Part shown: in pieces, positions 1-59,852 of the stretch | Layout: every line of letters starts with the position of its first letter | Numbering within the stretch: the first letter of the stretch is position 1 | Origin: Flavivirga aquimarina | GTDB lineage: Bacteria > Bacteroidota > Bacteroidia > Flavobacteriales > Flavobacteriaceae | Assembly (NCBI RefSeq): GCF_030540835.1 | Contig: NZ_JAUOEK010000150.1 | Location: forward strand, 1 to 59,852 | DNA: 59,852 bases | Direction of reading: 5' to 3' | Position numbers and translations under genes: made by a program | Notes under the pieces: generated by a model | Told to the model about the DNA's origin: nothing | The model's database searches: none | What the model saw: the letters and a program-made list of their open reading frames with translations, nothing else

Positions 1-215
1 ACATTTAATCGAAAAGAATTCCTCGAGGCTCTGCCTCGGGGTTTCCGTTGAAATTGTCATTCCCGTGAAAACGGGAATCTAAATACAGAATTTCGGTTTT
101 TGACCTTTTTAGGTCAAAATGAAACCAGCGAAATACCTCTAAGGCTTTGCCTCGAGGATAGTTGGTTTCAAGAAATTCTTTATTCGGAAGGTCTCGGTAC
201 GCCATACCTAAGAAA
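1..215. repeat. Cluster of dispersed palindromic repeats
   Basis: This non-coding stretch is built from short inverted repeats. The motif at 59-83 is a hairpin of the form ATTCCCGtgaaaaCGGGAAT followed by CT. Two GAGGCTnTGCCTC hairpins lie near 25-40 and 138-157. The first motif has a relative at 44265-44286 and an inverted relative at 44445-44466, so it belongs to a family present elsewhere in this window. The 66-codon open frame across it on the minus strand reads through the hairpins and is unlikely to be a gene. Confidence 0.6.
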
Positions 216-305
216 TACCTAATTAAGATAAATAATATTTTTCATATGATAAAGAATTTTATCTTAGCAGCTTTGGCATATAGCTAAAGCAAATAAAGGA
301 AAATT

Positions 306-956
306 ATGAAAAATTTAAAAGAACAAACTGATGCTAAAATTGCAGCAGGACGACAAGCCAACCCTGATTTTATGAAAGGCGTTGACGATATTATTATTAA
401 GGCAAAAGCCTTCCAACAAGGTAGTGATGCTATTAAAATTGGTCAAAAGGCTCCTCATTTTGAGTTACCTGATCCTGAAGGACAATCAATATCGTTAGAT
501 GTCTTACTAGATAAAGGCCCTCTTGTTGTCACATTTTATCGTGGTGATTGGTGTCCGTACTGTAACTTACAACTTAGAGCCTTACAGGCCCGGTTAAGTG
601 AAATTCATGCATTAGGTGCTACATTGGTTGCCATTAGTCCACAAGTACCTGACGGATCAATGACAAAAAGTGAAATTAGCGAAATGGATTTTATTGTATT
701 GTCTGATCAAGATGCAAAAGTTGCTTTACAATATGGCGTTGCATGGGAGGTGCCGGAGTTTTTGGTGGAACATATGCGTGTAGATCGCAATCTTGATTTA
801 GAAAAAATTAATAATGGTAACGGTAGTGTGTTACCAATTCCAGCCACGTTTGTATTGGGGCGTGATGGAGTAGTCACATGGAGTTACGTTAACGTTGATT
901 ATAGAACACGTTCAGAACCTGATGATGTTATTAAGGCCTTGCAAAATCTGTCTTAA
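306..956 (+). CDS. Peroxiredoxin-like (AhpC/TSA) family protein
   Basis: A thioredoxin-fold redox protein of 216 residues. About 45 N-terminal residues precede the AhpC/TSA-type core, which starts near GQKAPHFELPD (residues 47-57). The active-site segment is GDWCPYCNLQL, with Cys83 and Cys86 forming a thioredoxin-style CxxC where classical peroxiredoxins have a single peroxidatic Cys. Strands with PATFVLGRDG and the C-terminal helix complete the fold. There is no signal peptide, so it is probably cytoplasmic. By family it would reduce peroxides or act as a thiol reductase; the substrate cannot be read from sequence. It appears monocistronic and is followed by a hairpin at 969-991. Confidence 0.8.
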   Translation: MKNLKEQTDAKIAAGRQANPDFMKGVDDIIIKAKAFQQGSDAIKIGQKAPHFELPDPEGQSISLDVLLDKGPLVVTFYRGDWCPYCNLQLRALQARLSEIHALGATLVAISPQVPDGSMTKSEISEMDFIVLSDQDAKVALQYGVAWEVPEFLVEHMRVDRNLDLEKINNGNGSVLPIPATFVLGRDGVVTWSYVNVDYRTRSEPDDVIKALQNLS

Positions 957-1461
957 GGATGCACTATGACAAAAGGAGATTAACCTTTTGTGTACATCAA
1001 AAACGATTCAACTACATTAATATATGGTTAGTTAAAAATATGTCATTTTAAATGCTCTTTTGTTTTAAGAGGTCTCTGGCCTCCTAAAACATAAATAATA
1101 AATCTGTTTTCAATATTGCATTTTAGGCATTTATTAAACAAAACACCAAATTTGGGAGTTTCTTTAACGATGTGAATATCCGTTTACAAGTCTGCTAATA
1201 TTTGTATTTTTTATTTCTACTACTTAAAACCCCAAAATGTTTAATATTGGTAATTCCGAAACTTTAAAAATGTTTCCTGTAACTCTTTAATATTCAATTA
1301 CAAGTAGTAAAATGTTTTTTGCTAAGTTAAATGAAAGAATAATATCGGATTTGATAGAAAAAGTATTTAAATTCATAACATGAAATAGCTAATTTAACCT
1401 ACAATTAATGGTTGGTTAAATACTATTAATTCGTCTATTTAACTTAAAAAATATACAATAA
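957..1461. other. Non-coding gap with two hairpins
   Basis: No credible gene lies in these 505 bases. The first hairpin (969-991) has the 8-bp stem ACAAAAGG/CCTTTTGT just after the peroxiredoxin gene. The second (1061-1091) has 11 of 12 matching positions between the arms at 1061-1072 and 1080-1091 and a 7-nt loop. Neither has a clear U tract, so terminator function is uncertain. The rest is AT-rich leader upstream of the sugar symporter. No clear TAnnTTTG promoter was found close to that gene. Confidence 0.45.
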
Positions 1462-3069
1462 ATGTCTATATTAAAAGATAGAGTCTCAATAAAAGAAAAA
1501 ATAGGATATGCATTAGGAGACGGCGCTGCGAATATAGCATGGAGAGGCGTAGCAACATTTTTATTTATTTTTTACACTGATGTTTTTGGACTTAACCCTG
1601 CAACTGTTGGAGTGTTATTCTTAGTTGCTCGATTTAGTGATGGTATTAGTGATGTTTTAATGGGTATTATAGGAGATAGAACGAAATCTAAATATGGTAA
1701 GTTTCGCCCTTGGATCTTATGGACAGCCATTCCATTGGCAGCTATTCTTTCGTTACTCTTTGCCAGTCCGGAGCTGAATGATTCTGGGAAAATTGTGTAT
1801 GCCTATATTACATACATTTTATTTACGCTCATTTATACAGCTAACAATATACCCTATGGCGCATTAATGGCAGTTATGACTGGCGATGATAAAGTCCGTA
1901 CAAGTATTGGCTCTTATAGAATGGTTGGTGCTTTTGGGGGTGGAATGCTTGTACAAGGTGTGTTACTTTATTTAGTTGCTTATTTTGGGAACATTGATCC
2001 TACTATTAAAGTGGACAAACTAGATGAAGATAAGTTTAGAGTAGAGGTGTCTGCACCATCAGATGTATCTAATGTGAATATAAAAACAGAAGATGGGATC
2101 GCTCTATTTGTATGGGATAATAAAGCTATTAATGCAGAAGAGAATACGCCTACTCATGCAAAAAGTTTTTCTGTAGAAGCAAATAAAACATATACATTTA
2201 TTGTAACAGGTGAAAAGAATGTTGATGCCGGTAAAATCTCAATTATTGACCAAAAAGAAGGTTATAGTAACTCTATGTACTTGCTTTCTGTGTTTTTGGC
2301 TGTTTTTATGTTTATAACGTTTTACACTACGAAGGAACGGGTTGCGCCACCTAAAAACCAGAAAAGTGATTTAGGGAAAGACTTAAAAGATTTAATATCC
2401 AACAAACCTTGGTTGGTTTTATTGTTGGTAGGCTTGTTGTTCAATATTTATAATTCAATAAAGCAAGGCATTGTTGTTATCTATTTTACACATTATTTAA
2501 ATAACCAATTATTAGCTGCAAGTTTTTTAGTTGGATTGATGTTAGCTTCGATTGCCGGTGCTATAATAACAGCGCCTTTAGGAAAAAAACTAGGGAAGAG
2601 AAACCTGTTTATTTATGCGTTAATTTTATCAGGTTTAGTAAATGCGTTACTTGTTTTTTGTGGTTCAGATGATGTAGAGGCTATTTTTACTATTGGTATT
2701 ATTTCCGAATTTTTTGCAGCAATTTTTCCAACATTGCTTTTTGTAATGCTAGGAGATGCAGCAGATTATTCTGAGTTTAAAAATGGCCGACGTGCTACAG
2801 GTCTTGTGTATTCGGCAGGATCATTTGCTACAAAGTTTGGAGGTGGTATTGCAGGAGCTATTATAGGTTTTGTTTTGGCAAATTTTAATTACGATGGTCA
2901 AGACGCAGTAGCTATTAGTGGAGCTGTTCCTGGTATTGTTATGTTAATGAGTTGGATTCCATCTATAATAGCTTTAATTGCTGCTGGGCTAATGTTTTTC
3001 TATCCACTCAACCAAAAAACATTAGATACTGTAACTTTAGAATTGAATGCTAGAAGGGAATCAGAATAG
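1462..3069 (+). CDS. GPH-family sugar:cation symporter with inserted exported domain
   Basis: An inner-membrane transporter of the glycoside-pentoside-hexuronide (MelB-like) branch of the major facilitator superfamily. The N-terminal half has the GPH signature, with FSDGISDVLMGIIGDRTKSK (residues 58-77) followed by YGKFRPWILW. About 12 membrane helices can be traced. Residues about 176-264 are a hydrophilic, beta-rich insertion between helices of the first half that usual family members (about 450-480 residues) lack. It begins after YLVAYFGN, ends before SNSMYLLSVFL, and should face the periplasm. The beta-glucosidase and SusCD genes nearby suggest import of sugars released by the locus. The cargo is inferred, not shown. 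Confidence 0.85.
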   Translation: MSILKDRVSIKEKIGYALGDGAANIAWRGVATFLFIFYTDVFGLNPATVGVLFLVARFSDGISDVLMGIIGDRTKSKYGKFRPWILWTAIPLAAILSLLFASPELNDSGKIVYAYITYILFTLIYTANNIPYGALMAVMTGDDKVRTSIGSYRMVGAFGGGMLVQGVLLYLVAYFGNIDPTIKVDKLDEDKFRVEVSAPSDVSNVNIKTEDGIALFVWDNKAINAEENTPTHAKSFSVEANKTYTFIVTGEKNVDAGKISIIDQKEGYSNSMYLLSVFLAVFMFITFYTTKERVAPPKNQKSDLGKDLKDLISNKPWLVLLLVGLLFNIYNSIKQGIVVIYFTHYLNNQLLAASFLVGLMLASIAGAIITAPLGKKLGKRNLFIYALILSGLVNALLVFCGSDDVEAIFTIGIISEFFAAIFPTLLFVMLGDAADYSEFKNGRRATGLVYSAGSFATKFGGGIAGAIIGFVLANFNYDGQDAVAISGAVPGIVMLMSWIPSIIALIAAGLMFFYPLNQKTLDTVTLELNARRESE

Positions 3070-3126
3070 TTCTAGTAAAAAATAGACAGCATATATTGGT
3101 TAGAGGTAAAATATGTGCTGTAAAAG

Positions 3127-3163
3127 AGAAAGGGTCGCTATAACATATATAACAACCCTTTCT
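3127..3163 (+). terminator. Hairpin after symporter gene
   Basis: A perfect 9-bp stem (AGAAAGGGT at 3127-3135, ACCCTTTCT at 3155-3163) with a 19-nt loop lies 57 bases after the symporter stop. The U tract is weak, so termination is likely but not certain. Confidence 0.4.
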
Positions 3164-3169
3164 TGTAAT

Positions 3170-3346
3170 TGAACCCATCTTGACTTTTTGTTTTTAACCG
3201 AAAATGAGATAAAATTTGTTCAGATGAGACACTTTTCGAAAAGCATAGCATCGCTAAGCATAAAAAAGTAACGAAATATGGGCGAATTTTAGTCATTCCT
3301 GCCGGCAGGTAGGTTTTAGGAAATAGAAAAAGTCAAGATTAGTTCA
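3170..3346. repeat. MITE-like element with 20-bp terminal inverted repeats
   Basis: The ends at 3170-3189 and 3327-3346 are inverted copies matching at 18 of 20 positions; the left arm reads TGAACCCATCTTGACTTTTT. The 177-bp unit has no coding capacity and contains a CCTGCCGGCAGG palindrome (3298-3309), a REP-type core. It sits in the gap between two convergent genes. The size and terminal repeats resemble a non-autonomous transposable element, but no target-site duplication was identified. Confidence 0.45.
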
Positions 3347-3359
3347 TTGTAATAAGGTA

Positions 3360-5666
3360 CTATTTTAATTCAAAACGTGTATTTAAATTAGTATTAGAGC
3401 TTCCTCCAATAAAAATTTCAAATTCTCCAGGCTCTATAATAAAATCGCCTTGATTGTTATAAAAACCTAACTCCGTTTTGTTTAAAACAAAATGGATCGT
3501 TTTAGTTTCATCGCTTTGTAATTCAATTAATTCGAATCCTTTTAATTCTTTTATAGGGCGTGTAGTACTTGCTACAAGGTCTCTAATATAAAGTTGCACG
3601 ACTTCTTTGCCTGTTATTTTTCCTGTGTTGGTGACATCAACAGAAATTTTAACATCCTCATCAATATTAAGCACCTTTTTGTTAAGTGTTAAATTTTTAT
3701 ATTCAAAAGATGTATAGCTTAAGCCATGACCAAACGAATAAAGGGGAGTGTTATCTACATCACTATAATGAGACCAAAAAACTAAATTAGGGTTACTCTC
3801 GTCTCTAACAGGTCTTCCTGTATTTTTATGATTATAATATATAGGTATTTGCCCAACGTTTTTTGGAAAAGTCATGGGTAGTTTGCCACTCGGATTATAA
3901 TCTCCGTATAATACTTGTGCTATGGCATGCCCTGCTTGCGTACCAAGTTGCCACGCTTCAACAATAGCAGGTATGTGTTTGTCTGCCCAATTAATAGTTA
4001 AAGGCCTTCCGTTGTTTAATACTAAAACAATGTTTTTGTTTACTTTGTATACTTCTTCTAATAATTCTTGTTGAACACCTGGTAAATCAATGTCGGTTCT
4101 GCTTCTGGCTTCTCCACTTTGAAACCCATGTTCTCCTAAAACCATAACGACCACATCGGCATTTTTTGCTGCATTTATAGCATCTTTAAACTCACTTCTA
4201 TCCGTGGTATTTATTTTAATCTCGTTAACGAATTTAGTATCTCCAACAGATACGTCAGCTCCTTTTTTATAAATTAAATTATTGCCTTTATAATGTTGCA
4301 TGCCTTCTAATACCGATACTCCAGTGCTGTCTTTCGATGCAATTCTCCAACTTCCTAGTGGACTGTTTTTTTCATTTGCTAAAGCGCCAATTAAAGCAAT
4401 GTTTTGACCTTTTTTTTGTAGTGGTAGCAAATGGTTTTCGTTTTTGAGCAAAACAATAGATTTTTTTGCCATATCCAAAACAGCATCTAAGTGTTTCGGA
4501 TTATTTACGACTTCCTTTTCTCTGGCTTCGTCACAATATCTATAGGGGTCATCAAATAACCCCAATTCAAATTTTACAGTTAAAATTCTTCTAACAGCGT
4601 CGTCGATAATGGTTTCTTCAATAACACCATCTTTTACTAGCTGTTCTAATTCATATATATAAATATGCGATTCCATATCCATATCAGAACCTGCCAGTGC
4701 TGCCATTTTAGCAGCGTCTTTATTGTCTTTTGCGTAACCCCAAACAACAAGTTCCTTTATAGAAGCCCAATCGGAGATCACAAAGCCTTTGAAATTCCAT
4801 TTGTCTTTTAAAATGTCTCTTAACAAATATTTGTTTCCGGTAGCTGGTACACCATCATATTCATTAAATGCATTCATTAAGGTTTTTACGTTAGCATCAA
4901 CAGCTGCTTTAAATGGAGGTAATACAGCATTATGTAGCGTTGAGTGTCCTATGTCTACTGTATTGTATTCTTTTCCAGCTTCAGAAAATCCATAAGCGGC
5001 AAAATGTTTGGCGCAAGCAGCTATAGTGTTTACATCAGATAAATCGTCTCCTTGAAACCCTTCAACCCTAGCTACTGCAATTTTGCTTCCTAAATAAGGA
5101 TCCTCTCCGGCACCTTCCATAACACGTCCCCATCTAGGGTCTCTAGATATGTCCACCATTGGAGCAAATGTCCAGTTTATACCTGCGGCCGATGCTTCTG
5201 CAGCAGCAACTTGTGCAGATTTCTTTATAGCTTCTAAATCCCAGCTAGCAGCTTCAGCTAATGGTATGGGGCTTAATGTTTTGTAGCCATGAATAACATC
5301 AAAGCCTATTATTAATGGAATTCCTAATCTGGATTCTTCTACAGCAATTTTTTGTACAGCTCTCACGGCTTTAGTGCCTCTTACAGAAAGCATAGAGCCA
5401 ACAAGGCCATTTTTTAAATGATCGTATTTTTCTTCTGCATCACCACCGTTGGGAACTGGGCCGGTTACGTCCCAAAATCCATTGTATTGGTTCATTTGAC
5501 CAATTTTTTCTTTTAGTGTCATTATTTTAATGAGAGAATCTACCTTTTCATTGATTAGTTCTACTTTAGAATAGGTTATAGTATTGTTATTGTTGTGATT
5601 ATTGGTACAAGCCATAAACATTATTGTTACTATTATATACGTTATGAGTTTAAATTTGATATTCAT
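3360..5666 (-). CDS. bglX: Glycoside hydrolase family 3 beta-glucosidase, lipoprotein
   Basis: An exo-acting glycosidase of 768 residues that should release terminal beta-linked glucose (or a related sugar) from oligosaccharides. A lipoprotein signal ends at MFMAC, so it is probably membrane-anchored and faces the periplasm or cell surface. The GH3 N-terminal barrel spans about residues 40-370 and contains KHFAAYG and the nucleophile in ISDW (Asp299). The GH3 C-terminal domain spans about 400-630, with LGEHGFQSGEARSRTDIDLP, and a fibronectin-III-like domain with SYTSFEY follows. The length fits BglX-type enzymes. It converges on the symporter gene and has a long leader region upstream. Substrate specificity within GH3 cannot be fixed by eye. 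Confidence 0.88.
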   Translation of the reverse strand: MNIKFKLITYIIVTIMFMACTNNHNNNNTITYSKVELINEKVDSLIKIMTLKEKIGQMNQYNGFWDVTGPVPNGGDAEEKYDHLKNGLVGSMLSVRGTKAVRAVQKIAVEESRLGIPLIIGFDVIHGYKTLSPIPLAEAASWDLEAIKKSAQVAAAEASAAGINWTFAPMVDISRDPRWGRVMEGAGEDPYLGSKIAVARVEGFQGDDLSDVNTIAACAKHFAAYGFSEAGKEYNTVDIGHSTLHNAVLPPFKAAVDANVKTLMNAFNEYDGVPATGNKYLLRDILKDKWNFKGFVISDWASIKELVVWGYAKDNKDAAKMAALAGSDMDMESHIYIYELEQLVKDGVIEETIIDDAVRRILTVKFELGLFDDPYRYCDEAREKEVVNNPKHLDAVLDMAKKSIVLLKNENHLLPLQKKGQNIALIGALANEKNSPLGSWRIASKDSTGVSVLEGMQHYKGNNLIYKKGADVSVGDTKFVNEIKINTTDRSEFKDAINAAKNADVVVMVLGEHGFQSGEARSRTDIDLPGVQQELLEEVYKVNKNIVLVLNNGRPLTINWADKHIPAIVEAWQLGTQAGHAIAQVLYGDYNPSGKLPMTFPKNVGQIPIYYNHKNTGRPVRDESNPNLVFWSHYSDVDNTPLYSFGHGLSYTSFEYKNLTLNKKVLNIDEDVKISVDVTNTGKITGKEVVQLYIRDLVASTTRPIKELKGFELIELQSDETKTIHFVLNKTELGFYNNQGDFIIEPGEFEIFIGGSSNTNLNTRFELK

Positions 5667-6071
5667 AATAAAGACATTATTTCATTTAAACAGCTGAAAA
5701 TCAGTCATTTTGTATTTTAAAAGACTTTATAAAGATTAGTATTATATATTTTTATGTATTATTAATAATACTATTTCCTCATATAAATTAGCATAATTTA
5801 TCACGCTTAAGTACGATTTAAATTTTGCTTATATTTCATAAAATAAGTGTGTAATTTCATGAGTCTCTTTATTCTATTGGTTTTATAGGTCTATTTTTTT
5901 AAAAATAAAGCTGAAATAATTCTTTTTACAAATTTGTTTTACAAAAATATATGTATTATCACGTATTAAATTGTCTTAAATGATCAATTGATGATACTAT
6001 TTTTAATAATTTAAATAAAGATATGGTAGTGAGGAGGTGCTTATATTAATAAATAAAAAGAAAGACAAATT
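5667..6071. other. AT-rich gap between GH3 gene and AraC regulator gene
   Basis: These 405 bases hold no credible gene. They follow the regulator gene and precede the beta-glucosidase gene, both on the minus strand, so the GH3 promoter should lie here. A TATTTTTG box (a TAnnTTTG match on the minus strand) occurs at 5942-5949, but it is 276 bases from the start codon and has no TTG at the expected distance. Confidence 0.3.
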
Positions 6072-6947
6072 CTACAAAACACGTTTGATGCAAGAATTAA
6101 AATTTTCTCTAAATTCACTAGGAGTGGCATTTTTTTCTTTTTTAAAAATGCGATTAAAATTTGCTATGTTGTTAAACCCGCACTTAAAACTTATTTCAGC
6201 AATGCTTAAATCTGTTTCTAAAAGAAGTTTGCTAGCTTGACTTATACGTGTACTATTTACATAAATAACAAAGGTTTTACCTGTTCGCTTTTTTATAAAC
6301 CTATTAAAAGAAACAGGTGTCATATTTACTAGTGCAGATATTTCGTCTAGTGATATTTTTTTGTCGAAGTTGTTTTGAATATAGTCATAAACTTTTTTTA
6401 TTTTCGAGCTATTTTCAAAGTCTCTTTTTTGTGTAGTAGAATTAGATAGCATACGTTGGTTTCTTGAGCTAGCTAAATCATATAGTATAGATATAAATTC
6501 TAAATAATAGTCAATACCATCTGTTTTGCTAAGCTGTATAAGTCTTGGCGCCATCTCTAAAGAAACTTTTTTTGAAAATAAAATGCCATGGGCAGATTTT
6601 TCAAACATATCTTTTATGGGTTTAAATATGTTTCTTGCTAATAGTTTTTCATCAAGTAAGTCGTAATTAATATGTATAGTGATTTCATGGATTTTTTTAC
6701 ATTGACATTTATGTAATTCCCATCCGTGAACTAGATTAGACCCAACAAAAACAAGCTCAATATCGTCTATTTCTTCTATGCTATCTCCAGCTATTCTTCT
6801 TACGCCTTTCCCGTTCTGTATAAAATTTAATTCGTATTCCGGGTGAAAATGAATAGGGAAATCAAAATCGTCTTTTACTCGGTCGAAAACTAAAAAACTG
6901 TCTTCAGGAGTTAATTGTGTTATTTCTCTATGTATATTATCTAGCAT
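6072..6947 (-). CDS. AraC-family regulator with cupin sensor domain
   Basis: A 291-residue one-component transcription factor. The N-terminal half is a cupin-type ligand-binding domain, with FPIHFHPEYELNFIQNGKG around residues 31-49. The C-terminal 100 residues carry two AraC helix-turn-helix motifs, including LDEISALVNMTPVSFNRFIK, and end with the typical CGFNNIANFNRIFKKEKNATPSEFR signature. It is divergent from the first SusC gene across 213 bases, and the GH3 gene lies downstream on the same strand. It is therefore the obvious candidate regulator of this uptake locus, sensing a sugar or breakdown product. The ligand is unknown. Confidence 0.88.
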   Translation of the reverse strand: MLDNIHREITQLTPEDSFLVFDRVKDDFDFPIHFHPEYELNFIQNGKGVRRIAGDSIEEIDDIELVFVGSNLVHGWELHKCQCKKIHEITIHINYDLLDEKLLARNIFKPIKDMFEKSAHGILFSKKVSLEMAPRLIQLSKTDGIDYYLEFISILYDLASSRNQRMLSNSTTQKRDFENSSKIKKVYDYIQNNFDKKISLDEISALVNMTPVSFNRFIKKRTGKTFVIYVNSTRISQASKLLLETDLSIAEISFKCGFNNIANFNRIFKKEKNATPSEFRENFNSCIKRVL

Positions 6948-7160
6948 CTGATACGTTTTTGTGATATTGTGAGAAATATATATTATTATTTGATAAAATC
7001 ATATTATATATGTGTTTATTTTGATGTTAAATTTGTATCACAAACTAAATATTAATTTATCATTAAATAATATAGATTATAATTTTTACTTACTGCAAAT
7101 CTAATTTATTTAGCGAAATTATTAAAAACTATTTTTCAATAAACTAATTTACAATAACTT

Positions 7161-10100
7161 ATGAAAGAAAAATTATTTAAAAAGTTACTTTTTTTATCGG
7201 TTTTTATTTTGAGCATATCTATGTATTCTCAAAATATCACTGGTACTATTTCTGACTCTAATGGTCCTTTGCCCGGTGTTAATGTCATCGTAAAAGGAAC
7301 TTCTAATGGGTCTGTAACAGATTTTGATGGAAAATATAGTCTTACTAATGTGGGTTCAGATGCCGTATTAGTTTTTAGCTATGTAGGGTATGAAACACTC
7401 GAAGTAACCGTTGGTGGGAAGTCTATCATCGATGCTGTTCTTGTAGAAGATACTAGTATTTTAAATGAAGTAGTTGTAGTGGGTTACGGAAAAACATCTA
7501 GGCGTTTAGTAACCGGTGCTATTTCTTCAGTAAAATCAGAAGATATTATTAAAACACCAGTAACATCTGCAGAACAAGCTTTGCAAGGACAAGCACCTGG
7601 TGTTACTATAATTAATGGAGGTTCACCGGGTACGGCGCCTCAAGTTCAAATACGTGGTTTGGGAACTTTTGGTAATAGTCAACCATTATATGTAGTAGAT
7701 GGTATCGTTTCTGGAGGAATCAATGAGATCAATCCTAACGATATAGAATCTATTGATGTATTAAAAGATGCATCAACGGCTGCTATTTATGGATCTAGAG
7801 CTTCTAATGGTGTTGTAATTATTACAACTAAAAGAGGTAAGTCTGGAAAAACAAAAGTGACCTTCGATTCCTATTTTGCTACTCAAAGTGTTCCAAAAAC
7901 ATTAGACCTGCTTGATTCTAGTCAATTTAGAGAATATGCAGAGGGAACTTTTGGTTTGCCTGCTAGGTATACTTCAGACGAAGCATCAACTAGACTTAAT
8001 ACAGATTGGCAAGACGAAGTATTTCAGACGGCCTTTACCCATAATACGAACTTAGGTGTTTCGGGAGGAAGTGATTCGGCAGTATTTAATATATCTGCGG
8101 GTTATATTGATCAAGAAGGTATTATCATTAATACAGGCTTTAAAAGATCGTCCTTAAGAGCAAATAGTGAATTTAAGCTCGGAGAGAAATTTAAGATTGG
8201 AGAAACCTTAGCTATTGCAGATTCTCACATGAAAAACGAAGAGGAGAATGGAGATAGAACATTGGTAGAACATATGATCAAGTCATTGCCTTACACGCCT
8301 GTTTATAATGCGGATAATCTAGGTGGTTTTGGAGGAGCAGTACCCACTACAGATAGTAATGCAGATCCAGAAAACCCAGTTAGACTTCAAACCATAAGTA
8401 ATAATACAACTGATATTACCAAAATATTAGGGTCTATATATGCGTCTTATGAGATCTTAAATGGTTTAGAGTATAAGTTTCAATATGGTTTTGAAAGAAC
8501 ATCATTGTCAACAAATATTCACCGACCATCTTTTAATGAGGGCGCAAATTTTCGTACTGCTGCGGAACTCGATCAAAAAGCAAATCTTTTTAATTCGGAT
8601 ACTTACACAAGTTCATTAACATACTCAACTGTTTTTAATGAAGTTCATAATTTAGATTTATTAGCAGTTGTTGAAAAGTTTGAGACTACGGCTCGAAACA
8701 ATCAATCTAAAGCATCAAATCCATTAACAGATGCGGTACCAGTAATTCTAGGTGGTGCAGAGGTTGTTAATCAGTTTTTTGAATATGGTTTAATTTCCTA
8801 CATAGGGAGGGTTAATTATAATTATGATAACAAATATTTGTTATCGGCATCACTTCGTCGTGATGGATCCTCTCGTTTTGGTAAAGGAAATAAATGGGCA
8901 AATTTCCCAGCTGTGTCTTTAGGTTGGGTGCTAAGTGAGGAAGATTTTTTAAAAGATTCTAATTCAATAAGTAATTTAAAACTTAGAGGATCTTGGGGAG
9001 TTACAGGTAACGATGGTTCTGTGGAATATGCCTTTCAATCGGGTGTAATAAGCACATACAGTTATGTAGACTTGGGTAATGCTACAGGGGCTTCTACTTT
9101 TGGCCTTTCGAACCCAGATCTAAAATGGGAAGAAGCGACAATGACCAATATTGGTTTAGATGCAGGTTTTTTAAATAATGCACTTACAGTATCTTTTGAA
9201 TATTATAATAACGATATAGAAGATGTTATTGTACCAATTCCTAATGTCGCATCAGAAGGGTTAGGAGAAGGTTTTACGCAACGTAATGGTGCATCAACAA
9301 ATACCAAAGGGTTTGAGTTTAATGTTGGTTATAACCATAATAAAGGAGGTGATTTTAGTTGGTCTGCTAATTTGAATCTTGGGACATCTAAAAATAAGGC
9401 CGTTAGTCTTAATGACCAGTTGCCTTTTGTAGAAAGTTCTACTTTTGAAGGCCAAAAGTTGTCTAGAATAACAGCAGGTGAATCACTATTTTATTTTTAT
9501 GGACTTCAAACAGATGGTTTATTTCAACAAGGTGACGATACAAGTGCACAACCAAATGCAGCAGCAGGAGATATTCGTTTTATAGACCAAAATGGTGATG
9601 GCGTTATTAATAGTGCAGATAATGTAAAAATAGGAAACCCATTTCCAGAACTCACATATGGTTTAAACTTATCGGCTAATTATAAAAATTTCGATGCGAC
9701 CTTATTCTTTAGTGGCGTAAGTGGAAACGATATTTATAATACAACGCTGTATGATTTAGAAGGGATGACACGTTTGTTTAATGCGGGAACTGCTGTGTTA
9801 AACAGATGGACGCCAACTAATACAAATACAACGATACCTAAGTTTGCAACTCATTCTGATAATGTGGTGAGTTCAGATCGTTATATAGAAGATGGATCTT
9901 ATGCTAAACTTAGAAATTTAACTGTTGGTTATAGTTTGTCAGAGTCAACATTGTCCAGTTTAGCAAATGGAGCTATAACAAAGTTTAGAATATATGCCAC
10001 AGGACAAAACTTATTTACGATAACGGATTATTCTGGTTACGACCCAGAAATTGGTGGAAGTGCTACGGTAAACCCAGATCAACAATCTCCCGCAGCTGGT

Positions 10101-10169
10101 GTTGGGATTGATAGAGGGGTGTATCCACAACCAAGATCGTTTATTCTTGGAGTCCAATTAGCATTTTAA
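7161..10169 (+). CDS. SusC/RagA TonB-dependent outer-membrane transporter
   Basis: A 1002-residue outer-membrane receptor that, with its SusD partner, imports oligosaccharides or other large nutrients using TonB energy. A signal peptide ends near SMYSQ. A carboxypeptidase-regulatory-like beta domain (residues about 25-95, with SYVGYETLEV) is followed by the SusC signature NEVVVVGYGK and a plug domain with LQGQAPGVTI and VLKDASTAAIYGSRASNGVV. The beta-barrel fills the rest and ends in an aromatic terminus (GVQLAF). The SusD gene begins 28 bases downstream, so the two form an operon. The GH3 enzyme and sugar symporter nearby suggest a beta-glucoside-type substrate, which is inference. Confidence 0.95.
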   Translation: MKEKLFKKLLFLSVFILSISMYSQNITGTISDSNGPLPGVNVIVKGTSNGSVTDFDGKYSLTNVGSDAVLVFSYVGYETLEVTVGGKSIIDAVLVEDTSILNEVVVVGYGKTSRRLVTGAISSVKSEDIIKTPVTSAEQALQGQAPGVTIINGGSPGTAPQVQIRGLGTFGNSQPLYVVDGIVSGGINEINPNDIESIDVLKDASTAAIYGSRASNGVVIITTKRGKSGKTKVTFDSYFATQSVPKTLDLLDSSQFREYAEGTFGLPARYTSDEASTRLNTDWQDEVFQTAFTHNTNLGVSGGSDSAVFNISAGYIDQEGIIINTGFKRSSLRANSEFKLGEKFKIGETLAIADSHMKNEEENGDRTLVEHMIKSLPYTPVYNADNLGGFGGAVPTTDSNADPENPVRLQTISNNTTDITKILGSIYASYEILNGLEYKFQYGFERTSLSTNIHRPSFNEGANFRTAAELDQKANLFNSDTYTSSLTYSTVFNEVHNLDLLAVVEKFETTARNNQSKASNPLTDAVPVILGGAEVVNQFFEYGLISYIGRVNYNYDNKYLLSASLRRDGSSRFGKGNKWANFPAVSLGWVLSEEDFLKDSNSISNLKLRGSWGVTGNDGSVEYAFQSGVISTYSYVDLGNATGASTFGLSNPDLKWEEATMTNIGLDAGFLNNALTVSFEYYNNDIEDVIVPIPNVASEGLGEGFTQRNGASTNTKGFEFNVGYNHNKGGDFSWSANLNLGTSKNKAVSLNDQLPFVESSTFEGQKLSRITAGESLFYFYGLQTDGLFQQGDDTSAQPNAAAGDIRFIDQNGDGVINSADNVKIGNPFPELTYGLNLSANYKNFDATLFFSGVSGNDIYNTTLYDLEGMTRLFNAGTAVLNRWTPTNTNTTIPKFATHSDNVVSSDRYIEDGSYAKLRNLTVGYSLSESTLSSLANGAITKFRIYATGQNLFTITDYSGYDPEIGGSATVNPDQQSPAAGVGIDRGVYPQPRSFILGVQLAF

Positions 10170-10197
10170 TATATTAATTAAATAATATAAAAAAAAC

Positions 10198-11658
10198 ATG
10201 AAAAAATTTAAAATCTTTATAGCAAGTATCTTAGTGGTTGTTGGGATCCTGATATCTTGTGATGAATCAAAAATAGACTTACTTGACCCAAATGAATCGT
10301 CGGTAGAAGCGTTTTTCACATCTACCGTACAATTACAATCTGCGGTGACAGCACCTTATACATTTCTACAAGCAGAGGGTAATTATTCAAGATATCAATT
10401 CTATATTAACGATAATATTGCTGGTGAAAATTATGCGGTAGGTAATTTAGAAGCAGATAAGAAAGATATGATCGATAGGCAGGTAAAAGTATCAAATAAT
10501 GGTAGTAATCTGTATTGGCAACATAACTATCAAGGTATAGGACGTTGTAATTTTGTTATCGAAAATGAGCCAAATTTTAAAAATATACCTGATAATATCA
10601 TAACAACAAGCATAGCAGAAGTACGATTTTTAAGAGGGCTTTTTTATTTCAATTTAGTTGCTAAATACGGAGAAATACCTTTGGTTCTTGACCTAGATCC
10701 TGATAAAGTTAAGGGAGGAAGGCCTAAGTCTCCAATAGCAGATATTTACAATGCTATTGTTGCCGATCTAGAATTTGCAGCGGCTAACTTACCTGCAAAA
10801 GGAACGCAGGAGAATGGTAGGCCAACATCTGGTGCAGCTTGGGCGCTATTAGGAAAAGTATTATTACAAAGTGATGATGCGGCAGGTGCAAAGACTGCTT
10901 TAGCAAATGTAACGGGTTATAGTTTAGTAGATGAGTACACCGATAATTTTACTGTAGCAGGAGAGCATAATGATGAATCTATATTTGAGGTGCATTTTGA
11001 TGAGTCTAAGGGGGTAGGTGATGCTTGGTCCTTGCGTGATGGAACTGGGAACGCAGAAACGACCTTTAGAGCTCAAGAGTATTCAGGGTGGTTTAATGTA
11101 AAGCCAAGCCAAACACTTTTAGATGAATACGAGGATGATGATATGCGTTATGCGTTTACTTTTTATTCACTTGATGCTAGTGATAATGGAACAATGACGG
11201 ACACCTTCAATAACGGGGAATCTAGATATGTTGCACATGATTTAGGTGTTGCTGATGAAAATGATAATTTAATATCTATAGGTGAAGATGGTAATCCTGC
11301 TTGGAGAAAGTATCAAAATTTAGATAACAGACCTTCAGAAACACCATCTAGTGGTATAAATGCACGAGTGCTTCGTTATGCAGACGTATTACTAATGAAA
11401 GCAGAAGCAGAGATACGTTCAGGTGGATCGGAAGCTGTAGCTCTAGGCTTTTTGAATGAGGTTCGTGCAAGGCCATCAGTGTCTATGGATCCTGTTAATG
11501 TAACTGGTACTGATGCGATTTTAGATGCCATTAAACATGAACGATGGGTGGAATTAGCAGGTGAGCAATCCAGATGGTTAGACCTGCAACGATTTGATAA
11601 TGACCCATATTTAATGCCGATACCAAACAAAGAATTAACGGGCAATCCTAATTTGTAA
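10198..11658 (+). CDS. SusD/RagB substrate-binding lipoprotein
   Basis: A 486-residue surface lipoprotein that caps the SusC barrel and captures substrate. The lipobox is GILISC (Cys21). The SusD fold is shown by its helical TPR-like scaffold: the N-terminal ESSVEAFFTSTVQLQSAV segment, the central EVRFLRGLFYFNLVAKYGEIPLV segment split around the FLRG turn, and a C-terminal RYADVLLMKAEAE helix. The terminal RWVELAGEQSRWLDLQRF motif is characteristic. A strong terminator follows, separating this pair from the VCBS genes. Confidence 0.94.
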   Translation: MKKFKIFIASILVVVGILISCDESKIDLLDPNESSVEAFFTSTVQLQSAVTAPYTFLQAEGNYSRYQFYINDNIAGENYAVGNLEADKKDMIDRQVKVSNNGSNLYWQHNYQGIGRCNFVIENEPNFKNIPDNIITTSIAEVRFLRGLFYFNLVAKYGEIPLVLDLDPDKVKGGRPKSPIADIYNAIVADLEFAAANLPAKGTQENGRPTSGAAWALLGKVLLQSDDAAGAKTALANVTGYSLVDEYTDNFTVAGEHNDESIFEVHFDESKGVGDAWSLRDGTGNAETTFRAQEYSGWFNVKPSQTLLDEYEDDDMRYAFTFYSLDASDNGTMTDTFNNGESRYVAHDLGVADENDNLISIGEDGNPAWRKYQNLDNRPSETPSSGINARVLRYADVLLMKAEAEIRSGGSEAVALGFLNEVRARPSVSMDPVNVTGTDAILDAIKHERWVELAGEQSRWLDLQRFDNDPYLMPIPNKELTGNPNL

Positions 11659-11700
11659 ATAGTATAGTTTAGTTTTTATATTAATTTGATTTATTAGTTG

Positions 11701-11729
11701 ATCCTGTATACTTGTTATACAGGATTTTC
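11701..11729 (+). terminator. Rho-independent terminator after SusD gene
   Basis: A perfect 10-bp stem (ATCCTGTATA at 11701-11710, TATACAGGAT at 11716-11725) with a 5-nt loop is followed by TTTTCTAT. It ends, or attenuates, the SusCD transcript before the VCBS gene cluster. Confidence 0.7.
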
Positions 11730-11737
11730 TATATTTG
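11730..11737 (+). promoter_or_regulatory. Possible -7 box for the VCBS cluster
   Basis: TATATTTG matches the Bacteroidota -7 consensus TAnnTTTG and lies 25 bases before the first VCBS gene. The nearest TTG (11712-11714) is only 15 bases upstream, shorter than the usual 17-23. If real, the VCBS genes can be transcribed independently of SusCD. Confidence 0.3.
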
Positions 11738-11762
11738 TTTATCCCCATAAATTAGTTTCATT

Positions 11763-14700
11763 ATGAAATTATTTAAGAGTTTTTTACTTCTCGTTTTTAT
11801 TGTTTCTTGTTCAAAAAATATTGAGAAAAAACAGTTTACATTATTAAGTCCAAAAGCATCAGGAATAAATTTTGAAAATGCTTTAACAGAATCAGACAGT
11901 CTAAATTATTTTAACTACCCATACATTTATATGGGAGGCGGTATTGCTGTTGGCGATTTTAATAATGACAATTTGCAAGACCTGTATTTTACAGGTAATA
12001 TGGTTAATAATAGGCTTTACCTTAATAAAGGCGCTTTAACTTTCGAAGATATTACAGAAAAAGCCAATGCGGGTTTATCGCATAACGATTGGTTCTTAGG
12101 AGCAACTACGATTGATATTAATAATGATGGTTGGTTAGATATTTATTTAAGTGTATCTGGTAAAAAAGAAAATTGTCCAAATAAACTATTAGTAAACCAA
12201 GGATTAAATAAAGAAGGGCATATAACATTTAAAGAAGAGGCCGAAACCTATGGTATTGCAGATACAGGCCATAGTACGCAAAGCGCTTTTTTTGATTATG
12301 ATAATGATGGTGATCTGGATCTGTATGTTGCCAATTATCCTATAACCCCTTTTAATACCCCACCAGATATTTTTAAACAACATATAAGGCATGCGTCTTC
12401 AAGACATTCAAATCATCTATATAAAAATGATGGTAATGGCGTATTTACAGACGTTACAAAGGAGGCAGGTGTGCTGTCGTATAGTTTGTCTTTAAGTGCC
12501 AGTGTAAGTGATTTAAATAATGATGGTTATAAAGATATCTATGTAAGTAACGATTTTGCCAGCGCCGATTTTTGTTATATAAATAATGGAGACGGTACAT
12601 TTAGAAACACCATCGAACAATCTGTAAAGCATACAGCTTTGTATGGTATGGGAGCCGATATTGCCGATTTTAATAACGATGGTTTTTTAGATATTTTTCA
12701 AGCAGATATGGATGCTTCTACAAATAAACGTTCTAAAGCGAATATGGCAAGTATGAACCCTCAGGTGTTTTGGGATACTTACAATTCTGGATTATATTAT
12801 CAATATATGCACAATTGTTTGCAACTAAACACAGGTGTTTTAGGTTTAGATAATACACCGCAATTTAATAATATTTCCAGGATCTCAAATATCTCTAGTA
12901 CCGATTGGAGCTGGGGACCCATTTTTGCAGATCTAGATAATGATGGATGGAAAGACCTGTACGTGTCTAATGGGACAAGACGAGAAATAAACAATACCGA
13001 TTTTTTTAATGCTATTAAAAAAGAGAAGAACCCTTTTGGAAAAAAGAAAAAGAATGATGATCTTCAAAATTCATTAAAAATGCCATCAGAAAAAACAGAT
13101 AATTTTGTTTTTAGAAATTCTAAAGATCTAACATTCGAAAAAATAAATGCCGAGTGGGGATTGGAGTTTAAAGGGTTTTCCAATGGTGTTGCATATGCAG
13201 ATCTGGATAATGATGGAGACCTTGAAATCATATTGAATAACATAGATGATAAAGCGGTCATCTTTGAGAATAATAATAGTGAAAACAATAATTATATCAC
13301 AGTTCAATTTAATGGAAATGAATTAAACCCTAAAGGGATAGGTGCAAAATGCACCATTATTGCAGATGGTAAAAAACAATTCCAAGAATTAAGTTTAGAG
13401 CATGGTTATATCTCTTCTATGGCGCCATTACTTCATTTTGGACTAGGAAAAGAAACAACCATAGATACATTAATTATAGAATGGCAAGATGGTAAAGTGC
13501 AAAAAATAACTAATGTATTAGTCAATAAAACAGTGGTCTTAAATTATGCGGATGCCGTATCGGAAAATACTGTAGAAGAAGTAAAAACAGTTCAGTTTTT
13601 TAATTCAGAAAACAACACATTAGATTCATTGTTTATGCATATAGAGAATGAGTACGATGATTACGCAAAAGAAATTCTGTTGCCGCATAAAACATCTACT
13701 TTTGGTCCGTATATATCTGTTGGCGATATAAATAAAGACGGTTTAGACGATTTTTATATAAGTGGCGCTTCAAAACAAAAAGGAGGATTATTCTATCAAA
13801 ACAAGAATGGCACGTTTGATAAAAAAATAGTGGCTTTAGGTAGCGATGCCATTCATGAAGATATGGGGTCTTTAATGTTTGATGCCGATAATGATGGCGA
13901 TTTAGATCTGTATGTTGTTAGTGGAGGCAATGAGTTCGAACCCCATTCTAAGTTGCTTCAAGACAGGCTTTATAAAAATGATGGCTCAGGTAACTTATCC
14001 CTATTAAAAAATGGGCTTCCAGAAATGATTACCAGTGGGTCTCGTGTTTATAATTTAGATTACGATAAAGATGGTGATCAAGATTTGCTTATCTGTGGGA
14101 GGCTAATTCCGGGAAACTATCCATCACCTGCAAAAACATATATTTTAGAAAACGTTAGCACCCCCGAAACCATTAAATTTTTAGATGTTACAGATGTTTT
14201 AATTTCCGATTTTAATAAATTGGGACTAGCAACCTCTGCGAGTATTGGAGATATAGATAATGATGGTTGGCCAGATATTGTAGTAGTAGGAGAATGGATG
14301 CCTATACGAGTTTTTAAAAATAATCAAGGCAAAAGCTTTAATGAGGTTTCTGAAAATTTAGGATTAACAGATACTACAGGCTGGTGGTTTAGTATTGCGA
14401 GTGGTGATTTTGATAACGATGGCGACATTGATTTTGTTGCCGGGAATTTAGGGCTTAATTATAAATATAAATCGTTTGAAAATGAAACCTTCGATATTTA
14501 CTTCAATGATTTTGATGATAATAATAAAAAAGATATCGTTTTAAGTTATTATAACGAAGGTAAAAAATACCCAGTTAGAGGGCGCTCCTGTTCGTCATCG
14601 CAAGTAGGAGAAATTAAAGAAAAATTTAAAACCTATAATGAATTTGCCGAAGCAACACTAGTTGATGTATATGGCGAAAAAGAATTAGAAGCATCGCTAC

Positions 14701-15086
14701 ACTATCAAGTCAATACATTTGCAACTTCATATATTGAAAATAAAGGAGGGCAATTCATTTTACATAAATTACCTAATGAGGTGCAATTATCGAACATCAA
14801 TCAGGTTTTAGTAAAAGATTTTAATGACGACGGAAATTTAGATTTGCTAACAGCAGGAAACTTATATGGGGCGGAGATTGAAACCCCAAGAAATGATGCA
14901 GGAACAGGTGTGTTTTTATCAGGAAATGGTCAAGGAATATTTACACCGCATCGCATTCAGGAAAGCGGATTTTATACCCCTAAAGATGTTAAAGATTTAG
15001 CCTTAATAAAGGTTGGCGAAAAACAAATGATTATCGCTTCAAATAATAACGACATCCTTAAATTTATTGAAGTTAAATCAAATTAG
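11763..15086 (+). CDS. FG-GAP/VCBS repeat and UnbV-domain lipoprotein (1)
   Basis: A very large (1107-residue) exported lipoprotein with lipobox FIVSC (Cys16). Calcium-loop repeats of the form DxNNDGxxDxY recur throughout, for example DFNNDNLQDLYF, DYDNDGDLDLYV and DIDNDGWPDIVV, giving one or two integrin-like beta-propellers. An ASPIC/UnbV domain occupies about residues 510-600 between two blocks of repeats, with the conserved GIGAKCTI and HFGLG. Such proteins in Bacteroidota often sit beside SusCD pairs. They are presumed surface binding or scaffold proteins and have no proven catalytic role. The next VCBS gene begins 12 bases after the stop, implying co-transcription. Confidence 0.88.
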   Translation: MKLFKSFLLLVFIVSCSKNIEKKQFTLLSPKASGINFENALTESDSLNYFNYPYIYMGGGIAVGDFNNDNLQDLYFTGNMVNNRLYLNKGALTFEDITEKANAGLSHNDWFLGATTIDINNDGWLDIYLSVSGKKENCPNKLLVNQGLNKEGHITFKEEAETYGIADTGHSTQSAFFDYDNDGDLDLYVANYPITPFNTPPDIFKQHIRHASSRHSNHLYKNDGNGVFTDVTKEAGVLSYSLSLSASVSDLNNDGYKDIYVSNDFASADFCYINNGDGTFRNTIEQSVKHTALYGMGADIADFNNDGFLDIFQADMDASTNKRSKANMASMNPQVFWDTYNSGLYYQYMHNCLQLNTGVLGLDNTPQFNNISRISNISSTDWSWGPIFADLDNDGWKDLYVSNGTRREINNTDFFNAIKKEKNPFGKKKKNDDLQNSLKMPSEKTDNFVFRNSKDLTFEKINAEWGLEFKGFSNGVAYADLDNDGDLEIILNNIDDKAVIFENNNSENNNYITVQFNGNELNPKGIGAKCTIIADGKKQFQELSLEHGYISSMAPLLHFGLGKETTIDTLIIEWQDGKVQKITNVLVNKTVVLNYADAVSENTVEEVKTVQFFNSENNTLDSLFMHIENEYDDYAKEILLPHKTSTFGPYISVGDINKDGLDDFYISGASKQKGGLFYQNKNGTFDKKIVALGSDAIHEDMGSLMFDADNDGDLDLYVVSGGNEFEPHSKLLQDRLYKNDGSGNLSLLKNGLPEMITSGSRVYNLDYDKDGDQDLLICGRLIPGNYPSPAKTYILENVSTPETIKFLDVTDVLISDFNKLGLATSASIGDIDNDGWPDIVVVGEWMPIRVFKNNQGKSFNEVSENLGLTDTTGWWFSIASGDFDNDGDIDFVAGNLGLNYKYKSFENETFDIYFNDFDDNNKKDIVLSYYNEGKKYPVRGRSCSSSQVGEIKEKFKTYNEFAEATLVDVYGEKELEASLHYQVNTFATSYIENKGGQFILHKLPNEVQLSNINQVLVKDFNDDGNLDLLTAGNLYGAEIETPRNDAGTGVFLSGNGQGIFTPHRIQESGFYTPKDVKDLALIKVGEKQMIIASNNNDILKFIEVKSN

Positions 15087-15098
15087 AACCACATAACA

Positions 15099-18000
15099 AT
15101 GATGCCATTAAATGCTTTTTATCAAAAACCATGGTTTTATATTTTTAGTTTGTGTTTGTTTTTTGGCTGTAAAGAAGAACAAGCCAAGCAAGAAGTAGTG
15201 GTGGTTGAGAAAGAAACATTGTTTAAAAGTTTGTCGTCAAAAGAAACAGGAATTCGCTTTAACAATACCATACAAGAAAACCCCAATAACTTTTTTATAG
15301 TTTATAATTATGCTTATAACGGGGGTGGTGTCGCTATAGGTGATATTAATAACGATGGACTCTCAGATATTTATTTTACAGGGAATCAAGTTGAAAATAA
15401 ATTATACCTAAACAAAGGAAACTTTCAATTTGAGGATATTACAAGTTTAGCTGGTGTAGGAGGAGGAAAAGGTTGGAGCAATGGCGTTGTTATGGTAGAT
15501 ATAAACGGAGATAGTTTTTTAGATATATATGTATGCAAAGGCGGTTGGCGAGGTACAGATGCAGAACGTACCAATCTGCTTTATATTAATAATGGCGATA
15601 GTACATTTACAGAACAAGCTAAGGAGTATCATATTGCAGATATAGGATTTTCTATGATGGCTTCGTTTTTCGATATGGATAATGATAACGATTTAGACAT
15701 GTATTTAATCAACCGTCCAAAACGTTTTTTTCTTTCACACGACGATATTAGAAAAGGTAAAGCAGAACAAAGTCCTTTGTACAGAGATAAACTCTATGAG
15801 AACATAAATGGCGTTTATAAAGAAATAGGTTTAAAGTCAGGAATAAATCAAACATATGCTTACGGATTAGGGCTATCGACTTCCGATTTAAATAACGATG
15901 GTTTTAGTGATATTTATGTGGCTAACGACTATTTCGAAAGCGATTATTTTTTTGAAAACAAAGGGAATAAAACATTTAAGCAAAACATTGAATCTATTAC
16001 CAATCATGTGGCCTTTTATGGTATGGGTATAGATGTTGTTGATTTTAATAATGATGGTTATGAGGATCTTGTAGAATTGGACATGACATCATCAGATCAT
16101 GTACGCGCAAAAACAACCATGGCTACAATGAATGTTGATGCGTTTAACCGCATTTTAAATGAAGGGAATCACTATCAGTACATGCATAATGTACTTCAAA
16201 TAAATAATGGCAATGGATTCTTTAGTGAAATAAGTCAGTTTGCAGGTATCGATAAAACCGATTGGAGCTGGTCTTGTATTGGGAGTGATTTTGATAACGA
16301 CGGATTACGAGATTTGTTTGTTTCTAATGGGTTTAGGCGTGATATTTTTGATAAAGATGCGACCAATGAGTTTTCCAAGTATATAGAATCAAAAGAAAAA
16401 AAACAGCGTTCAAAAAGCGAAAATGTTGACTATATAGTAAACTTATTTAACGAAAATAAAATTCATAATTATATTTATAAAAACGATGGCGATTTAAAGT
16501 TTTCAGATAAAGTAAAAGACTGGGGTTTAGAAACTATTAGTTTTTCTAATGGCGCAGCTGTTGGGGATTTGGATAATGACGGCGATTTAGATCTGGTTGT
16601 AAATAATATTAATGATGATGCTTTTGTTTACAAAAACAATTCACAGAAATCTGGAAATAACTTTCTTAGAGTAAAATTAAAAGGCCCTAAAAATAACACA
16701 CTAGGATTAGGAGCAAAAATTACGGTATTTACTAAAAATAGTATGCAATACCACGAATTAAAGAATGTACGTGGGTATCTGTCTTCAACCGACCCAATAG
16801 CACATTTTGGATTGAGTAAAACAAAGACAATTGATTCTGTAAAAGTTGTATGGCCAGATAAAAAAATGAGTTTTTTATCTAATATAAAAACTGATACAGT
16901 TTTAACAATAGACTACAAGAAGTCCTATGCCGTAAAATTAAATGCAACTAAGTATAGCCCGATTTTTAAAGATATAACCAGCACTGCTTTTTCAGGGAAT
17001 AAAGTAACTCACAAAGAGAATAGTTTTGATGATTTTGAAGCCCAAATATTACTGCCTCATAAACTTTCAACCGAAGGGCCTTGTATTTCAGTTTCAGATA
17101 TAAATAATGATGGGTTTGAAGATTTTTATATAGGAGGTGCAGCAAATCAAAGCGGGAAACTGTTATTGCAAAAAAAGAATGAAACCTTTGTAGAAAGTAA
17201 GCAGTTAAGTTTTTTAAAAGATAAAATTTTTGAAGATGTTGCTTCGGTGTTTTTTGATGCAAATAAGGATGGGTTCACAGATCTGTATGTTGTTAGCGGA
17301 GGTAATGAATTTTCTGAAAATGCTCCAGAATATCAAGATCGATTATATATAAATGATGGAAAAGGATATTTTGTTAAATCGGATAATTTGCCAAAAATGG
17401 AGTCTAGTGGTGGCTGTGTTGTACCGTTAGATTATGACGACGATGGCGATTTAGATTTGTTTATTGGCGGACGGTTAGTGCCTAACCGCTATCCAGTATC
17501 TCCAAAAAGCTATTTGTTACAAAACAATTCTGGAGTTTTTGCAAACGTAACATCTCAATTTGCTAAAGATTTGGAGTATGCAGGTATGGTGACCGATGCG
17601 ACCTGGCAGGATATAGATGGAGATTCTAAAAATGAATTAGTTGTGGTAGGAGAATGGATGCCTATAAGTGTATTTAAAATAGAAGAAGGTGTTTTTAAAA
17701 AACAAAACGTACCAACTTTAAATAAAACAAATGGCTGGTGGAATACCATTGAAGCAAAAGATATTGATCTTGATGGTGACATAGATTTTGTATTAGGAAA
17801 TCTTGGAGAGAATTATAAATTTAAGGCTAGTAAGGAGAAACCATTTTATGTATTTGCATCAGATTATGATAAAAATGGAACAAACGATGTGTTTCTTGCT
17901 AAAGATTATAAAGATAAAATTGTACCAATACGCGGTAAAGAATGTTCAACAGAGCAATTACCGGATTTATCTAAAAAATTCTCAACATATAATGAGTTTG

Positions 18001-18437
18001 CATCTGCAGATATAGGAACTATATTAGATGATAAAGCACTTACTTCTCAAAAACACGAAGCGTATATATTTCAATCCGTATTTTTAATTAATAATGGAGG
18101 GGTTTTGGAAATAATGAAGCTTCCTAGTCAAGCACAGTATTCTACAGTACAGGGTATTGTTGTAGATGATTTTAATGAAGATGGTATTAATGATGTTTTA
18201 CTTGCAGGAAATAAATTTAATGTTGAAATAGAAACGACACGGGCAGATGCTTCTGTCGGATTGTTATTAGAAGGTATTGGGGATTTTGGTTTTAAGGAAT
18301 TAAAGTCCTATTCAAGTGGTGTTTTTTTACCGTTTAATGTCAAGGAGTGTAAGGCTATAAGACTTGGTAAAAGTACTAAAGGTGTTCTAATTGGAATTAA
18401 TAATGGCACTATACATCTGCTAAAAATGTCTAATTAG
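15099..18437 (+). CDS. FG-GAP/VCBS repeat and UnbV-domain lipoprotein (2)
   Basis: A 1112-residue paralogue of the preceding protein with the same domain order: lipoprotein signal (LFFGC), VCBS repeats, an UnbV domain near residues 520-610 (LGLGAKITVF, AHFGLSKT), then a second VCBS block. Calcium-loop motifs include DINNDGLSDIYF, DLDNDGDLDLVV and DYDDDGDLDLFI. Shared landmarks such as LYGMG or FYGMG, TDWSW, and VVGEWMPI point to tandem duplication and divergence. A second ATG directly follows the first at 15102. It is probably co-transcribed with its neighbours and surface-exposed. Confidence 0.88.
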   Translation: MMPLNAFYQKPWFYIFSLCLFFGCKEEQAKQEVVVVEKETLFKSLSSKETGIRFNNTIQENPNNFFIVYNYAYNGGGVAIGDINNDGLSDIYFTGNQVENKLYLNKGNFQFEDITSLAGVGGGKGWSNGVVMVDINGDSFLDIYVCKGGWRGTDAERTNLLYINNGDSTFTEQAKEYHIADIGFSMMASFFDMDNDNDLDMYLINRPKRFFLSHDDIRKGKAEQSPLYRDKLYENINGVYKEIGLKSGINQTYAYGLGLSTSDLNNDGFSDIYVANDYFESDYFFENKGNKTFKQNIESITNHVAFYGMGIDVVDFNNDGYEDLVELDMTSSDHVRAKTTMATMNVDAFNRILNEGNHYQYMHNVLQINNGNGFFSEISQFAGIDKTDWSWSCIGSDFDNDGLRDLFVSNGFRRDIFDKDATNEFSKYIESKEKKQRSKSENVDYIVNLFNENKIHNYIYKNDGDLKFSDKVKDWGLETISFSNGAAVGDLDNDGDLDLVVNNINDDAFVYKNNSQKSGNNFLRVKLKGPKNNTLGLGAKITVFTKNSMQYHELKNVRGYLSSTDPIAHFGLSKTKTIDSVKVVWPDKKMSFLSNIKTDTVLTIDYKKSYAVKLNATKYSPIFKDITSTAFSGNKVTHKENSFDDFEAQILLPHKLSTEGPCISVSDINNDGFEDFYIGGAANQSGKLLLQKKNETFVESKQLSFLKDKIFEDVASVFFDANKDGFTDLYVVSGGNEFSENAPEYQDRLYINDGKGYFVKSDNLPKMESSGGCVVPLDYDDDGDLDLFIGGRLVPNRYPVSPKSYLLQNNSGVFANVTSQFAKDLEYAGMVTDATWQDIDGDSKNELVVVGEWMPISVFKIEEGVFKKQNVPTLNKTNGWWNTIEAKDIDLDGDIDFVLGNLGENYKFKASKEKPFYVFASDYDKNGTNDVFLAKDYKDKIVPIRGKECSTEQLPDLSKKFSTYNEFASADIGTILDDKALTSQKHEAYIFQSVFLINNGGVLEIMKLPSQAQYSTVQGIVVDDFNEDGINDVLLAGNKFNVEIETTRADASVGLLLEGIGDFGFKELKSYSSGVFLPFNVKECKAIRLGKSTKGVLIGINNGTIHLLKMSN

Positions 18438-18458
18438 AATATTATATTTTCTAAAAAA

Positions 18459-20678
18459 ATGTTGAAATTGTTAAAACGTGTATCAAAAACCTTATTGTTT
18501 GCATTAGTTATTCTAGGTTGTAATAAGGAAGAATCAACCATACAGGAGCTACTCAAAAAAACAGCTAAAGAACAGTTTTTTGTTCCAGAGAACGACTATG
18601 CGTCCTCGGTCAGGGTAGCCTATTTTGATAGTATTATTAAAACGGCTCCAGCTAATAAAAAAACCAGTCTCAATCTGTTGAAGGCTGAAGAGTTGTTATA
18701 CGCAGGAAAAACAAAAAATGCGATTGAAATATTAGAGACCTTATGGGATAGAAGTTTAAATGGGCCAATAAATTATAACCTGGAACCTCGTGAAGAAAAA
18801 AAGATCTCCTCTTTGTTAGCTGTTGCTTATTTACGAATGGGAGAACAGCAAAATTGCCTGCATCATCATGAGGCTTCCGCCTCCTGCATTATTCCTATCG
18901 GTCCCAAAGGATACCATCATGTAAAAGAAGGCTCAAGAAAAGCCATAGTAATGTTTGAGAAAATGTTGAGTTATAATTCTCATGATTTTAATAGTCGTTG
19001 GCTGTTGAATATTGCATATATGACCTTAGGAGAATACCCAGATGGAGTACCCGAAAAATGGGTAATCCCAGAAAGTGTTTTTAAATCGGACTACCCATTA
19101 AAAAAATTTAGAGATATAGCTCCTAAATTAGGGTTGAACATCAATGAACTTTCGGGAGGTATTGTGGTAGACGATTTTAATAATGACGATTTATTAGATG
19201 TATTGGTCTCTAGCTGGTTTCCTTCGCATCTCCTGAGGTATTTTGTTAATAATGGTGACGGTAACTTTACAGAAAAAACACAAACAGCTGGTGTGACTGA
19301 GATTGGAGGAGGATTGAATATGGTGCAGGCAGACTATAATAATGATGGCTTTTTAGATGTGTTTGTTCTTAGAGGTGCCTGGTTAGGTAAATTGGGAAAA
19401 CATCCAAATTCTCTATTACGAAATAATGGGGATAATACGTTTACAGATGTGACCATAGAAGCAGGGTTGCTTTCGTTTCATCCAACACAAACAGCAACTT
19501 GGGCAGATTTTAATAATGATGGATGGATAGACCTATTTATAGGGAATGAGTCTGAACCAAATAATATGCATCCTTGCGAGCTATACGTAAACAATGGAGA
19601 TGGTACTTTTTCCAATAAAACTAAAAGCGCAGGACTTACTGTGAGCGATGCTCAAAATGCTTATTATGTAAAAGGAGTTACTACGGTCGATTTTGACAAT
19701 GATGGTTGGATGGATATTTACGTGTCCAATTATAAAACATCTAGTAAAAACCTATTATTCAAAAATACTGGTATGGATGAAGTAGGAGAGATTCACTTTA
19801 AGGAAGTAGGAACAAGTATTGGGATAGGAGAAACATTCTCTAGTTTTCCCACTTGGTCTTTCGATTACGATAATGATGGCTGGATGGATATTTTTGTAGC
19901 AGGCTACAAAAGGAGTGGTTATGGAGATCCCATATCGGCAGATATTACTAAAGAATATCTAGGTTTCCCTCATCAGGCAGAGACCATGCGTCTCTACAAA
20001 AATAGCGGTGGCACTTTTTCCGATGTGTCAAGTAAAGTAGGATTGAATAAGATCGGATATGCCATGGGAGCTAATTATGGCGATTTGGACAACGACGGCT
20101 ATCTAGACATATATTTAAGTACAGGAGAGACGGGTTTTGAATCCATTATTCCGAATCGCGTGTTTCGAAACTCGTATGGAAAAACCTTTCAAGATGTTAC
20201 AACAGCTGGAGGTTTCGGACATTTGCAAAAAGGGCATGCGGTATCTTTTTCAGATATTGATAACGATGGGGATCAAGATATACATGTTGTTATGGGTGGT
20301 GCTTTCGAAGGTGATAATTTTTTTAATTCTGTGTATGAGAATCCTTATCAAAATGAGAACAGTTGGGTGAAATTTATTTTAGAAGGAACAAAGGCTAATC
20401 GTTCTGCTATAGGAAGTAAATTAGCAGTAACTATTATAGAAGATGAACACGAACGTATCATTTTTCACACGATAAGCTCGGGAGGTAGTTTTGGTAGTTC
20501 GACACTAAGAGCAGAAATTGGTTTGAGTAAAGCTTCAGAGATAATCAAATTAGAATTGACTTGGGCTGGAAGCGGTACGCGCCAAATATTTGAAAATATT
20601 AAATTGAATACGTTTTATAAAATAATAGAAGGCAATCCGCAGGTAAAAGAGATCCATTTGAGATCAATACCTATGTAA
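18459..20678 (+). CDS. VCBS repeat and UnbV-domain lipoprotein (3), CRTAC1-like
   Basis: A 739-residue lipoprotein (lipobox VILGC). It differs from the two upstream proteins. It has a helical, TPR-like N-terminal region (about residues 30-200) with the conserved GEQQNC...SCI..P segment and GSRKAI. One block of VCBS repeats follows (DFNNDDLLDVLV, DYNNDGFLDVFV, DYDNDGWMDIFV), and a single C-terminal UnbV domain (residues about 650-735, with SAIGSKLAV and RAEIGLSKA) closes the protein. This architecture matches CRTAC1-type proteins. Short spacing (21 bases) makes it the third gene of the cluster. Its molecular role is unknown. Confidence 0.86.
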   Translation: MLKLLKRVSKTLLFALVILGCNKEESTIQELLKKTAKEQFFVPENDYASSVRVAYFDSIIKTAPANKKTSLNLLKAEELLYAGKTKNAIEILETLWDRSLNGPINYNLEPREEKKISSLLAVAYLRMGEQQNCLHHHEASASCIIPIGPKGYHHVKEGSRKAIVMFEKMLSYNSHDFNSRWLLNIAYMTLGEYPDGVPEKWVIPESVFKSDYPLKKFRDIAPKLGLNINELSGGIVVDDFNNDDLLDVLVSSWFPSHLLRYFVNNGDGNFTEKTQTAGVTEIGGGLNMVQADYNNDGFLDVFVLRGAWLGKLGKHPNSLLRNNGDNTFTDVTIEAGLLSFHPTQTATWADFNNDGWIDLFIGNESEPNNMHPCELYVNNGDGTFSNKTKSAGLTVSDAQNAYYVKGVTTVDFDNDGWMDIYVSNYKTSSKNLLFKNTGMDEVGEIHFKEVGTSIGIGETFSSFPTWSFDYDNDGWMDIFVAGYKRSGYGDPISADITKEYLGFPHQAETMRLYKNSGGTFSDVSSKVGLNKIGYAMGANYGDLDNDGYLDIYLSTGETGFESIIPNRVFRNSYGKTFQDVTTAGGFGHLQKGHAVSFSDIDNDGDQDIHVVMGGAFEGDNFFNSVYENPYQNENSWVKFILEGTKANRSAIGSKLAVTIIEDEHERIIFHTISSGGSFGSSTLRAEIGLSKASEIIKLELTWAGSGTRQIFENIKLNTFYKIIEGNPQVKEIHLRSIPM

Positions 20679-20729
20679 ACTGAAATACAGATAAGTAATG
20701 TTTATATTGTTGATAAATAATGTTTTGTC

Positions 20730-20775
20730 ATGTCGACAGAACGAAGCATGAGTGACGAGACATCTCATAAAGATG
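20730..20775. repeat. Dispersed GTCGACAGAACGAAG-type repeat
   Basis: The segment TGTCGACAGAACGAAGCATG followed by AGTGACGAGACATCTC resembles a common flavobacterial intergenic repeat. A relative in opposite orientation (CTTCGACTGCGCTCAGTATG) occurs at 44333-44352. It lies between the VCBS cluster and the convergent lipoprotein gene. Confidence 0.4.
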
Positions 20776-20863
20776 AGATTTTTCATTACAAGCTACACTT
20801 TATGCCTTCAAATAAAATATATTTTGTTTTCTATACTCCTCTGTATCAAAAATACCTATAAAT

Positions 20864-20893
20864 AAAAAAGACCGCTATATAGCAGTCTTTTTT
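20864..20893. terminator. Bidirectional rho-independent terminator
   Basis: A near-perfect stem with one C-A mismatch (AAAAAAGACCGCTA/TAGCAGTCTTTTTT) has A-rich and T-rich flanks that work as U tracts in both directions. It serves the minus-strand lipoprotein gene ending at 20914 and perhaps the VCBS operon arriving from the other side. Confidence 0.75.
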
Positions 20894-20913
20894 ATATAAA
20901 GATATTGTTGGTA

Positions 20914-21243
20914 TTAGTGACCAGCTTCTTTCTTTACTTCATCAACCTTACTTTTTACAGCATCGGCAGCTCCTTCTGCAGCTTTAACAGCAGCATCAGC
21001 AGCTCCTTCGGCAGCATCAGTAGCAGCATCAACAGCACCTTCAGCTGCATCTGTAGCGGCATCAACAGCACCTTCTGCAGCTTCTGCAGCAGCATCAGCA
21101 GTAGCTTCTACAGCTTCTGCAGCAGCATCAGCGGCAGCTTCAACAGCAGCTTCTGCATCTTCGGCTTTTTTAGTATCTCTACAAGAAGTAAGAGATATAC
21201 TTAGTACTAATAATAAAGTGGTACTTAATAATAATTTTTTCAT
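20914..21243 (-). CDS. Ala-rich lipoprotein with seven 11-residue repeats
   Basis: A small lipoprotein (109 residues). The ATG at 21243 is chosen because MKKLLLSTTLLLVLS begins a signal peptide ending at lipobox SLTSC (Cys21); the longer open frame to 21297 adds 18 residues without sense. After RDTKK, residues 27-103 divide without gaps into seven 11-residue units of consensus xDAAxxAAEGA, for example VDAATDAAEGA twice in a row. The period is that of amphipathic right-handed coiled-coil or LEA group 3-like helices. The function is unknown; an envelope-stress or spacer role is possible. It is a single-gene transcript with its own terminator. Confidence 0.75.
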   Translation of the reverse strand: MKKLLLSTTLLLVLSISLTSCRDTKKAEDAEAAVEAAADAAAEAVEATADAAAEAAEGAVDAATDAAEGAVDAATDAAEGAADAAVKAAEGAADAVKSKVDEVKKEAGH

Positions 21244-21387
21244 TGTTCTTGTTTTAGTGTTAATTATTTGATCGTTAAAATACTGATTACTAACCAAGTA
21301 TTAAAGTGTTAGTTACGAATTTAGTGACTTTTGGTATATTTTAAGAATTTTATGTTAATTTTTTTAACATTTATTCGGTGAAATACT

Positions 21388-22623
21388 TTATATACGCAGA
21401 TAATCTAGTATTTGGATGACGGCACCTTTATTCTTTTTAATAAAAGCCATACTACTTCTCCCACAAGACAAGCGTTTTTCCTCATTCCTAATTAATTCAT
21501 TTAAAATATTATTAAACGTTTCTTGATTGGAAATAGAAAACATACCACCAATGTCTATCATGGCTTTAGCTTCTGGGAATTTTTCGTGATTGGAGCCAAT
21601 AACAATAGGTATTGCGAATACAGCAGGTTCTAAAGTGTTGTGTAAACCAGTATGCCCCATGGCACCACCAACATAAGCAATATCTGCATAACTGTAAATT
21701 TTTGTGAGTATTCCTATAGTGTCTATTATAAAAACCTGAGCATCTATTAACAGCTGGTCATTTTTTTTGGAATATAATACAGATTGGCAGTCTAACTTAT
21801 CTTGAATGCTATTTATTTGTGATGTTTTTATATTATGAGGCGCTATAATAAATTTTACATTTTTATGATCACAAGAATTAATATAATTAATCAATAATTT
21901 TTCATCTTCAGGCCATGTACTACCAGCAACTATACATAGTTTGTCGCCTTTAAAAGTTTCGACAAAACTTAAATCATTGTTTAAATCTAATTGGCTAAAA
22001 ACACGATCAAAACGGGTGTCTCCACTAATAGTTACATTATTATAATTTATAGATTGAAGTAATGTTTTTGACGTTTCGTTCTGTGTAAAAATATGTTCGA
22101 AAGAAAATAAAGCCCGTCTCAATTCTGCACCATAAAACTTAAAGTAAGATTGATTCTTTCTAAAGGCTGCCGAAATTAAAATGGCACGTAAAGCTCTCTT
22201 TTTTAATTCATTTAAATAGTTAGGCCAAATATCATATTTAACAAAAATGGTGAGCTCTGGATTAACAATGTTTACAAATCGTTTTGAATGACTTTTAGTG
22301 TCCAGAGGTAAGTAAACAACAACATCTGCAATAGGTGAGTTTTTACGTATTTCGTATCCAGAGGGAGAAAAAAAACTAAGTACAATTTTATGCTGGTTAT
22401 AGTGTTTTCTTAGTTCTTTAAAAACAGGAAGGCCTTGTTCGTATTCACCTAAAGAAGCACAATGAAACCATAAAGTTTTATCATTGGGGGTTAAATTACT
22501 TTCAAGAATCTTAAAAGTATTTTGACGACCAATAACCCCTTTTTTAATTTTTTCATTAAGTAAAGAGGTGCATTTTAAACCAAAATGCGCTATATGGATA
22601 CCTATGTTGTAAATAAAACTCAA
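21388..22623 (-). CDS. waaA: 3-deoxy-D-manno-octulosonic acid (Kdo) transferase
   Basis: WaaA/KdtA adds Kdo from CMP-Kdo to the lipid A precursor at the inner membrane, the first step of LPS core assembly. The 411-residue protein is of normal family length. The N-terminal membrane segment leads into a GT-B glycosyltransferase with WFHCASLGEYEQGLPV near residue 52, the LSFFSPSGYE segment, and a C-terminal half with VAGSTWPEDEKLL, IAPHN and YVGGAMGHTGLHNTLEPA. The start is a TTG codon at 22623: no ATG lies between it and the in-frame stop just upstream, and the translation FIYNIGI begins where the family does. It is divergent from the sugar aminotransferase gene. Confidence 0.92.
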   Translation of the reverse strand: MSFIYNIGIHIAHFGLKCTSLLNEKIKKGVIGRQNTFKILESNLTPNDKTLWFHCASLGEYEQGLPVFKELRKHYNQHKIVLSFFSPSGYEIRKNSPIADVVVYLPLDTKSHSKRFVNIVNPELTIFVKYDIWPNYLNELKKRALRAILISAAFRKNQSYFKFYGAELRRALFSFEHIFTQNETSKTLLQSINYNNVTISGDTRFDRVFSQLDLNNDLSFVETFKGDKLCIVAGSTWPEDEKLLINYINSCDHKNVKFIIAPHNIKTSQINSIQDKLDCQSVLYSKKNDQLLIDAQVFIIDTIGILTKIYSYADIAYVGGAMGHTGLHNTLEPAVFAIPIVIGSNHEKFPEAKAMIDIGGMFSISNQETFNNILNELIRNEEKRLSCGRSSMAFIKKNKGAVIQILDYLRI

Positions 22624-22667
22624 TTCTTTTCTTTACCGCTAAAATACATTTCTTTGAAACAAATTCA

Positions 22668-22698
22668 TTGGTTAGCGTAAATGAATTTTGTAATTTTG
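22668..22698 (+). promoter_or_regulatory. Bacteroidota-type promoter for aminotransferase-galE operon
   Basis: TTG (22668-22670) and TAATTTTG (22691-22698) are separated by 20 bases, matching the TTG-N17-23-TAnnTTTG consensus. Transcription would start near 22705, leaving a leader of about 80 nt with a short CTCCA/TGGAG hairpin. Confidence 0.55.
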
Positions 22699-22783
22699 TG
22701 AGCTGTTACTCCACGATGGAGGTTCATTAAATTTAGTCTTAATTGTTTTATTTAAAATAATAAAAGATTGCAATTTTTTTTAG

Positions 22784-23938
22784 ATGAAGAAAATTCAAAT
22801 GGTTGACCTTAAAGGTCAGTATAACGGCATAAAAGATGTTGTTAATCCTTCTATTCAAGAAGTTATAGAAAATACCTCATTCATTAATGGACCTAAGGTT
22901 CATGAATTTCAAAAGAATTTAGAGCAATATTTAGGAGTAAAACATGTTATTCCCTGTGCAAATGGTACAGATGCGTTGCAAATAGCAATGATGGGCTTAG
23001 GTTTAAAGCCAGGTGATGAGGTTATTACTGCCGATTTTACTTTTGCAGCTACTGTAGAAGTGATCGCATTGTTGCAGTTAACACCCGTTTTAGTAGATGT
23101 TAATGCCGATGATTTCAATATAGATATAGAAGCTATTAAAAAAGCTATCACACCAAAAACAAAAGCCATTGTGCCTGTTCATTTATTCGGGCAGTGTGCT
23201 AATATGGAAGCTATTATGGAGATAGCTAAAGCACATAATTTATTTGTAATTGAAGATAATGCACAAGCTATAGGAGCATCTTATACTTATAAAGATGGTA
23301 ATAAGGCAAAAGCTGGAACGATAGGACATGTTGCATCTACTTCATTTTTTCCTTCTAAGAATTTAGGTTGCTATGGCGATGGTGGTGCTATTTTTACAAA
23401 CGACGACGATTTGGCACATACTATTAGAGGTATTGTAAATCATGGTATGTACGAGCGTTACCATCATGATGTAGTGGGAGTAAATTCTCGTTTAGATAGT
23501 ATCCAAGCAGCAGTTTTAGATGCAAAATTACCGCATTTAGATAGTTATGCTAAAGCGAGACAAAATGCTGCAAAAAAATATAATAAAGCATTTGAAGGAT
23601 ATGAGAATATAATAACACCTATAGTATCGAATGGCTGTTTAAAGGTTTGTGATACTTGCGATTGTCACGTTTTTCATCAATATACACTTAAAATAAAAGG
23701 TATAGACAGAGATGCTTTAGCGAAACATTTAAATGCGCATGATATACCATGTGGCATATATTATCCCATTCCACTTCATAAACAAAAAGCATACAAAGAT
23801 AAAAGGTATAATGAAAATGACTTTAAAGTAACAAATCAGTTAGTTAAAGAAGTGATTTCATTGCCAATGCATACAGAATTGAACGATGAACAAATAGAAT
23901 ATATTACAGCAACAATTATTAAATTTATAAATGGATAA
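22784..23938 (+). CDS. DegT/DnrJ/EryC1/StrS sugar aminotransferase
   Basis: A PLP-dependent transaminase (384 residues) of the family that places amino groups on nucleotide-linked keto sugars for LPS O-antigen or capsule. Family motifs are CANGTDALQIAMMGLGLKPG, the PLP-contacting EDNAQAIGA, the Schiff-base lysine in FFPSKNLGCYGDGG, and GVNSRLDSIQAAVL. A cysteine-rich loop, CLKVCDTCDCHVFHQY, lies near residue 285. It resembles WbpE-type enzymes acting on UDP-3-keto-uronates, but the substrate is not certain. It overlaps galE by 8 bases (ATGGATAA), so translation is coupled, and it neighbours waaA, all consistent with cell-surface polysaccharide synthesis. Confidence 0.88.
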   Translation: MKKIQMVDLKGQYNGIKDVVNPSIQEVIENTSFINGPKVHEFQKNLEQYLGVKHVIPCANGTDALQIAMMGLGLKPGDEVITADFTFAATVEVIALLQLTPVLVDVNADDFNIDIEAIKKAITPKTKAIVPVHLFGQCANMEAIMEIAKAHNLFVIEDNAQAIGASYTYKDGNKAKAGTIGHVASTSFFPSKNLGCYGDGGAIFTNDDDLAHTIRGIVNHGMYERYHHDVVGVNSRLDSIQAAVLDAKLPHLDSYAKARQNAAKKYNKAFEGYENIITPIVSNGCLKVCDTCDCHVFHQYTLKIKGIDRDALAKHLNAHDIPCGIYYPIPLHKQKAYKDKRYNENDFKVTNQLVKEVISLPMHTELNDEQIEYITATIIKFING

Positions 23939-24962
23939 AATATTAGTTACAGGAGGGTTAGGGTTTATAGGGTCGCATACCGTAGTTGAATTACAAAACG
24001 AAGGTTATGAAGTTGTAATAATTGATGATTTGTCAAATTCTACAATTAAAGTTTTAGATGGCATAAAAGCTGTAACAGGTAAAGAACCACTTTTTGAAAA
24101 GTTGGATTTAAAAGATAAGTTAGGTGTTGAAGCTTTTTTTAAAAAACATAATGATGTAAAAGGAGTTATTCATTTTGCTGCCAGTAAGGCTGTAGGTGAA
24201 AGTGTAAAAGAACCTTTATTGTATTACGAAAATAACATAGGAACTTTAGTTTATATTTTAAAAGAACTAAAAAAATTACCGTCAGCGAGTTTTATATTTA
24301 GCTCATCCTGTACCGTTTATGGGCAGGCAGACGAATTGCCCATAACAGAAAATGCACCAGTAAAAGAAGCCGAATCTCCTTATGGAAACACAAAGCAAAT
24401 AGGAGAAGAAATAATTAGCGATACCTGTAAGGTGTCACCTAGTTTAAAAGCTATTGCATTACGTTATTTTAATCCGGTTGGAGCACATGAATCTGTTATG
24501 ATTGGAGAATTACCTATTGGTGTGCCACAAAATTTAGTTCCTTTTATTACACAAACAGGTATAGGTTTGCGTGAGGAATTATCAGTTTTTGGAGATGATT
24601 ACCCAACACCAGATGGTACTTGTATTAGAGATTATATTCATGTAGTAGATCTGGCTAAAGCACATGTTATAGCTTTAGAGCGTTTACTTAAAAACAAGAA
24701 TAAATCTAATTACGAAACTTTTAATTTAGGAACAGGTAAAGGAAGTTCGGTATTAGAAGTTGTTCAATCTTTTGAACGTGTTTCTGGAAAAAAACTAAAT
24801 TATAAAATTGTTGATAGAAGAGAAGGCGATATTATTTCTGCATATGCAGATACTAATAAAGCTAATAATGAATTAGGTTGGAAAACCGAATTGTCTTTAG
24901 ACGATGCTATGCGTTCTGCGTGGGCATGGGAACAGAAGGTTAGAGGAAATGAAAAGGAATAA
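23931..24962 (+). CDS. galE: UDP-glucose 4-epimerase
   Basis: An extended short-chain dehydrogenase/reductase that interconverts UDP-glucose and UDP-galactose (343 residues). The NAD-binding TGGLGFIGSHT motif opens the protein. The catalytic Ser/Tyr/Lys set appears in FSSSCTVYG and in YGNTK (YxxxK). GalE-specific segments include ALRYFNPVGAHES, PDGTCIRDYIHVVDLAKAH and the C-terminal GWKTELSLDDAMRSAWAWEQ. It is translationally coupled to the upstream aminotransferase and supplies sugars for envelope glycans. Confidence 0.94.
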   Translation: MDKILVTGGLGFIGSHTVVELQNEGYEVVIIDDLSNSTIKVLDGIKAVTGKEPLFEKLDLKDKLGVEAFFKKHNDVKGVIHFAASKAVGESVKEPLLYYENNIGTLVYILKELKKLPSASFIFSSSCTVYGQADELPITENAPVKEAESPYGNTKQIGEEIISDTCKVSPSLKAIALRYFNPVGAHESVMIGELPIGVPQNLVPFITQTGIGLREELSVFGDDYPTPDGTCIRDYIHVVDLAKAHVIALERLLKNKNKSNYETFNLGTGKGSSVLEVVQSFERVSGKKLNYKIVDRREGDIISAYADTNKANNELGWKTELSLDDAMRSAWAWEQKVRGNEKE

Positions 24963-25157
24963 CCTCCCTGATTATTCGTTTAAAAAACTATAAAGATTTA
25001 TTAGAGAGCTTTTTAGTAAAGAATAGATTGTAAATGATGCGTAATAGGGTATATTATTATCGGATCTTACCTTTTTAAGTTTTTTTTAAGAAATATGATC
25101 GCCTTTATTTATAATTTCATGGTGTTTTATTTGTAATTACTCTCAATTAGTGCACCA

Positions 25158-26699
25158 ATGTCATTTAACTTAAGAACATTTCTTTTTGTTTTATGCTTAT
25201 TTGTTATACCAAACAAATTTGTTGCAGCTTCAAATTTAAATATACCACCCGGTTTAGCATTAGTACAAATAGATAGCCTAATCGAGCAGAAAAATATCAG
25301 CAATGATATGGCTCAGTTAGAACTATTAATACTTTATAATGATGCAATAGCTAATAAACATTCAGATTCTATTAGAATATTTAAAAAATTAGCTATCATA
25401 AATGCGGATCTAGACCAGCCCAAAGATGCATTCATTTACACCGAAAAATATATTAATAATACGTTAGATTTTTCAATTTTAAATGATGGAGTATATCAGG
25501 TTATTAGAGATTCTGAAGAGTATAAAGAGTTGTCTGATAATTATATATTGGAAATAGATTGGATTGCTTTTTTGTTTTTATATGTGGCTTTAATCGGCTT
25601 TTTTTTTACTGTAATAATTAATTTTTCTAAAAAATCTAATAGAAAAGCAAAATTATTCATTAGTGGTTTTGTAGGTGTACATTCTCTATTTATTATGGAA
25701 TTTGTTTTGTACATTTCTAATATTCAGTATAAAGTTCCTCATACATATTTAATGGCATCACTGGTTGCACTTTTATACGGGCCATTCCTATATTTTTATT
25801 TTAAAAGTGTTACTTATAGTTTTAAATTTAAAGCTATTGATTTATTACATTTTCTACCAACTCTTGTTTTGATTATATTTTTGTTTCCTATGTATTCACT
25901 TTCTGGATATGAAAAACTTAGAATCATGTTAGGGTTGAATAATTCATATGATAGCTATAGATATGTCATCTTTATTTCAAAAGTTACGTCACTTTTTATA
26001 TACGCCATTTTTATAGGAAAGCTACAATATGCGCATAGAAAACAAGAAATTAATTCTGAATATAAAAAGCAACCAATTAATAAATGGAAAAGAACTATTT
26101 ATAGGATACATATTGTATACCTCGTTTCTTATATTATTTATGGATTACCAGTAAGCGGATTGTTACTTGAATTCCCTTATTTTATCAATTATATACAAGT
26201 AAGTGTTATGTCCATTATGGTTATTTACTTAGCTTATATGGCGTATGTACAACCAGAAATTCTTAAGTTCGATTATCCGCATACATTTAAAGATGTAATG
26301 ACTTTAACTAAATATCAAAAATCGGGACTTACGAATGCTTTATCAAAAGAGCTTAAAGAAAATCTAATCAAGTTATTTGTAGAAGATAAAGTGTATAAAG
26401 AAAATAATATAAACCTTGAATCTTTATCTCAGAAGTTAAATACAACAAGGCATAATACCTCTCAAATAATAAACGAACATTTTAATATAAACTTTTTTGA
26501 ACTTGTAAATAAGTTTAGAATTCAAGAAGCTATTAGGATTCTTAAGGAAGATGTTTATGGAAGTCTTAATATTATAGATATTGCCTACGAAGTAGGATAT
26601 AATAACAAAGTTACTTTCAACAAAGCATTTAAAAAGGAGACATCGGTTACCCCTTCAGAGTTTATAAATACTCAATTAAAAAAGAGCACGAATAGGTAA
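25158..26699 (+). CDS. Membrane-embedded AraC-type regulator
   Basis: A 513-residue fusion of sensor and DNA-binding parts in one polypeptide. A signal-like segment (residues 1-24) is followed by an exported region of about 110 residues. Seven or so hydrophobic helices lie between about 138 and 365. A cytoplasmic AraC domain (residues 400-505) carries LESLSQKLNTTRHNTSQIIN and the second-HTH signature IAYEVGYNNKVTFNKAFKKE then TSVTPSEF. A membrane-bound AraC regulator could read an envelope signal directly. It lies 253 bases before a SusC gene on the same strand and probably controls that locus. Confidence 0.82.
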   Translation: MSFNLRTFLFVLCLFVIPNKFVAASNLNIPPGLALVQIDSLIEQKNISNDMAQLELLILYNDAIANKHSDSIRIFKKLAIINADLDQPKDAFIYTEKYINNTLDFSILNDGVYQVIRDSEEYKELSDNYILEIDWIAFLFLYVALIGFFFTVIINFSKKSNRKAKLFISGFVGVHSLFIMEFVLYISNIQYKVPHTYLMASLVALLYGPFLYFYFKSVTYSFKFKAIDLLHFLPTLVLIIFLFPMYSLSGYEKLRIMLGLNNSYDSYRYVIFISKVTSLFIYAIFIGKLQYAHRKQEINSEYKKQPINKWKRTIYRIHIVYLVSYIIYGLPVSGLLLEFPYFINYIQVSVMSIMVIYLAYMAYVQPEILKFDYPHTFKDVMTLTKYQKSGLTNALSKELKENLIKLFVEDKVYKENNINLESLSQKLNTTRHNTSQIINEHFNINFFELVNKFRIQEAIRILKEDVYGSLNIIDIAYEVGYNNKVTFNKAFKKETSVTPSEFINTQLKKSTNR

Positions 26700-26737
26700 A
26701 TATGAAGTAAACCATCTTCGGTAGGGTAAGGTATTAT

Positions 26738-26775
26738 AAGGATTGCCACTAAATTTTAGCTTTATCCTTTTTTTT
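26738..26775 (+). terminator. Possible terminator after membrane AraC gene
   Basis: A short AAGGAT/ATCCTT stem with an inner CTAAA/TTTAG pairing is followed by eight T residues (26768-26775). The stem is weak but the U tract is good. Confidence 0.35.
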
Positions 26776-26952
26776 ATCATTGCAATTGTAATAAGGTAAG
26801 GTGGTAATGGAGCTTTACTTTAAATATTTTTAGATTCTTCTAATGCTTTAAAATTTCATAGTAGAGTATAATTTTTTGAATTAGTCACTTAAAAAAATCT
26901 TTACTGCCTTCCTTATTTTCAATCTGCGTAGACTAACTCAAAAAAATAATTT

Positions 26953-29900
26953 ATGGAAGTAAGAAATTACTATTTAGTGCTAACGCTAATGGTGTTTGGT
27001 GTCATGTCATCGTTTGCACAAGAAAAAGTTATTTCCGGTACTATTGTGGATGCAAATAATATACCATTACCGGGAGCAACCATTATCGTTAAGAACTCTA
27101 CTAATGGCACCTCAGCAGATTTTGACGGGAATTATTCAATTAAAGTAAATCAGGGAGGAACTCTGGTTTTTAGTTTTGTTGGGTATATAACCCAAGAAAT
27201 TATAGTTGGTGCATCAAACAGTATTAATGTGGCCATGCGAGAAGACAGAACAAACCTTGAAGAGGTTGTCGTTGTAGCATATGGTTCGCAGACAAGAGAG
27301 TCTATAGTTGGATCTGTAGGAGTTGTTTCAAGTACAGTTATAGAGACTCAGCAAGTAACGTCCCCTTTAAGAGCATTACAAGGAGCCGTACCAGGATTGA
27401 GTTTAATAACAGCAGGAGGTCAACCGGGAAGTAACCCAATTATTAGAATTAGAGGGATTTCGAGTGAGAGCTTGGAAAGAGGTCCTTTAATTGTGGTAGA
27501 TGGCGTACCGTTTAATGGTAACCTTAATACAATAAGTCAGGATCAAATCGAATCTGTTTCAGTATTAAAGGACGCTTCTTCATCTGCGTTATATGGCTCA
27601 AGAGCTTCAGGAGGTGTTATATTGATTACAACCAAAAAGGGACATATAAACACAGCTCCAAAAGTAACATTGAGATCCCAGATTGGGATATCTAATCCAA
27701 CCATTGGGATTCATAATTTAGCTGAGCCTGAAGATTATCTCAAGTTAACCTGGCAAGCTTTAAAAAATACCAATCAATACGAAAATGGTCAGACTGCAAC
27801 CGTAGCAGCTCAAAGTGCGACAAATGAACTGGTTGATTACTTAGGCTATAATCCATATAGTGCAACAAACCCAATAGATGTTAACGGTAATTTGGTGGCA
27901 GGTGCAAACTTGTTATGGAATTCTAATTGGGAAGAAGAAATTATTAGAGAAGATTACCTTAGAGTAAATCATAATATTAGTGTATCAGGAGGTGGTGAAA
28001 AAACAAGATATTTTATGTCTTTGGATTATTTAAATGAGGACGGACCTGTTATGCCTTCTAATTTCGAAAGAGTAGCTTCAAGATTAAATTTAGAAACTCA
28101 AGTAAATGATTGGCTTAAAGTAGGGCTTAATACCAGTTTTTCACGCTCTAGTTCTAATAATCCGGATCAAACAAGTGGGAACACAACGCAAGTCATTTCC
28201 TGGATTTATGGATTATCCAGTATTTACCCAATATACGCACGTGATGCCAACGGAAATTTGATTAGAGATGATGCTGGAAATCGTATTTTCGATTTAGGAA
28301 ATGGGCTCGTTACCGGGCAGGCAGTAAATAGTACAAGACCGGTTTTTGGAGGAGAAAACATTTTGGCAGGTCTAACTTTAGGAAAAGAAAAAAGAGTACT
28401 AACCAATTATTTGGCAAATGCTTTTGCAGAGGTAAACCTTTATAAAGGGTTAACATTCAGGACCCAATTGAGTTATGAAAATTATATGTTTGATTCTTAT
28501 AGTTTTGATGACGATAAGATAGGCATTGCTTCAGGTGAAGATGTAAAAGGAAGAGTAAGCCAGCAAAGAAACTTAACAACGACCCTTAATGCTATACAAT
28601 CTTTAAATTATAAGAGGAATTTTGGAGATCATAATATCTCTATTGATGCTATAACAGAGGCTTATACAAATACTCAGGATGATTTACTGGCACAAGGTAC
28701 TGGTTTTTTACCTGGAGTAGAAAACTTGGATGGAAGTAGGACCCCAGAAGGTGTTGGAGGCAATATTCTTACATCGAGGCTTAATAGTTATTTAGGGAGA
28801 CTTAACTATAATTTTAATGAAAAATATTTTGGTGAGTTTTCAATAAGAAGAGATGGATCTAGCCGTTTTCATGAAGATACAAGATGGGGTAATTTCCTAG
28901 CCGGTGGTGTGAGTTGGATCGTATCTAAAGAGAATTTCTTGAATGAAAGTAATACACTCACATTTTTAAAACTTAGAGGGTCTTATGGCGAAATAGGAAA
29001 TAATAGAACGACAAGCCTTTTTCCTTATCAATCCGTATTTCGAACAGGTTTTGTTAATGAAGGCAATTCGGGTATATTATTAGAAGGTGTCTCTGATGTA
29101 AATTTAAGATGGGAAAAAGTAGAGTCTTTAAATATTGGAGCCGATTTCGAATTGTTTAATGGAACAATATCAGGAACTCTTGAATACTATAGTAAAGAAT
29201 CTGTAGACTTAATTATGGATAAGCCACTTCCTTCTTCTTTGGGAGTTAATAAAATTGTAACAAATATAGGATCCATTAAAAATTATGGATGGGAAGCATC
29301 ATTAAGATCTATTAATTTTAATTCTGATGATTTTACATGGACCACTGGAGTTAATTTTGCATTAAACAAGAACGAATGGACCAAATTATCACAAGATCAG
29401 ATTATCGTTGGGTCTAAACGTTATATAGTTGGTGGTTCTATTTTTGATTTCTATATTCGGGAGTGGGCAGGAGTAGACCCAGCAGATGGACGTGGTATGT
29501 GGTTTACGGATGTATTGGATGCTAATGGTGATGTTATTGATAAAGTAACAACGAAAGATTATGACGATGCAACAAGATATGAACAAGGAAAAACATCATT
29601 GCCGGATATAGAAGGCGGATTTACTTCTTTTATAAGATACAAGCAATTTGATTTGAATATTTTGTTTAATTATAGTTTTGGAGCTTATTTATTAGACAGT
29701 GACTATTCTCTGCTTATAAATCCTTTTAAAAACCCTGGCGGAAGTGCTCATCCCGATAATTTTAATGCATGGCAAAACCCTGGAGACATTAGCAATGTTC
29801 CATTATTATTAACAAGTAATAATGATCATGCATCTCGTTCTACGCGCTTCTTATATAAAAATGATTATGTAAGATTAAAAAGTTTGACGCTTGGATATAA

Positions 29901-30084
29901 TCTTCCACAAACAACAATCGAAAGAATAGGATTAAGCAAATTGAGGTTGTTTCTACAGGCAGATAATATTTTTACCTGGCAATCACATAAGGGAATTGAT
30001 CCAGAGCAAGCATTTAATGGTGTTACGAATAACAGATCACCATTATCTAAAACAATTACATCTGGGATTATTTTAGAATTTTAA
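26953..30084 (+). CDS. SusC/RagA TonB-dependent outer-membrane transporter (second)
   Basis: A 1043-residue TonB-dependent receptor. The signal peptide ends near MSSFAQ. A carboxypeptidase-regulatory-like domain with FVGYITQEI is followed by LEEVVVVAYGSQTRESIVGS, the SusC box with A in place of the usual second G. The plug includes LQGAVPGLSL and VLKDASSSALYGSRASGGVI, and the barrel ends with the aromatic terminus SGIILEF. It is only distantly similar to the first SusC, so a different substrate is likely. No glycosidase, protease or lyase lies in the vicinity, so the cargo cannot be inferred. Confidence 0.95.
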   Translation: MEVRNYYLVLTLMVFGVMSSFAQEKVISGTIVDANNIPLPGATIIVKNSTNGTSADFDGNYSIKVNQGGTLVFSFVGYITQEIIVGASNSINVAMREDRTNLEEVVVVAYGSQTRESIVGSVGVVSSTVIETQQVTSPLRALQGAVPGLSLITAGGQPGSNPIIRIRGISSESLERGPLIVVDGVPFNGNLNTISQDQIESVSVLKDASSSALYGSRASGGVILITTKKGHINTAPKVTLRSQIGISNPTIGIHNLAEPEDYLKLTWQALKNTNQYENGQTATVAAQSATNELVDYLGYNPYSATNPIDVNGNLVAGANLLWNSNWEEEIIREDYLRVNHNISVSGGGEKTRYFMSLDYLNEDGPVMPSNFERVASRLNLETQVNDWLKVGLNTSFSRSSSNNPDQTSGNTTQVISWIYGLSSIYPIYARDANGNLIRDDAGNRIFDLGNGLVTGQAVNSTRPVFGGENILAGLTLGKEKRVLTNYLANAFAEVNLYKGLTFRTQLSYENYMFDSYSFDDDKIGIASGEDVKGRVSQQRNLTTTLNAIQSLNYKRNFGDHNISIDAITEAYTNTQDDLLAQGTGFLPGVENLDGSRTPEGVGGNILTSRLNSYLGRLNYNFNEKYFGEFSIRRDGSSRFHEDTRWGNFLAGGVSWIVSKENFLNESNTLTFLKLRGSYGEIGNNRTTSLFPYQSVFRTGFVNEGNSGILLEGVSDVNLRWEKVESLNIGADFELFNGTISGTLEYYSKESVDLIMDKPLPSSLGVNKIVTNIGSIKNYGWEASLRSINFNSDDFTWTTGVNFALNKNEWTKLSQDQIIVGSKRYIVGGSIFDFYIREWAGVDPADGRGMWFTDVLDANGDVIDKVTTKDYDDATRYEQGKTSLPDIEGGFTSFIRYKQFDLNILFNYSFGAYLLDSDYSLLINPFKNPGGSAHPDNFNAWQNPGDISNVPLLLTSNNDHASRSTRFLYKNDYVRLKSLTLGYNLPQTTIERIGLSKLRLFLQADNIFTWQSHKGIDPEQAFNGVTNNRSPLSKTITSGIILEF

Positions 30085-30099
30085 AAAAATTAAAGGAAA

Positions 30100-31551
30100 A
30101 TGAAAACATTCAAAATTATATACAAAAAGTTTCTATTAGTTTTTATAACGACTATACTGTTTAGCTGCTCAAAAGACTTTTTAGATGAGCCTCAAAATAC
30201 GGCAGGACTTCCAGAAAACGTTGTTTTTTCAGATAGAGAAATTGTACAATCTTTTGTGACAGGAATTTATGATAGATACAAAGGGCAGTGGGATAATGAT
30301 TTAACAGATGGTGTGAATAATTCATCTGTTGATACAGGAGGCTTGTACGCTATGTATTTTGCAAGAACCGTTAAAGGAAATGATTTGATTCAGGCACCTT
30401 CACTTTTTAGGTTTGATTATGCTCACGATAATAAACAACCTACCTATAGAAGGACAAATTTTACATGGACCTTTAACTATGAAATTGTAAATTATGCAAA
30501 CGTATTAATTAATGGTGTTGAAAATAGCCCGGATTTAGACGAAGTAACTAAAAAAGAGTTTATTGCAATAGGAAAAGTGATACGTGCGTTTCATTATTTT
30601 CAAATAGCCTTAGAATTTGCTCCAAATTATAACAACGATAGAACAGTAGCAAGAATTCCTATTTATACTGGACCGGCGACAGGAAATGCTCCAAGCCCCT
30701 TATCAGATGTTTATGATTTAATACTATCAGACTTAAAAGCTGCCATTCCGGATTTATCGGAAGAAAGGTTAGGTAAAAGTTATATTAACAAATCGGTTGC
30801 TAACGGCATTTTAGCACGTGTATTATTGGTAACTCAAGATGATTGGACTTTGGCTGCTTCATCAGCAAAAGCTGCTTATGGAGGTAATGCTTCATCTGCT
30901 GTGGTTTCAACAAATTGGGGTAATGGTTTTGATGAATTATCAGATCAGGACTGGCTGTGGGGGCACTTTCAAAATGGTATAAGCGAATCTAATTTTTATT
31001 GGTTATCACCACATAGTATGACCGACCATAAAGGAGATGGATATAGCGCTACTTTCATAAATACGAATTTTAGAGACATGTTTTCTGATACAGATGTTAG
31101 GAAGTTGTTTGAAGATTTATATAATTCTTCAACAGCCTATAGAGAATTTGTTACGAATAAGTTTGTATTTACATTTGCATCAGATGTGCCTTTAATGCGT
31201 AAATCTGAAATGGTATTGATCGATGCAGAAGCACAATATAATTTAGGGAATGAGACTGGAGCCAGAAACTTACTATTTGCATTGCAACAAGATAGAGATC
31301 CTAATGCGACAATATCTACTAATTCTGGGAGTGCACTTATGAACGAGATCTTGTTAGAAAGGCGTAAAGAACTCTACGGAGAAATAGGAGTAGAATGGTT
31401 TGATGCTAAAAGGCTTAGGTTACCTATTAATAGAGATCCGGAGCATAGAATCGTTGTAAATGTTCCTGCCGATAGCGAATTGTTTTATTTAAGCATTCCG
31501 CAATCAGAAATAGATGCAAATCCTAATATGGATGCTAGTCTTAACCAATAA
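30100..31551 (+). CDS. SusD/RagB substrate-binding lipoprotein (second)
   Basis: A 483-residue SusD-type lipoprotein (lipobox LFSC) beginning 15 bases after the SusC gene. Diagnostic elements are the N-terminal FLDEPQNTAGLPENVVFSD segment, IAIGKVIRAFHYFQIALEF, a C-terminal LMRKSEMVLIDAEAQYNLG helix, and ILLERRKELYGEIGVEWFDA. It should form the lid of the second SusC transporter at the cell surface. Confidence 0.93.
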   Translation: MKTFKIIYKKFLLVFITTILFSCSKDFLDEPQNTAGLPENVVFSDREIVQSFVTGIYDRYKGQWDNDLTDGVNNSSVDTGGLYAMYFARTVKGNDLIQAPSLFRFDYAHDNKQPTYRRTNFTWTFNYEIVNYANVLINGVENSPDLDEVTKKEFIAIGKVIRAFHYFQIALEFAPNYNNDRTVARIPIYTGPATGNAPSPLSDVYDLILSDLKAAIPDLSEERLGKSYINKSVANGILARVLLVTQDDWTLAASSAKAAYGGNASSAVVSTNWGNGFDELSDQDWLWGHFQNGISESNFYWLSPHSMTDHKGDGYSATFINTNFRDMFSDTDVRKLFEDLYNSSTAYREFVTNKFVFTFASDVPLMRKSEMVLIDAEAQYNLGNETGARNLLFALQQDRDPNATISTNSGSALMNEILLERRKELYGEIGVEWFDAKRLRLPINRDPEHRIVVNVPADSELFYLSIPQSEIDANPNMDASLNQ

Positions 31552-31563
31552 ATTAAAAACGAC

Positions 31564-32310
31564 ATGAAAAAAATATTATACATATTAACAATTGTATTGT
31601 CCCTATCGTCTGTTTTAAGTTGTGAGAAAAATGACGATTCCCCAATTATTATTAATATTAATTATGTGGGTTTTGAATCTGGTTTTATTTTAGGATCAGA
31701 CCCTATAGGAACAGCATCAGAAGAAGTTCGTATAGCTGCATCTAATACTACAAATAGCGATAGAACTTTTAATATAGTTATTGATGCAGATTTAACAACT
31801 GCTGACCCTTCTGCATATTCTTTCCCTTCAACAGTAACTATCCCAGCAAATACTAATTTAGGAAGTTTTGTTGTAGAGGTTAATGGTGAAAACATAAATG
31901 CTTTGGGCGATGATATTCTTGCTATTAAATTTGTTTCAGATGAGGAAAATCTTCTTATTAGCGATCCTATTAGTTTAAATTTAAGACAAGTTTGCCCTAA
32001 TCCAGAAGTGGTTTTAGATATAACATTCGATGATTTCCCAGGTGAAATTTATTGGGCTGTACTGGATTCAGGTGATAATATAGTTTTTGAAAGTGCTGAT
32101 GGAGGCGCATATGGCGCTTATAGCGGCGAAGCTGGAGAGATGATATCAAGATCATTATGTATATTACAATCTGGAATCTATACCTTTCAAATTCAAGATC
32201 AGTATGCAGATGGTGCAGGTCCGTTTACAATATCCTATGATGGAAGTATTATATTTTCATCAGATGGAGTCTATGGGGGTGGGGTAGAAACAGAATTTAC
32301 TGTAAATTAA
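31564..32310 (+). CDS. Small surface lipoprotein of the second SusCD operon
   Basis: A 248-residue lipoprotein (lipobox SVLSC, Cys20) of unknown function. Residues about 30-140 look like a Calx-beta or DUF4843-type beta-sandwich, with the phrase ADPSAYSFPSTVTIPANTN. The C-terminal part (about 145-248) is a second beta domain with WAVLDSGDNIVFES and GIYTFQIQDQYADGAGPF, a pattern also seen in accessory domains of secreted proteins. As the third gene after SusC and SusD (12-base gap), it occupies the place of a SusE-like auxiliary glycan- or ligand-binding protein. That role is inferred from position. Confidence 0.7.
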   Translation: MKKILYILTIVLSLSSVLSCEKNDDSPIIININYVGFESGFILGSDPIGTASEEVRIAASNTTNSDRTFNIVIDADLTTADPSAYSFPSTVTIPANTNLGSFVVEVNGENINALGDDILAIKFVSDEENLLISDPISLNLRQVCPNPEVVLDITFDDFPGEIYWAVLDSGDNIVFESADGGAYGAYSGEAGEMISRSLCILQSGIYTFQIQDQYADGAGPFTISYDGSIIFSSDGVYGGGVETEFTVN

Positions 32311-32348
32311 GCATTAAGCCCTCATAAATTAACTAAACTAAACTTAGG

Positions 32349-32380
32349 AAAAACCGAGATATTTATCTTGGTTTTTTTTA
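32349..32380. terminator. Bidirectional terminator between SusCD operon and lspA
   Basis: The stem AAACCGAGA/TCTTGGTTT (one G-T pair) is flanked by A-rich sequence on the left and eight T residues on the right, so it can end transcripts from both convergent operons. Confidence 0.7.
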
Positions 32381-32381
32381 T

Positions 32382-32888
32382 TTATACAGTTTTCTTTTTA
32401 AAACTAGTTAAAACAAGAATAATCATACCTGTAGTTACAGACAAGTCGGCCATATTAAAAATACCAGTTCTAAAAATACCGCCCAAATCTATAAAGAAAA
32501 AATCAGTAACTTTTCCATAAACGATACGATCGTACACATTAGCTAATCCACCACCAATAATACTCGAGAAAGCAAAAAGAGAAAGTGTATCTAAGCTTTT
32601 ATTTTTAAAAACATGTACTAATACAAAGCCGAGCACAACTATGGGTAAAATAAGTAATAGAATAATTCTAAGAGTTGGGTTTAAGTCGCTACCCATACCC
32701 AGAAAAGCACCTTCGTTTTCAACATTCATCATTAAAAAAGCATCTCCTATTAAAGAAATACGTTCGCCGGGATTTATATTTGTTCGGAGTTCAATATGAG
32801 TGCGAACCAGTGTTTTAGAAATTTGATCGACAGCAATCGTTAAAACAATAACTAATAAAATATAAATAGAACGTTTAGTGAATTTCAT
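32382..32888 (-). CDS. lspA: Lipoprotein signal peptidase (signal peptidase II)
   Basis: LspA cleaves the signal peptide of prolipoproteins after lipidation of the conserved Cys, so it matures the many lipoproteins encoded here. The 168-residue protein has four membrane helices. The catalytic aspartates are in ANVYDRI (Asp120) and FNMADLS (Asp148); family motifs DQISK (Asp21) and VENEGAFLG are also present. Its start codon directly abuts the stop of fabD, so the two are co-transcribed and probably translationally coupled. Confidence 0.95.
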   Translation of the reverse strand: MKFTKRSIYILLVIVLTIAVDQISKTLVRTHIELRTNINPGERISLIGDAFLMMNVENEGAFLGMGSDLNPTLRIILLLILPIVVLGFVLVHVFKNKSLDTLSLFAFSSIIGGGLANVYDRIVYGKVTDFFFIDLGGIFRTGIFNMADLSVTTGMIILVLTSFKKKTV

Positions 32889-33782
32889 TTAGTCGTTAGT
32901 TTCAAAAGTTGCCGAAGCTGTTTGAGATTCTCTATTAATCTTCTTTACCAGACCTTGCAATACTTTACCGGGGCCAACTTCTGTAAATAGAGTGGCACCA
33001 TCAGTAATCATTTGTTGTACAGATTGTGTCCAACGTACCGGAGCTGTTAATTGAGAAATTAAATTAGTTTTTATAGCCGTTTCATCAATAACAGCATTCG
33101 CCGTTACATTTTGATAAATAGGACAATTAGGTTTACTAAATACGGTATTTTCTATGGCAGCTGCCAATTCTTCGCGAGCAGGTTCCATTAATGGTGAATG
33201 AAAAGCACCTCCAACAGGTAATACTAAGGCTCGGCGTGCACCTTCTTCTTTTAACGATTCACAAGCTTTATTTATGGCTTCAACTTCTCCCGATATTACC
33301 AGTTGCCCCGGGCAGTTATAGTTTGCTGCAACAACAACACCATCAGTGGTAGCACATACTTTTTCAACAATATCGTCATCTAATCCTAAAACAGCAGCCA
33401 TGGTACTTGGTTGTAATTCACAAGCTTTTTGCATAGCCAAAGCACGTTGAGATACTAACGTTAGTCCATCTTTAAAATTTAAGGCACCGTTTGCTACTAA
33501 TGCAGAAAATTCCCCAAGAGAATGTCCGGCAACCATTTCTGGTTTAAACGTATCACCTAATGTTTTTGCTAAAATTACTGAGTGTAAAAATATAGCAGGC
33601 TGCGTTACTTTAGTTTCTTTAAGATCTTCTGCAGACCCTTCAAACATTATGTCTGTAATATTGAAACCAAGAATATCATTTGCCTGTTCAAATAATTCTT
33701 GAGCTAAAGGGGAGTTTTCGTAAAGGTCTAAACCCATGCCTGAAAATTGAGCACCTTGACCCGGAAATATATATGCATTCAT
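32889..33782 (-). CDS. fabD: Malonyl-CoA:ACP transacylase
   Basis: FabD transfers malonyl groups from CoA to acyl carrier protein for fatty-acid elongation in the cytoplasm. The 297-residue protein shows FPGQGAQFSGMG at the N-terminus, the nucleophile in GHSLGEFSA (Ser88), and the histidine region GGAFHSPLMEPA. It is of standard length. It heads a two-gene operon with lspA; a -7-like box (TACTTTTG on the minus strand, 33810-33817) lies about 28 bases upstream. Confidence 0.96.
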   Translation of the reverse strand: MNAYIFPGQGAQFSGMGLDLYENSPLAQELFEQANDILGFNITDIMFEGSAEDLKETKVTQPAIFLHSVILAKTLGDTFKPEMVAGHSLGEFSALVANGALNFKDGLTLVSQRALAMQKACELQPSTMAAVLGLDDDIVEKVCATTDGVVVAANYNCPGQLVISGEVEAINKACESLKEEGARRALVLPVGGAFHSPLMEPAREELAAAIENTVFSKPNCPIYQNVTANAVIDETAIKTNLISQLTAPVRWTQSVQQMITDGATLFTEVGPGKVLQGLVKKINRESQTASATFETND

Positions 33783-33809
33783 GTACTAGTAGTTATCGTT
33801 TTGGTGCTG

Positions 33810-33817
33810 CAAAAGTA
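33810..33817 (-). promoter_or_regulatory. Possible -7 box for fabD-lspA
   Basis: TACTTTTG on the minus strand matches TAnnTTTG and is followed by C, as often seen. No TTG occurs at the usual -33 distance, so confidence is limited. Confidence 0.3.
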
Positions 33818-33848
33818 TAAATAAAATCTTTAAAAAGATATAAGTATC

Positions 33849-33975
33849 GTTCTGAAGGCTCAGAACTGTTAGAAAATAGAATCAAGACTTAAATTTAACT
33901 TGATTAGAAAAATATTGCACTTTTATCGATAAGGTCTATGTTCTTGTTTCTGAAAGCGAAGCGGTCTATTTTCTA
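33849..33975. repeat. Inverted-repeat element between FAD gene and fabD
   Basis: A 7-bp hairpin GTTCTGA/TCAGAAC (33849-33866) is followed by a perfect 11-bp inverted pair, TAGAAAATAGA (33870-33880) and TCTATTTTCTA (33965-33975), enclosing 84 bases. No gene is visible within it. Confidence 0.35.
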
Positions 33976-33978
33976 CTA

Positions 33979-35535
33979 TTACAAATTCATAATAGCAGCT
34001 TCAGCACAACGTTCCCCATCCATAGCAGCAGATATAATACCACCGGCATAGCCCCCACCTTCACCACATGGAAATAAATTGGATACTTCTGGATGCTGTA
34101 ATTGTTCGTTTCTGGGAATACAAACAGGTGATGAGGTTCTGGATTCTACTCCAACAATATTCGCCTCAGCAGTATAATAGCCTTTCATTTTTTGTCCGAA
34201 AGCAAGAAATCCTTTTCTAAGTCTGCTTCCTATTAATTTTGGTAATAATGAATGCAAAGGAGCCGATTTTAATCCTGGTTGATAGGAGGTTGGGTTTAAA
34301 TCGTTCGATAGTTTGCCTTCCACAAAATCGGTGAGTCTTTGTGCTGGTGCGACCTGACTTCTACCTCCGGATGTAAAGGCTAGCTTTTCTAAATTTTTCT
34401 GATATTCTAACCCTTTTAAAACACCAAATTTTTCATATTTATGTAAATCAACATCTGCATTAATTTCAACGACGATACCCGAATTGGCATACAGGTTATT
34501 TCGTTTAGAAGGCGACATACCATTTACTACAACTTCACCATTTGCTGTTGCTGCGGGTACTATAAAACCACCGGGACACATACAAAAGGAATAAACCCCT
34601 CTGTTGTTTACCTGATTTACTAAACTGTAAGAGGCAGCAGGAAGTAATGCATTACGTTCGCCACTGCAATGGTACTGTATAGAGTCTATAATGTGTTGTG
34701 GATGCTCTACCCGTACTCCCATAGCAAAGGACTTAGCTTCTAACGCTATGTCTTTTTTATGTAGTAAATAAAAGATATCACGAGCAGAATGTCCAGTGGC
34801 TAAAATAACCTTGTTTACAGTCATTTCACTGCCATTTTGCAATTGAATGGCCTGTATGTTATTTTTCTTAATTATAAAATCGACTACCCGGGTTTCAAAA
34901 TGAACCTCGCCACCGTAATTTAAGATGGTTTCTCTAATATTTTGAACCACTTTGGGTAATTTATTAGTACCGATATGAGGGTGAGCATCAATTAAAATTT
35001 GATTGGTAGCACCATGAAATACTAAATTTTCAAAAATGCGTCTAACATCCCCTCGCTTTAAGCTTCGGGTATATAATTTCCCATCACTATAAGTGCCAGC
35101 ACCACCTTCACCAAAACAATAGTTAGAATCATTGTTTACAAAATGATCTTGGTTTATGGCCTTTAAATCCCGACGACGGTCTTTCACATTTTTACCGCGT
35201 TCTAATACAATCGGTTTATAACCTAATTCAATACAACGCAAAGCAGCATACATACCAGCTGGGCCAAACCCAATAATATGAATGGGTTTAGCTTTAGAGA
35301 CATCTTTATAATCAAATTGGTATTCAGAAGTTTTAGGTAATGCTTCTCTAATATAAACGGCAACCTTATAGTTGAAGATTATTTTTGGTTTTCGGGCATC
35401 AATAGATTTTCGAAGGATTTTAATGCCTGTTATAACTTCTTTATCAATATCTAAAGCATGTGCCGATTTTATTGTTAAAATATCATTACGCTCTTCTTCT
35501 TTAAGTGAAATACGAAGCTGAATTTCTTTTACCAT
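33979..35535 (-). CDS. FAD-dependent dehydrogenase (COG2509-like)
   Basis: A 518-residue flavoprotein of a widespread but poorly characterised oxidoreductase family. An N-terminal ferredoxin-like extension (about residues 1-85) precedes the dinucleotide-binding motif GFGPAGMYAALRCIELGYK. The second FAD signature occurs as ILATGHSARDIFYLL, CMCPGGF lies near residue 330, and the C-terminal FAD motif CGEGGGYAGGIISAAMDG is strong. It is probably cytoplasmic. The substrate is unknown. It lies 43 bases downstream of the DinB-like gene on the same strand. Confidence 0.85.
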   Translation of the reverse strand: MVKEIQLRISLKEEERNDILTIKSAHALDIDKEVITGIKILRKSIDARKPKIIFNYKVAVYIREALPKTSEYQFDYKDVSKAKPIHIIGFGPAGMYAALRCIELGYKPIVLERGKNVKDRRRDLKAINQDHFVNNDSNYCFGEGGAGTYSDGKLYTRSLKRGDVRRIFENLVFHGATNQILIDAHPHIGTNKLPKVVQNIRETILNYGGEVHFETRVVDFIIKKNNIQAIQLQNGSEMTVNKVILATGHSARDIFYLLHKKDIALEAKSFAMGVRVEHPQHIIDSIQYHCSGERNALLPAASYSLVNQVNNRGVYSFCMCPGGFIVPAATANGEVVVNGMSPSKRNNLYANSGIVVEINADVDLHKYEKFGVLKGLEYQKNLEKLAFTSGGRSQVAPAQRLTDFVEGKLSNDLNPTSYQPGLKSAPLHSLLPKLIGSRLRKGFLAFGQKMKGYYTAEANIVGVESRTSSPVCIPRNEQLQHPEVSNLFPCGEGGGYAGGIISAAMDGERCAEAAIMNL

Positions 35536-35578
35536 GAGGTAAAATTACTTAAATTTAAAAGAACGATTTTTTAAAAGT

Positions 35579-36097
35579 TTATTTATGTGTAAAGTAACGT
35601 TCGTTTAAAATATTAAGATGATGTTTTGCGTGTCCAATGATGGTGAATCCAATAGCGAGTGCCGTAATTTCTTTTTCGGAACAAATGCCGGTTTTATGAA
35701 GCATATCTTTGCTAAAACTTTCAAACAATATAGTATTCGACTGTCTTACGAATTTAAACTCTTTTAACAAGTCTTCAATGCTTCTATTATTAGCATTAGA
35801 GTTTTCGGCATATATGTTTTCATCAAAGCCCAAAAGCGCCTTTGGTTCAGACCGAGCTATGGATAAAGCTCTGTAAGCAAATATTCTTTCAGTATCAATA
35901 ACATGTTGAAGCAATTCTTTAGGAGTCCATTTGTTTGATTCATATCTGTATTCCCCATGTAGTATGAGGTTTTTAGAAATACTGTCAAAAATAGTTTCAC
36001 TGTTTCTTAAGCCACTTATTAAGTCAATATCGTTATCTACCAAAGCGATATATCTGTCGTAAAAGTTTGGAATAAATTTTAAGTCGGATTTTTTCAT
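35579..36097 (-). CDS. DinB-family four-helix protein
   Basis: A 172-residue protein of the DinB/YfiT-like metal-binding superfamily, in which three histidines hold a metal for thiol-dependent transferase chemistry. Candidate ligands are the His in KELLQHVIDTERIF (near residue 66) and those in IGHAKHHLNILNERYF near the C-terminus. The fold is all-helical. The partner thiol and substrate are unknown. It starts a few bases after the PPOX-family gene, so the pair is probably one transcript. Confidence 0.8.
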   Translation of the reverse strand: MKKSDLKFIPNFYDRYIALVDNDIDLISGLRNSETIFDSISKNLILHGEYRYESNKWTPKELLQHVIDTERIFAYRALSIARSEPKALLGFDENIYAENSNANNRSIEDLLKEFKFVRQSNTILFESFSKDMLHKTGICSEKEITALAIGFTIIGHAKHHLNILNERYFTHK

Positions 36098-36101
36098 TGT
36101 T

Positions 36102-36764
36102 TTAGGCTTTATGCTTTTTATAATAAGTTACTACGTGTTTGGGTGTTCTAATTTGCCTTGGTAACAAGGCGTCTTTAACAGGAAGTTTCGCGACCTGCTT
36201 TAATGGTACGATGCCTGCCCAAACAGGAAACTCTAAATCACTTTTTTCATCCTGAACCCCTACGTCTCTAATTTTTGCCGAAGCAGTTTGTATTTCCATT
36301 TCGAGAACTAGTGTGCTATTCAGCTCTTTAAGATTCATAGGTCTTAATGTATCCCATCGGCCAGGAATCATGTGATCCAGAACACATTTTAAAGCCGTTT
36401 TCTTTTCTTCCCGATCTTCAACTTCTGTAATGCTGGTAAATAGTGTAGCAGATCTGTAATTTACCGAATGATGAAATCCGGAACGAGCTAATACAAGTGC
36501 ATCTAAATGCATGATGGTCATACTGGCTTCTTTGGCTTCTAAAAGAGCTAATAGCATTCTGTTTTTTAGGGAGCCGTGTAGATATATTTTATTTTCTATT
36601 CTACCGTAAGCCATAGGCAAACAAATAGCTTTCCCTTTGTAATTGTAGCTTACGTGTCCTACAAATCCTGCGTCCAGAATATTATTTATTTCCTCTACAT
36701 CATAAACAGCTCTTTTGGGCCCTCGTTTTACTTGATTTAGTTCTGATGTTGTGTAAGTTGACAT
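36102..36764 (-). CDS. Pyridoxamine 5'-phosphate oxidase-family flavoprotein
   Basis: An FMN-binding split-barrel protein related to PNP/PMP oxidases. The ATG at 36764 (MSTYTTSELNQ) is preferred over the longer frame to 36833, because the extra 23 residues fall in the shared promoter region and do not match the fold. That gives 220 residues. Recognisable parts are NILDAGFVGHVSYNYKGKAI, YLHGSLKNRML and VNYRSATLF. It is divergent from a MocR-type gene, a pairing often seen when the regulator controls vitamin B6 or related metabolism. The exact reaction is unknown. Confidence 0.83.
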   Translation of the reverse strand: MSTYTTSELNQVKRGPKRAVYDVEEINNILDAGFVGHVSYNYKGKAICLPMAYGRIENKIYLHGSLKNRMLLALLEAKEASMTIMHLDALVLARSGFHHSVNYRSATLFTSITEVEDREEKKTALKCVLDHMIPGRWDTLRPMNLKELNSTLVLEMEIQTASAKIRDVGVQDEKSDLEFPVWAGIVPLKQVAKLPVKDALLPRQIRTPKHVVTYYKKHKA

Positions 36765-36785
36765 AACTATCCGATTTGATTGATG

Positions 36786-36807
36786 TTTGTTATTTAAAAC
36801 AAATTTA
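36786..36807. promoter_or_regulatory. Inverted repeat and -7 box in PPOX/MocR divergent promoter
   Basis: TTTGTT (36786-36791) and AACAAA (36798-36803) form an inverted pair across a 6-base spacer. It overlaps TAAATTTG on the minus strand (36800-36807), a good TAnnTTTG match for the PPOX gene. It could be an operator of the adjacent MocR protein; this is a positional inference. Confidence 0.3.
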
Positions 36808-36862
36808 GTAGATTTATGGATCGTCATATTCATCCAGAAATCATTTTTTAAATAGTCCAGTT

Positions 36863-38338
36863 ATGATTCCTTATAAAACCATTATTAAAATAGATAGAAC
36901 TAGTAAACAACCTGTTTACATTCAGCTTACCAATCAGTTTATAGATTTAATCAAGGAACGCACCCTTCCGCCGCAGGCAAAATTACCGGGAAGCAGAACC
37001 TTGTCAGATTTAATAGGTCTGCATAGAAAAACGGTGGTAGCTTGTTATGAAGAGCTTGAAATGCAAGGGTGGGTAATAAGTGTTCCAAAAAAAGGAACGT
37101 TTGTACATAAGGACATTCCAATATTACAACAGCAAGAATGGCCAGAAAAACTGCTTGGCAAAAAGGATGATAAGACAGGATTTGCCTTTGAACAAAATCC
37201 TATTTTATGTAGAAATTTTCCACAGCATTATGCTGATGATTATATGTATGTAAACGATGGTGTCCCAGATGAACGGCTAACACCCATTAAAGATTTATCT
37301 ATTATTTATAGAAAAATAGCAAATAAAAAAAGCACATTTGATTATATGAATTATGGAACCACTTATGGAAATCCAGAATTAAGAGAGACTTTGGCAGGGT
37401 ATTTAAACGAAACCAGAGGATTAAATATTACTAAAGATAATATTCTTATAACCAGAGGTAGCCAGATGGGTATGTTCTTGACAGCTCAGTTATTAATTAA
37501 GAATCAAGATTATATTATAGTGGGCGAAACCAATTACAGTTCTGTGAATACCACGTTTGAATTTCCCGGTGCTAAGCTGTTAAAGGTTAAGGTAGATAAA
37601 CACGGATTGGATACTCATGCTATAGAAAAACTTTGTAAAAAGTATGCGGTTAAGGCGGTTTATACAACATCGCATCATCATCACCCTACAACCGTGACGC
37701 TTTGTGCTGAGCGTAGAATGCATCTTTTAAATTTAGCCAAGGCGCATCATTTTGCCATTTTAGAGGATGATTACGATTACGATTTTCATTATAACCATGC
37801 GCCTATTTTGCCTTTGGCGAGCCATGATACTTGTGGGAATGTTATTTATGTAGGTTCGATTTGCAAAACAGTAGCCCCTGTTTTTAGAGTAGGTTATTTA
37901 ATCGCACCAAAACCTTTTGTGAACGAATGCGCTAATTTACGACGTTTTATAGACAGGCAAGGGGATGCTATTTTAGAATTGACCTTTTCCAGCTTTATTA
38001 AAGACGGCAGTTTAGACAGGCATATTAAAAAGGTTGTTAAAATTTATAAAGAGCGTCGGGATTTCTTTTGTAAACTTCTTAAGGAAGAATTAAGCGATTA
38101 TCTCTCTTTTGAAATTCCAAAAGGAGGTATGGCACTTTGGGTAACCCTAAATAAAAACTATTCGTGGGAAACAGTTACTGATATTGCTAAACAACAAAAG
38201 CTAATTATTTCGGAATGGAAACGTTATGATATGACTAATGCGAACCATAATGCTATAAGGGTGGGGTTTGCACGTTATGATGAGACGGAGGCTAAGGAAT
38301 TTGTAAAACGGTTTAAAAAAACGATGCAGGATTATTGA
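36863..38338 (+). CDS. MocR/PdxR-type regulator (GntR HTH fused to aminotransferase)
   Basis: A 491-residue transcription factor. A GntR winged-helix domain (residues about 10-85, with LPGSRTLSDLIGLHRKTVVACYEE split around position 55) is linked to a fold-type I aminotransferase domain. PLP-site motifs are TRGSQMGMFLTAQLL, the EDDYDYDFHY aspartate region, and the Schiff-base lysine in GSICKTVAPVFRVGY. Members use PLP as a sensor ligand to control B6 synthesis or amine catabolism genes. The divergent PPOX-family gene is the likely target. Confidence 0.9.
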   Translation: MIPYKTIIKIDRTSKQPVYIQLTNQFIDLIKERTLPPQAKLPGSRTLSDLIGLHRKTVVACYEELEMQGWVISVPKKGTFVHKDIPILQQQEWPEKLLGKKDDKTGFAFEQNPILCRNFPQHYADDYMYVNDGVPDERLTPIKDLSIIYRKIANKKSTFDYMNYGTTYGNPELRETLAGYLNETRGLNITKDNILITRGSQMGMFLTAQLLIKNQDYIIVGETNYSSVNTTFEFPGAKLLKVKVDKHGLDTHAIEKLCKKYAVKAVYTTSHHHHPTTVTLCAERRMHLLNLAKAHHFAILEDDYDYDFHYNHAPILPLASHDTCGNVIYVGSICKTVAPVFRVGYLIAPKPFVNECANLRRFIDRQGDAILELTFSSFIKDGSLDRHIKKVVKIYKERRDFFCKLLKEELSDYLSFEIPKGGMALWVTLNKNYSWETVTDIAKQQKLIISEWKRYDMTNANHNAIRVGFARYDETEAKEFVKRFKKTMQDY

Positions 38339-38411
38339 TAAGCAAGAATCTTTTAATAAGTCAAAAATTCAGACTTTTAATAAACTACATTTCAGTGCAA
38401 TTTGGATTTTG

Positions 38412-39644
38412 TTACAGACTATATTGTTCATCTGTGGGGTAATGAGCAGGAGACATTGGTCTTGTTATTCCTCCAGAGTAAGGTTCGTCCCATGTAGCAT
38501 CGCCTTTTGCTACAGCTTTTGCTCTGGTTTGAAACCTTTTTATGATATTAGACGCTCTTCCTCTTCTTCTTTTGGCCTTATCCGACTTAGATTCTTCTTC
38601 TTCTGAATCTGACGACATTTCATCTTCAGCTGGATAAACAACAGAAGCTTTAATGTCAGCTAAATCTAAATCAAACCATTCAGGGACATTGCTGCTACAG
38701 TCATGATAATCAGCTCCACAGGTCTCTCTTTCTGTATAAAGCCAGTGAAAATCTAATTTATCTTTATAACTAGGGCCATATGTACCAAGAATAAAAATGT
38801 ATAATAATTTTTCAGAATGCTTTCCTTCTGAATGTTCACTTGTTCTAAATGTCTTTCCACTAGCTTTCACTGTATAACAGATTGTAGCGATATTTCTACC
38901 TCCCAGGTCTTCTTCTTCTCTCCATTCGCGTGCATCTGCTGAATAATCAGAAGTACCATATGAAACAAGAGTGTTTTTCATTAGTTGAACAGAATCATTC
39001 TCATAGCTTTTCAAACTTAGAATTTTACTTCCCAATTTATTATTTGCCTTTAGTGCTTTATCTCCCATTACATCAGCCTCCTTCTCCAACGCCATATCAT
39101 TATTGATATTTACCTTTCCTTTCAACTGCATGGTAGGTTTAACTCGTCCTTGTTTCTGTTGCACCACATGCCAGGCTTCATGAGGTAAATGTTTTTCCTG
39201 TCCAGAAGCTAAATGTATATCAGTTCCTTGTGCATAAGCATGGGCTTGTAATTGCGTTGGTTTGTTAGAGTTGTAATGGACTTTAACATCATCCATTGAA
39301 TAGCCGGATAGGTTTTCTATTCCTGTTTTTAGATTATTAGGCAAACCCGTATTATTTTCTTTGTTTTGAAAGGTCAGTTGTTGGCTAGAATTATTGTCGG
39401 CCATGGCTTGCAATTGAGCTGTTTGTTTAACTTGTGTGGAGTTATTAGCCATGTCCTGAAAAGATCTCAATTGAGTCGTTTTTGAACTATTATTAGTTGT
39501 CTTTTTTAGTTTCTGTTGAAAAATAGTATTAGTTCGATTGTCAATAAATTGAAAATTAGATACTCTATCTGCTTGTTTTTTAGATGCATCATTTATAATT
39601 GACTTTCTTTTATTTTCTTGTATTTTCTCAGTGTAAGTATTCAT
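38412..39644 (-). CDS. eCIS-core (DUF4157) protein with deaminase-like C-terminal toxin domain
   Basis: A 410-residue probable effector. Residues 1-100 are low-complexity and rich in Gln, Asn and Ser. Residues about 103-163 form the extracellular-contractile-injection-system core domain DUF4157: LPNNLKTGIENLSGYSMDDV, VHYNSNKP, AYAQGTDIHLA, and the HEAWHVVQQ motif (HExxH at 155-159). The C-terminal part (about 224-345) has HSE (276-278) followed by TERETCGADYHDC (Cys309 and Cys316). This HxE plus C-x(n)-C order is that of zinc-dependent nucleic-acid deaminase toxins. An acidic serine run and a basic stretch (KRRRGRASNIIKR) follow. No sheath, baseplate or clear immunity gene is in the window. 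The deaminase assignment is motif-based. Confidence 0.65.
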   Translation of the reverse strand: MNTYTEKIQENKRKSIINDASKKQADRVSNFQFIDNRTNTIFQQKLKKTTNNSSKTTQLRSFQDMANNSTQVKQTAQLQAMADNNSSQQLTFQNKENNTGLPNNLKTGIENLSGYSMDDVKVHYNSNKPTQLQAHAYAQGTDIHLASGQEKHLPHEAWHVVQQKQGRVKPTMQLKGKVNINNDMALEKEADVMGDKALKANNKLGSKILSLKSYENDSVQLMKNTLVSYGTSDYSADAREWREEEDLGGRNIATICYTVKASGKTFRTSEHSEGKHSEKLLYIFILGTYGPSYKDKLDFHWLYTERETCGADYHDCSSNVPEWFDLDLADIKASVVYPAEDEMSSDSEEEESKSDKAKRRRGRASNIIKRFQTRAKAVAKGDATWDEPYSGGITRPMSPAHYPTDEQYSL

Positions 39645-39646
39645 AA

Positions 39647-39680
39647 TTTACTTTTAATGTAAAAAACATTACAAAGTAAA
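39647..39680 (-). promoter_or_regulatory. Hairpin or dyad abutting the start codon of the eCIS-type toxin gene
   Basis: The arms at 39647-39660 and 39666-39680 pair over 14 bp with one bulged base and a 5-base loop. In the mRNA the stem ends two bases before the ATG at 39644, so it would cover the ribosome-binding region. It could equally be a protein-binding dyad. Confidence 0.45.
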
Positions 39681-39715
39681 CTTAGTTTATTTTTCTTACA
39701 AAAACAAATCTTGAT

Positions 39716-39895
39716 CTATTTCCTCACATAAGTCAAAAACGAAAACTCATAGTCATGTTTATCATCTTTAGTATGAAATGTATTGGCTGTTTCTTTCCAA
39801 GCTGTAGTGTCTATTTTGGGAAAGAAAGCGTCGCCTTCAAAATTTTCGTGTACACGAGTTAATTCAATTTTATTGGCTAATATTGTTGTATATAG
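39716..39895 (-). pseudogene. folA 3'-end remnant (second, diverged copy)
   Basis: On the minus strand this segment encodes EGDAFFPKIDTTAWKETANT then FHTKDDKHDYEFSFLTYVRK and a TAG stop. It is a diverged copy of the last 50-60 codons of folA at 41735-41915, whose corresponding phrase is EGDAFFPEIDASVWTETTNV. The aligned offset is exactly 2019 bases for the first 150 or so positions, with roughly 90% identity by eye. Differences are spread as in two functional alleles, not random decay. Homology fades near 39885-39895. It marks the far edge of the toxin-antitoxin insert. Confidence 0.8.
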
Positions 39896-39921
39896 TTTTA
39901 TTCGTGACTTTTAATTTTTCA

Positions 39922-40884
39922 TTAATTTGCAATAGGTGTCGTTTGTCTAAACAATTTATAATTTTTCATTACATTATTTTTGTACATATTCTTGGCATCG
40001 TTAGATAAAAATGACTTGTCAACCATAGCTAATATGTCATTTTCTTTTTTATTAAATGTAGCGATAATTTTCGTGGTAATAGAATCTTTAACTTTCAAAC
40101 GTTTTCCAAATTCGATAAAATCCTCACTCTTATAACTATATTTTTCTCCTAACGGCAAACTAGTCTGTTCAAGTTCTTTAAATAGATTCAATGCCATTAA
40201 ATTATCAGTAAGATGAATTTTTGTATTCATCAAATCGTATGAGGGCGACAACATCATATCACCATCCGCAGTTTCCAGTAGCGAGATGTTTTTTAAATGA
40301 ACATCGCCATTACCAGTAAGGAAGTTGAATATCAGAATACGAAGAAACTCAACTCTATTTAATGGGCTAAGCCATTCCCCAACATCTTGATAGGTCTTCG
40401 AATTATATTTATTTGCTGCTTTAAGAACTGATGCAAAATCTTCCTGATTTAATTTTTCACCATTATCATTATAATCAAAGCGTCTAGTGATATATGCTGG
40501 AGTACCATTGGCAAAGTTCATAAATGCACATTCGGCTATTTTGATGCCAAATAGTTGTTTGGCTATTTGCATTGTTGCATGTTCGTTTGCTGGCGATTGG
40601 TCAGGAATATTAAATCTTGACAGTAAAGGTTTTATGATATACTGAGATTTTTCATCTACATTCATTTTTGGAACTAACTCGATTCCTCTAGGTTTTCCAA
40701 TAAACCCTTTTCGTTGAACTCCTGAGATACTAAATCCCATTGGTTGACCATCAATTCTTTTTGAGATATCTTCCCAATTGAATTTGAGTTGAGGACTGAC
40801 CTTAGAGCGGTCAAATAAAATTGTCTGACAAGATGAACAAAAACCAGTTATATTATCCTTAAGACATCCATTACATTGTGCCAT
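39922..40884 (-). CDS. hipT: HipT/HipA-like Ser/Thr kinase toxin, with zinc ribbon
   Basis: The kinase core of a split HipA. The ATG at 40884 is used; the TTG at 40890 would add two residues. The N-terminus has a CxxC-x8-CxxC zinc ribbon (CNGCLKDNITGFCSSC, from Cys4). The Gly-rich loop is FSISGVQRKG (Ser52 and Ser54, the SIS arrangement of E. coli HipT). The ATP lysine is in YIIKP (Lys85), the catalytic loop is GNGDVHLKN (Asp194, Asn199), and the metal-binding Asp is in PSYDLM (Asp217). The N-terminal HipA lobe is absent and is encoded by the overlapping upstream gene. By family it phosphorylates a translation factor such as an aminoacyl-tRNA synthetase; the target is unknown. Confidence 0.82.
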   Translation of the reverse strand: MAQCNGCLKDNITGFCSSCQTILFDRSKVSPQLKFNWEDISKRIDGQPMGFSISGVQRKGFIGKPRGIELVPKMNVDEKSQYIIKPLLSRFNIPDQSPANEHATMQIAKQLFGIKIAECAFMNFANGTPAYITRRFDYNDNGEKLNQEDFASVLKAANKYNSKTYQDVGEWLSPLNRVEFLRILIFNFLTGNGDVHLKNISLLETADGDMMLSPSYDLMNTKIHLTDNLMALNLFKELEQTSLPLGEKYSYKSEDFIEFGKRLKVKDSITTKIIATFNKKENDILAMVDKSFLSNDAKNMYKNNVMKNYKLFRQTTPIAN

Positions 40885-41215
40885 GTTCAATGTTTTTTAC
40901 TGTTATTGCTCCGATTGTATCATATTGACATGTTAATACTAATAAACTCCAGTCGTCACTTGGGTCAATGCTTAATGCTTTACAAATTTGCTCTCGGTTC
41001 TCGCCTTCACTAAGAATGGATTTGAAGTAGTGAAATAATTCTTTGGAATGATAAGTTTTTTGAGTCTTAGGCATATTAACTGAAATTGGACGTGTGGTAA
41101 CATTTTCAATAAAGGTGTCATCATATTCAAAATGATAGCCATCATTATCAACCCAAAGTTCGCCAGCCTTGGTATTTCCTTTATATATGACATCCAGCTT
41201 GTTTCCTAACTTCAT
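40871..41215 (-). CDS. hipS: HipS-like protein (detached HipA N-terminal domain)
   Basis: A 114-residue protein matching the N-terminal subdomain normally fused to HipA kinases (LDVIYKGNTKAGELWVDNDG, ISVNMPKTQKTY, and LFHYFKSILSEGENREQICK). In the E. coli HipBST system this separate domain acts as the antitoxin that blocks the kinase. Its 3' end overlaps the kinase gene by 14 bases, and it follows the hipB-like gene by 7 bases, so all three are translated from one message. Whether HipS or HipB neutralises this toxin must be tested. Confidence 0.8.
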   Translation of the reverse strand: MKLGNKLDVIYKGNTKAGELWVDNDGYHFEYDDTFIENVTTRPISVNMPKTQKTYHSKELFHYFKSILSEGENREQICKALSIDPSDDWSLLVLTCQYDTIGAITVKNIEHGTM

Positions 41216-41222
41216 ATTTTTA

Positions 41223-41432
41223 TTATTTGCGATTTTTTACTTCCACTTTCATTTCCAAATTGAGATATTCAAAAATATTTTCCAATATTTCAAATGTGGG
41301 ATTTCTAACACCTCTTTCTATTTGGGAAATGGTCGTTTTGGAAATATCAGTAAGTTCGGCTAAGTCCCTAATGGTTAGTCCCAATACCTTCCTTCTATTT
41401 TTTATTCGTTTTCCTAATTCATCTATTTTCAT
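41223..41432 (-). CDS. hipB: HipB-like XRE-family DNA-binding antitoxin
   Basis: A 69-residue protein with one XRE/Cro helix-turn-helix (LAELTDISKTTISQIERGVR, residues about 24-43) and a short C-terminal beta tail (LNLEMKVEVKNRK) of the kind that dimerises HipB proteins. First gene of the operon with the hipS- and hipT-like genes. It should repress its own promoter through the three dyads at 41440-41577. Confidence 0.85.
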   Translation of the reverse strand: MKIDELGKRIKNRRKVLGLTIRDLAELTDISKTTISQIERGVRNPTFEILENIFEYLNLEMKVEVKNRK

Positions 41433-41439
41433 AGCTCTG

Positions 41440-41577
41440 TATCATTATATGGGTAATATGTTATCAAATATACCTATTTTATTTTATAATGTTTAATATT
41501 TACCAATATATTGGTAAATATTAAACAAAACATTGAAACTTTGACATAATTGAAAAATTTGTACCATTATAATGATA
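41440..41577. promoter_or_regulatory. hipB-operon control region: three dyad operators at 61-bp spacing
   Basis: Three related 16-bp dyads occur at 41440-41455 (TACCCATATAATGATA on the minus strand), 41501-41516 (TACCAATATATTGGTA) and 41562-41577 (TACCATTATAATGATA). Each starts exactly 61 bases after the previous one. The middle dyad is the core of a perfect 36-bp palindrome (41491-41526). A -7-like box, TATATTTG on the minus strand (41465-41472), lies between the first two, so the first dyad would cover the transcription start. HipB is the likely binder. Confidence 0.7.
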
Positions 41578-41734
41578 CAAGGGATAATTGTCTCAAAATA
41601 CTCTTCATGGCAACATTATTAATTGTGAATCGTTTACTGCCATCTATAAAAATTGATTACAGAGGATATTTTGTGAGGTGTTTCGAGTGGCAAGTAAATT
41701 ACATACAAAGACACGATGTGAATTAAGTTTTAGA

Positions 41735-42649
41735 TTATTTCCTCACATAAGTCAAAAACGAAAACTCATAGTCATGTTTATCATCTTTAGTATGAAATAC
41801 ATTGGTAGTTTCTGTCCAAACAGATGCATCTATTTCTGGAAAGAAAGCGTCACCTTCAAAATTTTCGTGTACACGAGTTAATTCAATTTTATCAGCTAGC
41901 AATAGTGCTTGTTTGTATATTTCACCACCTCCAATAATATAGGGTTGTGGATCATTTTTAGCAACATTAATGGCATCTTCTAAGCTATTCACTATAATAA
42001 CACCTTCGGGAGCCTGATAATCAGTTTGCCTAGTAATCACAACATGTGTTCTGTTAGGTAAGGGTTTTGGGAAACTTTCAAATGTTTTTCTCCCCATAAT
42101 AATATGATGGCCATTTGTAAGGCTCTTAAATCGCTTTAAATCGTCACTTAAATGCCAGATGAGTTTATTGTCTTTACCAATAGCATCATTCTCTGCTGCG
42201 GCTACTATAATAGTAAGCTCAGATGTTTTTTCTTTTTTGTTTAGAGATTCATTATAGCGTTCACTTTCAGCTATAAGAGGCGCTTCTTTGTGAAGCTCAT
42301 TTTTAAGCTGTTCAATTCTTGTTTTCTGTTGAATTATCAGTTTGTCTAATTGTTTTTTCTCCCAAGATTTCCCCATGAATTTATGAGTGATAAATACATT
42401 GAATACATGGTAAATTAAAAAGAATAACCAGATAAGGATAGCAAACAAAAACCATTCTTTACCTAATAGTTTGAAATCTTTACCTATATTCAAAACAGTA
42501 TTAGCAATAATTATAAATACAGAACCAATTAAAAAAAGAACAAAGTGAACGTATAAACGTTTTTTCTGTTTAATACGCTTTTGAGCATTTTGAATCAATT
42601 CCAATTGCTCTTTGTCTATTTGAGGTTGTTCTTTCTTTTTTCCAAACAT
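41735..42649 (-). CDS. folA: Dihydrofolate reductase fused to N-terminal two-helix membrane domain
   Basis: DHFR reduces dihydrofolate to tetrahydrofolate with NADPH, replenishing the folate used by ThyA, whose gene lies nearby. Residues about 143-304 form a complete DHFR: LTIIVAAAENDAIGKDNKLI, WHLSDDLKRFK, the NADPH motif GRKTFESFPKPLPNRTHVVI, and YIIGGGEIYKQALLLADKIE. Residues 1-130 are a separate 2TM-type region: a basic N-terminus, two membrane helices (about 34-55 and 66-90) and a coiled stretch. Usual DHFRs are about 160 residues without a membrane anchor. The 3' end is repeated at 39716-39895. Confidence 0.9.
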   Translation of the reverse strand: MFGKKKEQPQIDKEQLELIQNAQKRIKQKKRLYVHFVLFLIGSVFIIIANTVLNIGKDFKLLGKEWFLFAILIWLFFLIYHVFNVFITHKFMGKSWEKKQLDKLIIQQKTRIEQLKNELHKEAPLIAESERYNESLNKKEKTSELTIIVAAAENDAIGKDNKLIWHLSDDLKRFKSLTNGHHIIMGRKTFESFPKPLPNRTHVVITRQTDYQAPEGVIIVNSLEDAINVAKNDPQPYIIGGGEIYKQALLLADKIELTRVHENFEGDAFFPEIDASVWTETTNVFHTKDDKHDYEFSFLTYVRK

Positions 42650-42771
42650 AAGTATCTAATAATAGATGTAAAGTTATAATATTTTGTTGAATTTTTAATA
42701 GTTTAAGACGAAATCGTATTTGTTTAAACACCATTGAAAATCAGGAAGAAATAAAAATAAAGTGTTTAATA

Positions 42772-42787
42772 ATCTAATAAATTAGAT
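42772..42787. promoter_or_regulatory. Small dyad in folA/CBM48 divergent region
   Basis: ATCTAAT and ATTAGAT form a 7-bp inverted pair with a 2-base spacer between the divergent folA and CBM48-like genes. A 10-bp palindrome TGTTTAAACA lies at 42721-42730. Either could be an operator; no regulator is indicated. Confidence 0.2.
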
Positions 42788-42928
42788 ACTGGTATTTTAT
42801 GTTGTTTAAATAAATGTAAAGTGATTCTTATCAAATTAATAATTCTTTTTGGTTTGTCAGATTATATATATGTGGTGGCATATTATTTTATAAATTTGGT
42901 ATATAAAAACACATCAAAAATTAGAATT

Positions 42929-43225
42929 ATGGCAATTACAAAGCAATATTTAAAAACAAAACCGATTTGTAAAGTTACTTTTTCTGTACCTGCTAAAGAA
43001 GCAAATGAAGTCACTGTAGTCGGAACTTTTAACGAGTGGAATACAAAATTAACAACACTTAAAAAACTAAAAAACGGTACATTTAAAGGGACTGTAGACT
43101 TAGAAAAGGATAACTCTTATGAGTTTCGATATGTTGTTGATGGTACTTACATTAATGACGAACAGGCAGATGCCTATGCATGGAACGATTACGCATCAGC
43201 TGAGAATGGCGTATTGAATGTTTAG
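42929..43225 (+). CDS. CBM48/isoamylase N-terminal-like (glycogen-binding) protein
   Basis: A stand-alone 98-residue beta-sandwich of the early-set E/CBM48 type found in glycogen-branching enzymes and AMPK beta subunits. Motifs are VTFSVPAKEANEVTVVGTFN, EWNTKLTTLKK, and YEFRYVVDGTYINDEQADAY. The ATG at 42929 is chosen because a TAAATTTG -7 box lies at 42891-42898 and the longer frame to 42821 would begin upstream of it. It may bind alpha-glucans or act as a regulatory module. It lies between the folA and thyA genes, which are on the opposite strand. Confidence 0.8.
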   Translation: MAITKQYLKTKPICKVTFSVPAKEANEVTVVGTFNEWNTKLTTLKKLKNGTFKGTVDLEKDNSYEFRYVVDGTYINDEQADAYAWNDYASAENGVLNV

Positions 43226-43405
43226 TTAAAGACATTCTTAGTATTTTAAAAAAGAAGTTGTTTAAAGAAGTTTTCAATAATGCTCGAACGAACAGGTATA
43301 AATCTGTTTTTTAACCTTAGTTGTCACCGCTAATATTGATGTATTTATAGGTACACAGCTAGGTACAATCTAGATTAGTGAAAATTCGTGTAATTCGTAT
43401 CTTTT

Positions 43406-44260
43406 TTAGATGGCTACCGCACCTTTTATATGCGGATGTGGATCGTAATCTACTAAAGTAAAATCATTAAAAGTAAACTCGAAAATATCTTTTATTTCAG
43501 GGTTTAAAAGCATTTTTGGTAAAGGTCTCAGTTCTCTAGATAATTGAAGCTCCAATTGTTCGTAATGATTGCTGTAAATATGAGCATCTCCGAATGTATG
43601 GATAAATTCCCCGGCTTCATAACCGCAAACTTGTGCCATCATCATCGTAAATAAAGCATAAGATGCAATATTAAAAGGTACACCTAAAAAGATATCTGCA
43701 CTCCGTTGATAAAGTTGTAAAGATAATCGTGGTCTAGCATTTACGCCCCCTTTGGGGGTTGGGGGGCTTACATAAAATTGAAAAAAAGCATGGCAGGGGG
43801 GCAATGCCGCTTTACCATTAGCGACATTTTCGTTAAATGATTTTGAGGTATCTGGCAATACAGATGGGTTCCATGCAGAAACTAACATTCTTCGGCTATT
43901 TGGATTATGTTTTAAAGCATGAATAACTTCTTTAATTTGATCTATTTCATCACTATTCCAATTGCGCCATTGATGTCCGTAAACAGGTCCTAGATTACCG
44001 TTATCGTCTGCCCATTCATTCCAGATACGCACCCCGTTTTCTGTGAGATATTTAATATTAGTGTCACCTTTTAAAAACCAAAGCAGTTCGTAAATTATAG
44101 ACTTTAAGTGTAGTTTTTTGGTTGTAACCATAGGAAAACCTTCGCTTAAATCAAATCGCATTTGATGTCCGAAAACACTTTTGGTACCAGTACCGGTACG
44201 ATCTCCTTTTTCGTTTCCGTTTTCTAAAACATGTTTTACTAAGTCGTGATATTGCTTCAT
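43406..44260 (-). CDS. thyA: Thymidylate synthase with in-frame repeat insertion
   Basis: ThyA methylates dUMP to dTMP using methylene-tetrahydrofolate, giving dihydrofolate for FolA. The catalytic Cys156 sits in [13 protein letters not shown]. Other family motifs are [44 protein letters not shown] and [14 protein letters not shown]. At 284 residues it is longer than E. coli ThyA (264). Part of the extra length is an odd loop, [14 protein letters not shown] (residues 165-178), replacing the usual four-residue turn after QFYV. Its DNA (43727-43768) is a G/C-rich palindromic repeat found elsewhere in intergenic DNA. The active-site residues are intact, so the enzyme should work. Confidence 0.96.
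43739..43771. repeat. Palindromic repeat inserted within thyA
   Basis: GCCCCCTTTGGGGGTTGGGG followed by GGC resembles the intergenic elements at 47991-48022 and 48086-48114. It is in frame and adds about 10 residues at a surface turn of ThyA. Confidence 0.65.
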
Positions 44261-44264
44261 AACA

Positions 44265-44466
44265 ACTTCCTGCGAAGGCAGGAATCTTTTTAAATTAAAA
44301 ATATATTGTGTTGAGAATCTTTATTAGAGATACTTCGACTGCGCTCAGTATGACAAAATACTGGCAATAAAAATAAAGAAAAGCATCAAGTTTTAATACT
44401 TGATATTTTAATATATATTATAAAGTTATTAACTATAAAAAATAAGATTCTTGCCTTCACAGGAAT
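44265..44466. repeat. BIME-like repeat unit between thyA and nupC
   Basis: TTCCTGCgaagGCAGGAATCT at the left (44267-44286) and its inverted relative AGATTCTTGCCTTCACAGGA at the right (44445-44464) bracket about 160 bases. Inside is the dispersed CTTCGACTGCGCTCAGTATG motif (44333-44352). The arrangement resembles bacterial interspersed mosaic elements. No coding potential is seen. Confidence 0.5.
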
Positions 44467-44472
44467 ATTAGA

Positions 44473-46263
44473 TTACCCAATAATCATTCCGGCAATAGTA
44501 GCAGAAATTAAGGAAGCAATGGTACCACCAATAAGCGCTTTCATACCAAACTGAGACAGTAATTTTCGTTGACCGGGAGCCAAAGAACCAATACCGCCAA
44601 TTTGAATACCTATAGAGGCAAAATTAGCAAAACCACATAGCATATAAGTTGCCATGATTATAGATTTTTCATAATTAAGATGGATAGTATTTGCAGTATT
44701 TTTTAAATCAGCTAACTGAATGTAGCCTATAAATTCACTGGCAGCTAATTTAATACCTAATAATTGTCCCATTAAAGCTATATCCTCTTTGGCAACACCA
44801 ATAAGCCACATGAGAGGCGCAAAGACATAGCCTAAAATTAATTCGAGCGATAAACTTTCGTATGACGTATTATTAGCAATCAAAGTATTCAATGAAGATA
44901 TATCGCCAATCCAACCTAAAATACCATTAAACATAGCAATAAAAGCAACGAATACTAAAAGCATAGCACCCACATTAACTGCAAGTTTTAAGCCTTCGGT
45001 AGTTCCATTGGCAATGGCATCTAAAAAATTTGATCCAATTTTTTCTTGAGATACTTTAACGTCTGTATTAATATTTTCTGTTTGTGGATAAAGAATTTTT
45101 GAAATGACTATAGCTCCGGGAGCAGCCATAACAGATGCAGCCAAAAGGTGTTTAGCATAAAATAATCTGAGTTCAGGGTCATTACCTCCTAAAAAGCCAA
45201 TATATGCTGCTAGTACAGCACCTGCAACAGTTGCCATACCACCAATCATAACTAATAGTATTTCCGACTTATTCATTTTTTCTAAATAAGCCTTTATTAA
45301 AAGAGGTGCTTCTGTTTGACCTAAAAAGATATTACCTGCAACACTTAAACTTTCTGCTCCAGAAATTTTTAAGGCTTTAGATAGTAGCCAAGCCATAGCT
45401 TTTACTACTTTTTGAATAATGCCTAAATAAAATAAAACAGAGGTTAAAGCTGAAAAGAATAGGATGGTTGGTAATACTTGAAATGCGAATATAAAACCGT
45501 ATGAGTTTACATCCATTACACCACTGAACAAAAACTCACTTCCAGCTCTTGTAAAATTTAGTATATTGATAAATACCTGCCCTACACTTTCAAAGACACT
45601 TTTAACAAAATCAATTTTTAAAACGCCTATTGCAATAATTAATTGGAAAGATAGTCCTAAACCAACAGTTCTCCAATTAATACCTTTTCTATTACTACTG
45701 AATAAGAATGCTACCAAAATAAGAGAAACCATTCCTAAAACACCTCGCCAAAGACTTGAAAAAGAAAAACCTTGACTTTTAATGATAGTATCTGTGGGTG
45801 CTACTTGAGCTAAAAAATCTGGGTGAGTATTTGAACCATAAATTAAAACAGTATTTCCTTTCTTTAGTTTTAATAAATTACTTTTTTGGTCAATGACTTC
45901 GTAATAAATGTCTACAGTAGTTGGAACTTTTTGTTTGAAAACAATGAGATTATTGTTTTGTAACCAAACTCCTTTGCTGAATGTGTTATTTAATATAGAT
46001 ATGTATTCCCCATTTTCAAATAAATTTAGGTATTCTTTTCCTTTTCTGAACTCTATATTTGATTGTATGCTATCTGGGTATTCCTCATAAACAATGTGTT
46101 CAAAAAGTTGCCAACTATTTACTCTAATATCACGAGGTATTTTTAATAAAGCTTCATTATTTAAAACAGATAAACTGTCATGTTCTTCATTTATTTCTTG
46201 TGCTATAATTGATGATGTGAATAAGAAAAAGATAGCGACAATAAACAAAGGGAACTGTTTCAT
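44473..46263 (-). CDS. NupC-family concentrative nucleoside transporter with periplasmic N-terminal domain
   Basis: A 596-residue inner-membrane nucleoside:cation symporter of the CNT family. The transporter core spans about residues 175-596, with the substrate-site phrases GQTEAPLLIKAYLEKMNKSE and GGMATVAGAVLAAYI and the C-terminal CGFANFASIGIQIGGIGSLA. Residues 1-165 form an extra part: a signal peptide ending at SIIAQ and a soluble region of about 140 residues that should lie in the periplasm. Ordinary CNTs of about 400 residues lack it. It is followed by thyA and preceded by the bifunctional nuclease gene by 15 bases, so nucleoside salvage and dTMP synthesis are encoded together. Confidence 0.9.
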   Translation of the reverse strand: MKQFPLFIVAIFFLFTSSIIAQEINEEHDSLSVLNNEALLKIPRDIRVNSWQLFEHIVYEEYPDSIQSNIEFRKGKEYLNLFENGEYISILNNTFSKGVWLQNNNLIVFKQKVPTTVDIYYEVIDQKSNLLKLKKGNTVLIYGSNTHPDFLAQVAPTDTIIKSQGFSFSSLWRGVLGMVSLILVAFLFSSNRKGINWRTVGLGLSFQLIIAIGVLKIDFVKSVFESVGQVFINILNFTRAGSEFLFSGVMDVNSYGFIFAFQVLPTILFFSALTSVLFYLGIIQKVVKAMAWLLSKALKISGAESLSVAGNIFLGQTEAPLLIKAYLEKMNKSEILLVMIGGMATVAGAVLAAYIGFLGGNDPELRLFYAKHLLAASVMAAPGAIVISKILYPQTENINTDVKVSQEKIGSNFLDAIANGTTEGLKLAVNVGAMLLVFVAFIAMFNGILGWIGDISSLNTLIANNTSYESLSLELILGYVFAPLMWLIGVAKEDIALMGQLLGIKLAASEFIGYIQLADLKNTANTIHLNYEKSIIMATYMLCGFANFASIGIQIGGIGSLAPGQRKLLSQFGMKALIGGTIASLISATIAGMIIG

Positions 46264-46278
46264 ACTAAAAAGTAAATA

Positions 46279-46893
46279 TTATTCTCGTTTCGAGATTTCA
46301 TCACGAATATGAGCTGCCCTTTCGTAATCTTCATCAGAAACAGCTTCATCTAATAAGTTATGTAGTTCTTCTATTGTTTTTCCTTTAAGGTTTTCACGAG
46401 GCGCATCTGGTTCTAACTCATTAGATATGATATCATCTACCAAAATACTATCCTGATTTTCATCTTCTTCCTTAGGATTTACTTTTAAGTATATACCAGC
46501 TTTGTCAAGAATATTTTTATAAGTAAAAATAGGTGCGTCAAAGCGAAGTGCTAAAGCAATGGCATCACTAGTTCTGGCATCTATAATTTCTTCAATTTTA
46601 TCACGTTCGCAAATTAAACTGGAATAAAAAACACCATCAACTAATTTATGAATAATCACTTGTTTTACTACAATATCGAATCGATCTGCGAAGTTTTTAA
46701 ATAAATCGTGCGTTAATGGTCTGGGAGGTTTAATTTCCTTTTCTAAAGCAATGGCAATAGATTGTGCTTCAAAAGCACCAATAACGATTGGAAGTTTACG
46801 GTCACCATCTAATTCATTTAGAATTAAGGCATAAGCACCGTTTTGGGTTTGGCTATAGGATATTCCTTTTATATTTAATCTTACTAAACTCAT
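46279..46893 (-). CDS. Bifunctional nuclease (DUF151/BFN) with UVR motif
   Basis: A 204-residue cytoplasmic protein. The DUF151 domain occupies residues about 5-135 (GAYALILNELDGDRKLPIVI, FEAQSIAIALE, ARTSDAIALALRFDAPIFTY). A C-terminal UvrB/UvrC motif (LHNLLDEAVSDEDYERAAHI then RDEIS) follows an acidic linker. Some family members have RNase and DNase activity; the cellular task is not settled. It lies between etfA and nupC on the same strand. Confidence 0.88.
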   Translation of the reverse strand: MSLVRLNIKGISYSQTQNGAYALILNELDGDRKLPIVIGAFEAQSIAIALEKEIKPPRPLTHDLFKNFADRFDIVVKQVIIHKLVDGVFYSSLICERDKIEEIIDARTSDAIALALRFDAPIFTYKNILDKAGIYLKVNPKEEDENQDSILVDDIISNELEPDAPRENLKGKTIEELHNLLDEAVSDEDYERAAHIRDEISKRE

Positions 46894-47014
46894 AATTTAT
46901 AAAAAACGCAAAGAACTGTTTAAATTAGGACTTTACCAACTGACTGAGACAGATTTAAGTATTTAGTGCTAATTTAAGCAGTTCTATACGACTATACAAT
47001 TTATAAAAAATTAT

Positions 47015-47974
47015 TTATTGTTGTGCTTTAAAAGTCTTTAATTTTTCGATGAGTTGTGGAACAACTTCAAAAGCATCTCCAACAACACCATAATCTGCAG
47101 CTTTAAAGAAAGGAGCTTCTTCGTCTGTATTAATAACTACTTTTACTTTTGAAGCATTAATACCTGCTAAATGTTGAATGGCTCCAGAAATACCAATAGC
47201 TATATATAAATTTGATGCTACGGGTTTACCGGTTTGACCAACGTGTTCGCTGTGAGGTCTCCATCCTAAATCTGAAACAGGTTTAGAACAGGCTGTTGCT
47301 GCTCCTAAGACATCTGCTAATTCTTCAACCATTCCCCAGTTTTCAGGGCCTTTTAATCCACGACCACCAGATACAACAATGTCGGCATCTGCAATACTTA
47401 CTTTATCTGTTGCTTTATCAACAGATTCTACTTTAACTCCCGAATCTGGAATAGAAGGTGAAAAGTCTTCTGTAGAAGCACTACCACTATTTTCTACCAG
47501 CCCGAATGAATTATTAGAAACACCTATAATTTTTACATCGGTGTTAATTTGTGACACTTCGAAAGCTTTATTAGTAAAAGCAGTACGTTTCACTGTAAAA
47601 GGAGATGTACTGGTTGGTGCTTCAATAACATTAGAAGCATACCCTGCATTTAAACCAACTGCTAAAAGAGGCGCCAAATATTTACTATTAGCACTAGAGC
47701 TAATTACAACAACTTTTGCAGCTTCTTTTTCTGCTGCTTGTTTAATAGCTTCTGCATAACCATTAGCATTAAAAGATTCTAATTGCGCATTCGATACATT
47801 TAAAACCTTATCGACACCATAATCTCCTAATGCAGAGGCGTCATCTGTATTTATAGTAATGGCTGTAACGCTAGTTCCTAATTGATTGGCTACTGCTTTG
47901 GCATAAGAGGCAACTTCTAAAGCTGTTTTTTTAAATGTTCCTTGTTCTGATTCTGTATATACTAAAACTGACAT
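47015..47974 (-). CDS. etfA: Electron transfer flavoprotein alpha subunit
   Basis: EtfA binds FAD and, with EtfB, passes electrons from acyl-CoA dehydrogenases to the quinone pool. The ATG at 47974 (MSVLVYTESEQG) is chosen, giving 319 residues; the longer frame to 48079 reads through an intergenic repeat (LKSLSPLEKGWGEEK). The C-terminal FAD domain has VVSGGRGLKGPENWGMVEEL, SDLGWRPHSEHVGQTGK, and YIAIGISGAIQHLAGINAS. It is downstream of etfB on the same strand. Confidence 0.95.
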   Translation of the reverse strand: MSVLVYTESEQGTFKKTALEVASYAKAVANQLGTSVTAITINTDDASALGDYGVDKVLNVSNAQLESFNANGYAEAIKQAAEKEAAKVVVISSSANSKYLAPLLAVGLNAGYASNVIEAPTSTSPFTVKRTAFTNKAFEVSQINTDVKIIGVSNNSFGLVENSGSASTEDFSPSIPDSGVKVESVDKATDKVSIADADIVVSGGRGLKGPENWGMVEELADVLGAATACSKPVSDLGWRPHSEHVGQTGKPVASNLYIAIGISGAIQHLAGINASKVKVVINTDEEAPFFKAADYGVVGDAFEVVPQLIEKLKTFKAQQ

Positions 47975-47984
47975 AAATCTTATT

Positions 47985-48116
47985 TTTTCCTCACCCCAAC
48001 CCTTCTCCAAAGGAGAGAGGCTTTTGAGCTTGTTTGTTTTTAATATTAATTTGGTCTTTTTTACTGTATCCTTCCGCAATCGTTTCCCCCTCCTTTGGAG
48101 GGGCTAGGGGCGGCTT
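47985..48116. repeat. Paired palindromic repeats between etfB and etfA
   Basis: Two related elements fill this gap. One runs over CTCACCCCAACCCTTCTCCA and AAGGAGAGAGG (47991-48020). The other has CCCCCTCCTTTGGAGGGGCT then AGGGGCGG (48084-48113). In one orientation they share a CTTTGG core followed by a G-rich GGGnTnGGGG tail, the pattern also found inside thyA. They could form mRNA hairpins that set the etfB:etfA ratio. Confidence 0.6.
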
Positions 48117-48863
48117 TTATATCACCTTAGCTTCGTTATGAAGTAAGTTTACTAACTCATCTAAATTATCTGCAGATACTAGTTTTACAGCCCCTTTAGG
48201 TGCAGGCTTTTCAAACTTAATAGATGTGGTTTCTGCACTGGCATCAATTGGGTCAATAACCGTTAAAGGCTTTTTACGTGCCATCATAATACCTCTCATA
48301 TTGGGTATTCTAAGATCACTTTCTTCAACCAAACCTTTCTGTCCACCAATTACTAATGGTAGACTAGTAGAAACGGTTTCTTTTCCGCCATCAATTTCTC
48401 TAACAGCTTTTGCAGAAGTACCATCTACTTCTAAACCAATACAATTATTTACAAAATTAGCTTGAGTTAACCCAGCAATCATACCTGGAACCATACCACC
48501 ATTATAATCTATAGATTCACGGCCTGCAATAACCAAATCGTAAGCCCCATCTTTAATAACGTTTGCTAATTGTTTTGCTACCGAAAAACCATCAGTAGCC
48601 TGTGTATTTACTCTAATAGCAGCATCGGCACCAATAGCTAAAGCTTTACGAAGCGTAGGCTCGGTATCTGCACCACCAACGTTTACAACAGTAACGTTAG
48701 CACCTTGTTTTTCTTTAAACCACATGGCACGGGTTAAACCAAATTCATCATTCGGATTTATAACAAATTGTACACCATTGGTATCGAATTTTGTGTCACC
48801 TTCACTAAAATTAATTTTAGATGTCGTATCAGGAACATGACTAATGCACACTAATATTTTCAT
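48117..48863 (-). CDS. etfB: Electron transfer flavoprotein beta subunit
   Basis: EtfB (248 residues) binds AMP and forms a heterodimer with EtfA. The N-terminus MKILVCISHVPDTTSKINFS and the signature VIAGRESIDYNGGMVPGMIA with the following Leu-Thr are diagnostic, and VREIDGGKETVSTSLPLVIG fits the signature region. First gene of the etfBA pair. Upstream is a 412-base region shared with divergent pdhB that contains a near-perfect 24-bp palindrome. Confidence 0.95.
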   Translation of the reverse strand: MKILVCISHVPDTTSKINFSEGDTKFDTNGVQFVINPNDEFGLTRAMWFKEKQGANVTVVNVGGADTEPTLRKALAIGADAAIRVNTQATDGFSVAKQLANVIKDGAYDLVIAGRESIDYNGGMVPGMIAGLTQANFVNNCIGLEVDGTSAKAVREIDGGKETVSTSLPLVIGGQKGLVEESDLRIPNMRGIMMARKKPLTVIDPIDASAETTSIKFEKPAPKGAVKLVSADNLDELVNLLHNEAKVI

Positions 48864-49275
48864 ATTATAACAATTTAATTGTTTAGTTTTTTAATTAAGT
48901 TAGTTAGCCAATTTTGTGTAATTAATAGTTAGAAAACAACCGTTTAAATAATACAATGATTGGCAAAATTTTGAAGATACGAAGGTAATTATTTTATTTC
49001 GATTATTTGCTATGCATGCATAGTAAATTAATCAAAATAATTATCAAAAAGTATAGAATTATTAATTTTTATTTGTGAATATGTAACTCATAAGTAGATT
49101 AACTGAAGAATAAATAAAAAGAATTAGAATTAATTAAAAGTGACAAATCCTCATTATTAATATGTGATTTCTATGAAATTATTAATTTTTTTTTACAGAT
49201 AATTTTACTGTTGGTTTTTATATCAAATTATAATCAATAATTCCTATTTTTGCAATTCGAATTAAAATTAAGTTA
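48864..49275. promoter_or_regulatory. Divergent etfB/pdhB promoter region with 24-bp palindrome
   Basis: A near-perfect palindrome spans 49005-49028 (ATTTGCTATGCATGCATAGT then AAAT; one mismatched pair). Weaker symmetry extends outward to about 48990-49040. A TATTTTTGC box (49245-49253) matches the -7 element for pdhB, 23 bases before its ATG. No gene is seen in this 412-base gap. The palindrome could be an operator coordinating the two oxidative-metabolism operons. Confidence 0.45.
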
Positions 49276-50253
49276 ATGAAGACAATTCAATTTAGAGAGG
49301 CTATTTGCGAAGCCATGAGCGAAGAAATGCGAAGAGATGAAAGCATTTATTTAATGGGAGAAGAAGTAGCAGAATATAATGGTGCTTACAAGGCATCAAA
49401 AGGTATGTTGGATGAATTTGGAGCTAAGCGTGTTATCGATACGCCTATTGCAGAGCTTGGATTTGCAGGGATTGCTATTGGTTCTACTATGACTGGAAAC
49501 AGACCCATTGTTGAGTATATGACGTTTAACTTCTCTTTAGTTGGAATTGATCAAATTATAAATAATGCAGCTAAGATTAGGCAAATGTCGGGCGGACAAT
49601 TTAAATGTCCAATCGTATTTCGTGGACCTACAGCTTCCGCAGGTCAGTTAGGAGCAACGCACTCGCAGGCTTTTGAGAATTGGTTTGCTAATACACCAGG
49701 TTTAAAAGTGGTCGTACCATCGAATCCGTATGATGCTAAAGGTTTATTAAAAGCGGCGATTCGTGATGATGATCCGGTTATTTTTATGGAAAGTGAGCAG
49801 ATGTATGGCGATAAAGGTGAAGTGCCAGAAGGAGAATACATTGTGCCATTAGGTGTTGCCGAAATAAAACGAGAAGGAACCGATGTAACGATTGTGTCTT
49901 TTGGGAAAATAATTAAAGAAGCTTATAAAGCAGCTGATGAGTTAGCTAAAGAAGGTATTTCTTGTGAAATAATCGATTTACGTACTGTGCGTCCTATGGA
50001 TAGAAAAGCTATATTAGAATCGGTTAAGAAAACCAATAGATTAGTTGTTTTAGAAGAAGCATGGCCTTTTGGAAATGTGGCTACCGAAATTACTTATTTA
50101 GTACAAAGTGAAGCATTTGATTACTTAGATGCTCCTATTGTAAAAATAAATACTGCAGATACACCAGCACCTTACTCACCAGTTTTATTGGCAGAGTGGT
50201 TGCCAAATAGTAATGATGTTATTAAAGCAGTAAAAAAAGTATTATATAAATAA
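49276..50253 (+). CDS. pdhB: Pyruvate dehydrogenase E1 component beta subunit
   Basis: The beta chain of a thiamine-diphosphate-dependent 2-oxoacid dehydrogenase (325 residues), which with an alpha subunit decarboxylates pyruvate in the cytoplasmic PDH complex. Family motifs: IYLMGEEVAEYNGAYKASKG, DTPIAELGFAGIAIGSTMTG, FRGPTASAGQLGATHSQAFE, and EEAWPFGNVATEITYL near the C-terminus. The strong match to PdhB, not to branched-chain E1, is a judgement by eye. The alpha and E2 genes are not adjacent. A terminator follows. Confidence 0.92.
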   Translation: MKTIQFREAICEAMSEEMRRDESIYLMGEEVAEYNGAYKASKGMLDEFGAKRVIDTPIAELGFAGIAIGSTMTGNRPIVEYMTFNFSLVGIDQIINNAAKIRQMSGGQFKCPIVFRGPTASAGQLGATHSQAFENWFANTPGLKVVVPSNPYDAKGLLKAAIRDDDPVIFMESEQMYGDKGEVPEGEYIVPLGVAEIKREGTDVTIVSFGKIIKEAYKAADELAKEGISCEIIDLRTVRPMDRKAILESVKKTNRLVVLEEAWPFGNVATEITYLVQSEAFDYLDAPIVKINTADTPAPYSPVLLAEWLPNSNDVIKAVKKVLYK

Positions 50254-50275
50254 ATCAATATTTTTTACGTTATTG

Positions 50276-50312
50276 AACTTCATTAGCATGGTTGTTGATG
50301 AAGTTTTTTTTG
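50276..50312 (+). terminator. Rho-independent terminator after pdhB
   Basis: An 8-bp stem AACTTCAT/ATGAAGTT with a 14-nt loop is followed by a run of T residues (50304-50311). It lies 23 bases after the pdhB stop. Confidence 0.65.
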
Positions 50313-50401
50313 TTATGAAATAAATTCAACCATATTTTTTCAATTTCATGCAACCAAGGCAAATTATATTTGTCTTTATAGAAAATAATTAAAATCGTTT
50401 G

Positions 50402-52906
50402 ATGAAGATAAAACTAATTTTTACTCTTTTCCTTCTAAATGTGTTTTTTGCAATAGCACAAACTAAAGTAAGCGGTTATGTGTTTGATGAATTTAATGAA
50501 CCTGTTTCGTTTGCAAACGTTATTTTTAAAGGTTCTACCATTGGGACTATAACAAACGAAAACGGAAAGTTTTATTTAGAATCTGATGAAATATGGAAAG
50601 CACTTACCATTTCTTTTATTGGTTACGAAGTATTAAATATTCCTTTGGATAAAAAAATAAATTATAATTTAAAGTTTATACTTAAAGAAGAACTGGGTGA
50701 ACTCGATCAGGTTGTTATCGTTTCTGGAAAACAATCAAAAAAGAATAACCCGGCCATTGATTTACTAAGAAAAATATGGGAGCATAAGCGAAAAAATGGT
50801 TTAAACCTATATAAACAATACGCATACGATAAATACGAAAAAGTAGAATTCGATATTAATACCATAGACAGTGCTCTTATAAGAAGCAGACTTTTTAGAG
50901 GTATGGAGTTTGTTTTTAATGAAGTAGATACATCGCGAGTAACAGGTAAAACATATTTACCAATGTTTATAAACGAAGCAGCTTCACGAGTTTATGGCGA
51001 TAATACTATTAATAAAGAAAAAGAAGTTTTAAAAGGAAATAAAAACTCTGGATTTAGCGATAATCAAGTAGTGATTGATTTTGTTGATGATTTATATTCC
51101 GATTATAATGTCTACGATAATTATCTAAAGTTTTTCGATAAAAGTTTTGTAAGTCCTTTGTCTAAAACTGGAATTAATACTTATAATTATGTATTGTCAG
51201 ACAGTGCTTATATAGATAATAAATGGTGTTACAATATCATTTATTACCCAAGACGTAAAAACGAACTGACGTTTAAAGGCGATTTTTGGGTGGCAGATAC
51301 GACCTATGCCATTAAAGATATTAACCTTCAGGCATCAAAAAGTGCCAATATAAACTGGATAAAAGAGATTTATATAGAACAAGAGTTTGAAGTGTTAAAC
51401 GATTCCTTATTTCTTGTGAAGCGTGATTATATGATGTCTGACTTTGCCTTTAGCAAAAAGGAGAAATCAAGAGGTGTTTATGGTAAGCGTACTACCTTAT
51501 ACGATAATTATGAATTTGATAAAAAGTTAGATAGTAAGTTCTACGACCAGGAAGTTTACAATTACGATAAAGATGTTTATGACAGAGGCGATGCGTTTTG
51601 GGCAGAGAATCGTTTAGAAGCTTTAAATAAGGACGAACAAGGGGTTTATAAAATGCTTGACACTTTAAAAACAGTCAAGAAATTTAAACAGCTTTATAAC
51701 TTAGGAAGCATTTTAGCATCAGGATATATTGAGTTTAATACCCTGCCTTTAGATTATGGCCCGATTTTTTCAACCTTTGGGTTTAATGAAGTAGAAGGTT
51801 TACGTTTACGTGCAGGTGGACGTACTTATTTTGGAAGAAATGACCTTTGGCGATTAGAAGGATTTGTAGCCTATGGTTTTGAAGATGATAAATTTAAATA
51901 TGGTATCTCAGGAAAATGGTTGCTAGATAAAAAAAGTAGGCTTATTATTTCTGGAGGAAACCGTCGTGATGTGGAGCAAATAGGAGCGAGTTTAACCACT
52001 TCTACAGATGTTTTAGGTAGAAGTTTGGCATCCTCATCGGTTGTTGGAACAAGTGCAAATGATAAATTAACCTCCATAAATTTAACCAGTTTAGCTATTG
52101 AAGCAGAACCATGGCGTAATGTTATTTTTAGGCTGGGAGGAAACTACAGGACTTTAGAATCGGCATCCCCTACGTTTAGTTTAGATTACAATACACCAAC
52201 AGGTGTGGCATCTGAAATTAGACAGTTTGAATCCTCGTTATCCGTATCCTATTTTCCAAAACGAAAAATGACAGGCTTTGGTGTTGAACGCCGTGAGGCT
52301 AATGATGGTTTTGCCCGTATATTTGCACAGATAAGCAGAGGTGATAAGAGTTTGTTTGATAGCGATTTTGATTATACGAAATTACAATTATCTTATATAC
52401 AGCCTTGGCAAGTTGGTGGTTTTGGAAGGTTAACAACAACGATAGAAGCCGGTAAAACTTTTGGAGAAGTACCACTAGGGCTGTTAAGTGTAATACCAGG
52501 AAACCAATCCTATTTCTCAATTTATAATACCTTTTCTCAGTTAGATTTTTACGAATTTGTGTCTGATACCTATACATCGGTGCATTTAGAACATAATTTT
52601 AACGGACGCTTATTTTCAAGAATTCCTTTTTTACGTAAACTTAATCTTCGAGAAATTATAAGTATTCGTGGTGTTTGGGGTGAGATTTCTGAAGAAAATA
52701 TATTGTTAAATACAACAAGTAACCCTAACTCTATTGCTTTAATAGCACCATCTGATGAAATGTATTATGAATATAGTTTGGGTATAGGTAATATTTTTAA
52801 AGTATTTAGAATAGACTTTAATTTTAGAGGTAATTATTTGGATGAAGTTAGAAACCCGGATGCCAGAAAGTTTGGTATTACGGGCACTTTTGGGTTTCAT
52901 TTTTAG
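50402..52906 (+). CDS. DUF5686 outer-membrane protein with carboxypeptidase-regulatory-like domain
   Basis: A large exported protein (834 residues from the ATG at 50402; the TTG one codon earlier is less likely). The signal peptide ends near FFAIAQ. A carboxypeptidase-regulatory-like beta domain (about residues 20-100, SFIGYEVLNI) precedes the DUF5686 region, with KKNNPAIDLLRKIWEHKRKN, a central KGDFWVADTTYAIKDINLQA segment, and a C-terminal part rich in alternating strands that ends in GTFGFHF. This looks like a beta-barrel with an N-terminal periplasmic or surface domain, related in layout to TonB receptors but without a plug. Function unknown. Confidence 0.82.
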   Translation: MKIKLIFTLFLLNVFFAIAQTKVSGYVFDEFNEPVSFANVIFKGSTIGTITNENGKFYLESDEIWKALTISFIGYEVLNIPLDKKINYNLKFILKEELGELDQVVIVSGKQSKKNNPAIDLLRKIWEHKRKNGLNLYKQYAYDKYEKVEFDINTIDSALIRSRLFRGMEFVFNEVDTSRVTGKTYLPMFINEAASRVYGDNTINKEKEVLKGNKNSGFSDNQVVIDFVDDLYSDYNVYDNYLKFFDKSFVSPLSKTGINTYNYVLSDSAYIDNKWCYNIIYYPRRKNELTFKGDFWVADTTYAIKDINLQASKSANINWIKEIYIEQEFEVLNDSLFLVKRDYMMSDFAFSKKEKSRGVYGKRTTLYDNYEFDKKLDSKFYDQEVYNYDKDVYDRGDAFWAENRLEALNKDEQGVYKMLDTLKTVKKFKQLYNLGSILASGYIEFNTLPLDYGPIFSTFGFNEVEGLRLRAGGRTYFGRNDLWRLEGFVAYGFEDDKFKYGISGKWLLDKKSRLIISGGNRRDVEQIGASLTTSTDVLGRSLASSSVVGTSANDKLTSINLTSLAIEAEPWRNVIFRLGGNYRTLESASPTFSLDYNTPTGVASEIRQFESSLSVSYFPKRKMTGFGVERREANDGFARIFAQISRGDKSLFDSDFDYTKLQLSYIQPWQVGGFGRLTTTIEAGKTFGEVPLGLLSVIPGNQSYFSIYNTFSQLDFYEFVSDTYTSVHLEHNFNGRLFSRIPFLRKLNLREIISIRGVWGEISEENILLNTTSNPNSIALIAPSDEMYYEYSLGIGNIFKVFRIDFNFRGNYLDEVRNPDARKFGITGTFGFHF

Positions 52907-52994
52907 TACGTTCTTATTTAAATACTCTATAAAGCCTATTGTGTGTTACCTGACCAATAACCTATATTTATTTAGTGTCACAAGGTGTTTTTTA

Positions 52995-54296
52995 TCACTC
53001 AAACCTTATCCAATCTATTTGCAAAGAGCTCCCTTTATCACCTTTAAATATCATATATATATCCTTCTTTCCTTTACTAACTTCGATAACGTTTTTAAAT
53101 TCTTGAAAAGATTTCGATGATGATAATTTGAGTTCACTCAAAACAGTGCCAGAAGGGCTACCCGATCTAATCTCAAGCAAGCCTTTTTTGCCATTCAGTA
53201 ATAGGTTAGAGACGCATTTTTCATAACTCTTATCAAAAGTAATATTGGCAAATCGAACCCAATCGTCATTCTGAATATTTGTAATTACAAAACCATCTTT
53301 CCTGTTTCCTTGTTTTTTTATATCGCCAGATATTTCATAATACCATTCGGCTTCAATAGTATCCCATGAAGCATTGTATTGACCTACACCATTTGCATAA
53401 TGAGCGTCTAAAAACTTGATGTCCGTAACAATTTTTCCATCGTCATCCATGTGACAGTATGAAATAATAGACTCTCGGTATTTGAAGCCTTTTTCGATAT
53501 AATAACACCAAATGTGATAAAATTGACCTTTCCAATTAAAAAAGCTACCATGAGCAAATTCATTTAAGTTATGACCATGTCCAACTGCTCCAACACATTT
53601 ATATGGACCATAAATATTATTTGAAATAGCATAATCGCGCCCCCAGCTTAAATAATAAGTATCATTATACTTAAAAATATAGTTTTTATCCATCCAGTGG
53701 GGTGCTTTTTCCCATTCTTCACCATTGATTTCAATCAGCTTTGGTTTTTCGGCAAGAGATATCATATCGTCATTTAGTTTTGCGATATGAAAACCATTTC
53801 CATTGTCTTTATCTCCATAAACAAGATAAGGTGTTTGATTTTCATTATCATCAATTAATATTGTCGGATCATGCATAGGAGCAACAAGAGCTTTGCCAAG
53901 AGGGTCTTTAAAAGTGCCATAAGGAGCATCAGAGGTCATGACACCAATTCCTCGTTTCCTGTCCGAAAAATAAAAGTAATATTTTCCGTTTCTACTTGCA
54001 GCATCACTTGCCCAACAATCCGTACTATTATCGTCCATATAATTGTCTTTGGGGCTGATTGAGGTCCTAATTGTCCAGTTAATCAAGTTTGTTGATGAAA
54101 ACACACGCCAGTCTTTCATTATCCAGGTCTTATCATTAGGACTGTAATCATGTCCACTGTATAAAAAAAGAGTATCGTTAAATACCCTAACATGCGGGTC
54201 TGACATTCCAATATCTTTAATAACAGGATTCTGAGCAAAGTTAAAGTGACTTAAAAGTAGGTAAGCTAGAGAAAGGAAATAGTTTTTATATTTCAT
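52995..54296 (-). CDS. GH43-like glycosidase with C-terminal CBM6-like domain
   Basis: A 433-residue exported enzyme (signal peptide ending SHFNFAQ). Five-bladed propeller features of GH43 (arabinofuranosidase or xylosidase group) are present. Asp33 in GMSDPHVRVF is the probable base and Asp143 in MHDPTILI the pKa-tuning residue. An acidic residue in GEEWEKAPHW (Glu196) is the candidate acid, and GHGHNLNEFAHGSFF follows. The last 120 residues resemble a CBM6 beta-sandwich (DWVRFANITF, LEIRSGSPSGTVLSELKL). Arabinan, xylan or galactan side chains are plausible substrates, but the subfamily is undetermined. It stands alone, apart from both SusCD loci. Confidence 0.82.
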   Translation of the reverse strand: MKYKNYFLSLAYLLLSHFNFAQNPVIKDIGMSDPHVRVFNDTLFLYSGHDYSPNDKTWIMKDWRVFSSTNLINWTIRTSISPKDNYMDDNSTDCWASDAASRNGKYYFYFSDRKRGIGVMTSDAPYGTFKDPLGKALVAPMHDPTILIDDNENQTPYLVYGDKDNGNGFHIAKLNDDMISLAEKPKLIEINGEEWEKAPHWMDKNYIFKYNDTYYLSWGRDYAISNNIYGPYKCVGAVGHGHNLNEFAHGSFFNWKGQFYHIWCYYIEKGFKYRESIISYCHMDDDGKIVTDIKFLDAHYANGVGQYNASWDTIEAEWYYEISGDIKKQGNRKDGFVITNIQNDDWVRFANITFDKSYEKCVSNLLLNGKKGLLEIRSGSPSGTVLSELKLSSSKSFQEFKNVIEVSKGKKDIYMIFKGDKGSSLQIDWIRFE

Positions 54297-54626
54297 GTCT
54301 ATTTCAGGTTGAAATTTTTGTTAATGTAAAGCTGTAATCTTCAAATATCTTGCAACTTTTATATAAATATAATTGTGTTAAAGCCTATTTCAAATGTAGT
54401 TGTTTTGAGATGAAATTTTATAGAACACCAAACGGTTTTTTTATCTTTTAAAATATTGAAATATGAGCGGTACTTTAGTCGTATATAGATTGCTAAGTGT
54501 ATGGGCAAGTTTTTGTCATAACAACAATACAGAAACCTTAGGTTTCTAATATCAATAGTTTGTGTTATTTTTACGTTTCCTTATAAAGTCAAGTAGAGTT
54601 TTAATTTAAAAGCAAGTATACATTTT
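54297..54626. other. Gap upstream of dnaG and GH43 gene
   Basis: These 330 bases between divergent genes hold no credible gene. AGAAACCT and AGGTTTCT (54531-54538 and 54540-54547) form an 8-bp inverted repeat around a single T, a possible operator or short hairpin upstream of dnaG. No convincing promoter was identified. Confidence 0.35.
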
Positions 54627-56585
54627 TTGATATCAGCAACAACCATAGATCAGATATTTGAAGCGACTCGTGTAGAGGAGGTTATCGGCGATTTTGTAAA
54701 CCTAAAAAAAGCAGGGAGTAACTTTAAAGGCTTAAGCCCTTTTAGCGATGAGCGTTCGCCAAGTTTTATGGTATCGCCTGTAAAGCAAATATGGAAAGAT
54801 TTCTCTACAGGCAAAGGGGGTACAGCGGTATCTTTTTTAATGGAACATGAGCATTTTACCTATCCGGAAGCCATTAAGTACCTCGCTAAAAAATATAATA
54901 TTGAAGTTGAGGAAACCGAGCAATCTAACGAACAGAAAGAGCAGGCAAACGAACGCGAGAGTTTATATTTGGTAAGTGAGTTTGCTAATACTTATTTTAA
55001 AAAAATACTGCATAAAACCGATCAGGGAAAATCGATAGGATTGAGTTATTTTAAAGAACGTGGATTTACTCAGGAAACTATTGAAAAGTTTGATTTAGGT
55101 TATTCGCTTGATGAATGGCAAGCTTTTACAGACAAAGCTTTAAAACAAGGCTATAATATAGATTTTTTGCAAAAAACAGGGCTTACCATTGTAAAAGAAG
55201 ATAAACGTTTCGATAGGTTTAAAGGCCGTGTTATGTTCCCTATTAAAAGTATGAGTGGTCGCGTTTTGGGGTTTGGTGGACGTATTTTAACAAACGATAA
55301 AAAAGCTGCTAAATATGTAAACTCTCCCGAAAGTGATATTTACCATAAGAGTAATGTATTGTATGGTATTTATCATGCAAAACAGGGCATAGCTAAAGAA
55401 GACAATTGTTATTTAGTAGAAGGGTATACCGATGTAATTCAATTTCATCAAGCAGGTGTGAAAAATGTGGTGTCTTCGTCCGGAACTGCTTTAACATCAG
55501 AGCAAATACGACTTATAAACAGGCTAACAAAAAACATTACAGTGCTTTTTGATGGCGATGCTGCCGGTATGCGTGCCTCTTTGCGAGGCATTGACCTTAT
55601 TCTAGAACAAGGTATGAATGTAAAGGTTTGCACTTTTCCAGAAGGCGAAGATCCAGATAGTTTTGCAAAACAAAATACGCTTGAAGAGCTTACTTTGTAT
55701 TTAAATGAGAATGCTAAAGATTTTATTCAATTTAAAGCATCGATTTTATTTGAAGAAACAAAGAACGATCCCATTAAAAAAGCAGAAACTGTTAGAGATA
55801 TTGTAAACAGTATTTCTAAGATTCCAGATCGTATTAAAAAGGAAATTTATATTCAAGAATGTGCCAGAATTATGGACATTAGCGAAGAAGTTTTATTTAG
55901 CACTCTGGCCCAGATTAATAAAAAAGAATTTCAAGAACAAAACAAGCAGTTAAAAAAAGACCAAAAAGCGTTCGAGGTTGTTAAACATCAGGAACCCGTA
56001 AAAAAGGTTGATGTACAGTATGTTTTAGAACGAAAAATTATTGAAGTTCTTTTGCTTTATGGAAACAAAGTAGAAGACTTTGAAGATTTGGTTTTAAAGG
56101 AAAATGACAAGGGTGAATTGGTTTTAGAACCGGTAATCCATCAAGCGAAGGTCTATGAAAAAATATTTCTAGACCTTCAAGATGATGAAATGGAATTTTC
56201 TAATGCGCAATTTAAAACCCTGTATTATAGTATTATAGATGCATTAAATCAGAACCCTGATTTTGAGCTTAAATCATTTATAAATACAGTCGATAACCAG
56301 ATGTCCAACGAAATCACTGCCATTTTAATGGAAGACGAACGTTATACATTAGATGACTGGAAACGCATGAATATTTTTCCAAAAGAAAAAATACAAAGCA
56401 TTGCACAATTAGTTAGTGAAACTATTTTAAGTTTACGATGTTTCTTAATAGACCAAAAAGTGAAAGAGTTTCAACAAGAGACATTACAAAGTAAAAACGA
56501 TGTAAATAGAACTATACTTGAAGAAGTCAAAGACTATTCCGGTTTAAAAATGCTACTCTCTAGAAAATTAAATCGTGTACTATAG
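54627..56585 (+). CDS. dnaG: DNA primase
   Basis: DnaG (652 residues) makes RNA primers for replication. The start is a TTG at 54627: the translation ISATTIDQIFEATRVEEVIG then begins exactly as the family does, and no ATG lies nearby. The N-terminal zinc-ribbon domain keeps its shape (GLSPFSDERSPSFMVSPVKQ then IWKDFSTGKGG), but all four usual Cys/His ligands are replaced by Ser37, Ser40, Asp58 and Thr61. The catalytic core and TOPRIM domain are normal, with YVNSPESDIYHKSN, CYLVEGYTDVIQFHQAG and VLFDGDAAGMRA. The C-terminal DnaB-interaction region is present. The gene overlaps the convergent regulator gene by 6 bases. Confidence 0.95.
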   Translation: MISATTIDQIFEATRVEEVIGDFVNLKKAGSNFKGLSPFSDERSPSFMVSPVKQIWKDFSTGKGGTAVSFLMEHEHFTYPEAIKYLAKKYNIEVEETEQSNEQKEQANERESLYLVSEFANTYFKKILHKTDQGKSIGLSYFKERGFTQETIEKFDLGYSLDEWQAFTDKALKQGYNIDFLQKTGLTIVKEDKRFDRFKGRVMFPIKSMSGRVLGFGGRILTNDKKAAKYVNSPESDIYHKSNVLYGIYHAKQGIAKEDNCYLVEGYTDVIQFHQAGVKNVVSSSGTALTSEQIRLINRLTKNITVLFDGDAAGMRASLRGIDLILEQGMNVKVCTFPEGEDPDSFAKQNTLEELTLYLNENAKDFIQFKASILFEETKNDPIKKAETVRDIVNSISKIPDRIKKEIYIQECARIMDISEEVLFSTLAQINKKEFQEQNKQLKKDQKAFEVVKHQEPVKKVDVQYVLERKIIEVLLLYGNKVEDFEDLVLKENDKGELVLEPVIHQAKVYEKIFLDLQDDEMEFSNAQFKTLYYSIIDALNQNPDFELKSFINTVDNQMSNEITAILMEDERYTLDDWKRMNIFPKEKIQSIAQLVSETILSLRCFLIDQKVKEFQQETLQSKNDVNRTILEEVKDYSGLKMLLSRKLNRVL

Positions 56586-57209
56586 TTGAGCACTAAGTTT
56601 AGCTTGATTAACTAAATCAACCAAATTAGTAACTTTTAACTTTCGCATTAATCTTGCTTTGTAAGTACTAACCGTTTTTTCGTTAATATCAAGTTCCTTA
56701 GAAATCTCTTTGTTTTTTCTACCAACAGTTAAAAGTTTTAAAACTTCTGCTTCTCTGGTTGAGAGTTTTTTGTAAAAAGTACCACCTTTATTGACTCTAT
56801 TTCCAAATGCTAACTGTTGAGTTAATTCATTACTTAAATGAATTCCTCCGTCGTGCACTTTTAATATAGCCTCGTTGATACTTATAACATTAACAGATTT
56901 GTTTAAATACCCAGCTGCGCCAGCTTTAATGGCATTTATGGCATAAACTTCTTCTGGCTGACTACTAAATATAATGGTCTTTATATTTGGATAGTCGTGC
57001 TTTAAATAACGTAAAACCGTTAACCCATTTAATTTTGGGAAATCTGTTTCTGTTAAAATAATGTCTACGGGATTTTTTTTAATAAATTCTAAGATGGCCT
57101 CGCCATCGTTTACACTTCCTACAATTTTAATGTTTGGTGATGCTGAAAATAGAATTTCTAACCCTTTTCTTGTAATAGGGTGGTTGTCTGCTATTAATAA
57201 TTTTATCAT
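56580..57209 (-). CDS. NarL/FixJ-type response regulator with Glu at phospho-acceptor
   Basis: A 209-residue regulator. The receiver domain (residues 1-118) is followed by a LuxR-type helix-turn-helix (about 145-205, with LSTREAEVLKLLTVGRKNKE then ISKELDINEKTVSTYKARL). In the receiver, IILTETDFP places Glu54 where the phosphorylated Asp normally stands, and ADNHP has Asn9 in place of the second acidic residue. The conserved Ser (FSS) and Lys (LNKS) remain. This suggests a phosphorylation-independent or permanently active form. No histidine kinase is adjacent. It ends tail-to-tail with dnaG. Confidence 0.88.
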   Translation of the reverse strand: MIKLLIADNHPITRKGLEILFSASPNIKIVGSVNDGEAILEFIKKNPVDIILTETDFPKLNGLTVLRYLKHDYPNIKTIIFSSQPEEVYAINAIKAGAAGYLNKSVNVISINEAILKVHDGGIHLSNELTQQLAFGNRVNKGGTFYKKLSTREAEVLKLLTVGRKNKEISKELDINEKTVSTYKARLMRKLKVTNLVDLVNQAKLSAQL

Positions 57210-57307
57210 AATGAAAGCTTTTTATAATATTTAGTTAGAGATTAGTATTATAATTGAGAGAGTAAGCTTGCTACAAATGTAATGATTTTTTGATTACCCT
57301 ACAAGGT

Positions 57308-58096
57308 TTATAAAAAATTGTCGGGAATATCGCAAATTGGAATAGGAATCATCTTATGTTTGTTCGTGTTATTAAAGCGTTTGTAGATTTTAAAAACATC
57401 TAATTCTCTACCGGAAAAATCATTGGCATTTTTGCCTTCATCATCCATTTTCATTGCCCATTCAAGCTCTGGGTACGATGCGCCAATTTGATCTTCATCG
57501 CTTCTGGCATCTCCAAATAAGCCGTCACTGGGAGCGGCTTTTATAATGGACTCAGGTACTTGTAAATAATCCCCTAAAGCATAGACTTGAGACTTTACTA
57601 GGTCTGCAATAGGACTTAAATCGACACCGCCATCGCCGTATTTTGTATAAAAACCAACACCAAAATCTTCTACTTTATTACCGGTTCCGGCAACTAGTAA
57701 TTTATAAAGTCCAGCATAATAATAAAGTGTTGTCATACGTAAACGTGCTCGTGTATTTGCTAAAGCCATATCTATGGTAGCTTGGTCTCCATCAAAAAAC
57801 ACTTCGGTTTTAAATGCTTCGAAAACTGGTGTTAAATTGGTACGCGTATCACTTACATTGTCAAACCGATGTTTTAGTTGTGCTATATGTTCTTGGGCTC
57901 TTGTTACATGACTTTCAGCTTGATGAATAGGCATTTCTATGCATAGAACATTTAAACCTGTTTTTGCACATAGAGTAGAAGTTACTGCGGAATCAATACC
58001 GCCAGAAACGCCAATTACAAACCCATTAACACCAGCATTTGTTGCGTAATCTTTTAACCAGTTAATTATATAATCTACAACTTTTTCTGTTTGCAT
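57308..58096 (-). CDS. nadE: Ammonia-dependent NAD+ synthetase
   Basis: NadE amidates deamido-NAD with ammonia and ATP, the last step of NAD synthesis. The ATG at 58096 (MQTEKVVDYI) is chosen, giving 262 residues; the open frame to 58138 adds 14 unlikely residues that overlap the divergent gldB promoter. Motifs are the ATP-pyrophosphatase loop GVSGGIDSAVTSTL, NTRARLRMTTLYYYAG, and GTGNKVEDFGVGFYTKYGDG then GVDLSPIADL. No glutaminase domain is present. Confidence 0.95.
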   Translation of the reverse strand: MQTEKVVDYIINWLKDYATNAGVNGFVIGVSGGIDSAVTSTLCAKTGLNVLCIEMPIHQAESHVTRAQEHIAQLKHRFDNVSDTRTNLTPVFEAFKTEVFFDGDQATIDMALANTRARLRMTTLYYYAGLYKLLVAGTGNKVEDFGVGFYTKYGDGGVDLSPIADLVKSQVYALGDYLQVPESIIKAAPSDGLFGDARSDEDQIGASYPELEWAMKMDDEGKNANDFSGRELDVFKIYKRFNNTNKHKMIPIPICDIPDNFL

Positions 58097-58123
58097 ATTA
58101 AATGAATTTAAATCTAAGAATAG

Positions 58124-58131
58124 TACCTTTG
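58124..58131 (+). promoter_or_regulatory. Possible -7 box for gldBC
   Basis: TACCTTTG followed by C matches TAnnTTTG and lies 40 bases before the gldB start. No TTG occurs at the usual -33 distance. Confidence 0.35.
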
Positions 58132-58170
58132 CAAACAAAAATAAACGAAAGACTCAATTAATAAAAATTT

Positions 58171-59151
58171 ATGTCGTTTAACTTTTATATGAAGAATTTA
58201 TTATTGTGCTTAATATTAAGCATTGCTGTTATTTCTTGTAAAGATAAGCAGGCATTACAAGCTGAAATTTCAAATATAAATACAGATATTAAGATAGAAC
58301 GTTTTGATTTGTTATTTGCTAATGCTATGCCCGAAGAGTTACCAAAACTAAAGAAGGCTTACCCTTTTATGTTTTCAGAGAAATATAAAGATTCGTTTTG
58401 GATTGCCAAAAAAGCAGATACATTGCAAATACAATTATTTAATGCTGTAGAAAACGAATTTAAAAACTTTAATGAAACGGAGTTAGAGATAGAATCCTTA
58501 TTTAACCATTTAAAATATTACTTTCCCGAATTTAACCCACCTAGAATTATTACAGCGACTAGTGATGTAGATTATAGAAACAGAGTTATAATAACAGACA
58601 CTATTGCAATATTGGCTTTAGATACGTATTTGGGGAGTGAGCATGAATTTTATGCTAATATTCCTAAGTATTTAAGCGAAAATTTAAAGAAAGAACAAAT
58701 TGTGGTTGATATGGCCGAGGCTTATGCTAAAAAGTATACATATCAAAGTCAACATAGAACCTTATTAGACGAAATGATATATTTTGGAAAACAACTTTAT
58801 TTTAAAGATGTTGTTATTCCATTTAAAACAGATGCAGAGCGAATGGGTTATTCTGAAACGCAGTTAAATTGGGCAATTGCAAACGAAAGCGTTATTTGGC
58901 AGTATTTTGTAGAGTATGAATTGTTATTTAGTACAGATACTAAATTGTTGGGTAGGTTTATAAACCCGGCACCATTTTCTAAGTTTTATTTAGAAGGTAT
59001 TGATGCAGAATCTCCCGGTCGTTTAGGTCAATATATAGGTTGGCAAATAGTAAGAGCTTATATGGCGCAAAATGAGTTAAGCTTACAAGATATGTTAATG
59101 ACGAGTCCTGAAGATATTTTTAATAATTCAAAGTTTAAACCACGAAAATAA
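58171..59151 (+). CDS. gldB: Gliding motility lipoprotein GldB
   Basis: GldB is an envelope lipoprotein required for gliding motility in Flavobacterium. The signal peptide MKNLLLCLILSIAVISC has its own ATG at 58189; the upstream ATG at 58171 is also possible, adding six residues. After the lipobox come the family features IKIERFDLLFANAMPEELPK, LKKAYPFMFSEKY, the central YLGSEHEFYANIPKYL, and a C-terminal SPGRLGQYIGWQIVRAYM. The length (326) fits the family. Its stop overlaps the gldC ATG by one base, the same gldB-gldC order known from F. johnsoniae. Confidence 0.92.
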   Translation: MSFNFYMKNLLLCLILSIAVISCKDKQALQAEISNINTDIKIERFDLLFANAMPEELPKLKKAYPFMFSEKYKDSFWIAKKADTLQIQLFNAVENEFKNFNETELEIESLFNHLKYYFPEFNPPRIITATSDVDYRNRVIITDTIAILALDTYLGSEHEFYANIPKYLSENLKKEQIVVDMAEAYAKKYTYQSQHRTLLDEMIYFGKQLYFKDVVIPFKTDAERMGYSETQLNWAIANESVIWQYFVEYELLFSTDTKLLGRFINPAPFSKFYLEGIDAESPGRLGQYIGWQIVRAYMAQNELSLQDMLMTSPEDIFNNSKFKPRK

Positions 59152-59486
59152 TGTCCGATAATATAACTTCTAAAATAGAATTGAATATAGAGCTTGATGA
59201 AAGTAGAGTCCCCGAAAAATTGCATTGGACTGCACAAGATGGCGGTATAACAAATGAAGAAGCAAAAGCTATGATGTTAGCCGTTTGGGATTCTAAAACA
59301 CAAGAAACACTTCGTATTGATCTATGGACTAAAGATATGCCTGTAGATGAAATGAAAGTATTCTTCCACCAAACATTAGTTGCTATGAGTGATACGTTTA
59401 ATAGAGCAACTCAAGATGAAAAAATGACAGCTACCATGAAAGATTTTTGCGATTATTTTGCCGAAAAACTGGAGCTAAAGAAATAA
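59151..59486 (+). CDS. gldC: Gliding motility protein GldC
   Basis: A 111-residue soluble protein (IELNIELDESRVPEKLHWTA, GGITNEEAKAMMLAVWD, LWTKDMPVDEMKVFFHQTL). GldC accompanies GldB and improves, but is not essential for, gliding in F. johnsoniae. It has no signal peptide. Translation is coupled to gldB through the TAATG overlap. Confidence 0.92.
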   Translation: MSDNITSKIELNIELDESRVPEKLHWTAQDGGITNEEAKAMMLAVWDSKTQETLRIDLWTKDMPVDEMKVFFHQTLVAMSDTFNRATQDEKMTATMKDFCDYFAEKLELKK

Positions 59487-59852
59487 ATGTTTTTAATAGT
59501 AAAAGTGCGATATTTAATAATATTCCTGATTTTATAAATCCATTATCGTCTTGCTAGGGGTTTCTACACCTTTCCATGAATATTCCCATCATATTAAGTG
59601 CTTCCAATGGCTTTTCCATTCTATACCCCTTTCAAAGTACTGTCCTTCAATCCTGAGTTTTTGATAAGTTGGTAATAAACCCGGAAAAACCCAAAAGTTG
59701 GTCAATGGTATACAACGTGAGTCTGTGTATTAACTTAGTTTTGTTGATTCAAATATATAAAAGTTGTTTTTGATTAATACTTAAGTTTAATCTTTTAGAA
59801 AAAAAGAGCTTAAAATAATTGTTTTTGACTGATAAATAACGGGATTTAGTTA
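59487..59852. other. Terminal gap, possible degenerate coding fragment
   Basis: No intact gene is visible. On the minus strand, 59590-59690 reads VFPGLLPTYQKLRIEGQYFE then RGIEWKSHWKHLI before a stop, a protein-like phrase without a start. It may be a remnant of a transposase or another gene, but the family could not be recognised. The remainder is AT-rich. Confidence 0.25.

Follow-up and report, generated by a model that had tools for sequence, protein, structure and literature searches.

Why does the end of folA occur twice in this DNA, in the same orientation, on either side of a small Hip-like module? The window, which is the whole analysed stretch of 59,852 nucleotides from Flavivirga aquimarina, carries an intact folA, a fragment of its 3' end, three genes between the two, and further cargo up to a regulator gene. 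The features that bear on the question are listed below.

36863..38338, plus strand: PdxR/MocR-like regulator gene, named by likeness, the conserved right border of the variable interval
38412..39644, minus strand: eCIS_core (DUF4157-type) protein gene, cargo beyond the fragment (Pfam eCIS_core, 8.2e-10)
39640..39715, minus strand: folA downstream flank of the type starting AGATCAAGATTTG, joined to the fragment (comparison of the tails of 12 genomes)
39716..39889, minus strand: fragment of the folA 3' end (copy B), about 57 codons closed by a TAG stop (repeat search and alignment)
39719..39779, minus strand: identical 61 bases, fragment copy (alignment with intact folA)
39922..40890, minus strand: hipT-like kinase gene, 322 aa from TTG, with an ATG at 40884 (Pfam HipA_C, 1.3e-35; HipT(Lp) 8ezr_B, E 9.8e-20)
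40871..41215, minus strand: hipS-like gene, 114 aa (Pfam Couple_hipA, 2.4e-20; HipS(Lp) 7vkb_B, E 6.1e-7)
41223..41432, minus strand: hipB-like HTH gene, 69 aa (Pfam HTH_3, 5.6e-15)
41433..41734, minus strand: folA-hipB control region, about 300 bp (flank comparison)
41490..41527, no strand: perfect 38-bp palindrome with TACC-N8-GGTA at its centre (sequence and fold)
41735..42649, minus strand: intact folA, 2TM domain and DHFR_1, 304 aa (ORF; Pfam DHFR_1, 2.1e-61, and 2TM, 2.3e-21)
41738..41798, minus strand: identical 61 bases, coding end of intact folA (alignment with the fragment)
41796..42199, approximate, minus strand: tract of intact folA resembling that of the relative G006 (alignment columns 450-854)

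Two folA ends around a three-gene module

The first-pass annotation described the last codons of folA as present twice in the same orientation, 2019 bases apart. The repeat search recovered exactly this as a single direct repeat of 163 nt (39717-39879 and 41736-41898, start-to-start distance 2019), 90% identical. The fragment itself, placed at 39716-39895, is real, but its 5' border was drawn slightly generously, as clear homology begins only near 39889. It corresponds to residues 248-304 of intact folA, or to 250-304 in a second comparison, and its reading frame is open over the last 55 codons without stop or frameshift. Both copies do end in TYVRK and a stop, as the annotation had it, with TAG in the fragment and TAA in the intact gene. 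The repeat is far above chance: the local-alignment score of fragment against intact folA is 270, and the maxima in two control sets were 71 and 53 over 126 folA loci (144 minus 18, namely 15 duplicates and 3 that were too short). An assembly artefact was considered and is unlikely, since a chimeric join via the 61 identical bases would cost the assembly one copy instead of creating a shortened one joined to hipT.

What lies between the copies? As had been noted, only a three-gene Hip-like module, hipT, hipS and hipB, and a control region of about 300 bp. The genes follow the order hipB, hipS, hipT on one strand, with a gap of 7 bp between hipB and hipS and an overlap of 20 bp between hipS and hipT when the latter is read from TTG. 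Only the hipS-like protein matches Couple_hipA and only the hipT-like protein matches HipA_C, while hipB reaches 50.2 bits against NCBIfam couple_hipB, under the cut-off of 71.65. The top solved-structure matches of HipS and HipT are the Legionella HipS and HipT. The HipT translation contains FSISGVQRKG, GNGDVHLKN and SPSYDLMNT, aligned to 8ezr_B; motif assignments other than S-aliphatic-S were made by eye. The S-aliphatic-S in the Gly-rich loop is a defining HipT feature in the description given in PMC10627512. On these features the three genes are predicted to form a HipBST-type toxin-antitoxin module. It resembles the HipBST modules as portrayed in PMC10627512 and PMC8262856 in its hipB-hipS-hipT order, its kinase without N-subdomain 1 and its S-I-S Gly-rich loop; it differs in that this member belongs to the Flavobacteriaceae and has a predicted activity. 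As in a HipBST module, HipT would be the toxic kinase, with TrpS as its target, and HipS would neutralise it.

HipT is 66% identical to one relative in the family and 34-42% to the others listed. The nearest of them sits on a short contig, and no folA is seen in its 3.2 kb. Matches at E<=0.001 occur in 8 of the 12 Flavivirga genomes, this one included, the others all at <=40% identity; apart from the window's own gene, no HipT match lies at folA in the 12 genomes. The search of viral contigs gave 4 pattern matches with 0 confirmed, and that of plasmids 7 records, all below 60% identity and none close.

The two copies also have different flanks. The flank type beginning AGATCAAGATTTG is found in 5 of the 11 relatives (G001, G003, G006, G008 and G009), and in the window it is on the fragment, not on the intact gene. 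Note that it is absent or unclear in the 6 other relatives, so an intact folA without it is not unusual in itself. Beyond about its first 15 bp, the control region does not resemble what follows folA in the other 11 Flavivirga. The part at 41433-41600 has a folding z of -5.45, and the 38-bp palindrome in it is likely to be a HipB operator, a putative assignment. A donor search with the flank 41430-41738 against 397 family genomes gave no convincing match, and short matches only in 24 other genomes; the best match, with E 4.4e-7 over 40 bp, was judged to be chance in AT-rich sequence. Base composition was uninformative, as was the promoter/terminator scan, with 15 promoter-like sequences found and 13.5 expected.

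Divergent and identical blocks of the two copies

Are the two ends plain copies of one sequence? Over the last 165 bp they show 19 differences, all in the first 104 bp and 0 in the last 61 bp. The identical run of 61 bp compares with a maximum of 33 among 55 other pairs, and has P 0.0002 in simulation. At the fragment border 5 differences fall within the first 10 of the 165 positions, and a stretch of 40 identical bp occupies positions 10-49. The 61-base end of intact folA contains a GTG (Val) codon where Glu is coded in the other 11 Flavivirga. Val at this position of TYVRK is unique in the genus set, yet common in other genera.

In the first 104 bp, the intact gene differs from the fragment at 19 positions and from G006 at 12, and the fragment differs from G005 at 16. 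Over this stretch the copies behave like folA alleles of different species, not like a simple duplication. Over the whole 165 bp, the nearest sequence to the fragment is the intact copy (19 differences), followed by G005 (24). The annotation had held that a local duplication would show as the same arrangement in related genomes, with the two ends closest to each other. What was found is that the relatives are without the arrangement and that, in the 104 bp, both ends have a closer match in some other species than in one another; when the full 165 bp are counted, the fragment is nearest the intact copy. A tree of the short folA ends had no starred branch.

Intact folA is mosaic. Its first 272 columns are nearest G005, while columns 450-854 are 9.4% from G006 and 14.4% from the next genome; the fragment shows no such likeness to G006. 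The max-chi2 permutation test, which covered folA of this genome with one reference pair, gives p = 0.002 for G005/G006, a pair chosen after the nearest relatives had been inspected. The borders of the G006-like tract are approximate, with the max-chi2 break at column 272 and the switch of nearest relative near column 450. At sites in columns 750-854 where G005 and G006 differ, the G005:G006 count is 5:16 for the intact gene and 12:7 for the fragment. To the left, the tract (columns 450 to about 744) extends beyond the 5' border of the fragment, which fits a homologous anchor, and it is consistent with a homologous junction on one side. Transfer of the tract from this lineage to G006 could equally have occurred. 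The last 61 bp of intact folA are not G006-like, and an import therefore needs an additional conversion step to account for them.

Gene turnover between folA and pdxR

Is there any sign that the site itself exchanges genes? The PdxR-like gene lies beyond the variable interval in 12 of 12 genomes, and in all of them the folA-pdxR gap spans 1413-6860 bp with mostly different cargo. The neighbouring gaps are shorter (glgB48-folA 285-344, PdxR-PPOX <=272, PPOX-DinB <=31). Cargo was compared at the DNA level, and at the protein level by Pfam only. At E<=1e-5 in DNA, G001 and G008 share the whole interval, G002 and G005 share 614 bp, and all other matches measure 39-106 bp and lie near the ends. The PIN-like pair of G001 and G008 is 96.8% alike over 1578 bp, and their folA 88-100% per 50-bp window; common descent is preferred over transfer for this shared cargo, though its likeness somewhat exceeds that of folA. 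Among the 32 proteins scanned (27 cargo and 5 window), a set that excluded some short ORFs of the intervals, none belongs to an integrase or transposase family, and the window contains no tRNA.

The folA-pdxR gap is a real gene-turnover hotspot in Flavivirga. The proposal that small defence or toxin modules collect at the folA 3' end by recombination stands for turnover (12/12), but only in part for the kind of cargo, which is toxin- or defence-like in only 4 of 12 genomes. These 4 have 3 different cargos between them, including a PIN match that stays below cut-off. Likewise, relatives were expected to show one folA end followed directly by the DUF4157 gene or other cargo: all 11 do have one folA end and then other cargo, but no DUF4157-type gene was found in the folA region of any of them. 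The C-terminus of the window's own eCIS_core protein is weakly deaminase-like (XOO_2897-deam, 18.4 bits, below the cut-off of 27). A hotspot of this kind is already known; the folA scar is rare. Core-gene-flanked hotspots as presented in PMC5635113 (2017) have the same conserved core borders, different cargo in most genomes, a mosaic flanking core gene and no recognisable mobile element. There, however, a clean double crossover leaves no repeat, while at folA a gene end became duplicated on one side.

How rare is the scar? A second folA end at the locus occurs in this genome only among 60 searched, its own included, and no clear one is present in the other 11 Flavivirga. One other lineage carries a decayed folA relic beyond a cargo gene, at 9687-9896 of the locus L099, with 144 of 217 columns identical and a score of 127 against a shuffled maximum of 56; with this genome that makes 2 of 126 loci. 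The folA-end profile matched 388 of 397 family genomes, 6 with two matches, this genome among them; the second matches of G088, G122, G241, G348 and G362 were not counted, being weak and lying on other contigs or 98 kb away. Relics as decayed as the one at L099 would escape a profile at the protein level. A stretch of 61 bp past DinB in G008 (F. rizhaonensis, L051) looks like a folA end, but is doubtful and was not counted as a case. It stood out at E 3.1e-4, E 0.002 and E 2.0e-6 and with a score of 43 against 30 in 20 shuffles; it was barely or not above controls at 56 against 53 in 200 shuffles and at 54 against the control maxima of 71 and 53.

Origin of the repeat

How could such a structure arise? 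We consider it somewhat probable that an additive gene import, homologous on one side only, took place at this recombination hotspot and left the structure as its scar. DNA of another Flavivirga-like cell would have entered with its own folA 3' half, its own flank and hipBST. Its left side would have recombined inside resident folA, at about codons 90-160, so that the working gene got the donor 3' end. Its right end, just past hipT, would have joined resident folA about 57 codons before the stop without extensive homology, a step of the type called homology-facilitated illegitimate recombination. This would strand the eCIS_core cargo behind the module, together with the resident 3' end and its flank, and gene conversion between the ends, or a crossover there, would have made the last 61 bp identical. 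No integrase would be required. The flank type on the fragment and the second, decayed case at L099 count in favour of this scheme. The direction, the order of events, the route of DNA entry and the activity of HipBST are what we infer in this scheme. The exchange with an incoming folA allele, one of two origins proposed in the annotation, gains support from the allele-like divergence and from the G006-like tract.

Similar structures have been described elsewhere. Additive insertion by homology-facilitated illegitimate recombination is proposed for the T6SS effector-immunity arrays of V. cholerae in the account of PMC5361080, with one homologous anchor, the other join illegitimate and the older end kept behind the module; there the retained piece is an immunity gene, while here it is a housekeeping gene fragment. 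Restriction-modification systems insert with a long target duplication, on the order of 100 bp (Nobusato 2000 and Furuta 2010, as reported in PMC3874152 and PMC3031569), and so offer another small selfish-type module between long direct repeats with no transposase. Unlike in that case, the copies here behave as separate alleles for 104 bp and their flanks differ too, and the fragment is therefore not a plain copy of one target. Merodiploids by transformation are among the subjects treated in PMC3784515.

What else could yield this anatomy? The same result would follow if folA and hipBST were resident and the fragment side was imported later, a donor folA 3' end with its flank and eCIS_core being attached past hipT on one side and recombining on the right within pdxR or close to it. 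With the flank type in 5 of 11 relatives such a donor is easy to imagine, and all 12 genomes keep the pdxR side. By itself, however, later import gives no account of a G006-like tract in the intact gene instead of the fragment, and the 61-bp identity still needs conversion; we regard it as unlikely, though credible. A Campbell-type single crossover, in which a circle with one folA end and hipBST integrated within the 61-bp block and swapped the flanks, would have a long identical block as its expected site. The flanks of the two copies do differ, and pop-out between the repeats would give the same kind of circle. Its weak points are the G006-like sequence from column 450 to about 744, which extends leftward past the 5' border of the fragment and which it leaves unaccounted for, and the search of viral contigs and plasmid records, where none with a close HipT was found; we judge it distinctly unlikely.

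The other origin proposed in the annotation was an integrating element that restores folA. In an integrase-mediated form, the element would have entered at the folA 3' end, supplied a replacement end of its own and later lost the integrase. Displaced gene 3' ends are typical of integrase-mediated insertion, and the 40-bp identical stretch near the fragment start would suit it. The proposal did not hold up against the border itself, where no identical core is seen (5 differences in the first 10 positions), the other 11 Flavivirga, which have no clear second folA end (G008 doubtful), the 32 scanned proteins, without any integrase or transposase family, and the window, without tRNA; such an insertion seems highly unlikely. 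The resident folA end might instead have been duplicated locally in tandem and then have decayed, independently of the gain of hipBST; for this speaks that the fragment is nearest the intact copy over 165 bp (19 differences; next G005, 24). Against it, all differences fall in the first 104 bp while the last 61 have none (P 0.0002), and the fragment has a frame open over 55 codons; each copy is closer to another species in the 104 bp, and the different flanks stay unexplained. We give tandem duplication very little credence.

If the import reading holds, the folA scar would be a readable trace of the refilling of a hotspot without mobile elements, normally a traceless process, and would suggest the places at which the incoming DNA recombined and was joined, as well as what it displaced. 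With cargo that differs in nearly every species, the folA-pdxR interval would be a good natural system to measure the arrival of toxin-antitoxin and defence genes via core-gene recombination. From the repeats, moreover, a route by which the module is lost can be predicted and should be measurable, and hipBST addiction is thus directly testable. On the other side, no donor was found, and the scar is clear in only 1 of 12 Flavivirga.

Could the arrangement itself be mobile? As a long shot, the folA end might be a portable homology handle: hipBST between two ends would pop out as a circle and re-enter relatives at folA, leaving folA intact, with the toxin penalising loss. If true, this would be an integrase-free mobile toxin-antitoxin cassette whose attachment site is the 3' end of a core gene, and the relic at L099 would preserve an older example of this arrangement, around different cargo.

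A second folA end behind a HipBST module

The 3' end of folA occurs twice at this locus, on either side of the hipBST genes:

41735-42649, minus strand: intact folA, with the upstream copy of the repeated end
39716-39889, minus strand (same direction as folA): folA 3'-end fragment, behind hipT
beyond the eCIS_core gene, opposite strand to folA: PdxR-like regulator gene

Read in the folA direction, the intact gene is followed by a control region of about 300 bp, hipB, hipS, hipT, the fragment, a short flank, the eCIS_core gene and the PdxR-like gene. The repeat measures 163 nt at 90% identity in an ungapped repeat search of the window, and about 57 codons in a folA protein search. In the window, folA (41735-42649) encodes a DHFR with a 2TM membrane domain joined to its N terminus; some relatives (e.g. 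G018, G012, G029) instead match the two parts with separate adjoining frames. The eCIS_core (DUF4157-type) protein (38412-39644) has the look of a secreted effector; a deaminase-like match at its C terminus falls below the cut-off, and no partner gene was noticed adjoining.

By Pfam, HipS matches Couple_hipA and HipT matches HipA_C; their best solved-structure matches are Legionella HipS and HipT, and the Gly-rich loop of HipT reads S-I-S, as described for HipT. The module thus carries the sequence features of HipBST and is a candidate for toxin-antitoxin activity. A search of 397 family genomes gave as nearest HipT one of 66% identity, from a genome that is 64% complete; the remaining matches listed are 34-42% identical. 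Upstream of hipB, a perfect 38-bp palindrome (41490-41527) sits within a larger imperfect 142-bp inverted repeat (41438-41579); both are likely operators. The palindrome contains TACC-N8-GGTA, reminiscent of hip operator half-site spacing. A second HipT-like kinase, 40% identical, is encoded elsewhere in the same genome (G000:C99:13733-14665).

How rare is a second folA end? The whole folA protein found a match in 58 of 60 genomes (the window's own counted), and the window's genome alone gave an additional hit, on residues 248-304 at the end of DHFR. When the genus set (this genome and 11 others of Flavivirga) was searched with folA DNA, the only other extra matches came from G005 (30 bp) and F. 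rizhaonensis, G008 (61 bp). This short folA-end-like stretch of G008 (locus L051, 11368-11427) lies past a DinB-like gene, some 4.4 kb away from folA, and the tests conflict on whether it is a relic. A scan of the downstream side of 126 distinct folA loci, all with 1 kb or more of sequence there, singled out two, the window (score 270) and locus L099 of another Flavobacteriaceae lineage (113), against a best score of 61 in the rest and control maxima of 71 (internal folA segment) and 53 (opposite strand).

Origin of the two ends

Intact copy and fragment show 19 differences in the last 165 coding bases (ungapped), all within the first 104, and none in the last 61. Within this 61-base block a valine codon, GTG, stands at a position that encodes glutamate in the other 11 Flavivirga. 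None of the 55 pairs formed by those genomes has an identical 3' run longer than 33, and P for a run of 61 is 0.0002 in a simulation that takes site variability as weights. Over the initial 104 bases, the intact copy has 12 differences from G006 (probably F. amylovorans) and 19 from the fragment, while the fragment has 16 from G005. Because the differences are confined to this part, where each copy is nearer another species, the two ends resemble separate alleles here and look homogenised over the remainder. Against different alleles, however, the fragment over all 165 bases is nearest the intact copy (19 differences vs 24 for G005), and a tree of the short ends gives no resolution. The frame of the fragment is open across the last 55 codons, and the fragment is therefore probably of recent origin.

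Which end, then, came from outside? Behind the fragment stands AGATCAAGATTTG..., a flank type also found after folA in G001, G003, G006, G008 and G009 and, in less clear form, in G002, and the flank of the intact copy diverges from this type from about 15 bp onward. The clue is moderate, since 5 or 6 of the 11 relatives also lack that flank type. Within intact folA, columns 450-854 of the DNA alignment are nearest G006 (9.4% different; next genome 14.4%), and the first 272 columns are nearest G005 (8.9%). At sites where G005 and G006 differ, G005:G006 counts for intact folA are 17:7 (columns 150-300), 5:18 (600-750) and 5:16 (750-854); the fragment gives 12:7 in columns 750-854. The max-chi2 permutation p is 0.002 for this reference pair, which was picked after inspection; with its break placed at column 272, the test leaves the left border of the G006-like tract uncertain. 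G006 is nearest G001 or G008 in 7 of 9 other stretches, G002 in thyA and G003 in folA 272-450. Since it is nearest the window's genome only in folA 450-854 among the stretches compared, a folA exchange between the two lineages, in either direction, is likely. In the simplest account, hipBST would have arrived together with the 3' half of intact folA and the flank of that half, leaving the resident end behind as the fragment.

The interval between folA and PdxR

The order thyA, glgB48-like, folA, PdxR, PPOX, DinB, FAD (names other than folA assigned by likeness) is kept in all 12 genus genomes. The folA-PdxR gap ranges from 1413 to 6860 bp; glgB48-folA measures 285-344 bp, PdxR-PPOX 29-272 bp and PPOX-DinB at most 31 bp, and gaps over 500 bp also occur at DinB-FAD (2/12) and thyA-glgB48 (5/12). 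Since folA and PdxR point toward each other, the gap is convergent, and an insertion there would not have to disrupt a promoter. Among wider relatives there are empty sites, with PdxR 27-28 bp past folA (L056, L059) or the FAD gene 30-41 bp past it (L062, L063).

The cargo differs in nearly every genus genome. At the DNA level, G001 and G008 have the whole interval in common (96.8% over 1578 bp) and G002 and G005 about 614 bp, with a cNMP-binding regulator in the cargo of each of the latter; other matches are 39-106 bp near the interval ends. Classified by Pfam and PADLOC, toxin- or defence-like cargo occurs in 4 of the 12 genomes, HipBST included. In G009, folA is immediately followed by PDC-S28 (L137 3968-6574; 1082 bits), a candidate defence gene, and G001 and G008 have a PIN-like pair (PIN E 0.0043, below cut-off, scanned in the G008 copy). 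This pair (L051 7058-8309; L128 of G001, 7062-8313) adjoins folA in two sister species; its products are a protein of 259 aa that matches no family and one of 162 aa that gives the weak PIN match, and it is possibly an unnamed toxin-antitoxin pair. Elsewhere the cargo includes GH97 and GH53 glycosidases, AraC-, HxlR-, cNMP-binding- and ArsR-type regulators, SDR, AHSA1, DJ-1, DNA_alkylation, glyoxalase, lumazine-binding and other proteins. A scan of 27 cargo proteins, covering all but some short ORFs, found no integrase or transposase family.

Precedents and a second instance

Hotspots that lack mobile elements and show recombination in the core genes beside them have been described (PMC5635113); for V. 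cholerae effector arrays, additive insertion was proposed in which one side is anchored by homology, the join is illegitimate and older ends stay behind, displaced (PMC5361080); and restriction-modification systems appear as small selfish modules with long direct repeats (PMC3874152, PMC3031569). The type of event is therefore already known, and the locus is a well-preserved fresh example. A narrow literature search (Flavivirga with folA; toxin-antitoxin genes with direct repeats) showed no paper on folA as such a site.

L099, on a MAG contig with folA 65% identical, is an older example of the architecture. Past folA lie one 598-aa ORF and then a decayed relic of a folA 3' end (9687-9896), oriented like folA and lacking the last 65 bp of the gene. 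The relic is identical at 144 of 217 alignment columns and scores 127, whereas 200 shuffles reached at most 56. Given this decayed relic, the duplicated-end architecture seems to have originated at folA on two or more occasions.
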